A model generated the notes under the pieces. It was given only the letters and a program-made list of their open reading frames with translations. It did not search any database and had not been told where the DNA came from. From the NCBI GenBank assembly GCA_021805825.1, contig JAJZEC010000036.1:1-41442 (forward strand): DNA of 41,442 nucleotides. The letters run 5' to 3'. Below are positions 1 to 41,442 of the stretch, in pieces. Position numbers and translations under genes: made by a program. This stretch comes from Pseudomonadota bacterium (GTDB taxonomy: Bacteria > Pseudomonadota > Gammaproteobacteria > Burkholderiales > Burkholderiaceae_C). Numbering within the stretch: the first letter of the stretch is position 1; the number at the start of each line of letters is the position of its first letter.

Positions 1-2
1 GG

Positions 3-1598
3 CAGGCCCTGGGCGGCCAAGTGTTCGACGTACTCGGCAAGCTGGTGTTCGACGGGCGCCCATTGCGGGAGCTTCTGCTCGACGCTATCCGCTACGGCGA
101 GGAACCCGAGGTCAAGGCGCGCCTGACGCGCGCGATCGATGGAGCCGTCGACCGGGACGGACTGCGTGCGCTGCTCGACGAGCACGCCTTGACCCCCACG
201 GTCATGGATGCGGCCCGTGTCGCCCAGATCCGCGACGACATGCAGCGCGCCGACGCCCGCCGCCTGCAGCCCCACTACATCGAATCCTTCTTCCTGGAAG
301 CCTTCAAACTCCTGGGTGGCACCGCCCGCCAGCGCGAGCATCGACGCTACGAGGTCACCCATGTCCCCGCACCTGTCCGCGGCCGCGATCGGCAGATAGG
401 CCTCGTCGAGCCGGTTTTGCCTCGCTATGAGCGCATCGCCTTCGAGAAGGACTTGATTGCCCCGCCTGGCCAAGCGCTGGCCGCTTTCGTCTGCCCTGGT
501 CATCCTCTGTTGGATGCCGTCATCGACATGACGCTGGAGCGCCACCGGGAACTGCTTCGTCGAGGGGCCGTGTTGGTCGACGACCGAGATGCCGGCATGT
601 CTCCCCGCGTGCTTATGTATCTGGAACACAGCATTCAGGATGCGGCTTCGACCCCTGCAGGCGATCGGCGTACGGTTTCGCGACGCATGCTTTACGTGGA
701 GATTGATTCTCAGGGGCAAGCGCACCACCTTCATTACGCACCGTACCTGGACTACAGGCCTCTCGCTGAAGGTGAGCCCTCCGTTGATGCGATCCTCGCG
801 CGGGCGGAGTCCCAGTGGATTGGTGCCGACATAGAGCGGCACGCCTTGACGTACGCGATCGGCAACGTAGTGCCAGAGCACCTTCAGGAAGTGCGCGGTC
901 AACGTCTGGCCTGGATCGACAAGACTCGTGCGGCGGTCAAGGACCGGCTCACCAAGGAGATCGCATACTGGGATCATCGAGCGCAGCAGCTCCAGCAACT
1001 CGAAGCAACTGGCCGCGCCAACGCCAAACTCAACTCGCAGGAAGCGCGCAGGCGCGCGGACGACCTGCAGGCGAGGCTTCAGAACCGGCTGCACCAATTG
1101 GATCTCGAGGCGCACATCACCGCTGTTCCACCGGTCGTCATGGGTGGCGTTGTCGTGGTTCCGGCTGGTCTCATTGCTGGAATGACGGGTCAGACGACCC
1201 GGACAGCAGCAGCAGGGGACACTCAAGCCTCTGCGGCCAAAGCCCGCGAGATCGTGATGGAAATCGAGCGAGGTTTGGGCTTCGAGCCCATCGCCCGAGC
1301 GTTCGAGAAACTGGGCTACGACATAGAGAGTCGAGATCCGCGCTCAGGCCACCTCCGCTTCCTTGAGGTCAAGGGCCGAGTTGAGGGGGCCGACACGGTG
1401 AGCGTGACGCGTAACGAAATCCTGTACTCGCTGAACAAGCCGGAGCAGTTCATCCTGGCGCTGGTCGAGTTCCTCGAGAGTGGCTCGCACAAAGCGCATT
1501 ACCTCCGACAGCCCTTCAACCGTGAGCCGGACTTCGGCGTTACCAGCGTCAACTATGACTTCGCAGAGCTGCTCCGCCGCGCCGAGGGGCCAACCTAG
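3..1598 (+). CDS. DUF3883 helicase-type defence protein, C-terminal part
   Basis: The frame is open from the first complete codon at position 3 with no start, so the gene is cut by the window edge. About 530 residues are visible. The C-terminal 110 or so residues look like DUF3883 (NO VEIN C-terminal-like): the Asp codon at 1320 in a GYDIES context and the EVK at 1365-1373 form a D...ExK pattern expected of a restriction-nuclease-like fold. The central part matches the C-terminal region of large SNF2/DEAD-type helicases carrying DUF3883, including a charged stretch around 930-1110 likely to be helical. The helicase motifs themselves would lie before the window. It is the first visible gene of an operon with a DUF1156 methylase and a DUF499 ATPase, as in known defence islands. 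Helicase identity is inferred from family and context; the DUF3883 part is seen directly. Confidence 0.8.
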   Translation, partial: QALGGQVFDVLGKLVFDGRPLRELLLDAIRYGEEPEVKARLTRAIDGAVDRDGLRALLDEHALTPTVMDAARVAQIRDDMQRADARRLQPHYIESFFLEAFKLLGGTARQREHRRYEVTHVPAPVRGRDRQIGLVEPVLPRYERIAFEKDLIAPPGQALAAFVCPGHPLLDAVIDMTLERHRELLRRGAVLVDDRDAGMSPRVLMYLEHSIQDAASTPAGDRRTVSRRMLYVEIDSQGQAHHLHYAPYLDYRPLAEGEPSVDAILARAESQWIGADIERHALTYAIGNVVPEHLQEVRGQRLAWIDKTRAAVKDRLTKEIAYWDHRAQQLQQLEATGRANAKLNSQEARRRADDLQARLQNRLHQLDLEAHITAVPPVVMGGVVVVPAGLIAGMTGQTTRTAAAGDTQASAAKAREIVMEIERGLGFEPIARAFEKLGYDIESRDPRSGHLRFLEVKGRVEGADTVSVTRNEILYSLNKPEQFILALVEFLESGSHKAHYLRQPFNREPDFGVTSVNYDFAELLRRAEGPT

Positions 1599-1634
1599 TA
1601 CGCCCGCAGACAAAACCAAATCCAGGAGATCGCA

Positions 1635-1913
1635 GTGTCCGGCGATATTGAGCCAACAAACCAGGCCAAGCTGGCCCTGACACGCCTCAAGGCCTGGATG
1701 GCCTCGAGGGTCGAGCCGGTTGCTCGGACTGCCCACGCCCAGGAGTGGATGCGCTGTCTGGCGGAAGAACACGCACGCAATGGCTTGATGCGCTACTCGC
1801 TTGATGAGCAGGCGCAGAAATTCACCGCCTGCCCTACACCATCGATTCGCCTACATCCCCACCCGACCAGCTCGATCTGTTCGGACGATCCTTTCTGGAT
1901 CCACATCACATGA
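1635..1913 (+). CDS. Small defence-operon protein, probably frameshifted
   Basis: A GTG start at 1635 lies 6 bp after AGGAG (1624-1628). The 92-codon frame ends in TGA at 1911-1913, overlapping the methylase ATG as ATGA, which suggests translational coupling. Residues 1-63 look like a genuine charged helical protein ([38 protein letters not shown]). The last 29 residues do not look protein-like. Moving one base back at the AAATTC around 1818-1823 gives a plausible continuation, HRLPYTID, followed by DQLDLFG at 1865-1885. QLDLF matches the beta-sliding-clamp-binding consensus QL[SD]LF. A one-base deletion is the simplest explanation. The alternative frame then runs without a stop into the methylase frame. 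The family is not recognised. Either the annotated 92-residue product or a shifted or fused product could be real. Confidence 0.55.
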
Positions 1914-4900
1914 CTGTCACACGCAAGAAGCTGATCGAAGTTGCACTCCCGCTAGACGCCATCAATGCGGCCAGTGCGCGCGAGAAGAGTATCCGCCACG
2001 GGCATCCCAGCACGCTGCACCTTTGGTGGGCGCGGCGCCCGCTGGCTGCGGCGCGTGCGGTCATCTTTGCGCAGATGGTCGACGACCCGTCGACCTACGT
2101 CGATACGCTGCTGCGGGATCCGGCGCTTGAGCGGCGCGCCAAGCGCGAGCTGAAGGACCGTCAGGCCTTGTGGCGGCGCCGGCAGGAGGCCTACGCTGCT
2201 GCGCAGGCCAAAGGCGATGCCACGGTGCACGCCCCCGGTGAGCCACCAACCCTCGAGGGATGTGCCGCCGACCTGGAGCGCGAGCGCCTGTTTGACATCA
2301 TTCGCGCACTAGTGCAGTGGGAAAACACCACTAATGAGACGGTGCTGCAGGCCGCGCGCGACGAGATCTGGCAGAGCTGGCGCCGGGCCTGCGCCGACAA
2401 CGCCGACCACCCACGCGCCGCCGAGCTGTTCCGTCGCGACAAGCTGCCTGCCTTTCACGACCCATTCGCCGGCGGTGGCGCGCTGCCGCTCGAGGCGCAG
2501 CGCCTGGGCCTAGAAGCTCACGCCACCGACCTGAACCCCGTTGCTGTGCTGATTAACAAGGCGATGATCGAGATTCCGCCGAAGTTCGCTAGCCGACCGC
2601 CCGTAAACCCCGTGTCGCGCAAACAGATGGCGCACGGCGGAAGCTGGCGTGGCGCGCAAGGCCTGGCTGAGGACGTGCGCTACTACGGCCAATGGATGCG
2701 CGACGAGGCGGAGAAGCGCATCGGAGCCCTCTATCCTAAGGTGACGGTAACTGAGGCGATGGTGAAGGTGCGACCGGACCTTAAGACCTATCAGGGCCGT
2801 GAGCTCTCAGTCATCGCCTGGCTGTGGACGCGTACCGTGAAGAGCCCCAACCCTGCGTTCGCTGATGTGGACGTGCCGTTGGCTTCGACCTTCCTGCTGT
2901 CGACCAAGGTGGGCAAGGAGGCGTATGTCGAGCCAGTGTTCGAGGGCCGAGGCTTTCGATTCATGGTCAAGGTAGGGAAGCCCAAGGACGCAAGCGCGAC
3001 AAAGAGCGGAACGAAGCTAGCGCGCGGGGCTAACTTTTGGTGTTTGATGTCAGGAACACCGATTGCCTCGGATCACATTTACGGCGAGGCAAATGCAGGC
3101 CGAATGGGCGCTCGACTAATGGCGATAGTGGCGGAAGGCGATCGGGGGCGTGTCTACCTGACACCAACCGCTGAACAAGAAGCGGCCGCGCGCCAGGCTC
3201 ACCCGGAGTGGGCGCCTGAAGTAGCCATGCCAGAGAACCCGCGCTGGTTTTCACCGCCCTTGTACGGTCTGAAGAAGTACGGCGACCTCTTCACCCCCCG
3301 CCAACTCGTCGCTCTAACGACCTTCTCTGACCTCGTAGGCGAGGCGGCCGAGCGGGTTCGCCGTGACAGCCTAGGTACCGGAGCGGTCGAGGATAACCTG
3401 CCGCTGCAGGATGGTGGCCAGGGAAGTCGAGCGTACTCAGAGGCTGTCGCCACATATCTGTCATTTGCTGTTGACTACGCGGCAAACTACTGGTCGCAGA
3501 TCGCTACGCCTGCTGACGGTTTCATTAGAGGTACGTTCGCCCGCCAAGCTATCCCGATGACTTGGGACTACGCGGAGGCACCGCCTTTCGGCGGGACAAG
3601 CGGGAATTGGCTTGGTGGAGTCGAATGGGTATCAAAGGCACTCGACGCGCTGCCGGCTCGATTTGATGGAGTTGCGCAGCAGGCGGACGCAGCGCACCAA
3701 GCCGTTTCTGCAGCCAAGGTTGTTTCAACAGATCCCCCCTACTACGACAACATTGGCTATGCGGATCTGTCGGACTACTTTTATGTTTGGCTGCGCCGTG
3801 CATTGCGATCAGCTTTCCCCGACCTTTTTGTCACGCTCGCAGTGCCCAAGGCAGAGGAGTTGGTGGCTACGCCTTACCGACATGGGGGCAAGGAGAAGGC
3901 GGAGGCTTTCTTTCTGGACGGCATGACGCAGGCCATGCACCGCCTTGCTGCGCAGGCGCATCCTGGCTTTCCGGTCACAATCTACTACGCCTTTAAGCAG
4001 TCCGAGAGCGAAAGCCACGAAGGCACCGCCAGCACGGGGTGGGAAACGTTCCTGGATGCGGTCATCCACGCCGGCTTCGGCATCAGCGGTACCTGGCCGA
4101 TGCGTACTGAGCGGGCGGCACGATCCATCGGCATTGGGACGAACGCTCTTGCCTCTAGCATCATCCTCGTCTGCCGCCCACGTCCGGCGAATGCGCCCAC
4201 CGTGACTCGCCGCCAGTTCGTCTCCGCGCTGAAAGCCGAACTTCCGCAGGCACTGGCCCACCTGCAGCGCGGGAATATCGCTCCCGTGGATTTGGCACAA
4301 GCGGCCATCGGTCCAGGCATGGCAGTGTTTACGCGCTATGCAAAAGTGCTCGGCGCCGACGACAAACCTATGACCGTACGTGAGGCACTAGCCCTGATCA
4401 ACCAGACGCTGGACGAGGTGCTGGCCGAGCAGGAGGGTGACTTCGACGCCGACAGCCGCTGGGCCATCACTTGGTTCGACGAGAACGGTTTCGCTGACGG
4501 AGACTATGGCCGCGCCGAGCAGCTCAGCAAGAGCAAGAACACCAGCGTCGAGGGGATGCGGGAGGCCGGCATCTTGTCATCAGCGCGCGGCAAGGTGAGG
4601 CTGCTCAAGCCCGCTGAGTTGCCGGCCGACTGGGACCCCGCTACCGATACGCGCCTATCGGCTTGGGAGACCGTGCACCACCTTGTGCGTGCGCTGGAAT
4701 TCGGCGGCGACGCAGCGGCTGCTAAGCTGGTTGCGGGCCTCGGCGCCCGAGCCGAGGTGGCACGTGAACTGGCTTATCGCCTGTATCAACTGTGCGAGCG
4801 CCGCAAGCGCGCTGCCGAGGCCCTCGCCTACAACGCGTTGGTGTTGAGCTGGCCCGAGGTCGTGCGGCTGGCCTCAGACGCTGGGGTCAATCGATCACAG

Positions 4901-4939
4901 GCAACGGGACCGACGGACGCCGACCTCTTCGACGAGTAA
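1910..4939 (+). CDS. DUF1156 DNA methyltransferase (amino-methylating)
   Basis: The protein has 1009 residues. The N-terminus ([14 protein letters not shown], then [18 protein letters not shown]) is the DUF1156 signature. AdoMet-binding motif I is DPFAGGG at residues 184-190, and the catalytic motif DPPYYDN begins at residue 608, which marks an adenine-N6 or cytosine-N4 methylase. The family (COG1743) often has a zinc ribbon in the middle. Here the corresponding stretch around [17 protein letters not shown] keeps a single Cys, so the ribbon looks degenerate. Relatives occur in anti-phage islands, including as PglXI of BREX type 3, where they mark self DNA. The ATG overlaps the preceding small gene by 4 bp, and the next gene starts 17 bp after the stop. 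The C-terminus ends in DADLFDE. Its target sequence cannot be read from the gene. Confidence 0.9.
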
Positions 4940-4956
4940 CAAGGGAGAGTGCTGGG

Positions 4957-5319
4957 ATGGCTGCGAACCCCAGGTACCCGAGACCTTCGAACTTAAGCGC
5001 CAAGATTCGTCGCTCCTTGCTCGAAGCTGCCAGAGCCGAAGTGGCGCAAGCACCGTTTGCTCTGTCCGGGCGTAGTCACGAGCCTCTAGGCACGCTGGAT
5101 CGATGGATGGCTGCAGTCGTTCGGAGCATACGCCCGCCGAATGTCGTGATCCGCGGCGATGGGGCGAACAAGTATTACCTGCTGCGCATTTTCGGACGCG
5201 CGGCGGTTCATGTCTCGAAGCAGTTCGGCTGGCCTGCCCTAGCCGAATCCCGCGGAACCGCTTGGCGTCAGGACTTGACTTTGCTGCCAACCGATTTCTC
5301 TCAAATCACGAAGACGTAA
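4957..5319 (+). CDS. Hypothetical 120-residue defence-operon protein
   Basis: This gene fits between the methylase stop (4939) and the DUF499 gene (5327), leaving gaps of only 17 and 7 bp, so it is part of the operon. ATG 4957 follows AGGGAGAG (4942-4949). The same frame is open further upstream inside the methylase, but this start is the first with both an RBS and proper spacing. The protein is basic, with an Arg-rich helix near residues 16-30 (KIRRSLLEAARAEVAQ) and a WMAAVVRSIRPPNVVIRG stretch. I recognise no family, catalytic motif, signal peptide or membrane segment. A small accessory or adaptor subunit of the neighbouring methylase/ATPase system is possible from position alone. Confidence 0.75.
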   Translation: MAANPRYPRPSNLSAKIRRSLLEAARAEVAQAPFALSGRSHEPLGTLDRWMAAVVRSIRPPNVVIRGDGANKYYLLRIFGRAAVHVSKQFGWPALAESRGTAWRQDLTLLPTDFSQITKT

Positions 5320-5326
5320 GCACACG

Positions 5327-8300
5327 ATGGCCATCACAAACCACGAACGCGTCGGCAAAGCGCTGGAGATTTTCCGCATTGGCATCGCGCCCTATGTCGA
5401 GCGTGAGGTGAAGTCGGCCGTGCAGTCAGGTGCACTCTCGACACAGGTGGTCAAGGGCTTCCTGGACGACCCGATGCTCGCGGACAAGTCTATCGGCGAG
5501 TACGACGTGTCGGCGCTGATGAAGCTGATGTGGGACAGCTGGAACGACGTGTTCAAGCGCACGCTCAGCTTCGCGCAGCGCAGCCTGGTTTCCGAGGTGA
5601 GGACGTTCCGGAACGACTGGGCGCATCAGCGACCCTTTTCCAGCGACGACACCGACCGCGCACTGGACTCTATGGAACGGCTGCTTACCGCCGTCTCGGC
5701 AGCCGAGGCTGAGGAAGTGCGGAAGCTGAAGCTTGAGCTGCGGCGCCTGGTGACTGACGAGCAAGTGCGCGGCGAGCGACGCAAGACTGCCGGCCTTCCC
5801 CTGGAGAGCGCCGCCAACGCGACGCTCAAGCCGTGGCGCGACCTGATCACGCCGCACCGCGACGTAGCTAGCGGCCAGTACCAGTCCGCCGAGTTCGCGG
5901 CCGACCTGTGGCAAGTGCATCTGAACGAAGGCTCGGATGAATACCGCAAGCCCGAGGAGTTCTTCCGCCGCACCTATCTCACCGAAAGCTTGCGCCGCCT
6001 GCTGACCGGCGCGCTACGGCGCGTCGCCAACGGCAACGGCGACCCGGTAGTGCAGCTGCAGACCAACTTCGGCGGCGGTAAGACGCACTCGATGCTGGCG
6101 CTGTACCACCTGTTCTCAGGCTCCGATGCGGCAAAGCTGCTGGGAGTAGACGAGCTGCTGGCAGCAGCGGGCGTGGCCAAGCTGCCGAGCGCGCGGCGCG
6201 TGGTGCTGGTGGGCAACAAGATCTCGCCGGGCAACCCTTCGCGCAAGCCCGACGGCACGGTAGTGCGCACGCTGTGGGGGGAACTAGCCTGGCAGCTCGG
6301 CGGGGCTGAGGCTTTCGCCCGCGTGGCGGAGGACGACGCCCGCGCCACCAGCCCGGGCGATGCGCTGCGCGAGCTGTTCAACACCTATGGGCCCTGCATC
6401 GTGCTGGTGGATGAGTGGGTGGCCTACGCCCGCCAGCTGCACGACCAAAAGGACCTGCCCGGTGGCGACTTCGAGACCCAATTCAGCTTTGCCCAGGCTT
6501 TGACGGAGTCGGCGAAGCTGGCCAAGCACTGCCTTTTGGTGGTGTCGCTGCCCGCATCCGACACAGCCGAATCGCCGAACTCGGTGGGTGACGACGAGGA
6601 GGTGGGTGGCGAGCGAGGGCGGGCGGCACTGCTGCGACTGCGCAACGTTATTGGCCGCCTGGATGCGCCATGGACCCCTGCCACTGCTGAAGAGGGGTTC
6701 GAAATCGTGCGCCGCCGGCTGTTCGAGCCGATGCTAGACCCGGAGCTGTTCAAGCAGCGAGACGTGGTGGCGCGAGCTTTTTTTGAGTTGTACTTGGCAC
6801 AGCGGGCGGAGTTCCCGGCTGAATGCGCGGACACAGACTATGAGAAGCGCCTGCGATCGGCATATCCGGTCCATCCGGAGGTTTTCGACCGCCTTTATCG
6901 TGACTGGGGCTCGTTACCAAAGTTCCAGCGTACGCGCGGCGTTTTGCGGCTGATGGCCTCGGTCATCCACTGCCTGTGGGAGCGCGGTGACCGCAACCCG
7001 CTGATCATGCCGGCCACGCTGCCGATCGATGACGCGCGTGTGCGCGACGAGCTGACGCGCTATCTGTCAGACAGCTGGAAGCCGATTATCGAGAGCGACG
7101 TGGACGGTCCAAACTCGCTGCCATTGCGCATTGACGGTGAAGCGCCGAACCTGGGCAAACTTTCAGCCACTCGGCGCGTGGCGCGCACCATCTACTTGGG
7201 ATCAGCCCCGCTGGCAGCGGCCGCCAACATGGGCCTGGATGACCGTCGAGTGAAGTTGGGCAGTGCGATGCCGGGCGAAGCTGTGCCAATCTTCGGCGAT
7301 GCGATGCGACGGCTAGCCGCAGCTGCAACGTATTTGTACCAGGACGGCACGCGCTACTGGTACAGCCTACAGCCAACGGTGGCCAAGCTGGCGCGCGACC
7401 GGGCCAACCAGCTGGCGCGTGAACCCGACAAGGTGGCGCACGAACTGGAAGAGAGGCTACGCGCCGATCTGACGCAGCGTGGTGAGTTCGAGCGTGTGGT
7501 CGTCATGCCAAATTCCGGCGCCGACGTGCCCGACGAGTACGAAGCGCGCCTGGTCGCGCTGGGCCCACAGCATGGCTACAGCAAGGTACAGGGCAACGCA
7601 GCCGAAGCCGCTGCCAAGGCCTTGCTGGAGTCCCGCGGCAGCTCCCCGCGGCTGTATCGCAACTCGTTGGTGTTCGCCGTCCCCGATGCGACTCGCCTGC
7701 AAGACCTCGAGGCGGCGGTGCGCGACTTCCTGGCTTGGCAGTCTATCGTCGCCGAGGCAACTGAGCTGAACCTCACGCCGCACCAGGCGCGGCAGGCTGA
7801 ATCGCAGCTCAGGACGGCGGGCAGCACTGTGCAGGCCCGCCTGCCGGAAACCTACCAGTGGCTGCTAGTGCCGGTGCAGGCGACGCCGCAAGACCCAGTA
7901 AGCTGGGAGCCGCTGAAGCTTTCGGGCAGTGACCCTCTTGCTTTACGTGCGCTGAAGAAGCTGCGTAGCGAGGACGTGCTGCTGACGGGATTAGGCGGCA
8001 CCCGGCTGCGGATGGAGCTGGATCGCGTGCCCTTGTGGCGCGGCGACCATGTGACCCTTACCCAACTTGTGCAGGACTTTGCGACCTACCTTTACCTGCC
8101 CAAGCTAATGCGGCCAGCCGTGCTGGCGGACGCTGTGCGAGCGGGCGTGGGCCTGCTCACGTGGGAGCAAGACACGTTTGCTTATGCAGAGGGCTACGAC
8201 GCAGAAGGTCAACGCTACCGTGGTCTTCAGTCAAGTACAGATCTGGCTTTGAGATCGGACGATGCTGGGCTCCTGGTCAAGCCGCAGGTGGCGCGCCAGC

Positions 8301-8692
8301 AGATTGACCGGGAAATGCAACAGCGAGGACTGCCTCAGGACACAGGTGACACGTCCGCCAGCACTGGGCCCGGCGGTACTGTGCCTGGCGGGACGGGCAC
8401 TGGACCGGGCGCCGGCGCGACCGACCGAAGCTCGATCGAAGATCGCGCACCGACACGGCCAAAGCGCTACTACGGCTCCGCGGTCCTCAATGCGGAGCGC
8501 GTCGGACGAGACGCCGGCCAGATCGCTAGCGAGGTGATCGCCCACCTGACAGGCTTAGTGGGAGCGCAGGTTCGGGTGACACTGGAGATCGAAGCGTGGA
8601 TCCCGAATGGGGTGCCTGCGAACGTCGTGAGAATCGTGACTGAGAACGGGAGGACGTTAAAGTTCGACCCCCACGGCTTCGAGAGCGAATAA
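5327..8692 (+). CDS. DUF499 ATPase with N-terminal Swt1-like HEPN domain
   Basis: The protein has 1121 residues. Residues about 1-130 look like a Swt1-type HEPN domain, with RNDWAH (an Rx4H motif, the usual HEPN RNase active site) in the FRNDWAHQRPFSS segment. A large P-loop ATPase follows: Walker A TNFGGGKTH at residues 246-254 (Lys252) and Walker B CIVLVDEW at 357-364 (Asp362-Glu363). The fold and length match DUF499 proteins found beside DUF1156 methylases in anti-phage loci. A flexible Gly/Pro/Thr-rich linker (about 8347-8425) precedes a conserved C-terminal domain starting near KRYYGSAVLN. The HEPN-ATPase arrangement suggests an effector or sensor that could cleave RNA on infection. That role is inference; the domains are seen. 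It is co-transcribed with its neighbours. Confidence 0.9.
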   Translation: MAITNHERVGKALEIFRIGIAPYVEREVKSAVQSGALSTQVVKGFLDDPMLADKSIGEYDVSALMKLMWDSWNDVFKRTLSFAQRSLVSEVRTFRNDWAHQRPFSSDDTDRALDSMERLLTAVSAAEAEEVRKLKLELRRLVTDEQVRGERRKTAGLPLESAANATLKPWRDLITPHRDVASGQYQSAEFAADLWQVHLNEGSDEYRKPEEFFRRTYLTESLRRLLTGALRRVANGNGDPVVQLQTNFGGGKTHSMLALYHLFSGSDAAKLLGVDELLAAAGVAKLPSARRVVLVGNKISPGNPSRKPDGTVVRTLWGELAWQLGGAEAFARVAEDDARATSPGDALRELFNTYGPCIVLVDEWVAYARQLHDQKDLPGGDFETQFSFAQALTESAKLAKHCLLVVSLPASDTAESPNSVGDDEEVGGERGRAALLRLRNVIGRLDAPWTPATAEEGFEIVRRRLFEPMLDPELFKQRDVVARAFFELYLAQRAEFPAECADTDYEKRLRSAYPVHPEVFDRLYRDWGSLPKFQRTRGVLRLMASVIHCLWERGDRNPLIMPATLPIDDARVRDELTRYLSDSWKPIIESDVDGPNSLPLRIDGEAPNLGKLSATRRVARTIYLGSAPLAAAANMGLDDRRVKLGSAMPGEAVPIFGDAMRRLAAAATYLYQDGTRYWYSLQPTVAKLARDRANQLAREPDKVAHELEERLRADLTQRGEFERVVVMPNSGADVPDEYEARLVALGPQHGYSKVQGNAAEAAAKALLESRGSSPRLYRNSLVFAVPDATRLQDLEAAVRDFLAWQSIVAEATELNLTPHQARQAESQLRTAGSTVQARLPETYQWLLVPVQATPQDPVSWEPLKLSGSDPLALRALKKLRSEDVLLTGLGGTRLRMELDRVPLWRGDHVTLTQLVQDFATYLYLPKLMRPAVLADAVRAGVGLLTWEQDTFAYAEGYDAEGQRYRGLQSSTDLALRSDDAGLLVKPQVARQQIDREMQQRGLPQDTGDTSASTGPGGTVPGGTGTGPGAGATDRSSIEDRAPTRPKRYYGSAVLNAERVGRDAGQIASEVIAHLTGLVGAQVRVTLEIEAWIPNGVPANVVRIVTENGRTLKFDPHGFESE

Positions 8693-8711
8693 CCTGACTC
8701 CCCCGCCAAAC

Positions 8712-9170
8712 ATGGACGTTTTCTACTACTGGAAGGACATTACGAGCGACCTGAAGGCTGGGCGGGTTGGCCGCTTCCGCTCAGACAAGGGCAGGCTTGA
8801 GGAACTGCATGCCGGGTACCCAGACCACGTCTGGGTTTTCAAGACCCCGCCAGGGCGAAAGGGGCAGCTACAGCTGAAGGCTCGGCTCAGTTGGTCCAAC
8901 GTCTCTCTATCCTCGTTCAAGCCCGAGCCGGGTGTCGGTTACATCTTTTACGACCCCGACCAAGCTTCGTCGGTATGGTTCGACAGCAGCGAAACCGATA
9001 CCGCAATCGACACTGTTACCCGATGGGCTGGCAAGCACTTTCCGAGCGCCGTTCAGGCCAATTTCCAGGGCGTGAACGGGCAGCACCCCATGCGGGGACA
9101 AGTGCTCAAGGAACTGGAAGCCATTGCTGCGGACCTACCGAGCAGATCGTTCCGGACCGCGGTTGAATGA
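8712..9170 (+). CDS. Hypothetical 152-residue protein, last gene of defence operon
   Basis: ATG 8712 lies 19 bp after the DUF499 stop, with no good Shine-Dalgarno, so translation may depend on coupling. The protein is compact and soluble, rich in aromatics (VFYYWKDI, HVWVFKTPPGRKG, YIFYDPDQASSVWFD), with a C-terminal helix QVLKELEAIAADLPSRS. There is no membrane segment or signal peptide. I do not recognise the family. NCBI uses DUF3780 for a partner of similar loci, but this protein is shorter than I would expect and I cannot confirm a match. Its position at the end of the operon and codon use like the other island genes suggest an accessory component of the same system. Confidence 0.75.
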   Translation: MDVFYYWKDITSDLKAGRVGRFRSDKGRLEELHAGYPDHVWVFKTPPGRKGQLQLKARLSWSNVSLSSFKPEPGVGYIFYDPDQASSVWFDSSETDTAIDTVTRWAGKHFPSAVQANFQGVNGQHPMRGQVLKELEAIAADLPSRSFRTAVE

Positions 9171-9456
9171 GCGGCTCGATCGAATGGGCAAAGGTCGTAG
9201 CGGGACAACGTGGGTGCGCCTTCCGTTGATGCTGCCCACAGCAGGGAGCATGCAAAGCGGGCCAACATCGATCACGCCCAGAGTGACTGTAGATGTGTAC
9301 AGTTTTTGGATTTCGCGCTCTTCGCTCTTCACGCGCATCGCTTCTCATAGTCGAAACGGGTTGCTTCATGGCACCGTCGAGCTTGCGGCGAGATGCGATT
9401 GATATGATCGAAGTTGGGCCCAACTTCGATCGCTTTTTGGCCTAACTTCTTTCCTG
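9171..9456. other. Non-coding right end of the island
   Basis: No convincing gene is present in this 286-bp stretch, and its GC content is clearly lower than on either side. It holds three copies of an 11-bp repeat close to the comM junction (9410-9449) and otherwise shows nothing I can identify. No integrase fragment or tRNA piece is visible. Confidence 0.7.
9406..9431. repeat. Perfect 26-bp palindrome and 11-bp repeats at island end
   Basis: GATCGAAGTTGGG (9406-9418) is followed directly by its exact reverse complement (9419-9431). The element GGCCYAACTTC occurs inverted at 9410-9420, direct at 9417-9427 and direct again at 9439-9449 (one mismatch), only 8 bp before comM homology resumes. 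As RNA the palindrome would form a strong hairpin followed by GCTTTTTGG (9432-9440), so it could terminate the defence operon. The repeated 11-mers so near the junction could instead be recombinase or transposase binding sites at the element end. Both uses are compatible. Confidence 0.75.
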
Positions 9457-10104
9457 CCCAGGCCGGGTGAAGTCTCGCTCGCCCACCATGGGGTGCTGTT
9501 CCTCGATGAACTGCCCGAATTCGATCGCCGCGCCCTCGAGGGGCTGCGCGAGCCGCTGGAAAGCGCGCGGGTGCACCTGGCGCGCGCGGCCCAGCGCGCC
9601 GAACTTCCGGCGGCCTTCCAGATGGTCGCGGCGATGAACCCCTGCCCCTGTGGCAAGCTGGGGGATCCCGCGCATGCATGCAGCTGCAGCAGCAAGCAGC
9701 TGCGGCGCTATCGGGCACGGCTTTCAGGCCCGCTGCTCGACCGCATCGACCTGCGCGTGGAGGTCTGCGCACTGCCCGCCGCCGAACTGCTGGAACTGCC
9801 GCCCGGGGAGGCCAGTTCGCGGGTGGCCGAACGCGTGCGCCGGGCCGCGCTGCTGCAGCAGCAACGCCAGGCCGGCGCCAACGCCGCGCTGGATGCCCAG
9901 GGGCTGCAGCGCCACTGCCGCCTGGAGCGCGCGCTGCGCACCTGGCTGGCCGGCACGCTCGAGCGCCTGGGTGCGTCGGCGCGCGCCACCCACCGCGTGC
10001 TGCGGGTGGCGCGCACCATCGCCGACCTCGGCGGCAGCGCCGCGGTCGAACGCGAACACCTGGCCGAGGCGCTGCAGCTGCGACGCGCCCTTGGCCAGGC
10101 CTGA
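9457..10104 (+). pseudogene. comM: comM 3' remnant (YifB/ComM ATPase C-terminal part)
   Basis: Homology starts at PRPGEVSLAHHG and continues through Walker B (GVLFLDELPEF), the ComM motif AAMNPCPCG, the arginine-finger region (LLDRIDLRVEV) and the C-terminal helical domain, ending at 10104. About 215 codons remain. The N-terminal Lon-like and Walker A portions of a roughly 500-residue ComM are missing, because the defence island joins in the middle of the ATPase domain. The frame extends back to a TGA at 9400 but has no sensible start; the first candidate is GTG 9493 without an RBS. ComM is a hexameric helicase promoting branch migration during natural transformation. The lesion should inactivate it here unless a second copy exists. 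It is convergent with metY, 24 bp away. Confidence 0.9.
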
Positions 10105-10128
10105 GCGCTGCCGGCGAGCGCGACGGGC

Positions 10129-11400
10129 TCAGGCCGCCTGCAGCGCCTGTTCGAGGTCGGCGATCAGGTCGTCGACATGCTCGATGCCGATCGACAGCCG
10201 CACCATGTCGGCGCTGACCCCGGCGGCGGCCAGTTCGGCGTCGCCCAGCTGGCGGTGGGTGGTGGTCGCCGGGTGGCAGGCCAGGGACTTGCAGTCGCCG
10301 ATGTTGACCAGGCGGGTGAACAGCTTGAGCGCATCCTGCAACCGCGCACCCGCCTCGCGCCCGCCGCGCAGCCCGAAGCTGAGGATGCCCGAGGCGCGAC
10401 CGCCCATCAGCCGCTGCGCAACGGCATGATCCGGGTGGTGGGGGAGAGCTGCGTAGCGCACCCAGGCGACCTTGGCATGACCCGCCAGGTAGGAGGCGAT
10501 GCGCAGGCTGTTGGCGCAGATGCGATCCATGCGCAGCGGCAGGGTTTCCAGCCCCTGCAGCAGCAGGAAGGCGTTCAGCGGTGACAGCGCGGCCCCCATG
10601 TTGCGCAACGGAACGACGCGGGCGCGAGCGATGAAGGCCGCGGCGCCGAAGGCCTGGGTGTAGCTCACGCCGTGGTAGCTGACATCGGGCTCGACCAACA
10701 GTGCGAAGCGCTGGCCCTGCGCGGCCCAGTCGAAGCGGCCGCCGTCGACAATGGCTCCGCCCACGCTGTTGCCATGGCCACCGATGTACTTGGTCAAGGA
10801 ATGCACCACGATGTCCGCGCCATGCTCGAAGGGCCGGCACAGGTACGGCGAAGGCACGGTGTTGTCGACGATCAGCGGCACGCCGGCGGCATGCGCCACC
10901 TCGGCCAGCGCCGCGATGTCGGTGACGTTGCCCAGCGGGTTGCCGATGCTTTCGCAATACACGGCCTTCGTACGTGCATCGATGAGCCGGGCGAAGGCCG
11001 CCGGGTCGGCCGGATCGGCGAAACGCACCTCGATGCCCTGGCGCGGAAAGGTATGGGCGAACAGGTTGTAGGTGCCACCGTAGAGCCGGCTGCTGGACAC
11101 GATGTTGTCCCCTGCCTCGGCGATGGTCTGGATGGCCGCGGTGATCGCCGCCATGCCCGAGGCCAGCGCCAGCGACGCGACGCCGCCCTCCAGAGCCGCC
11201 ACCCGCTCCTCCAGCACCGCGGTGGTGGGGTTCATGATGCGGGTGTAGATGTTGCCGGCGACCTTGAGGTCGAACAGGTCGGCTCCGTGCTGGGTGTTGT
11301 CGAAGGCGTAGGACACCGTCTGGTAGACAGGAACCGCGACCGAACGGGTCGTCGGATCCGGGCCGTAGCCGGCATGCACGGCCTGGGTTTCAAAGCGCAT
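10129..11400 (-). CDS. metY: O-acetylhomoserine sulfhydrylase (MetY)
   Basis: The protein has 423 residues and belongs to the Cys/Met-metabolism PLP-dependent family. It uses O-acetylhomoserine and sulfide (or a thiol) to make homocysteine in the cytosol. The PLP lysine is Lys204 in HSLTKYIGGHG. The N-terminal ETQAVHAGYGPDPTTRS and IYTRIMNPTTAVLEERVA stretches are typical of MetY rather than MetB or MetZ. The start ATG at 11400 is preceded by GAGGAG (complement of 11405-11410). An upstream extension in the same frame exists but lies inside the AraC gene and is not conserved-looking. The first 11 bp overlap the end of the AraC-type regulator, so the two are probably co-transcribed. The product homocysteine is the substrate of the methionine synthase halves encoded about 7 kb away. 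Confidence 0.92.
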   Translation of the reverse strand: MRFETQAVHAGYGPDPTTRSVAVPVYQTVSYAFDNTQHGADLFDLKVAGNIYTRIMNPTTAVLEERVAALEGGVASLALASGMAAITAAIQTIAEAGDNIVSSSRLYGGTYNLFAHTFPRQGIEVRFADPADPAAFARLIDARTKAVYCESIGNPLGNVTDIAALAEVAHAAGVPLIVDNTVPSPYLCRPFEHGADIVVHSLTKYIGGHGNSVGGAIVDGGRFDWAAQGQRFALLVEPDVSYHGVSYTQAFGAAAFIARARVVPLRNMGAALSPLNAFLLLQGLETLPLRMDRICANSLRIASYLAGHAKVAWVRYAALPHHPDHAVAQRLMGGRASGILSFGLRGGREAGARLQDALKLFTRLVNIGDCKSLACHPATTTHRQLGDAELAAAGVSADMVRLSIGIEHVDDLIADLEQALQAA

Positions 11401-12250
11401 CGGAATCTCCTCGAAGATGGGCGGGAACTGCGGATTGTGCGACGTCTTGCGCGCGCGCCGGGGAATTGCTTCGCGCAGCGCCGAAGTACGCAGCTGGCGT
11501 GGTGCCCAGCGCGACCCGGAAGGCCTTGATGAAGGCGCTGACACTGTCGTAGCCCAGCGACAACGCCACGTGCTTGACCGTCGCCCCGCCAGCCAGCCAC
11601 TCCAGCGCCTGGGTCAGCCGTGCCCATTGCCGCCACTGGCCGAAGCTCATGCCGGTTTCCTCGACGAACCTGCGGCTGAGGGTGCGCGCGCTGATATCGG
11701 CGTAGCGCGCCCACTGATCCAGCCGCCGCCCGCTGGCCGGATGGGCCAGCAGCGCGCGCGCCACCGCCATCAGGCGCTCGTCGCGCGGCCATGGCAGCTG
11801 GGGCGAATGGGTTTCGGCCTGCTCGAGTTCGTCGAGCAGCACCTGAAGCAGGCGGCGCTGCGGCGCGCTCAACTCCGTGCCGACCGGCCATTCCAGCGTG
11901 CGCTGCATGAGCAGCGCAGGCAGGGCTCCGGCGCGGAACTGCGCCGGATACGCCGGCAGCCCGGCGCAATGGCGCTCGGCCAGGAACAGCCCGACCCCGG
12001 CGGTCGGGCCGAAGGACTGCACCGAATGCACTTCCCGCGGCGGCAACCAGCCGATGCTGCGCGGGCCGGCGATGATGCGCCCGCGCGCGGTCTCCACCGC
12101 GACCAGGCCCTGGCTGAGCAGGAACAGCACGCCGCGCGGCAGGCAATGGTCGGGATTGTCCAGCGGCGCGTCGTTGCGCACCCGCATGGCGATGAGTTCG
12201 GCCCCGTCCGGGTCGTGGATCAGCCGATGCAATGCAGCGGGGATTCCCAT
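11390..12250 (-). CDS. AraC-family transcriptional regulator
   Basis: The protein has 286 residues from ATG 12250. An N-terminal cupin-like sensing domain (RGVLFLLSQG, GWLPPREVHS) is followed by an AraC double helix-turn-helix. The first HTH is around ADISARTLSRRFVEETGMSF; the second is VKHVALSLGYDSVSAFIKAFRVALG, with the usual A..LGY.S.SAF..AF pattern and the closing TPAAYF. A TTG at 12289 would add 13 residues, but it would fall on a 14-bp palindrome that looks like promoter or operator, so I prefer the ATG. The gene overlaps metY downstream by 11 bp and is divergent from the RND efflux operon. The regulator may control either or both. The effector is unknown. Confidence 0.88.
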   Translation of the reverse strand: MGIPAALHRLIHDPDGAELIAMRVRNDAPLDNPDHCLPRGVLFLLSQGLVAVETARGRIIAGPRSIGWLPPREVHSVQSFGPTAGVGLFLAERHCAGLPAYPAQFRAGALPALLMQRTLEWPVGTELSAPQRRLLQVLLDELEQAETHSPQLPWPRDERLMAVARALLAHPASGRRLDQWARYADISARTLSRRFVEETGMSFGQWRQWARLTQALEWLAGGATVKHVALSLGYDSVSAFIKAFRVALGTTPAAYFGAARSNSPARAQDVAQSAVPAHLRGDSDAL

Positions 12251-12287
12251 GGAAACGAAGCGGCGGTGCGCCGGCAGGTGTTTTGGC

Positions 12288-12301
12288 AATATCGCGATAT
12301 T
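12288..12301. promoter_or_regulatory. Candidate operator between araC-type gene and efflux operon
   Basis: AATATCGCGATATT is a perfect 14-bp palindrome in the 129-bp spacer between the divergent regulator (start 12250) and the outer-membrane factor gene (start 12380). On the minus strand TAATAT (12298-12303) inside it could serve as a -10 element. It is the only AT-rich symmetric site in the spacer, so it is a reasonable binding site. AraC proteins usually bind direct repeats, so the cognate regulator may be another protein. Confidence 0.45.
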
Positions 12302-12379
12302 ACTTGGCCGAATCCAGCAACTTTGCCATGGGGCAAGACCCTACCATCCGGAATGCTCTCGCATCCCCAGGAAGCCTTC

Positions 12380-13870
12380 ATGTCGCGCTGCCCCGTCCCC
12401 CTGCGTGTCGCACCGAGCCTGCTGGCGGCGGCGCTGCTCGCCGGCTGCACCACCGTGGGCCCGGATTTCCACGCCCCGCCGGCGCCGCGCGTCGCGCGCT
12501 ACACCGCCGGCATGCTGCCGCAGCGCACGGCCTCGGCACCCGGCCACCTCGGCGCGCCGCAGCAATGGATGCACAGCGCGGCGGTCGACCGGGAATGGTG
12601 GAAGTCCTTCGCATCGCCGCGGCTGGACGCACTCGTGCAGCAGGCCCTGCGCAACAACCCGACGCTGGAGGCCGCCCGCGCCACGCTGCGCCAGGCGCAG
12701 GAGACCTACGCGGCGCAGGCCGGATCGACTCTGTACCCGACGATCAGCGCCAAGCTCGGCGCCAGCCGCAGCGAAACCAACGGCGCGTCGGTCGGCACGA
12801 GCAGCTCGCAGCGCATCTACAACCTGTACAACGCCGGGATCGCGGTCAACTACAACCTCGACCTGTTCGGGGGCAATCGGCGCGCCCTGGAGGCCCTGGC
12901 CGCGCAGGCCGACTACCAGGCGTACCAGTTGGCCGGCGCGCGGCTGAGCCTGGCCGGCAATGTGGTCACGACGGCCTTCGCCCAGGCGCAGCTGCGGGCC
13001 CAGGTGGCGGCCACGCGGGCCATCGCGCGGGCACAGGCCGCCGAGCTGGCGATCACCGTCAAGCGTCTGCAACTGGGCGCTGCCTCGCGCGTCGACGTGC
13101 TCAGCCTGCGCACCCAGTATGAGCAGACCCTGGCCAGTCTGCCGCCACTGCGCAACAAGCTGCAGCAGGCCGACCACCTGCTGGCGCTGCTCGTCGGGCA
13201 GGCGCCCGGGCAGGCGCACATTCCCCGCTTCCGCCTGAGCGATTTCCGCTTGCCGCCACAGCTGCCGCTGGTCGTGCCCTCGCAGCTGCTGCGCCAGCGG
13301 CCCGACGTGCAGGCGTCGACCGCGCTGCTGCACGCGGCCACCGCGCAGTACGGGGTCGCGATATCGAGCCTGTATCCGCAGATCAACCTGAGTGCCACGC
13401 TGAGCACCGAGGCGCTGACCACGGGAGCGCTGTTCGGCCCGGGCAGCACCATCTGGAACCTGGCCGGGCAGCTCGCCCAACCCTTGTTCAACGCCGGGCT
13501 GCACGCAGCCAAGAACGCCGCCGAGGCCAACCTGCAGGCCGCCGGGGCGAACTACCGCGCCACCGTGCTGCAGGCGCTGCGCAACGTGGCCGACGCGCTG
13601 CGTCAGCTGGACAACGACGCGCAGGCGCTGCGCGCGCAGGCCGCGGCCGACAGCGCGGCGCAGCAGTCCCTGCATCTGGTGGAACAGCAATACCACCTGG
13701 GCGCGGCCAGTTACCTGCAGTTGCTGACCGCGCAGCAGCAGGCGCAGAACGCGCGCATCGGGCTGCTGGCGGCCCAGGCGGCGCGCCTGGCCGACACCGC
13801 GGCGCTGTACCAGGCGATGGGCGGCGGCGTGCTGGCACACACCACAACCGGGAAGGACAAGCCCGCCTGA
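12380..13870 (+). CDS. Outer-membrane efflux lipoprotein, NodT/OprM family
   Basis: The protein has 496 residues. It is the outer-membrane channel of a tripartite RND efflux system. The N-terminal signal ends in a lipobox (LLAG-C, Cys23), so it is a lipoprotein. The body has two OEP repeats with long heptad-like helices: residues after LRNNPTLEAARATLRQAQETYAAQ, and the mirror copy around AAEANLQAAGANYRATVLQALRNVADAL. The usual NodT pattern LDLFGGNRRALEA and the LAQPLFNAG motif are present. ATG 12380 follows AGGAAG at 12369-12374; an earlier ATG at 12353 in frame lacks an RBS. It is the first gene of an operon with a membrane-fusion protein (13980) and an RND pump (15151). The outer-membrane factor coming first is unusual but not rare. 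Confidence 0.92.
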   Translation: MSRCPVPLRVAPSLLAAALLAGCTTVGPDFHAPPAPRVARYTAGMLPQRTASAPGHLGAPQQWMHSAAVDREWWKSFASPRLDALVQQALRNNPTLEAARATLRQAQETYAAQAGSTLYPTISAKLGASRSETNGASVGTSSSQRIYNLYNAGIAVNYNLDLFGGNRRALEALAAQADYQAYQLAGARLSLAGNVVTTAFAQAQLRAQVAATRAIARAQAAELAITVKRLQLGAASRVDVLSLRTQYEQTLASLPPLRNKLQQADHLLALLVGQAPGQAHIPRFRLSDFRLPPQLPLVVPSQLLRQRPDVQASTALLHAATAQYGVAISSLYPQINLSATLSTEALTTGALFGPGSTIWNLAGQLAQPLFNAGLHAAKNAAEANLQAAGANYRATVLQALRNVADALRQLDNDAQALRAQAAADSAAQQSLHLVEQQYHLGAASYLQLLTAQQQAQNARIGLLAAQAARLADTAALYQAMGGGVLAHTTTGKDKPA

Positions 13871-13923
13871 GACCCCGGCGCGCTGGCTCTCTCCCGATGC
13901 GCGGCGCGTCCGCGCGACAAGAC

Positions 13924-13945
13924 CTGCGCCGCCCCGGCGGCGCAG
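13924..13945. other. Intercistronic hairpin in efflux operon
   Basis: CTGCGCCGCC (13924-13933) and its exact reverse complement (13936-13945) are separated by 2 bp in the 109-bp gap between the outer-membrane factor and the membrane-fusion protein genes. No T-tract follows, so this is not a classical terminator. It may stabilise or attenuate the transcript between the first and second genes. Confidence 0.5.
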
Positions 13946-13979
13946 ATTCGAGGAATGGAATCACCGAACGATAACGCAC

Positions 13980-15128
13980 ATGTCGACGACCGCACGAACC
14001 ACCCTGCGCATGATCATCATGCTTGTCATCGCGGCCGCGCTGATCGGCGGCGTGACCTGGTTTCACGGCTTCAAGGGCCGCATGATCGCCAAGTACATGA
14101 AGGGCATGGCGCACATGCCGCAGACGGTGTCCACCGCGGTGGCGCAGCTGCAGACCTGGCAGCCCACGGTGCAGGCGCTGGGCACGCTGCGCGCCAGCCG
14201 TCAGGCCAGCCTGGGAGCGCCGGTGGGGGCGGTGGTGACGGCCATCCACTTCCGCTCGGGCGAGCATGCGCGTGCTGGGCAGGATCTGGTCGAGCTCGAT
14301 CCGGCGCCGCTGCGCGCGCAGCTGCAGCAGCAGCAGGCACAGCTGCACCTGGCACAGCGCAACCTGGCGCGCGACCGCGCGCAGTACGCGGTGCATGCGA
14401 TCAGCCAGGCGGTGGTCGACACCGATGAGGCCACGGTGCAGGCCGACGAGGCCGGCATCGCCGCGCAGAAGGCGCTGCTCGCGCAGCATGTGATCTCGGC
14501 GCCCTTCGCCGGGCGCCTGGGGCTACGCCAGGTCGACCTCGGCCAGTACCTGCCTCCCGGAGGCGTCGCGGTGACCCTGCAGAAGCTCGACCCCATGCTG
14601 ATCGACTTCAACGTGCCGCAAAGCCGCATTGACCTGATTCGCGTGGGCATGAAGGCCGAAGTGCGCACCAGCGCGGTTCCGGGCAAGACCTTCGTCGGCA
14701 AGGTCACCGCCATCGAACCCCAGGTCGACCCGACCACGCGCAACCTCACGGTGCGCGCGCGCATCGACAACCCCGGTGAGCAACTGCTCCCGGGGGTGTT
14801 CGCCAGCGTGCGCCTGCAGCAGGGAGGGCCCCGGCAGTACGTGACCCTGCCCAACGCCGCGGTGGTCTACAACCCCTACGGCGACACGGTGTACGTGGTC
14901 AGGCAGGAAGGCAAGGGCGCCGACGGCAAGCCGCGCCTGGTGGCCGAACAGCGCTTCATCACCGTGGGCCCGCAGCGCGGAAACCAGGTCGCGGTTCTCA
15001 AAGGCCTGAAGCCCGGCGACACCGTGGTCACCTCGGGCCAGCTCAAGCTGCGCAACGGCACCCCGCTGCTGGTGAACAACAGCGTCGAGCCCAGCGACAG
15101 CCCCGACCCGACGGTTCCCGACTCCTGA
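13980..15128 (+). CDS. RND efflux membrane-fusion protein (periplasmic adaptor)
   Basis: The protein has 382 residues. One N-terminal membrane anchor (MIIMLVIAAALIGGVTWF) is followed by a split lipoyl domain (GAVVTAIHFRSGEHARAGQDLVELD and the matching QHVISAPFAGRLGLRQVDLGQYL). Between the lipoyl halves is a coiled-coil hairpin rich in Gln/Ala (RAQLQQQQAQLHLAQRNLARD), then beta-barrel and membrane-proximal domains. It links the pump to the outer-membrane channel. The start ATG 13980 has no good Shine-Dalgarno. A better one (AGGAA, 13951-13955) precedes an out-of-frame ATG at 13955, so initiation may be weak or coupled. No alternative in-frame start is available. The RND pump gene begins 22 bp after the stop. 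Confidence 0.92.
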   Translation: MSTTARTTLRMIIMLVIAAALIGGVTWFHGFKGRMIAKYMKGMAHMPQTVSTAVAQLQTWQPTVQALGTLRASRQASLGAPVGAVVTAIHFRSGEHARAGQDLVELDPAPLRAQLQQQQAQLHLAQRNLARDRAQYAVHAISQAVVDTDEATVQADEAGIAAQKALLAQHVISAPFAGRLGLRQVDLGQYLPPGGVAVTLQKLDPMLIDFNVPQSRIDLIRVGMKAEVRTSAVPGKTFVGKVTAIEPQVDPTTRNLTVRARIDNPGEQLLPGVFASVRLQQGGPRQYVTLPNAAVVYNPYGDTVYVVRQEGKGADGKPRLVAEQRFITVGPQRGNQVAVLKGLKPGDTVVTSGQLKLRNGTPLLVNNSVEPSDSPDPTVPDS

Positions 15129-15150
15129 TCCGCACCTGCGAAGCCTCAGC

Positions 15151-18100
15151 ATGAACAAGAAATTCACCGATCTATTCATCGAGCGCCCGGTGCTGGCGAC
15201 CGTGGTCGCGCTGGTGATCCTGGTGCTCGGGCTGCGTTCGGCCGGGCTGTTGCCCGTGCTGCAGTATCCCTTCACGGAGAACGCGGTGGTCACGGTCACC
15301 ACCGCCTACCCGGGCGCCTCGCCGCAGACCGTGGCTTCCTTCATCACCACGCCGCTGGAAAACTCCATCGCGCAGGCCAACGGCATCGACTACATGACCT
15401 CCACCAGCGTGCAGGGGGTCAGCACCATTACCGTCAACCTGCGGCTGAACTACGACCCCGACAAGGCGCTGACCGAGATCAACACCAAGGTCAACGCGGT
15501 GATCAACCAGCTTCCGGCCGCGGCGCAGAAGCCCACGCTGACGGTGTCCATCGGGCAGACGATCGATGCCATGTACATGGGCTTCTACAGCACGGTGCTG
15601 CAGCCCAACCAGATCACCGATTACCTGACGCGCTCGGTGCAGCCCAGGCTGCAGGCCATCCCCGGGGTGCAGACGGCCGAGCTCATCGGGGCGAAGAACT
15701 TCGCGCTGCGCGCCTGGCTGAACCCGCGCAAGCTGGCGGCCTACGGCCTGACCGCCGCCGACGTCTATTCAGCGCTGGCCGCCAACAACTACATCACCGC
15801 CGCCGGCCACACCAAGGGCCAGATGGTGCAGATCAACCTGGCCGCCAACACCGACCTCAAGTCCCTGTCCGAGTTCCGCAACCTGGTGGTCAAGAGCGTG
15901 GGCGACCAGGTCGTTCGCCTGGACGACGTCGCCCGCGTCAGCATGGGTGCGGACGACTACCAGACGCAGGTCGCCTTCGACGGCAAGTCCTCGGTGTTCA
16001 TCGGCATCCAGGTCGCCCCCAGCGCCAACCTGCTCGACGTGGTCAAGCGGGTGCGCGCCGCCTTCCCGGGTATCCAGGCGCAGCTGCCGCAGGGCCTGAG
16101 CGGGCGCATCGTCTACGACTCGACCAAGTTCGTCAACGCATCGATCAACGACGTCATCCAGACGCTCATCGAGGCGGTGCTGATCGTCGCCGCCGTGGTG
16201 TTCGTGTTCCTCGGGTCGCTGCGTTCGGTGGTGGTGCCGCTGGTGGCCATTCCGCTGTCGATCATCGGCACCTTCACGGTCATGCTGGCGCTGGGCTATT
16301 CGATCAACCTGCTGACCCTGCTGGCCATCGTGCTGGCCATCGGCCTGGTCGTCGATGACGCCATCATCATCGTCGAGAACGTCAGCCGCCACCTCGAGGA
16401 GGGCATGACGCGCAAGGACGCCGCGGTGCGCGCCGCCCGCGAACTGGCCAACCCCATCATCGCGATGGCGGTGGTGCTGGTGGCGGTGTACGTGCCGATC
16501 GGCTTCATGAGCGGCCTGACCGGCGCGCTGTTCACCGAGTTCGCCTTCACCCTGGTGGGCACGGTGGTGATCTCGGCCATCATCGCGCTGACGCTGTCGC
16601 CGATGATGTGCTCGCGCCTGCTCAAGGCGCCCGATCCGCAGAGCCACAAGCTGCAGGATCGGCTGGTGCTGTTCCTCGATCGAAGCTTCGAGCGCCTGCA
16701 CGGACGCTACGAGCGCCTGCTGCACGGCTCGCTGAACTACCTGCCGGTGACCGCGGTCATGGGCCTGATCGTGCTGGGCTCGATCTACTTCCTCTACGTC
16801 AGCTCGACCTCGGAGCTCGCGCCGCAGGAGGATCAGGGCGTGCTGATCACGGTGGCCTTCACCAATCCGACGTCCACGCCCGAGGCGCGCGAGATGGTGT
16901 CGCAGCAGGTCTACCACGTGTTCCACGGATTCCGGCAGACCGACCACGTGTTCCAGATCAATTCCCCCACGCAGGTTCTCGGGGGCATGGTGCTCAAGCC
17001 GTGGGACGAGCGCAAGGCGACGACCCAGCAGCTGCAGCCGATCCTGCAGCGCGACCTGAGCCATATCGCGGGCGCGCAGATCGCGGTGTTCCAGCCGCCG
17101 TCGCTGCCCGGTGCGCGCGGGCTGCCGGTGCAGTTCGTGCTGACCACCACCGACCCCGTGGACAGGCTGTACACGGTATCGCAGGACTTCCTGCACGCGG
17201 CGCTGCGGACGGGCGACTTCGCCTTCATGCAGAGCGACCTGCGCGTCGACCTGCCGCAGGCCACCCTGGTCGTCGACCGCAACATGGCCGCGCAGCTGGG
17301 CCTGACGATGGAACAAATCGGCTCGTCGATCTCGGCCATGATGGGCGGCGGCTACGTGAACTTCTTCAACCTCGATGGCCGCTCCTACAAGGTCATCCCG
17401 CAGGTGCAGCGACGCTTCCGCCTGACCACCTCCCAGCTGCTGGACTACTACGTGCGCACGTCCAGCGGCAGGATGGTTCCCCTGTCCACCGTCGTGCACC
17501 TGCAGAACTCGGTGCAGCCGGAAACCATCAACCACTTCCAGCAGGCCAACTCGGCGACCCTGAGCGCGGTGCCCATTCCCGGGGTGTCGCAGGGCAAGGC
17601 TCTGGCCGACCTGAAGGCGCTGGCCCAGCGCACCCTGCCCTCGGGCTACAGCTTCGACTATGCCGGGCCGTCGCGGCAGTACGTGCAGGAGTCGGGGGGG
17701 CTGCTGCTGACCTTCGGCTTCGCGCTGGTGATCATCTTCCTCGCGCTGGCCGCGCAGTTCGAAAGCTTCCGCGATCCGATCATCATCCTGGTCTCGGTGC
17801 CGATGGCGATCTCGGGCGCGCTGCTGTTCGTCAACCTGGGGGTCGGCGGAGCGACGCTGAACATCTACAGCGAGGTCGGACTGGTCACCCTGATCGGGCT
17901 GATCTCCAAGCACGGCATCCTGATCGTGGAGTTCGCCAACAACCTGCAGCGCGAGGGCCGCAGCAAGCGCGAGGCCATCGAGCACGCGGCGGGCATGCGG
18001 CTGCGCCCGATCCTGATGACCACCGCGGCCATGGTGCTGGGCGTGATTCCGCTGATCGCGGCCACCGGCGCCGGCGCCGAGAGCCGCTTCAACATGGGCC

Positions 18101-18273
18101 TGGTGATCGCCTCCGGGCTGGCCATCGGCACCCTGTTCACCCTGTTCGTCGTTCCGGCGGTGTACATGATGCTGGCCGCCGACCACAGCCACGAGGCGCG
18201 CGCGCAGGCCTTGCGCGAAGCCGAGGCGGCCGAGGCGGCGATGCTGCACCGCGGCGCGCACGACGGCGGCTGA
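15151..18273 (+). CDS. RND multidrug efflux pump, HAE1 family
   Basis: The protein has 1040 residues, the usual RND inner-membrane transporter length. There is one N-terminal membrane helix after FIERPVLATVVALVILVLG, then a large periplasmic loop, helices 2-6, a second periplasmic loop and the C-terminal helices. Proton-relay residues are visible: Asp402-Asp403 in GLVVDDAIIIVEN (TM4) and Lys920 in GLISKHGILIVEF (TM10). The sequence resembles the MexI/MexF-like branch more than CzcA metal pumps, which carry a different TM4 motif. Substrate is unknown; a drug, dye or small organic compound is likely. It is the third gene of the operon and would assemble with the two upstream products in the envelope. 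Confidence 0.93.
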   Translation: MNKKFTDLFIERPVLATVVALVILVLGLRSAGLLPVLQYPFTENAVVTVTTAYPGASPQTVASFITTPLENSIAQANGIDYMTSTSVQGVSTITVNLRLNYDPDKALTEINTKVNAVINQLPAAAQKPTLTVSIGQTIDAMYMGFYSTVLQPNQITDYLTRSVQPRLQAIPGVQTAELIGAKNFALRAWLNPRKLAAYGLTAADVYSALAANNYITAAGHTKGQMVQINLAANTDLKSLSEFRNLVVKSVGDQVVRLDDVARVSMGADDYQTQVAFDGKSSVFIGIQVAPSANLLDVVKRVRAAFPGIQAQLPQGLSGRIVYDSTKFVNASINDVIQTLIEAVLIVAAVVFVFLGSLRSVVVPLVAIPLSIIGTFTVMLALGYSINLLTLLAIVLAIGLVVDDAIIIVENVSRHLEEGMTRKDAAVRAARELANPIIAMAVVLVAVYVPIGFMSGLTGALFTEFAFTLVGTVVISAIIALTLSPMMCSRLLKAPDPQSHKLQDRLVLFLDRSFERLHGRYERLLHGSLNYLPVTAVMGLIVLGSIYFLYVSSTSELAPQEDQGVLITVAFTNPTSTPEAREMVSQQVYHVFHGFRQTDHVFQINSPTQVLGGMVLKPWDERKATTQQLQPILQRDLSHIAGAQIAVFQPPSLPGARGLPVQFVLTTTDPVDRLYTVSQDFLHAALRTGDFAFMQSDLRVDLPQATLVVDRNMAAQLGLTMEQIGSSISAMMGGGYVNFFNLDGRSYKVIPQVQRRFRLTTSQLLDYYVRTSSGRMVPLSTVVHLQNSVQPETINHFQQANSATLSAVPIPGVSQGKALADLKALAQRTLPSGYSFDYAGPSRQYVQESGGLLLTFGFALVIIFLALAAQFESFRDPIIILVSVPMAISGALLFVNLGVGGATLNIYSEVGLVTLIGLISKHGILIVEFANNLQREGRSKREAIEHAAGMRLRPILMTTAAMVLGVIPLIAATGAGAESRFNMGLVIASGLAIGTLFTLFVVPAVYMMLAADHSHEARAQALREAEAAEAAMLHRGAHDGG

Positions 18274-18282
18274 GCACGACGG

Positions 18283-18304
18283 GCGGCCGGGCCATCCCGG
18301 CCGC
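18283..18304. terminator. Candidate bidirectional hairpin between RND gene and metH
   Basis: GCGGCCGGG (18283-18291) and its reverse complement (18296-18304) enclose a 4-base loop in the 52-bp gap between two converging genes. The stem is very GC-rich, but there is no T-tract on either side, so intrinsic termination would be imperfect. Confidence 0.4.
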
Positions 18305-18325
18305 GCTTGGCGCGGCGTCCGCGCC

Positions 18326-21064
<2,739 letters not shown>

Positions 21065-21181
21065 GGAAGGCGGTGGGGGACGGAAAGGGGCGAAGGGTGG
21101 CGCGGGCCGCAGGAGGACAACTGCGGGCGGCGGGCGGCGCAATGCGACAATTCCACCCACCGCGATTCTAGGCAAGCCCTC
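21065..21181. promoter_or_regulatory. Divergent promoter region, metH second half / cNMP gene
   Basis: This 117-bp spacer must hold promoters for both strands. GACAAT (21147-21152) could be a -10 for the rightward gene, and TAGAAT (complement of 21166-21171) one for metH. CCGCAG (21107-21112) and CTGCGG (21121-21126) form a small hairpin in the metH leader. I could not identify a cobalamin or SAH riboswitch here; the spacer is too short for a full cobalamin aptamer with its platform. Confidence 0.35.
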
Positions 21182-21775
21182 GTGTCCCTGTTCAGACGCT
21201 TCCGCACCCCGCCGCAAAGCCCCGAGCTGGCGCGCTGGACGCCGCATATCGTCGATGCGCTGCTGCGCATGCCGACCTGGGTTGCACTGTCGCGCCGCGA
21301 GGCGCTGGCCGTGGCGCAGCGCATGCAGGTGCGCAGCATGCCGGCCGGTACCGCGTTCATCCGCCAGGGCGACCCCGCACCGGGCAGCGGCATGATGCTG
21401 CTGCTCGACGGCGAGGTGGCGATCGAGAAGCAGGGCAACGGCCCGCAGGGTGACGGCCTGGTGGTTTCGCTGGCCCGCCCGGGAGCCCTGCTGGGCGAGA
21501 TGGGCATCCTCAACGACGCGCCCCGTTCGGCCAGTTGCGTGGCCAGCACCGACGTCGTGCTCGCGCTGCTGAGCAGCCAGGAGCTGAAGGAGCTGGTCGA
21601 GCAGTCGCCGCGTGCAGCGGCCAAGCTGGCGCTGGGCGTGGCCTCGCGCCTGGCCGAGCAGCTGCGCTCGACCTCCAACAAGCTGTCGATGCTGTCCCAG
21701 GTCACCGCCGCCATGCACCCCACGCTGGACGCGGCGTCGCTGACGGGGGCGGCGCGCCGCGCGCCCAGGAACTGA
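21182..21775 (+). CDS. Cyclic-nucleotide-binding (CAP-like) domain protein
   Basis: The protein has 197 residues. A single cNMP-binding beta-barrel occupies about residues 35-150: [29 protein letters not shown], then the phosphate-binding-cassette region [19 protein letters not shown], with the Arg-Ser pair after the GE...L motif. The C-terminal part is helical and shows no HTH, so this is a stand-alone sensor rather than a CRP-type regulator. GTG 21182 is the likely start; no better in-frame ATG exists before the domain. It sits on the plus strand between the two halves of metH, converging on the ArsR-type gene 4 bp away. Its partner is unknown. Confidence 0.8.
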
Positions 21776-21779
21776 AGGC

Positions 21780-22223
21780 TCAGTCGCCGCGCCGCAGCGC
21801 CAGGCGGTCGGCGTGGGGCTGCGGCTGCGGATCGGTGAGCTCGATGGCGATCTGCGTGCACACCAGCCGGCACAGCTGCATGGCCTGATGGTTCTGTACC
21901 CGATAAAGGATGCTGTTGCCGGCCCTGCGGCGCGAGACGATTCCGGCCAGGTACAGCACCTTCAGGTGCTGCGACACATTGGGCTGCGTCGAGCGCACGT
22001 CGGCGACGATGTCGTTGACCCCCTTCTCCTGGTCGCAGATCGACTGCAGGATGCGCAAGCGCAGCGGCGTGGACAGCACGCCGAACAACTCCGCGGCGGC
22101 CGCGAACACCCGCTCCGGCTCGCTCGCCGGCGGCTCCGCCGGCTCGATCAATGCCGCACCGCGCGGCACCTCGGCGGCGGGCTGGGCGGGCGCCGGAGGG
22201 CGCGGGTCATTCGACAGCTGCAT
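21780..22223 (-). CDS. ArsR-family regulator, possibly of the methionine cycle
   Basis: The protein has 147 residues from ATG 22223, with AGGAG seven bases upstream. An unstructured Pro/Ala-rich N-terminus of about 45 residues leads into a winged helix: [28 protein letters not shown], recognition helix [23 protein letters not shown], and the wing NSILYRV. The alpha-3 metal motif ELCVC of arsenic or cadmium sensors is absent, so a metal ligand is unlikely. The gene overlaps the upstream metH half by 17 bp and is surely co-transcribed with it. ArsR-type SahR, which responds to S-adenosylhomocysteine, controls methionine-cycle genes in some Proteobacteria. This gene is a candidate for that role by position only. 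Confidence 0.85.
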
Positions 22224-23277
22224 AAAAGGCTCCTGAGCGCTGCAACAGGCGCGGACGCTGCGCATGCAGCGCGCCGCCGATGGCGGCAATGTGTTCGGGG
22301 GTCGTTCCACAGCAGCCGCCGACGAGGTTGACCAGCCCCTCGGCGGCGAATTCATGCAGCAGCCTGGAGGTGATCTCGGGGGTTTCGTCGAATCCGGTGT
22401 CGCTCATCGGGTTCGGCAGCCCCGCATTCGGGTAGCAGCTGATGTAGGTGTCACTCGCCACGCGCGCCAGTTCCTGCAGGTACGGGCGCATCAGCGCGGC
22501 ACCGAGCGCGCAGTTCAGGCCCACCGCCAGCGGGCGCGCGTGGCGCACGCTGGCCCAGAATGCCGGCACGGTCTGACCGGAAAGGATGCGCCCGGACGCG
22601 TCGGTGACGGTGCCGCTGATGATCAGCGGCAGGCGTTCCCCACTGGCCTCGAACCACTCGTCGATCGCGAACAGTGCCGCCTTGGCGTTCAGGGTGTCGA
22701 AGATGGTTTCCACCAGGAACAGATCCACCCCGGCTTCGCCCAGCGCGCGCGCCTGCTCGTAATAGGCGCTGCGCAACTGCTCGAAATCGACATTGCGCGC
22801 CCCCGGATCGTTGACGTCGGGGCTGATGCTTGCGGTTTTCGGCGTCGGCCCGATGGCGCCGGCGACGAAGCGCGGCCTGTCGGCGCTGGCGTGGCGGCGC
22901 GCACTGCGCAGCGCCACCTCCGCAGCGGCGCGGTTCATCGCATCGGCCAGCTCGGCCATGCCGTAGTCTTCCTGCGCGATGCGGGTAGCGCCGAAGGTGT
23001 TGGTCTCGATGATGTCGGCCCCGGCGGCCAGGTAGCTGTCGTGGATGTCGGCGATCAGTTGCGGCTGGCTCAGGCTGAGGACGTCGTTGTTGCCCTGCAG
23101 GTCATGCCCCCAGTCGCGGAAGCGCTCACCCCGGTACTGCGCCTCGCCCAGCCGCAAGCGCTGGATCATCGTCCCCATCGCGCCATCGAGAAGCACGATG
23201 CGCTTCTGCAGCAGTTCCTGCAATTCGCCGCCACGCGTGTAGTTCTCGCGGCTATTTGTTGTGATTGACGTGCGCAT
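22207..23277 (-). CDS. metH: Methionine synthase, homocysteine-binding half
   Basis: The protein has 356 residues and corresponds to the N-terminal homocysteine S-methyltransferase domain of MetH. The start of the barrel is IVLLDGAMGTMIQRL. The zinc ligands are the Cys in GLNCALGA and the Cys pair in GGCCGTTPEH, equivalent to the three zinc cysteines of E. coli MetH. It binds and activates homocysteine, while the cobalamin half is made from 18326-21064. The two must associate or exchange the methyl group between polypeptides. ATG 23277 lacks a clear Shine-Dalgarno. The 3' end overlaps the ArsR-type gene. A separate betaine-type or S-methylmethionine enzyme is less likely because the sequence follows MetH closely (NNDVLSLSQPQLIADIH). 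Confidence 0.92.
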   Translation of the reverse strand: MRTSITTNSRENYTRGGELQELLQKRIVLLDGAMGTMIQRLRLGEAQYRGERFRDWGHDLQGNNDVLSLSQPQLIADIHDSYLAAGADIIETNTFGATRIAQEDYGMAELADAMNRAAAEVALRSARRHASADRPRFVAGAIGPTPKTASISPDVNDPGARNVDFEQLRSAYYEQARALGEAGVDLFLVETIFDTLNAKAALFAIDEWFEASGERLPLIISGTVTDASGRILSGQTVPAFWASVRHARPLAVGLNCALGAALMRPYLQELARVASDTYISCYPNAGLPNPMSDTGFDETPEITSRLLHEFAAEGLVNLVGGCCGTTPEHIAAIGGALHAQRPRLLQRSGAFYAAVE

Positions 23278-23297
23278 GTTCGGATTCTAAAGGCCGG

Positions 23298-23324
23298 GAA
23301 GCCCGCGCTGCCGCTCCGGGCTTC
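23298..23324. other. Hairpin in the leader of metH (homocysteine half)
   Basis: GAAGCCCG (23298-23305) and CGGGCTTC (23317-23324) form an 8-bp stem with an 11-base loop, about 20 bp upstream of the metH start on the minus strand. It could be a leader regulatory structure or simply a GC-rich inverted repeat. I could not fit it to the SAH or cobalamin riboswitch consensus. Confidence 0.3.
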
Positions 23325-23469
23325 GAGCCTTCGGTAGCATCGTCCGGACGACGGCATCCGCACGCTCCGGCAAGGCCAGGGGGGGAAAGGCACGGAACGG
23401 CGGCGCCTCGATGCACCGCGGCGGCGAAGCGCCGCGGCTGGCCGACCCGAACCTCAGGAGAACCAGGCG

Positions 23470-24141
23470 ATGCCTTTCCCCCCGATGCAACCTCCCCCGA
23501 TGCAACCTTCCCCGCTGCAAAGCCCGCGTCCCCTCCAAGCCCGCCGCGAACCCCCGTGCGCTCGGCGGGCGCACTGCCCGTCGCGGCGGCTGCAGGGTGC
23601 CGAGGCGCAACGCGACCTGCGCCGCGGCATCCTGCGCGGGGCCCTGCTGTGGGCTGCGCTGAGCAGCGCGCTGTACAGTCTGAGCGCCGGCCCCGTCGCA
23701 GCCGGGCCGCTGGCTGTCAGTGTGCGCAACCCCTGGATCCGCATGCTCCCGGCGGGCCTGCCGGCCAGCGGCTACATGCGGCTGGACAACCACACCGGGC
23801 AGCCGCTGGCGCTGGTACGGGCCGACAGCCCCGCGCACTACAGCAGCGTGGCCCTGCACCGGACGCTGAAGAAGGGCGGCATCACGACGATGGAGGAAGT
23901 CGAGCGCATCGCCATCCCGCCGCATGGCAGCGTGCGCCTGCTGCCTGGCGGCTACCACCTGATGCTGCTCAACGCCAAGCAGCCGATCAAGCCCGGCCAG
24001 CGCATCCCGGTCACCCTGCGCTTCTCCGATGGCAGCGACCTGACCGCCGAGTTCCTGGTGCACAGGAGCAGCGACACCGGAACGACGCCGCCGCGCCACG
24101 CGCCGATGCGCGCGCGGCCGGCCGATCCGGCCCACGATTGA
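23470..24141 (+). CDS. PCuAC-type periplasmic copper chaperone
   Basis: The protein has 223 residues. The PCuAC domain spans about residues 78-200: [55 protein letters not shown]. The copper ligands of the family, a Met and His before and in the HLM motif, are present. The usual MxM after the His is replaced by MEEVE, so one Met is missing. The family delivers Cu(I) to cytochrome oxidase outside the cytoplasm. A signal-like segment ([26 protein letters not shown]) begins only near residue 53, after an odd Pro/Met/Arg-rich extension coded by near-repeats ([12 protein letters not shown]). ATG 23470 has AGGAG at 23456-23460; no ATG closer to the signal exists, so the extension may be real or a GTG/CTG start may be used. 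Confidence 0.8.
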
Positions 24142-24219
24142 TCGGCGGCTGGAACCGCTGCCTGCCGGCCCGGCTCATGCCGAGCCCGGCGTGGATCCGC
24201 GCGAAATCCCCGCGCTTCC

Positions 24220-24225
24220 TACAAT
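24220..24225 (+). promoter_or_regulatory. Candidate -10 element of the DUF3683 dehydrogenase gene
   Basis: TACAAT lies 19 bp before the ATG at 24245, similar to the TACAAT ahead of mnmG at 35394. No clear -35 hexamer is seen at the expected distance, so this is tentative. Confidence 0.4.
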
Positions 24226-24244
24226 GGTGTTTTGGATCCACGCC

Positions 24245-27200
24245 ATGAACGCCCCTCCAGCCCAGCATGACCTGGTCGACGCGGTCGATCACCCGGCAGT
24301 GCCGGCCGTGGCAGACGACGCCCCGGCGCGTTTGCGCGAGATTCCCTACAACTACACCTCGTTCTCCGACCGGGAGATCGTCATCCGGCTGCTCGGCTCC
24401 GAGGCGTGGCAATGGCTGGATCAACTGCGCCGGCAGCGACGCACCGGCCGCAGCGCGCGCATGCTCTACGAGGTGCTGGGCGACATCTGGGTCGTCAAGC
24501 GCAACCCCTACCTGCAGGACGACCTGCTGGAGTCGGCACGCCGCCGACGCGCGCTGATCGACGCGCTGTGGCACCGGTTGCGGGAGATCGACAGGCGCCG
24601 CAGCGTGGAATCGTCCGACGCCGACGCGCAGGCGCGCGACCGGCTGGTCGTCAACCTGCTCGAGCGCGCACGCCAGGCGGTGCGGGAATTCGCCTCGTGG
24701 TTCGACGAGGTGGCCGCGCTGCGCCGGCGGGCGCAGCGCGAACTGGCCCGCCACACCAGGCGCGACAACATCCGTTTCGACGGCCTGTCACGCGCTGCCC
24801 ACATGACCGACGCCACCGACTGGCGGGTCGAAGTGCCCTTTGTCGTGCTCTGCCCGGACAGCGAGACCGAGATGGCCGCGCTGGTGGGCGCCTGCGTGCG
24901 CCTCGGCCTGAGCATCGTGCCCCGCGGCGGCGGCACCGGCTACACCGGGGGCGCGGTGCCGCTGGTGTGGAACAGCGCGGTGATCAACACCGAGAAGCTC
25001 GAGGAACTCGGCAACATCGAGACCGTCGATCTGCCCGGGGTGGGGCACGCGGTGGCCACGGTGCGCACCGGCGCCGGGGTGGTCACGCAGCGCGTGTCCG
25101 ACCTCGCCGAGCGCGCCGGACTGGTGTTCGCGGTCGACCCGACCTCCGCCGAGGCCTCGTGCATCGGCGGCAACATCGCGATGAACGCCGGCGGCAAGAA
25201 GGCCGTGCTGTGGGGAACGGCCATCGACAACCTGGCGTGGTGGCGCATGGTCGACGCCCAGGGACGCTGGATCGAGGCCACGCGCCTGGAGCACAACCTG
25301 GGCAAGATCCACGACGTCGAGGTGGCGCGCTTCGAGATCCGGCGCTTCGCTCCCGACGGCACCACGCTGCTCGACAGCCAGGTGCTGGAGGTACCCGGCG
25401 CCAGCTTCCGCAAGGCCGGCCTCGGCAAGGACGTCACCGACAAGTTCCTCGCCGGGCTGCCGGGGGTGCAGAAAGAGGGCTGCGACGGCATCATCACCAG
25501 CGCGCGCTGGGTACTGCACCGCATGCCCCCGCGCATCCGGACCTTCTGCCTGGAGTTCTTCGGCCAGGCGCGCGACGCCATCCCCTCGATCGTCGAAATC
25601 AAGCAGTATCTGGATCAGCGCCCCGGCGGAGCCATCCTGGCCGGGCTCGAGCACCTGGACGAGCGCTACCTGCGCGCGGTCGGCTACGCGCCGAAGAGCA
25701 AGCGCGGCAGCTTCCCGAAGATGGCTCTGTTCGGCGACATCGTCGGCGAGGACGACGACGCGGTGGCGCGCGCCGCCGCCGAGGTGGTGCGCATGGCCAA
25801 TGCGCGCGTCGGCGAAGGCTTCGTCGCCGTCAGCCCGGAGGCCCGCAAGAAGTTCTGGCTGGATCGCAAGCGCACCGCGGCGATCGCGCGCCACACCAAT
25901 GCCTTCAAGATCAACGAAGACGTGGTCATACCCCTTTCGCGTATGGGGGAATATGTCGACGGCATCGAGCGCATCAACATCGAGCTTTCGCTGCGCAACA
26001 AGCTGCAGCTGGCCGCCGAGCTCGACCGTGCGCTGCGCGGGAACTGGGCGCTGGCGCACAACGAGGAAGTCGGCGAAGGCGAAGCGGTGGTTGCCAGCGA
26101 GGATCTCGAGCAGCTGCGCAGGCAGGCGCTGGATCTGCTGTCGATGGTGCATGCGCGCTGGGGCTTCCTGCTCGAGCACATCGACACCCCGCTGTCGCAG
26201 CTGCTGCCACGGCTGGCCGACCCGCTGCTGGGCAGCGGGGCGCAGACCGCCGCGATGCAGATGCTGCACCGCAGCCCGCGCGCCAGCCTGTTCCACCTGC
26301 TGCAGGAGCACAGCCTGCGCGCGTCGTGGAAGCAGGAGCTGCGCAAGCCGCTGCACACCCTGCTGGCCGGCGGGGCCTTCGCCCCGCTGCGCGCCGAACT
26401 CGACACCCTGCACCAGCGTGTGCTCAAGGGCCGCGTCTGGATCGCGCTGCACATGCATGCCGGCGACGGCAATGTGCACACCAACATCCCGGTGAACTCC
26501 GACGACTACGCCATGCTGCAGGCGGCGCACGACGCGGTGGCGCGGGTGATGCGGCTGGCGCGATCGCTCGACGGGGTGATTTCCGGAGAGCACGGCATCG
26601 GCATCACCAAGCTGCAGTTCCTCGACGAGGACGAGCTGGCGCCCTTCAGGCGCTACAAGGAGCATGTCGACCCCGACGGCCACTTCAACCGCGGCAAGCT
26701 GCTGCGCGACCCGACGCTGCCGGCCGACCTGACGAACGCCTACACCCCGAGCTTCGGACTGATGGGGCACGAGTCGCTGATCATGCAGCAAAGCGATATC
26801 GGGGCGATCGCCGATTCGGTGAAGGACTGCCTGCGCTGCGGCAAGTGCAAGCCGGTGTGCGCGACCCACGTGCCGCGCGCGAACCTGCTGTACTCGCCGC
26901 GCAACAAGATCCTGGCCACTTCGCTGCTGGTCGAGGCCTTCCTGTACGAGGAGCAGACGCGGCGCGGCATCAGCGTGCACCACTGGGAGGAATTCGAGGA
27001 CGTGGCCGACCACTGCACGGTCTGCCACAAGTGCGCATCGCCGTGCCCGGTGGACATCGACTTCGGCGATGTGTCGATGAACATGCGCAACCTGTTGCGC
27101 AAGATGGGCAAGAAGAGCTTCCGCCCGGCCAGCGCCGCCGGCATGCTGTTCCTCAACGCCACCGATCCGCGCACCATCAAGGCCGCGCGCAGCGCGATGG

Positions 27201-28237
27201 TCGGTCTGGGCTTCAAGGCACAGAACCTGGGCTACCGCATGCTGCGCGCGCTGGGCAGGCGCCAGACCGCTGCGCCGCCGGCCAGCACCGGCAAGCCGGT
27301 GCTGCGCGAGCAGGTGATCCACTTCGTCAACAAGCCGATGCCCGGCGGGCTGCCCAAGAAGACCGCACGCGCGCTGCTGGACATCGAGAACCCGGATTTC
27401 GTTCCGGTGATCCGCAATCCCGGCACCACCACCGTGGACTCCGAGGCGGTGTTCTATTTCCCCGGCTGCGGCTCCGAACGCCTGTTCTCCCAGGTCGGGC
27501 TGGCCACGCAGGCGATGCTCTGGCATGTCGGGGTGCAGACGGTGCTGCCTCCCGGCTACCTGTGCTGCGGCTACCCGCAGCGCGGCAGCGGCATGTACGA
27601 CCGCGCGGAAAAAATCATCACCGACAACCGGGTGCTGTTCCACCGCGTGGCCAACACCCTGAACTACCTGGACATCAAGACAGTCATCGTCAGCTGTGGA
27701 ACCTGCTTCGACCAGCTGCAGGGTTACGAGTTCGACAAGATCTTCCCCGGTTGCCGCATCATCGACATCCACGAATTCCTCCTCGAGAAGGGCGTGCGCC
27801 TGCCTGCCGAGGCGGCTGGGGCCTACCTCTACCACGACCCCTGCCACAGCCCGCTCAAGCAGCGCGAGGCGATGAAGACGGTGCATGCGCTGCTGGGTGA
27901 ACAGGTGCGCAAGGCCGATCGCTGCTGCGGCGAGAGCGGGCTGCTGGGCATCCACCGGCCGGACATTTCCACCCAGGTGCGCTTCCGCAAGACCGAGGAG
28001 CTGCAGCGCGACGAGCAGGCGCTGCGCGAAGCGGGCCACGAGGGCCCGATCAAGATCCTCACCTCCTGCCCGAGCTGCCTGCAGGGCCTTTCACGCTACC
28101 GCAACGACCTGCAGCATGGGCTGCTGGAAGCCGACTACATCGTGATCGAAATGGCGCGCAAGATCCTCGGCACGGACTGGATGCCCGACTACGTGCGGGC
28201 GGCCAACTCCGGCGGCATCGAGCGCGTGCTGGTGTGA
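24245..28237 (+). CDS. DUF3683-type FAD / 4Fe-4S D-2-hydroxyacid dehydrogenase
   Basis: The protein has 1330 residues and fuses several modules. An N-terminal DUF3683 region (about 1-185) contains [17 protein letters not shown]. The FAD_binding_4 domain has the FAD-contacting [12 protein letters not shown] at about 225-236, followed by the FAD-oxidase C domain ending near GEHGIG. Two 4Fe-4S motifs follow: C862/C865/C868/C872 ([11 protein letters not shown]) and C924/C927/C930/C934 ([11 protein letters not shown]). Two CCG domains ([10 protein letters not shown] and CCGESG) close the protein, as in GlcF and LldE. It likely oxidises a D-2-hydroxyacid such as lactate, glycolate or 2-hydroxyglutarate and passes electrons toward the quinone pool; the substrate is not determined. 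The ATG 24245 start is preferred over the open upstream frame. The HIT gene overlaps its stop by 4 bp (GTGA). Confidence 0.9.
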
Positions 28238-28698
28238 GCCCCGCCGACCCCGGCTGCGCCTTGTGCCGCCAGCCGGGCGGCGTTCCGGTGTGGGATTCGC
28301 CGTGGATGCGCCTGATCCGCGCCGAGGAGCCCCTGCACCCTGCTACCTGGCGCCTGGTGTGGAACCGCCACGTGGCCGAGTTCAGCGACCTGCCGCGGCC
28401 GCAGCGCGTGGCCTGCTGCGACGCCCTCGCGCTGCTCGAGCAGGAGCTGCGCCGGGGCCTGCAGCCGCGCAAGCTCAACCTGGCCGCGCTGGGCAACCTG
28501 GTGCCGCATCTGCACTGGCACCTGATCGCGCGCTGGGAGTGGGATGCGCACTGGCCGCTCGCGGTGTGGGCGGCGCCGCAGCGCGCCCCGGACGCGCAGC
28601 GCCTGCAGGAGCTGCGTGCGCGCCTGCCGGCGATCGACGAGGCGCTGCGCCAGGCCTTGCAGCGGGCCTTCGCCGGCGTTCAGATGACTTTCGAATAG
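28234..28698 (+). CDS. HIT-family hydrolase-like protein
   Basis: The protein has 154 residues. The histidine triad is [16 protein letters not shown], matching HxHxH with the usual following segment. The N-terminal Cys pair CALC is reminiscent of the zinc site in some HIT proteins. The family hydrolyses or transfers nucleotide-phosphate or phosphoramidate bonds; the substrate is unknown. The GTG start lies inside the stop of the DUF3683 dehydrogenase gene (GTGA, 28234-28237), showing translational coupling. The 3' end overlaps the converging hemN gene by 19 bp, an antisense arrangement without room for a terminator. Confidence 0.85.
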
Positions 28699-30077
28699 CG
28701 CGGCGCCTGCAGCTGCGCGCTGGCGTCGTGCAGCCGGCGATCGAACTGCATCGCGATCACCCGCACGAGCAGACGGCCCTGCGGGGTGACGAGCAGCCGC
28801 AGATCGTCAAGCTCGAGCAGGCCGGCCTGCACCAGCGGCTGCAGGCGGCGCAGGTCGGCATCGAAGCGCTGCTGCGGGTCGTCGACGCCATGGCGCGCGG
28901 CCAGCGCCCCGAGGTCGAGGTGGAAGTCGCACATCAGGCGCTGGATGGCCTCGCGCCGCATCAGATCGTCGGCGTCCAGCGTGATCCCGCGCTCGACCGG
29001 CAGCTCGCCGGCCGCCAGCGCGGCCCCGTAGGCGTCCAGGGTCTTGGCGTTCTGCGCATAATGCGAGCCGATCTTGGAGATTCCCGAAACGCCGAAGGCC
29101 AGCAGGTCGAGCTCTGCCTGGGTGGAATAGCCCTGGAAGTTGCGGTGCAGACGGCCCTCCCCCTGCGCGCGCGCAAGCTCGTCGTCAGGCAGCGCGAAGT
29201 GATCCATGCCGATGTACACATAGCCGGCGTGCGCCAGGCGGCGGATGGCCAGCCCGAGCAGCACCAGCTTGGCCTGCGGAGTGGGCAGTTCCTCCTCGCG
29301 GATGCGCCGCTGGGGCGCGAAGCGTGCCGGCAGGTGCGCGTAGCTGTAGAGGGCGATTCGCTGCGGCCGCAGATCCAGCACCTTCTCCAGCGTGGCGGCG
29401 AAATTGAAGGCGTTCTGCCGGGGCAGGCCGTAGATCAGATCCACGCTGACCGACTCGAAGCCGCTGCTGCGCGCCGCGTCGATGACCTCGCGGGTTTCCT
29501 CGAAGCTCTGGATGCGGTTGACGGCCTGCTGCACCGCCGGGTCGAAGTCCTGCACCCCGACGCTCATGCGGTTGAAGCCCAGGCTTGCCAGGTGCTCGAC
29601 CCGGCGCGCGCCGACCTTGCGCGGGTCGATCTCGATGGAGAACTCGCCGCCGGCCTGCAGGTCGAAGTGCTCTCGGGTGGCCTCCATCAGGCGCGTGGTC
29701 TCGGCGTCGTCGAGGAAGGTCGGGGTGCCCCCGCCCCAGTGCAGCTGGGGCACCGCGGCGCGACGGCCGAGCAGTCCGGCGACCTTGCGCATTTCCTGCT
29801 CGACCTGATCGAGGTAGGGAGCGCTGCGCGCGTGGTTGCGGGTGGGAATCTTGTTGCAGCCGCAGTAGTAGCACAGGGTTTCGCAGAACGGGATATGCAC
29901 GTACAGCGACACGGCTGCCGACGAGCATTCCGCCAACGCCCGGGCATGCTGCTGCGGCCCGTAGCCGGAGTGGAAACGGTCGGCCGTCGGGTAGGAGGTG
30001 TAGCGCGGCCCGGAAACGTCGTAGCGCCTGATCAGTTCGGGCTGGAAATCCAGCGACATCGAAGGAACTTGGTTCAT
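28680..30077 (-). CDS. hemN: Oxygen-independent coproporphyrinogen III dehydrogenase
   Basis: The protein has 465 residues. It converts coproporphyrinogen III to protoporphyrinogen IX without oxygen, using radical AdoMet chemistry. The radical-SAM cysteines are C65, C69 and C72 (CETLCYYC), followed by Cys74. The HemN-specific start YDVSGPRYTSYPTADRF and the GGGTPTFL motif separate it from the HemW relatives that lack the long N-terminus. ATG 30077 is used here. A second in-frame ATG at 30059 would leave a more sensible leader if the FNR-type box at 30112-30125 acts as a class II site. No Shine-Dalgarno is obvious for either. The gene is divergent from kup and convergent with the HIT gene. Confidence 0.94.
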   Translation of the reverse strand: MNQVPSMSLDFQPELIRRYDVSGPRYTSYPTADRFHSGYGPQQHARALAECSSAAVSLYVHIPFCETLCYYCGCNKIPTRNHARSAPYLDQVEQEMRKVAGLLGRRAAVPQLHWGGGTPTFLDDAETTRLMEATREHFDLQAGGEFSIEIDPRKVGARRVEHLASLGFNRMSVGVQDFDPAVQQAVNRIQSFEETREVIDAARSSGFESVSVDLIYGLPRQNAFNFAATLEKVLDLRPQRIALYSYAHLPARFAPQRRIREEELPTPQAKLVLLGLAIRRLAHAGYVYIGMDHFALPDDELARAQGEGRLHRNFQGYSTQAELDLLAFGVSGISKIGSHYAQNAKTLDAYGAALAAGELPVERGITLDADDLMRREAIQRLMCDFHLDLGALAARHGVDDPQQRFDADLRRLQPLVQAGLLELDDLRLLVTPQGRLLVRVIAMQFDRRLHDASAQLQAPRYSKVI

Positions 30078-30111
30078 GGATGGATCATCGGTCTGTGATA
30101 CCTGAAGGGTT

Positions 30112-30125
30112 TTGATCTAGAGCAA
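30112..30125. promoter_or_regulatory. FNR/Anr-type box upstream of hemN
   Basis: TTGATCTAGAGCAA matches the consensus TTGAT-N4-ATCAA at nine of ten positions. Its centre is about 41 bp upstream of the hemN ATG at 30077. Activation of hemN by FNR or Anr under low oxygen is well known in Proteobacteria. The box also lies in the promoter region of the divergent kup gene (start 30249). Confidence 0.7.
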
Positions 30126-30248
30126 GAGGGCCCGCTGTTGCCCATCGGCAACGAAAAGTCGCCCTGCTGCTCTGCAGCAAACTACTATGGCAGCCCCAAT
30201 CACTCGAAGGCCGGCCGGCGCCACCCGCGCCCGGCACGACTCCCAGCG

Positions 30249-32135
30249 ATGAGCGACGAACAATCGCACAGCAAGACCTCGATGACCGCGCTGAGCCTGG
30301 GCGCCCTCGGGGTGGTGTACGGAGACATCGGCACCAGCCCGCTGTACGCCTTCCAGCAGGCCTTCAGCCCCGCGCACAGCCTGGGCATCGACCCGGCCAA
30401 TGTCTACGGCGTGCTGTCGCTGATCTTCTGGGGACTGACCATCGTCGTCACCCTGAAGTACGTCGGGCTGGCGCTGCGCGCCGACAACGATGGCGAAGGC
30501 GGCATCCTGGCGCTGATGGCCCTGGTGCTGCGCCGCTACGCCAGGCCCTCACGCGGGCGCACGCTGGCGGTGGTGATGGGACTCGTCGGCGCCGCGATGT
30601 TCTATGGCGACAGCATCATCACCCCGGCGATCTCGGTGCTGTCGGCGATCGAAGGCACCGCGGTGGCCACGCCGCTGCTGCAGGACGCCGTGGTGCCCAT
30701 CACGGTGGCCATCATCATCGGCCTGTTCCTGGTGCAAAAACGCGGCACCGCGCTTGTCGGAGCCTATTTCGGCCCGGTCATGCTGCTGTGGTTCGCTGCG
30801 ATCGGAGTGCTCGGACTGGCGCACGTGGTGCGGCATCCGATGGTGCTGCGCTCGCTGAACCCCTGGTGGGGCATCGAGATGTTCGTGCGCGAACCCAAGC
30901 TGGCGCTGTTCCTGCTCGGGGCGGTATTCCTGACGTTGACCGGCGGCGAGGCGCTGTACGCCGACATGGGGCATTTCGGGCGCGCGCCGATCCACCGCGC
31001 CTGGCTGCGCGTCGTGATGCCCGGGCTGTTGCTGAACTACTTCGGCCAGGGCGCGCTGGTGCTGAGCGACCCGGCGACCGGCAAGAACCCGTTTTTCTAC
31101 CTGGCCCCGCACTGGGCACTGTGGCCCCTGGTGATCCTGGCCACGATGGCCACCGTGATCGCGTCGCAGGCGGTGATCTCCGGCGCCTACTCGATGACCA
31201 CCCAGGCGATCAAGCTGGGCTACCTTCCGCGCGTACGCGTGCTGTTCACCAACGAGCGCAACCAGGGCCAGATCTACGTTCCCTTCATCAACTGGACGAT
31301 GCTGGTGCTGGTGCTGGCGCTGGTGCTGGCCTTCCGCAGCTCGGACAACCTGGCCGCGGCGTACGGCATTGCCGTCAACATCACCATGGTCACGACGACC
31401 ATCTTCCTGTGGATGGTCGCACCGCAGCGATGGAACTGGAGGACGCGACGGGCGAACCTGGTGTTCATTCCGCTGATCCTGGTGGAACTGCTGTTCCTGT
31501 CCTCGAACTCGATGAAGATCGACCATGGCGGCTGGTTCCCGCTGGTGTTTGGGGCTCTGGTCTACACCATGCTGTCGACCTGGAAGAGCGGTCGCCGGCT
31601 GCTCAAGCGCCAACTGCAGGAGCACGCGCTGAACCTGCAGGATTTCGTGCACAGCCTGTCGACCTATCCGCCGACACGGGTCGAGGGCACGGCGATCTAC
31701 CTGACGCCGGACGCAGCCACCGTGCCCCACGCGCTGCTGCACAACCTCAAGCACAACAAGGTGCTGCATGAACGCGTGGTGTTCCTGTCCACGCAGACCG
31801 CCGACGTGCCGCATGTAGGCCCCGAGCAGGGCATCGAGATGACGCCGATGGAGGAAGGCATCTACCTGCTGCATGTGCGCTTCGGCTTCAAGGACGAACC
31901 CGACATGCAGCAGCTGCTGAAGAACTGCGAGCGGCTGTGCGGCCTGGAGTTCCATCTGATGGAGACCTCCTTCTTCCTCGCCCGCCAGACCATCGTGCCG
32001 TCGAAGATCCCGGGCATGGCTTTGTGGCGGGAGATCCTGTTCTCATGGATGAGCCGCAACGCGCAGGACGCGTCCGACTACTTCCGCATCCCACCCAACC
32101 GGGTCGTGGAACTGGGCACGCAGATCGAGATCTGA
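30249..32135 (+). CDS. kup: Potassium uptake protein Kup
   Basis: The protein has 628 residues, the normal length. It is a proton-coupled potassium importer of the KUP/HAK/KT family, located in the inner membrane. The signature GVVYGDIGTSPLYAFQQAF is at residues 22-40, and twelve hydrophobic helices follow (for example TIVVTLKYVGLAL, ATMATVIASQAVISGAYSM). A hydrophilic C-terminal domain of about 190 residues ends with a predicted cytosolic region (VFLSTQTADVPHV, YFRIPPNRVVELGTQIEI). ATG 30249 is chosen because the family begins just before the signature; the open frame upstream has no similar character. A TACTAT at 30183-30188 could be a -10 element. The gene is divergent from hemN. Confidence 0.95.
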   Translation: MSDEQSHSKTSMTALSLGALGVVYGDIGTSPLYAFQQAFSPAHSLGIDPANVYGVLSLIFWGLTIVVTLKYVGLALRADNDGEGGILALMALVLRRYARPSRGRTLAVVMGLVGAAMFYGDSIITPAISVLSAIEGTAVATPLLQDAVVPITVAIIIGLFLVQKRGTALVGAYFGPVMLLWFAAIGVLGLAHVVRHPMVLRSLNPWWGIEMFVREPKLALFLLGAVFLTLTGGEALYADMGHFGRAPIHRAWLRVVMPGLLLNYFGQGALVLSDPATGKNPFFYLAPHWALWPLVILATMATVIASQAVISGAYSMTTQAIKLGYLPRVRVLFTNERNQGQIYVPFINWTMLVLVLALVLAFRSSDNLAAAYGIAVNITMVTTTIFLWMVAPQRWNWRTRRANLVFIPLILVELLFLSSNSMKIDHGGWFPLVFGALVYTMLSTWKSGRRLLKRQLQEHALNLQDFVHSLSTYPPTRVEGTAIYLTPDAATVPHALLHNLKHNKVLHERVVFLSTQTADVPHVGPEQGIEMTPMEEGIYLLHVRFGFKDEPDMQQLLKNCERLCGLEFHLMETSFFLARQTIVPSKIPGMALWREILFSWMSRNAQDASDYFRIPPNRVVELGTQIEI

Positions 32136-32182
32136 GCCTTTCGCCACGGTCGCGCGGCCTGCCGCCTCAACGGAGCAGAAAT

Positions 32183-32272
32183 CCGACAATAGTCGGGCTG
32201 GGCGGGGCATCGGCACTGGCCGGGCTGGCTTCGGCTCTGGCATCATGCGCTCATGCCGGGTTCGAACCCGGC
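32183..32272. promoter_or_regulatory. Inverted repeats upstream of the AAA ATPase gene
   Basis: Two symmetric sequences lie in the 160-bp gap after kup. CCGAC and GTCGG (32183-32196) surround AATA and include a GACAAT that could be a -10. GCCGGGTTCGAACCCGGC (32255-32272) is an 18-bp perfect palindrome 24 bp before the start codon. The second would form a leader hairpin or an operator next to the start. No known consensus is matched. Confidence 0.35.
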
Positions 32273-32295
32273 CTGGAGCCGACGAGGAGCCGACG

Positions 32296-33258
32296 ATGAC
32301 ACTGGCCATGGCCGCCTACAAGGCCGTCTATGCGGTCGAGGATGTGGAACGCAAGCTGCAATCCCTGCCGGGGGATGCGCAGGATGCCTTGCGCAGCACC
32401 TACACCCGGATGATCGAGGCGGGCGGGCAGCGCCTGGCGATCAAGCCGGCGAGCCTTCCCGATCGCGACGCGCTGCAGGCCGAGATGCCCAATTTTGCCG
32501 AGCCCCTGGAACACATCCTGCGCGCCGTCGCGCTGGCCGCCGACAGCCGCGATCCGGTGGAGGTCACGCCCATGCTGCTGCTCGGCGAGCCGGGCATCGG
32601 CAAGACCCATTTCGCGCGCCGCGTCGCCGACATGCTCGGAACCAGCTGGGCGCTGGCTCCGATGAACGCACTGACCGCCGGCTGGATCCTGTCCGGGGCT
32701 TCCTCGCAGTGGAAGGGCGCGCGCCCCGGAAAGGTCTTCGAGGCGCTGGTGCAGGGGGAGTTCGCCAACCCGGTGGTGGTGATCGACGAAATCGACAAGG
32801 CCGCCGGTGCGGCACAGTACGACCCGCTGGGAGCCTTGTACAGCCTGCTCGAGTACGACACCGCGAAGCGTTTCACCGACGAATTCGCCGAGGTTCCGAT
32901 CGACTGCAGCGCGGTCGTCTGGGTGGCCACGGCCAACGATGCGGCCTCGATTCCCGAGCCCATCCTCGACCGCCTGGCGGTGTTCAGCATCGATGCCCCC
33001 GACGAAGCGGGCCGATGCGCGATCGCGTCCCGCCTCTACCGCGAACTGCGCGACAGCCATGACTGGGGACTGGACTTCCCGGCCGAGCTCGACCCCTCGT
33101 CGCTGCACATGCTGGCGCAGGCCGGGCCGCGGGAAATGCGCAGGCTGCTGCACGCTGCCTTCGGCGCGGCCAAACTCGACGGCCGCAAGGAACTGCAGCC
33201 GCGTGACTTCCCGCGCCAGGCGGGCCGTCGGGGCAACCGCATGGGGTTCGTCCAGTGA
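32296..33258 (+). CDS. AAA ATPase, Lon-like ATPase module without protease
   Basis: The protein has 320 residues. Walker A is GEPGIGKT at 97-104 (Lys103), Walker B is VVVIDEID with Asp164-Glu165, sensor 1 is ATANDAA, and the arginine finger lies in PEPILDRLAVF. The sequence resembles the ATPase portion of Lon or MoxR-like proteins, and no protease serine-lysine dyad follows. A short helical N-terminus (KAVYAVEDVERKLQSLPGDAQ) could bind partners. ATG 32296 has a good GAGGAG at 32284-32289. It overlaps the MarC gene by 4 bp (GTGA), so the two are translated together. The function is unknown; chaperone-like remodelling is plausible. Confidence 0.85.
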   Translation: MTLAMAAYKAVYAVEDVERKLQSLPGDAQDALRSTYTRMIEAGGQRLAIKPASLPDRDALQAEMPNFAEPLEHILRAVALAADSRDPVEVTPMLLLGEPGIGKTHFARRVADMLGTSWALAPMNALTAGWILSGASSQWKGARPGKVFEALVQGEFANPVVVIDEIDKAAGAAQYDPLGALYSLLEYDTAKRFTDEFAEVPIDCSAVVWVATANDAASIPEPILDRLAVFSIDAPDEAGRCAIASRLYRELRDSHDWGLDFPAELDPSSLHMLAQAGPREMRRLLHAAFGAAKLDGRKELQPRDFPRQAGRRGNRMGFVQ

Positions 33259-33908
33259 GCCTGCTCGGTGGAGCGCCGCAAGCGGCGCAATGGCTCAAAC
33301 CGCTGGTGGCACTGCTGGCGATCATCAACCCCTTGGGAATCGTCCCGTTTTTCCTTGCGTTGACGGAGGGTTTCTCGGAGCAGCAGCGCAAACGCACCAT
33401 TGTTGTCTGTTCGATTTCGTCCTTCGCGGTGATTGCGATCAGTGCGCTGCTGGGTACGCGCATCCTGCAGTTCTTCTCCATCTCCCTGGCCTCGTTCCAG
33501 GTCGGCGCGGGATTGCTGCTGTTGATCACCGCGATCGGCATGCTCAACGCCACACCGACCGCCTTTCGTTCGACCCCGGAGGAACTGGACGAAGCGGGGG
33601 CCAGTCAGAGCATCGCGGTGGTTCCCCTGACGGTACCGCTGCTGACCGGTCCGGCTGCCATTTCCACGGTGATCGTCTACGCCGACCGCAATCGGCACTG
33701 GACGTCCCTGCTGGTACTGGTCTTCTACGGGGTGGTGGCCGCCGCGACCATCGCACTGAGCTTCCGCGCCGCCGATGCCATCGCCAAGGTGATCGGCAAG
33801 ACCGGGATCAACATCATGACCCGGCTGATGGGTCTGCTGATCGCCGCGCTGTCGGTCGAATTGATGAGCGACGGGCTGCTCAAGCTCTTTCCGGGACTCG
33901 GACACTGA
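33255..33908 (+). CDS. MarC-family integral membrane protein
   Basis: The protein has 217 residues with six hydrophobic helices: KPLVALLAIINPLGIVPFFLA, FAVIAISALLGTRIL, SLASFQVGAGLLLLITAIGML, LTVPLLTGPAAISTVIVY, SLLVLVFYGVVAAATIAL and LMGLLIAALSVELMSDGLL. The NPLGIVPFFLALT and VVPLTVPLLTGPAAIS stretches are typical of MarC (YchE/YhgN). The family is named after the E. coli mar locus, but its role in resistance was not confirmed and transport activity is uncertain. The GTG start overlaps the ATPase stop. An AT-flanked inverted repeat at 33939-33954 (AAAATCCC...TTTT) could terminate it. Confidence 0.88.
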   Translation: MSLLGGAPQAAQWLKPLVALLAIINPLGIVPFFLALTEGFSEQQRKRTIVVCSISSFAVIAISALLGTRILQFFSISLASFQVGAGLLLLITAIGMLNATPTAFRSTPEELDEAGASQSIAVVPLTVPLLTGPAAISTVIVYADRNRHWTSLLVLVFYGVVAAATIALSFRAADAIAKVIGKTGINIMTRLMGLLIAALSVELMSDGLLKLFPGLGH

Positions 33909-33983
33909 AGGCGCGGCGCGGGGTTGCGCGGAGGCGCGAAAATCCCCGGGTTTTCCCTTGTGGGCAACCAGCGATGGTGACCG

Positions 33984-34150
33984 AATAATGTCGGCGTCGC
34001 GTGCATGATCCGTGACAAGGATTCAGGAGCGAGCATCGAGGAGACAACCCGACCGGCCCGCACGCCCAGCAGGCGTGTTCCCCGGCGAGGTTCGGCGGCA
34101 ACAGCCGAAGCCAGACAACGCCAGATCCCTGCGGGGATCTGGCGTTTTTC
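33984..34150 (+). ncRNA. Structured leader or small RNA upstream of TSUP gene
   Basis: The 317-bp gap between marC-type and TSUP genes folds on paper into several stems. CACGCC/GGCGTG (34060-34076) sits inside an outer arm AACC...CCGG / CCGG...GGTT with a symmetric CGA/CGA internal loop (34047-34057 and 34082-34092). TTCGGC/GCCGAA (34091-34109) follows. Last is a strong terminator (34119-34149). The sequence GCCAGA occurs at 34110-34115 and again inside the terminator at 34121-34126; the first copy could pair with TCTGGC of the terminator instead, an antiterminator option. AATAAT (33984-33989) may be a -10. I match it to no known riboswitch family. It could be a riboswitch for the TSUP gene or a free small RNA. 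Confidence 0.45.
34119..34149 (+). terminator. Strong intrinsic terminator before the TSUP gene
   Basis: CGCCAGATCCC (34119-34129), loop TGCG, and the exact complement GGGATCTGGCG (34134-34144) are followed by TTTTT (34145-34149). The hairpin points rightward only. It lies 77 bp upstream of the TSUP start codon, so it ends either a leader RNA or readthrough from the marC-type operon. Confidence 0.85.
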
Positions 34151-34225
34151 TTGTCGCTTCCCGGATTCGCGCACACCGGGGGCCGATCGCGATGCCGGCG
34201 CCCCGCTGCTTCCACCTGCTACGCA

Positions 34226-34990
34226 ATGCTTGCGGACTCCACCCTGCTTGCCCTGGGCCTCGCCGCGATGGCCGCGGGCTTCATCGATGCCGTCGTCGGC
34301 GGCGGCGGCCTGATCCTGGTTCCCAGCCTGTTTTCGGCCTTCCCGACCCTGGCGCCTGCGACCCTGTTCGGCACCAACAAGGCGGGCGCGGTCTGGGGCA
34401 CTTCTGCGGCGGCGTGGTCGTTCGCGCGCAGGGTGCGACTCCCCTGGGCTGTGGTGCTTCCGGCATCGCTGGCGGCATTTGCCGGCGGGCTCGTCGGCGC
34501 CTACGCGGTCACGCATATCTCGCCGCATGCCATGCGCAAACTGCTGCCCGTGGTGCTGGCCGCGGTGTTGGGCTACGTGCTGATGCGCAAGGATCTGGGC
34601 CAGCACCATGCGCCGCGGGTGCGCGGGCTTTGGGTCGCGGTGCTGGGTGGGGGAGTGATCGGCCTGTACGACGGCTTCTTCGGCCCCGGAACCGGTAACC
34701 TGCTGGTGTTTCTGTTCGTGCGCGCCTATGGCTTCGACTTTGTGCACGCGGCAGGCAGCGCCAAGGTCGTCAACACCGCCTGCAACCTGGCCGCGCTGCT
34801 GCTGTTCGCCAGCAGCGGCCATGTGCTGTGGCCCTATGCGGCGCTGATCGCCGTCTGCAATGTCGGCGGCAGTGTGCTCGGCAGCCGACTGGCGGTGCGC
34901 CGCGGAACCCGCTTCATCCGCAGCATGTTCATCGTGATCGCGCTGGCGCTGATCGCCCGCACCGCTTGGCAGGCCTTTGGCGGAGCTTGA
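34226..34990 (+). CDS. TSUP (TauE/SafE) family permease
   Basis: The protein has 254 residues with about eight hydrophobic segments. The first TSUP repeat is LGLAAMAAGFIDAVVGGGGLILVPSLF; the second is LGGGVIGLYDGFFGPGTGNLLVFLFV, the pair of GG.GL/GFFGPG motifs typical of the family. Members export or import sulfur-containing anions such as sulfite, sulfoacetate or taurine-related compounds; the substrate here is unknown. ATG 34226 precedes the first repeat directly, with no strong RBS. The frame stays open upstream to 34151 but has no protein character. The gene stands alone behind the structured leader and terminator. Its stop is followed by a 30-bp palindrome and the converging DUF2892 gene. 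Confidence 0.88.
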   Translation: MLADSTLLALGLAAMAAGFIDAVVGGGGLILVPSLFSAFPTLAPATLFGTNKAGAVWGTSAAAWSFARRVRLPWAVVLPASLAAFAGGLVGAYAVTHISPHAMRKLLPVVLAAVLGYVLMRKDLGQHHAPRVRGLWVAVLGGGVIGLYDGFFGPGTGNLLVFLFVRAYGFDFVHAAGSAKVVNTACNLAALLLFASSGHVLWPYAALIAVCNVGGSVLGSRLAVRRGTRFIRSMFIVIALALIARTAWQAFGGA

Positions 34991-35005
34991 GCCCCGGCAT
35001 CCGCT

Positions 35006-35035
35006 GCCTGGAGGTTCCACGTGGAACCTCCAGGC
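35006..35035. repeat. 30-bp perfect palindrome with parS-like core
   Basis: GCCTGGAGGTTCCAC (35006-35020) is followed at once by its exact reverse complement. The central 16 bp, GGTTCCACGTGGAACC (35013-35028), match the parS consensus TGTTNCACGTGNAACA except for the outermost base on each side. It lies between two converging genes, so it may also act as a hairpin terminator, although no T-tract follows. It is about 315 bp from the perfect parS. Confidence 0.7.
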
Positions 35036-35044
35036 CGAACCGCT

Positions 35045-35245
35045 TCAGGCATCCTTGCCTTTCATCGGGCAGGTGCTCATGCCGAACAGGGCATAAGCCG
35101 GGCAGAAGCCGGCAATCCCGGTCAGCAGGGGGATGATTCCGATATAGCCCCAGACGCCGATGGTTCCGGTCGCCGACAGCGCGACCAGAGCCACACCCGC
35201 CACCACACGGATCGCACGATCCAGACCGCCTTCATTGATTTTCAT
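35045..35245 (-). CDS. DUF2892 small membrane protein
   Basis: The protein has 66 residues from ATG 35245, preceded by AGGAG about 7 bp upstream. The family signature MKINEGGLDRAIRV is followed by two membrane helices (VVAGVALVALSATGTIGVWGYIGIIPLLTGI) and the ending FCPAYALFGMSTC, with Cys residues in the positions usual for DUF2892. Proteins of this kind resemble the membrane tail of YgaP-like rhodaneses; their role is unknown. The frame is open upstream through the parS site, but the longer version has no family similarity there. It converges on the TSUP gene. Confidence 0.88.
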   Translation of the reverse strand: MKINEGGLDRAIRVVAGVALVALSATGTIGVWGYIGIIPLLTGIAGFCPAYALFGMSTCPMKGKDA

Positions 35246-35342
35246 GACTCGCTCCTGCGCGTGGAAATTTCCATTTCTGGAGAACTGTAGCGAGTATTCA
35301 AGCACCAAAGCATGATCCTTGTCACATCCTGCTTGTCTCCCG

Positions 35343-35358
35343 TGTTTCACGTGAAACA
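35343..35358. other. parS: parS chromosome-partition site
   Basis: TGTTTCACGTGAAACA is a perfect match to the bacterial parS consensus. ParB binds it, loads as a CTP-dependent clamp and spreads over neighbouring DNA. It sits 67 bp upstream of mnmG, the first gene of the operon that encodes ParA and ParB, and 36 bp upstream of its likely -10 element, so ParB binding could also affect this promoter. Confidence 0.95.
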
Positions 35359-35393
35359 TCGGCGCGACACTGCCGCGGGCAACCGTCGCCGCC

Positions 35394-35399
35394 TACAAT
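35394..35399 (+). promoter_or_regulatory. Candidate -10 of the mnmG-rsmG-parAB operon
   Basis: TACAAT lies 25 bp before the mnmG ATG. The corresponding -35 region is GC-rich and weak. It is the only plausible -10 between the parS site and mnmG. Confidence 0.5.
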
Positions 35400-35424
35400 C
35401 GAGGGCTCGCAGCGACCCTGAACC

Positions 35425-37380
35425 ATGGAATACCCCAAGATTTTCGACGTCCTGGTCGTAGGCGGCGGCCATGCCGGCACCGAAGCGGCGCTGGCCGCCG
35501 CCCGCATGGGGGCGACCACCCTGCTGCTGACCCACAACATCGAAACGCTCGGCCAGATGTCGTGCAACCCCTCGATCGGTGGCATCGGCAAGGGGCATCT
35601 GGTCAAGGAAATCGACGCCCTGGGCGGCGCGATGGCCAGCGCCACCGACGAGGCCGGCATCCAGTTCCGCGTGCTCAACGCCAGCAAGGGCCCGGCCGTG
35701 CGGGCAACCCGGGCACAAGCCGACCGCGTGCTGTACAAGGCAGCGATCCGCGCGCGCCTGGAAAACCAGCACGGGCTCTGGATCTTCCAGCAGGCGGTCG
35801 ATGACTTGCTGCTCGCCTCCGATGGCGTCAGCGAGCGCGTCTGCGGCGCGCTGACGCAAAGCGGCATCCGCTTTCACGCGCGCAGCGTGGTACTGACCAC
35901 CGGCACCTTTCTCGACGGCAAGGTGCACATCGGACTGCAGAACTACGCTGCGGGCCGCGCAGGCGACCCCTCGGCGCAATCGCTGGCGCGGCGACTGCGC
36001 GAACTCGGCTTGCCGCAGGGGCGGCTGAAGACCGGCACGCCACCGCGCATCGACGGTCGCAGCATCGACTTCACGCGCCTGCAGGAGCAGCCCGGCGATC
36101 TCGATCCCGTCCCGGTGTTCAGCTTCCTCGGCGACGCCGCGCAGCATCCGCGGCAACTGCCGTGCTGGATCGCCCACACCAACCCCCGAACCCACGACAT
36201 CATCCGCAGCGGACTCGACCGCAGCCCGATGTACACCGGGGTCATCGAAGGCATCGGCCCGCGCTACTGCCCGAGCATCGAGGACAAGATCCACCGCTTC
36301 GCCGGCAAGGACGCCCACCAGGTCTTTCTCGAGCCCGAGGGCCTGCACACCCACGAGTTCTACCCCAACGGCATTTCCACCAGCCTGCCCTTCGACGTGC
36401 AGCTCGACCTGGTGCGCAGCATCGACGGCTTGCAGCATGCCCATCTGCTGCGGCCTGGCTACGCGATCGAATACGACTACTACGATCCGCGCAGCCTGCA
36501 GTCCTCGCTGGAAAGCAAGGCGATTCGCTCCCTCTTCCTTGCCGGGCAGATCAACGGCACCACCGGCTACGAAGAAGCGGCGGCCCAGGGCCTGCTGGCC
36601 GGCGCCAACGCGGCCCTGCTGGTACGCGGCGAGGCTCCGTGGTGCCCGGGCCGGGAGCAGGCCTACCTGGGCGTGCTGGTCGACGACCTGATCACCAAGG
36701 GGGTCAGCGAGCCGTACCGCATGTTCACCAGCCGGGCCGAATACCGCCTGAGCCTGCGCGAGGACAACGCGGATCTGCGCCTGACCGAAACCGGCCGCCG
36801 CCTCGGTCTGGTCGACGACGCCCGCTGGGATGCCTTCTGCCGCAAGCGCGACGCCATCGAGCGCGAGCGCCAACGCCTGCGCGACACCTGGGTGCAGCCC
36901 CATAGCCTGCCTGCCGACGAGGCCAAGCAACTCATCGGCCAGCCGATTGAGCGCGAATACCGTCTGCAGGATCTGCTGCGCCGCCCCGGGGTCGGTTACG
37001 CGCGCCTGACCCAGGCGCTGGACGCCCGCTTCGCCCCGGCCCAGCCCTTGACCCCGGAGCAGGCTGAGCAGGTCGAGATCAGCATCAAGTATTCCGGGTA
37101 CATCGACCGCCAGCAGCTCGACGTCGAGCGCGCGGCCCAATACGAGCACCAGCCGCTGCCCCAGGATCTGGACTACGCAGCGGTGCAGGGCTTGTCGTTC
37201 GAAGTGCGGCAAAAGCTCGGCCGCGCGCGCCCACAGACCCTGGGGCAGGCCTCGCGGGTCTCGGGAGTCACGCCGGCGGCCATCTCGCTGCTGCTGGTGC
37301 ACCTGCGCAAGCGCCGCCTGCCCGCCGGCGGCAGCCACGAGCGCCCGGCCGCGGCCGCGCCGCAGGCGCCGGGCCCATGA
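35425..37380 (+). CDS. mnmG: tRNA U34 carboxymethylaminomethyl synthesis enzyme MnmG
   Basis: The protein has 651 residues, slightly longer than usual at the C-terminus. With MnmE it installs the carboxymethylaminomethyl group on U34 of several tRNAs. The FAD motif [12 protein letters not shown] begins at residue 11. Further family motifs are [26 protein letters not shown] and [15 protein letters not shown], and [19 protein letters not shown] lies in the C-terminal half. A tail of about 20 residues rich in Ala/Pro/Gly follows the conserved end and shows no domain. It is the first gene of the operon; its TGA overlaps the rsmG ATG by 4 bp. Confidence 0.97.
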
Positions 37381-38063
37381 GCGGCGCGCCCCTCCACGCC
37401 ACCGAGCCCACCGCGGCACCCCGACTTGCGCAGGTGCTCGATGCACTGCGCCTGCAGGCCAGCCCCGCGCAGCGCGACCAACTGCTGCGCTACCTGGCGC
37501 TGCTGCAACGATGGAACCGCGTCTACAACCTGACCGCGGTGCGCGACCCCGGCGACATGCTCACCCTGCATGTAGCCGACAGTCTGGCGCTGCTGCCCGC
37601 GCTGGATCGCCGCGCGCCGCACAGGGTGCTCGACCTCGGCTCGGGCGGCGGCCTGCCCGGCCTGGTGCTGGCGATCATGCGCCCGCACTGGCAACTGGTG
37701 CTGGTCGAGGCGGTGCAGAAGAAGTGCGCGTTCCTGCGCCAGGTGGCCGCGCTGCTGCAATTGCCCCAGGTGCAGGTCGAGCACGCGCGCGCCGAGCAGT
37801 TACGCCTGCCGGGGGTCGACTGCATCGTCAGCCGCGCGGTCGCCGAGCTTGCCGAACTCGTGCGCATCAGCGAGCATCTGCTGCTGCCCGGCGGAGCCTG
37901 GGCGGTGATGAAGGGGCAGGACCCGCAGGCCGAGCTGCAGGCGCTCGGGCCGACGCTGCGGCACCATGTCGAGCCCCTGCAGGTTCCCGGGCTCGACGCC
38001 AGGCGCTGCGTGGTGTGGATCGAATACCCTGCGTCGACTTCCCACGCTTCCAGGATTTCATGA
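37377..38063 (+). CDS. rsmG: 16S rRNA (guanine-527-N7)-methyltransferase RsmG
   Basis: The protein has 228 residues. It methylates G527 of 16S rRNA with AdoMet. Motif I is [20 protein letters not shown], preceded by the family sequence [30 protein letters not shown]. The RAVAEL segment and a closing VVWIEYP are also typical. The start overlaps mnmG (ATGA at 37377) and the stop overlaps parA (ATGATG at 38060), so expression is coupled in this compact operon. An N-terminal extension of about 20 Ala/Pro/Thr-rich residues precedes the conserved part. Confidence 0.96.
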
Positions 38064-38869
38064 TGGCATCGGTCTTCTGTGTCGCCAATCAGAAAGGCGG
38101 GGTCGGCAAGACCACCACCGCGGTCAATCTGGCCGCCGGCCTGGCGCGCGTCGGCCAGCGCGTACTGCTGGTCGACCTCGATCCCCAGGGCAACGCCACG
38201 ATGGGTTCGGGAGTCGACAAGCGGCAACTCAGCCCCAGCGTCTACCAGGCCCTGCTGGGCATCGCCCCGGCTCGCCAGGCGCTGCGCGCCAGCCCGCAAG
38301 GAGCCTATGCCGTACTGGGCGCCAACCGCGAACTGGCGGGCGCCGAGGTCGAACTGGTCGACGAGCCGCGGCGCGAGCACCGCTTGAAGGATCTGCTCCA
38401 GGAGCTCCACGCCGACTACGATTTCGTCCTCGTCGACACGCCGCCGGCGCTCGGCCTGCTGACCCTCAACGCCCTGTGCGCAGCGCGCGGGGTCATCGTG
38501 CCCATGCAGTGCGAGTACTTCGCCCTCGAGGGCCTGACCGACCTGGTCAACACGGTGCGCCAGGTGCACGCCAAGCTCAACCCCGATCTGCTGCTGATCG
38601 GACTGCTGCGGGTGATGTTCGATCCCCGCATCACGCTGCAGCAGCAGGTCAGCGAGCAACTGCGGGCGCATTTCGGTGCCAAGGTGTTCGACGCCGTGAT
38701 CCCGCGCAACGTACGCCTGGCCGAGGCCCCCAGCTACGGGATGCCGGGGGTGGTGTTCGACAGCGCCAGCCGCGGCGCCCAGGCCTACATCGCATTCGCC
38801 GAGGAACTGGTGCGGCGCGTCTCCGCCCATGCCCTCGGATCCCGCGGCTCCCCCATTGCCACGCCATGA
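38060..38869 (+). CDS. parA: Chromosome-partitioning ATPase ParA
   Basis: The protein has 269 residues. The deviant Walker A is NQKGGVGKTTT with signature Lys12 and Lys17; Walker A' is VDLDPQGNATMGSG, and Walker B follows at FVLVDTPPALGLLTLNAL. It is a Soj/ParA-type P-loop ATPase that binds the nucleoid and moves ParB-parS complexes. The first of two tandem ATGs (38060, 38063) overlaps the rsmG stop. The gene ends in ATGA with parB. Confidence 0.96.
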   Translation: MMASVFCVANQKGGVGKTTTAVNLAAGLARVGQRVLLVDLDPQGNATMGSGVDKRQLSPSVYQALLGIAPARQALRASPQGAYAVLGANRELAGAEVELVDEPRREHRLKDLLQELHADYDFVLVDTPPALGLLTLNALCAARGVIVPMQCEYFALEGLTDLVNTVRQVHAKLNPDLLLIGLLRVMFDPRITLQQQVSEQLRAHFGAKVFDAVIPRNVRLAEAPSYGMPGVVFDSASRGAQAYIAFAEELVRRVSAHALGSRGSPIATP

Positions 38870-39777
38870 ACGCTCCCGCCAGCACACCCCCGGCCTCCCC
38901 GCCGCCGAAAAGGCGCAAGGGCCTCGGCCTCGGCCTCGACGCCCTGCTCGGCGCCGGCGGCGCCGACATCACCTCGGCCACCGCCATCTCCTCGCTGCCT
39001 CTGGAGTCCCTGGTGGCCGGGCGCTACCAGCCGCGCAGCCGCATGGACGAAGGCGCGCTGTTCGAACTGGCCGAAAGCATCAAGGCCCAGGGGGTGATGC
39101 AACCCATCCTGGTGCGTCCGCTGCCGTCCGGGCAGTATGAAATCATCGCCGGCGAGCGTCGCAGCCGCGCCGCGCGCCTGGCCGGGCTTGACCAGGTTCC
39201 GGTGCTGGTGCGCGAGGTGCCCGATCACGCCGCGCTGGCCATGGCGCTGATCGAGAACATCCAGCGCGAAGATCTGAATCCCCTGGAGGAGGCTCAGGGC
39301 ATCCAGCGACTGATCGCGGAGTTCTCCTTCACCCACGAGCAGGCGGCGCAGGCCGTCGGGCGTTCCCGCGCCGCGGTCAGCAACCTGCTGCGCCTGCTGC
39401 GCCTGGTTCCCGCGGTGCAGGACATGCTGCTGGCCGGCGATCTCGAGATGGGCCATGCGCGCGCGCTGCTGGCGCTCGACGGAGCCGCGCAAGTGCAGGC
39501 CGCGCAGCAGGTGCATGCCCGACGCCTGTCGGTTCGCGACACCGAACGCCTGTGCGCCCAGGCGCAGCGCCCGCCGGCGGCCGCGCGCGCAGCCAGCCCG
39601 CCTCCGCAAGCCCGGGATCTCCTGCGCCTGGAGGACGAACTCGGCGAGCACCTGGCTGCCCCGGTGCACATCCACGCCCGGGGAGCGGGCGAGCGCATGC
39701 GCGGTCAGATCCGCGTCGACTTCCACTCGCTGGAGGAACTCAACGGTTTGATCGAACTGTTGCGCAGAAGCGGCTGA
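38866..39777 (+). CDS. parB: Chromosome-partitioning protein ParB
   Basis: The protein has 303 residues. The N-terminus has the ParA-stimulating basic stretch KRRKGLGLGLDALLG. The CTP-binding domain carries the family box GERRSRAARLAG at 96-107 (arginines for the CTP phosphate) and ALIENIQREDLNPLEEA. The central HTH is FTHEQAAQAVGRSRAAVSNLLRLLRL, and the C-terminal dimerisation domain ends LEELNGLIELLRR. It binds parS (35343-35358) and slides as a CTP-dependent clamp. It is the last gene of the operon; the end of the transcript is not obvious on this strand. Confidence 0.96.
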   Translation: MNAPASTPPASPPPKRRKGLGLGLDALLGAGGADITSATAISSLPLESLVAGRYQPRSRMDEGALFELAESIKAQGVMQPILVRPLPSGQYEIIAGERRSRAARLAGLDQVPVLVREVPDHAALAMALIENIQREDLNPLEEAQGIQRLIAEFSFTHEQAAQAVGRSRAAVSNLLRLLRLVPAVQDMLLAGDLEMGHARALLALDGAAQVQAAQQVHARRLSVRDTERLCAQAQRPPAAARAASPPPQARDLLRLEDELGEHLAAPVHIHARGAGERMRGQIRVDFHSLEELNGLIELLRRSG

Positions 39778-39782
39778 ACGAC

Positions 39783-39809
39783 AAAAAGAGGCTCACCAGG
39801 AAAGTGAGC
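39783..39809 (-). terminator. Intrinsic terminator of the FIST gene
   Basis: Read on the minus strand, GCTCAC (complement of 39804-39809), a 7-base loop, and GTGAGC (complement of 39791-39796) are followed by CTCTTTTTGT. It lies immediately after the FIST stop at 39812. GTGAGCGCTCAC (39804-39815) is itself a 12-bp palindrome that reaches into the stop codon. Confidence 0.75.
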
Positions 39810-39811
39810 GC

Positions 39812-41005
39812 TCACATTGAAGGGTCGGAGGCAAACACCCGGAGCACCGAGCTGTAGGCATGCAGCGCGCCGCCCGAGACCTCGCCCGCGGCCCGGAAGC
39901 CGAGCAGAGGCACGTCGCCGAGCTGGCTGCGCACCAACTGGCGCTCGGCCCGATGTGCCGCCTCGCTGCGCCCGGCGCAACTGATGAACACCGCGCCGCG
40001 CATGGGCTGCGTGGCGTGTCGATGGCCGGCCTGCGCAACCACCTGTCGGCGCTGCTCGATGTCCTCGCGCACCTCGGTGCACAGGCGCAACAGGTCGCGC
40101 AGCGATTCCTGCTGTTCCCGACGGCAGAAGCGCAAGCGCATCCCCGGCTGCGGCTCCGCGGCCAGCGCCACGCCCTGCGCCCGCGGATCGATGCCGATCA
40201 GCCCGCGCAACACCGCCGACTGCGGCGATCCCGGGGGCGTCTGCTGCGGCCACGACAGACCGACGACGACCTCGCGCAGACTGGGAACCAGTGCGCGCCA
40301 CTGCTCGTCTTCGCGCTCGCTCCGCGCCTGCCCGAGGTCGTCGAGCAGCGCGCCCAGCGCGGGCTGGCCGTCGAGGGCATAGACCACGTTGTCGGCACAG
40401 CGGGTCACGGTACGCGCCGGGCCGACCGCCTGCAGGCCCTGGCTCAAACCCCCGAGCAGGCTCACGCGGGAGGACAAGGCCAGCCCGGACACGCCGCCGC
40501 GCAGGGCCGCATCGGCCAGCTGCAGGCTGCCGCAGGGTGCCAGCACCCCACCCCAGGCATCGCCGCTGGCGGTGCGCGCACCCAGCTCCGCCAGCAGTTC
40601 ATCGAGTTCGTCCTCGCCGGAATCGCCATGCACCAGCGCCGTGTGCGCGCCGCGCCAGCCGCGCGACACGGCCGGAAGTGGCTGAAGCCCCGAGAACACG
40701 CGGAAGTCGCGCTGCGCAAGCTGCAACAGCATCACTCCCACCGAGGCATCGACGATGCCCTGATCCGCGCCGGCGAACACATGCGCCACCTCGGCGCCAA
40801 CCCAGTGCGCGACCCCGAGGCGCGCGCGCAGATCCTGCAGCAGCCGCGGGCCCGGGGGTGCGAGTCCGGGCTGCAGATACACCAAGCCCAGGTTGGGCCG
40901 CGTGACGGTTCCGGCTCGCGCACGCGCGGCCGCGACCTGCCCGGCGATGGCGTCGAGCGCCTGCGGCCAGTCCGGCGACGAAGAGTGGGCGGTGATGAAA
41001 CGCAT
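39812..41005 (-). CDS. FIST-domain sensory protein
   Basis: The protein has 397 residues from ATG 41005; a GTG at 41044 would add 13. The start MRFITAHSSSPDW is the usual opening of FIST_N. FIST_N continues with LGLVYLQPGLA and VGVMLLQLAQRDFRVFSG. FIST_C covers the C-terminal third, with PQSAVLRGLIGIDPRAQGVALAAEPQPG, the QESLRDLLRLC helix, and the terminal GAVFISCAGR ... FRAAGEVSGGALHAYSSVLRVF pattern. FIST proteins are cytosolic sensors proposed to bind small ligands such as amino acids, usually paired with signalling domains; none is fused here. It converges on parB and is followed by its own terminator. Confidence 0.88.
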   Translation of the reverse strand: MRFITAHSSSPDWPQALDAIAGQVAAARARAGTVTRPNLGLVYLQPGLAPPGPRLLQDLRARLGVAHWVGAEVAHVFAGADQGIVDASVGVMLLQLAQRDFRVFSGLQPLPAVSRGWRGAHTALVHGDSGEDELDELLAELGARTASGDAWGGVLAPCGSLQLADAALRGGVSGLALSSRVSLLGGLSQGLQAVGPARTVTRCADNVVYALDGQPALGALLDDLGQARSEREDEQWRALVPSLREVVVGLSWPQQTPPGSPQSAVLRGLIGIDPRAQGVALAAEPQPGMRLRFCRREQQESLRDLLRLCTEVREDIEQRRQVVAQAGHRHATQPMRGAVFISCAGRSEAAHRAERQLVRSQLGDVPLLGFRAAGEVSGGALHAYSSVLRVFASDPSM

Positions 41006-41113
41006 CGCGGTGATCCGGAAGCTCTGCTCCTCCTCGGCGGGCACGGCTGACCGGCCGCCGGGGGAGCGTCCGATGCTAGCAGCCCACCGCCACCCCGCGC
41101 CCGCCTCTGCCGC

Positions 41114-41442
41114 TCAGGCCCGGCCCGGGCGCTTGCGTGCCGCGGCGGCGGGAGCCTTCGGGCGCGCCGGCGCCTTGCGCGCCGGCTGCGAAGTGCTTCG
41201 GGCGGCGGCGCGGGAGCGTGGCGCGGGAGCATGTTCGGCTCCGGAGCCGGATCCCGACGCGGCTTCGGCCTGGCGCCCGGCTGCGGGCTGCATCTTCGGC
41301 CACGGACTTTCGCGCAAGGCCTCGGTGGCGAGCTTGCCGAATTGCTCGCTGACCACACCCCACCATTGCATCGGGTCGATCAGACCGGGGATGGTCGCGC
41401 GGGCGCCGTCGCCGGGCGCCGGCTCCGCTGCCTGCTCGCCGG
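41114..41442 (-). CDS. PhaM-like polyhydroxyalkanoate granule regulator, C-terminal part
   Basis: The frame is open to the window edge without a start, so only about the last 108 residues are seen. IPGLIDPMQWWGVVSEQFGKLATEAL is the conserved element seen in PhaM-type proteins of Burkholderiales. A long Ala/Pro/Arg/Lys-rich tail follows (KAPARPKAPAAAARKRPGRA), resembling the histone-like DNA-binding C-terminus of PhaM. PhaM links polyhydroxybutyrate granules to the nucleoid and activates the PHB synthase. The remainder lies beyond 41442. Confidence is limited by the short visible part. Confidence 0.7.
   Translation of the reverse strand, partial: GEQAAEPAPGDGARATIPGLIDPMQWWGVVSEQFGKLATEALRESPWPKMQPAAGRQAEAASGSGSGAEHAPAPRSRAAARSTSQPARKAPARPKAPAAAARKRPGRA

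Follow-up and report, generated by a model that had tools for sequence, protein, structure and literature searches.

The three core genes at positions 3 to 8692 of the window (the whole 41,442-nucleotide stretch analyzed, which is an entire contig) are most probably those of Hma (helicase, methylase, ATPase), a known, restriction-modification-like type of phage defense, in its HEPN-fused subtype and carried at the right end of the transposon-like island that splits comM. We give this reading a probability of about 0.85. The best PADLOC models for all three proteins were those of Hma, with scores of 610 bits for HmaA (PDLC00659), 1527 bits for HmaB (PDLC00660), and 1094 bits for HmaC (PDLC00662). 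The genes follow one another in the order hmaA-hmaB-hmaC on one strand, an arrangement shared by 55 of 80 related hma loci; 22 of the remaining loci have one or two hma genes on the available stretch and 3 are arranged otherwise. HmaB matches were present in 15 other genomes; 9 of these loci entered the counts, and 6 genomes with fragments or distant matches were left out (e.g., G232, G070, G079, G209, G333, and G133).

Hma was described in PMC8565338 (PADLOC 2021) and has been renamed the Type-1 BREX-related (BR) system (PMC12839542). The HEPN-fused form of Type-1 BR has already been published (PMC12839542, PMC3710099): a HEPN-fused ATPase is present in 1370 of 2446 taxa having Type-1 BR (PMC12839542), and a 2013 paper reported a HEPN-DUF499 fusion whose operon also encodes R-M components and an SNF2 helicase fused to DUF3883 (PMC3710099). 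The first-pass annotation had suggested a separate methylation-plus-RNase system. A defense operon with a methylase and a HEPN RNase domain is indeed present, but it corresponds to Hma/Type-1 BR, a named and widespread system, and not to a new one.

Core genes and their catalytic motifs

Only the C-terminal half of hmaA is present (3 to 1598, plus strand; 531 aa), the gene being cut by the contig end, and its product matches positions 644 to 1171 of the 1176 in the PADLOC HmaA model. It comprises the post-helicase region and a PD-(D/E)XK-type DUF3883/NOV_C nuclease domain (NOV_C, 6.6e-17), so that the C-terminal nuclease required of Hma is present as a predicted domain. The motif residues are D440 and E455-V-K457; D440 was found in 66/66 relatives covering the site, and E455 and K457 were found in 67/67. 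The first gene had been called helicase-type; no helicase motor is visible in the part present. Neither the PADLOC model nor the N-half of the relative L049 recovered the N-terminal half of HmaA, which holds both helicase lobes, from the host assembly; the searches gave only short generic-helicase matches, at 32 to 35% identity in the L049 search. In 24 relatives, the hmaA open frames span 1148 to 1255 codons from stop to stop. Because the N-terminal half was not found, the Hma system may be broken in this host. An HmaA nuclease is reportedly the subject of an experimental paper by Liu from 2024.

The hmaB gene (1910 to 4939, plus strand) encodes a 1009-aa amino-group DNA methyltransferase with both the DUF1156 region (2.2e-27) and the amino-methyltransferase motifs required of Hma, DPFAGGG at residue 184 and DPPY at residue 608. 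D184 was conserved in 88/88 and D608-P-P-Y in 89/89 relatives covering the respective sites. The modified base is given as m5C in PMC8565338, whereas the PADLOC model name gives adenine. An in-frame extension of hmaB upstream of its ATG, which contains QLDLF, was rejected, as a by-eye reading of the relatives' upstream frames gave no counterpart.

The 1121-aa product of hmaC (5327 to 8692, plus strand) is a fusion of HEPN_Swt1 (residues 11 to 124; 1.7e-32, 112 bits, above the cut-off) to the DUF499 AAA+ ATPase required of Hma (9.2e-24). The PADLOC HmaC model match begins at residue 166, leaving the N-terminal HEPN domain outside the model. This domain carries R95-x4-H100, the Rx4-6H motif expected of the HEPN variant, and both residues were kept in 38/38 relatives covering the site. 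The ATPase has Walker A (GGGKT, 249 to 253) and Walker B (D362-E363), with K252 and D362/E363 each conserved in 75/75 relatives covering the sites. No match to HmaC was found among PDB sequences. The NOV_C/DUF3883 gene, the DUF1156 methylase, and the HEPN-ATPase were all recovered in the places and with the motifs that the first-pass annotation had reported.

From published work and family knowledge, HmaB would methylate a DNA motif and thereby mark self DNA, and the AAA+ ATPase of HmaC would build a scanning complex on DNA lacking the mark. The HmaA helicase-nuclease would degrade this unmarked DNA via its C-terminal DUF3883 nuclease. The HEPN domain of HmaC may act as a second effector, cutting RNA and halting the cell if the DNA attack fails.

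Small genes and cargo slots

Three short frames on the plus strand accompany the core genes. S1 (4957 to 5319), a 120-aa frame, occupies the slot between hmaB and hmaC (B-C slot), and S2 (8712 to 9170; 152 aa) follows hmaC. ORF92 (1635 to 1913), in the slot between hmaA and hmaB (A-B slot), has a stop that overlaps the hmaB start (ATGA); the text of the first-pass annotation omits this frame. The same annotation had S1 and S2 matching no family and set off by gaps below 20 bp, in agreement with the lack of any significant match in Pfam, PADLOC, NCBIfam, or PHROGs and with measured gaps of 17, 7, and 19 nt. S1 was not found in plasmids, phages, or viral contigs, S2 was not found in viral contigs, and an S2 profile had no match among PDB sequences. 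Single-sequence AlphaFold models of S1 and S2 had mean pLDDT values of 41 and 46, and no fold search was based on either.

By codon usage, the S1 and S2 frames are each the best of six, but not strongly. S1, whose coding signal is weak, scored -0.062 (next frame, -0.272) and S2 scored 0.066 (next frame, -0.207). For comparison, the lowest of 100 true-frame windows scored -0.059, and the 95% point of 500 wrong-frame windows was 0.096. For S2, conservation of the protein elsewhere is better evidence of a real gene than codon usage. It belongs to a small family of lone genes in Burkholderiaceae (32 to 38% identity to 5 loci), and a threshold of E 1e-3 gave no hma gene in any of the 5 homologue loci examined, out of 7 known. 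Conservation of the small genes across hma loci, expected if they were part of the system, was not observed: at E 1e-5, the 80 related loci gave no homologue of either S1 or S2. Likewise, 21,282 frames from 89 hma loci gave no match to the S2 family profile, which recovered S2 itself at 3.9e-71. One weak S2 match, in hma locus L121 (38%, residues 3 to 57, E 0.009 in nine loci), was dismissed as chance, as the family profile gave it no support. This match maps to the hmaA strand, upstream of the C-half of that gene, and by its position is probably inside hmaA.

Both slots are variable among relatives. The A-B gap exceeded 300 nt in 54/68 loci and the B-C gap in 35/77 loci (window included in both). 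The B-C cargo of relatives includes a Polbeta/HepT pair, AAA_15 or AAA_21 ATPases, DUF4276, and a DUF4325 protein, according to a family scan of 9 hand-picked slot proteins. In 22 of 35 HEPN-type relatives with hmaB then hmaC, fewer than 300 nt separate the two genes, indicating that nothing like S1 is needed there. The first 65 codons of ORF92 are coding-like and the remainder is not, and the frame may be what is left of a cargo gene. Its best slot-gene match, weak and no more than suggestive, was to the first part of a dynamin-like gene in L049 (E=0.05). S1 and this frame would be variable cargo in the two operon slots; S2, which lies between hmaC and the end of the island, would be an unrelated passenger. 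Both S1 and S2 are candidates for screens of embedded genes, and several Hma-embedded candidates have been reported to have antiviral activity (PMC12988326).

A terminator-like 12-bp palindrome with a T run follows the last gene (9405 to 9432, plus strand) and has the longest stem of 5 such sites in the region, where 6.0 were expected by chance. Since no promoter-like site was found and terminator-like sites were no more frequent than chance, we infer a single transcript for the operon from the gene spacing.

The island in comM

What is new here is the unusual carrier: an island that is bounded by inverted repeats and a 5-bp duplication, splits comM, and has the hma operon at its right end. 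The right terminal inverted repeat (9435 to 9460, minus strand) reads TGGGCAG inward, and its partner is at 3590 to 3614 of contig C109. The right copy of the target duplication, GGCCG, is at 9461 to 9465 and the left copy is at 3585 to 3589 of C109. The C-terminal half of comM (Mg-chelatase-like; 9461 to 10104, plus strand) begins at the island border, and the N-terminal half ends at 3589 on C109; the flanks join in frame once the island is skipped. The inverted-repeat alignment scored 30, compared with a maximum of 27 and a mean of 19 in 100 shuffles, and sites with at most 2 mismatches were just these two in 3.35 Mb. Both the island end at 9460 and the terminator-like palindrome are near position 9456, where the first-pass annotation had ended the operon region. 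On C109, the left piece of the island ends in a break after 431 bases. No transposase of the TnsB/TniA kind (Mu-transpos_C) was found, and the same search was silent in the controls too.

Among the hma loci examined, the comM C-half beside hma was seen in the window's own sequence only. In Acinetobacter, comM has a role in natural transformation, and AbaR islands split it (PMC7508600). If the island described here moves, the host would acquire defense at the cost of a competence gene.

Alternative readings and comparison with known systems

It is unlikely that the locus is a decayed Hma, in which the event behind the contig break truncated hmaA, the other genes being a non-functional remnant. 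Decay would account for the missing N-half of HmaA and for the resemblance of the A-B frame to a gene fragment, its coding signal stopping after about 65 codons. However, HmaB, HmaC, and the remainder of HmaA are without stops and keep the examined catalytic motifs, and hmaA breaks off where the contig ends, as would be expected from an assembly gap; the island piece on C109 is also broken off. It is decidedly unlikely that S1 and S2 are new single-gene defense or control modules, which with the HEPN-ATPase would form a multi-layer cassette moved by a comM-targeting transposon, S1 in the B-C slot and S2 as a recruited member of an orphan family. A very unlikely reading is that S1, S2, or both function as parts of this hma variant, e.g., as a HEPN RNase inhibitor or a specificity factor. 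The shared strand, the gaps of 7 to 19 nt, the terminator-like palindrome only after S2, and the conservation of S2 in other bacteria are consistent with such a role, whereas the lack of homologues in related hma loci, the short B-C gap in most HEPN-type relatives, and the S2 homologues at loci without hma argue against it.

That the operon is a fragment of BREX type 3 or DISARM, with its core genes to the left, is extremely improbable, even though BR and type-3 BREX proteins are homologous and the left side is unread. Both systems were rejected because the three proteins match the Hma models best and because the PglZ (BREX) and MZB/DUF1998 (DISARM) profiles had no match across the host assembly, while the same searches were positive in 2/14 and 8/14 control genomes, respectively. 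The MZB/DUF1998 domain is a part of DrmB, which the first-pass annotation had, like PglZ, listed as not visible. As far as tested with these two profiles, the operon is distinct from BREX and DISARM. The suggestion that DUF1156 methylases mark self DNA in BREX type 3 is contradicted by PMC12839542, which assigns DUF1156 to BR methylases and a different N-terminus to type-3 BREX methylases.

The reading as Hma in its HEPN-fused subtype agrees with the published relatives. Hma as described in PADLOC 2021 has the same three proteins, order, and strand; the window adds the HmaC HEPN domain outside the model and two small genes, and its hmaA is incomplete. The Type-1 DUF499-centred BR with a HEPN-fused ATPase shares the HEPN-DUF499 protein, the DUF1156 methylase, and the C-terminal PD-(D/E)XK domain of its helicase. 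No systematic difference was seen from the available part of its description, the TUDOR and Snf2 parts of the window's helicase being hidden by the contig end. The Ava_2192-type HEPN (Swt1/Abi2)-DUF499-SNF2/DUF3883 R-M operons (Anantharaman 2013), tabled as active HEPN, have the same fusion and neighbors; small genes and an island context, both present in the window, are absent from the available portion of that description. The Hma-embedded candidates (HEC; Payne 2024 preprint) are likewise extra genes inside hma operons, whereas the 2023 PADLOC library has no model that matches S1, S2, or ORF92. AbaR islands are likewise mobile islands splitting comM, and it is by this site that the two are likened; the visible part of the island described here holds hma, and this island has a GGCCG duplication and TGGGCAG ends.

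Gene content and conserved residues of the operon

The window is an entire contig (C91 of 110) of a 3.35-Mb host genome, and all operon genes lie on one strand in its first 9.2 kb. The C-terminal half of the helicase-nuclease gene hmaA (positions 3-1598), cut by the contig end, is followed by a short frame, ORF92 (1635-1913), the DUF1156 methyltransferase gene hmaB (1910-4939), the small frame S1 (4957-5319), the HEPN-DUF499 ATPase gene hmaC (5327-8692) and the small gene S2 (8712-9170). The first-pass annotation had the coordinates and motifs of the operon genes right and did not mention ORF92, whose stop overlaps the hmaB start. The coding signal of ORF92 is present for the first 65 codons and lost after them, a pattern that fits the remnant of a cargo gene. 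A terminator-like 12-bp palindrome is located 3' of S2 (9405-9432); 5 terminator-like sites were counted in the region where chance predicts 6.0, and a search for promoter-like sites in the operon region gave none.

The operon was compared with the best 80 of at least 564 confirmed loci in named genomes and with 9 further loci, and residues were counted only in relatives whose alignment covers the site. Every covering relative retains the key residues: R95 and H100 of the HEPN domain (38/38), Walker A G249-G250-G251-K252-T253 and Walker B D362-E363 (75/75 each), D184-P-F (88/88) and D608-P-P-Y (89/89) of HmaB, and D440 (66/66) and E455-V-K457 (67/67) of HmaA. Among the best 80 loci, the three genes follow the order A-B-C on one strand in 55 and another arrangement in 3, and the remaining 22 have only one or two hma genes on the stretch examined.

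Small genes and variable intervals

S1 has no significant match among the families of Pfam, PADLOC, NCBIfam and PHROGs, and searches of 72,556 plasmid records, 50,697 phage records and viral contigs gave no match either. No homologue was detected at E 1e-5 in the best 80 of the at least 564 hma loci, the best match having an E value of 0.6. In 300 genomes of its order, host included, there were two matches, S1 itself and a weak one (E 4.7e-4) with a stop inside. By codon usage the S1 frame is the best of six, with a score (-0.062) just under the minimum for 100 true-frame windows (-0.059); S1 is therefore only a possible gene.

For S2, the frame score of 0.066 is the best of six by a wide margin, although the highest-scoring 5% of wrong-frame windows lie above it (from 0.096); conservation is better evidence than the codon score that S2 is a gene. 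The S2 of the window matches no family model in Pfam, PADLOC, NCBIfam or PHROGs. Homologues were found in 3 of 300 genomes of the order, host included, and in five plasmid records of Caballeronia and Paraburkholderia, four well covered and one covering only 24%. Five of the seven S2 loci outside the window were examined, over 19.5-24.4 kb each, and no hma genes were found in them at E 1e-3. Within about 4.5 kb of the S2 homologues, a single pair of predicted neighbors was similar (L027/L113, 38% over 172 residues), indicating that the homologues have no common neighbor in these five loci. The family profile recovers S2 itself at 3.9e-71, and none of the 21,282 frames from 89 hma loci (the best 80 of at least 564 plus 9) matches it. 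On these sequence comparisons, S1 and S2 are not conserved parts of hma in the loci examined. The members of the S2 family (L025, L026, L027, L113 and L114) are about 150 amino acids long with the N terminus MDIF(F/Y)(H/Y)W and are found as lone genes in Burkholderiaceae and in related bacteria of the order.

The intervals between the hma genes were surveyed in 90 loci (the best 80 of at least 564, the 9 further loci and the window). Of the loci that could be measured, window counted, 54 of 68 have an A-B interval longer than 300 nt and 35 of 77 a B-C interval above this length; in the window, the intervals between matches are 315 and 391 nt, respectively. In one surveyed locus, L075, hmaC precedes hmaB. 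Without the window and L075, 35 HEPN-type relatives have hmaC after a near-complete hmaB; the B-C interval is longer than 300 nt in 13 of them and not in the other 22.

Nine slot proteins picked by hand were scanned for families. The eight from the B-C slot were a Polbeta nucleotidyltransferase and a HepT-like RNase (L119), a DUF4325 protein (L118), AAA_15/AAA_21 ATPases (L038 and L040), DUF4276 (L040), DUF1828 (L047) and a protein without a family match (L122); the one from the A-B slot was a dynamin-like GTPase (L049). The B-C intervals of three HEPN-type relatives, L032, L054 and L119, resemble each other: frames similar to the nucleotidyltransferase/RNase pair of L119, itself assigned by family models, occur in L054, and the nucleotidyltransferase part is resembled in L032. 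The idea of genes embedded in hma operons has been published: Hma-embedded candidates are treated in works citing a 2024 preprint.

An inserted island in comM

To the right of the operon lies the C-terminal half of comM, whose N-terminal half is on C109, another contig of the assembly (4020 bases). An imperfect inverted repeat is present at the two inner edges, TGGGCAGCAAATAAATTA and TGGGCAGGAAAGAAGTTA, with an alignment score of 30 (mean 19 and maximum 27 in 100 shuffles). When 2 mismatches at most are allowed, the genome contains the common repeat pattern at these two sites only; the pattern was written from them and is informative only as to its rarity elsewhere in the genome. The 5-bp duplication GGCCG flanks each repeat, and repeat and duplication together lie at window 9435-9465 and C109:3585-3614 (L135). 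When the flanks are joined with a single GGCCG copy, the comM reading frame continues across them. These features indicate an inserted, transposon-like island that has the hma operon at its right end. Searches of the assembly did not recover the remainder of the island, N-terminal half of hmaA included, and one transposase search, which was silent in the control genomes as well, gave no match. Downstream of comM (12300-18273), outer-membrane factor, membrane-fusion and RND-type transporter genes of a putative efflux pump were recognized by eye from ORF lists.

Relation to known defense systems

The PADLOC HmaA model matched with 610 bits over model positions 644-1171 of 1176, and HmaB and HmaC scored 1527 and 1094 bits, respectively. 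NCBIfam gave partial matches to the anti-phage DUF1156 and DUF499 models, below the model cut-offs. Of 369 genomes of the class, host included, 16 have an HmaB match with an E value no higher than 1e-100. Neither the PglZ nor the MZB/DUF1998 family was found in the host assembly by searches that were positive in 2 and 8 of 14 control genomes, respectively.

The most likely mechanism is that of the published model (PMC12839542), in which HmaB would mark self DNA, HmaC would scan, HmaA would degrade unmarked DNA and the HEPN domain would act as a last-resort RNase. The intact motifs, as read from the sequence, agree with this mechanism. Given the missing half of hmaA, the copy in the window may or may not be functional.

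The first-pass annotation had proposed a possible separate methylation-plus-RNase system. This novelty does not hold, since the gene combination is already known. A HEPN-DUF499 fusion in an operon with restriction-modification components and an SNF2-DUF3883 helicase was noted in 2013 (PMC3710099), and a methylase-DUF499-helicase-nuclease operon was noted again in 2020 (PMC7641849). The name Hma dates from 2021, when the three-gene system was described with 1,638 instances in 26 phyla (PMC8565338), and a 2026 survey, according to which 1370 of 2446 taxa have the HEPN-fused ATPase, renamed it the Type-1 DUF499-centered BREX-related system (PMC12839542). The operon is a real member of this known system; its cargo variation is of the ordinary kind, and the island in comM that carries it is neatly delimited.
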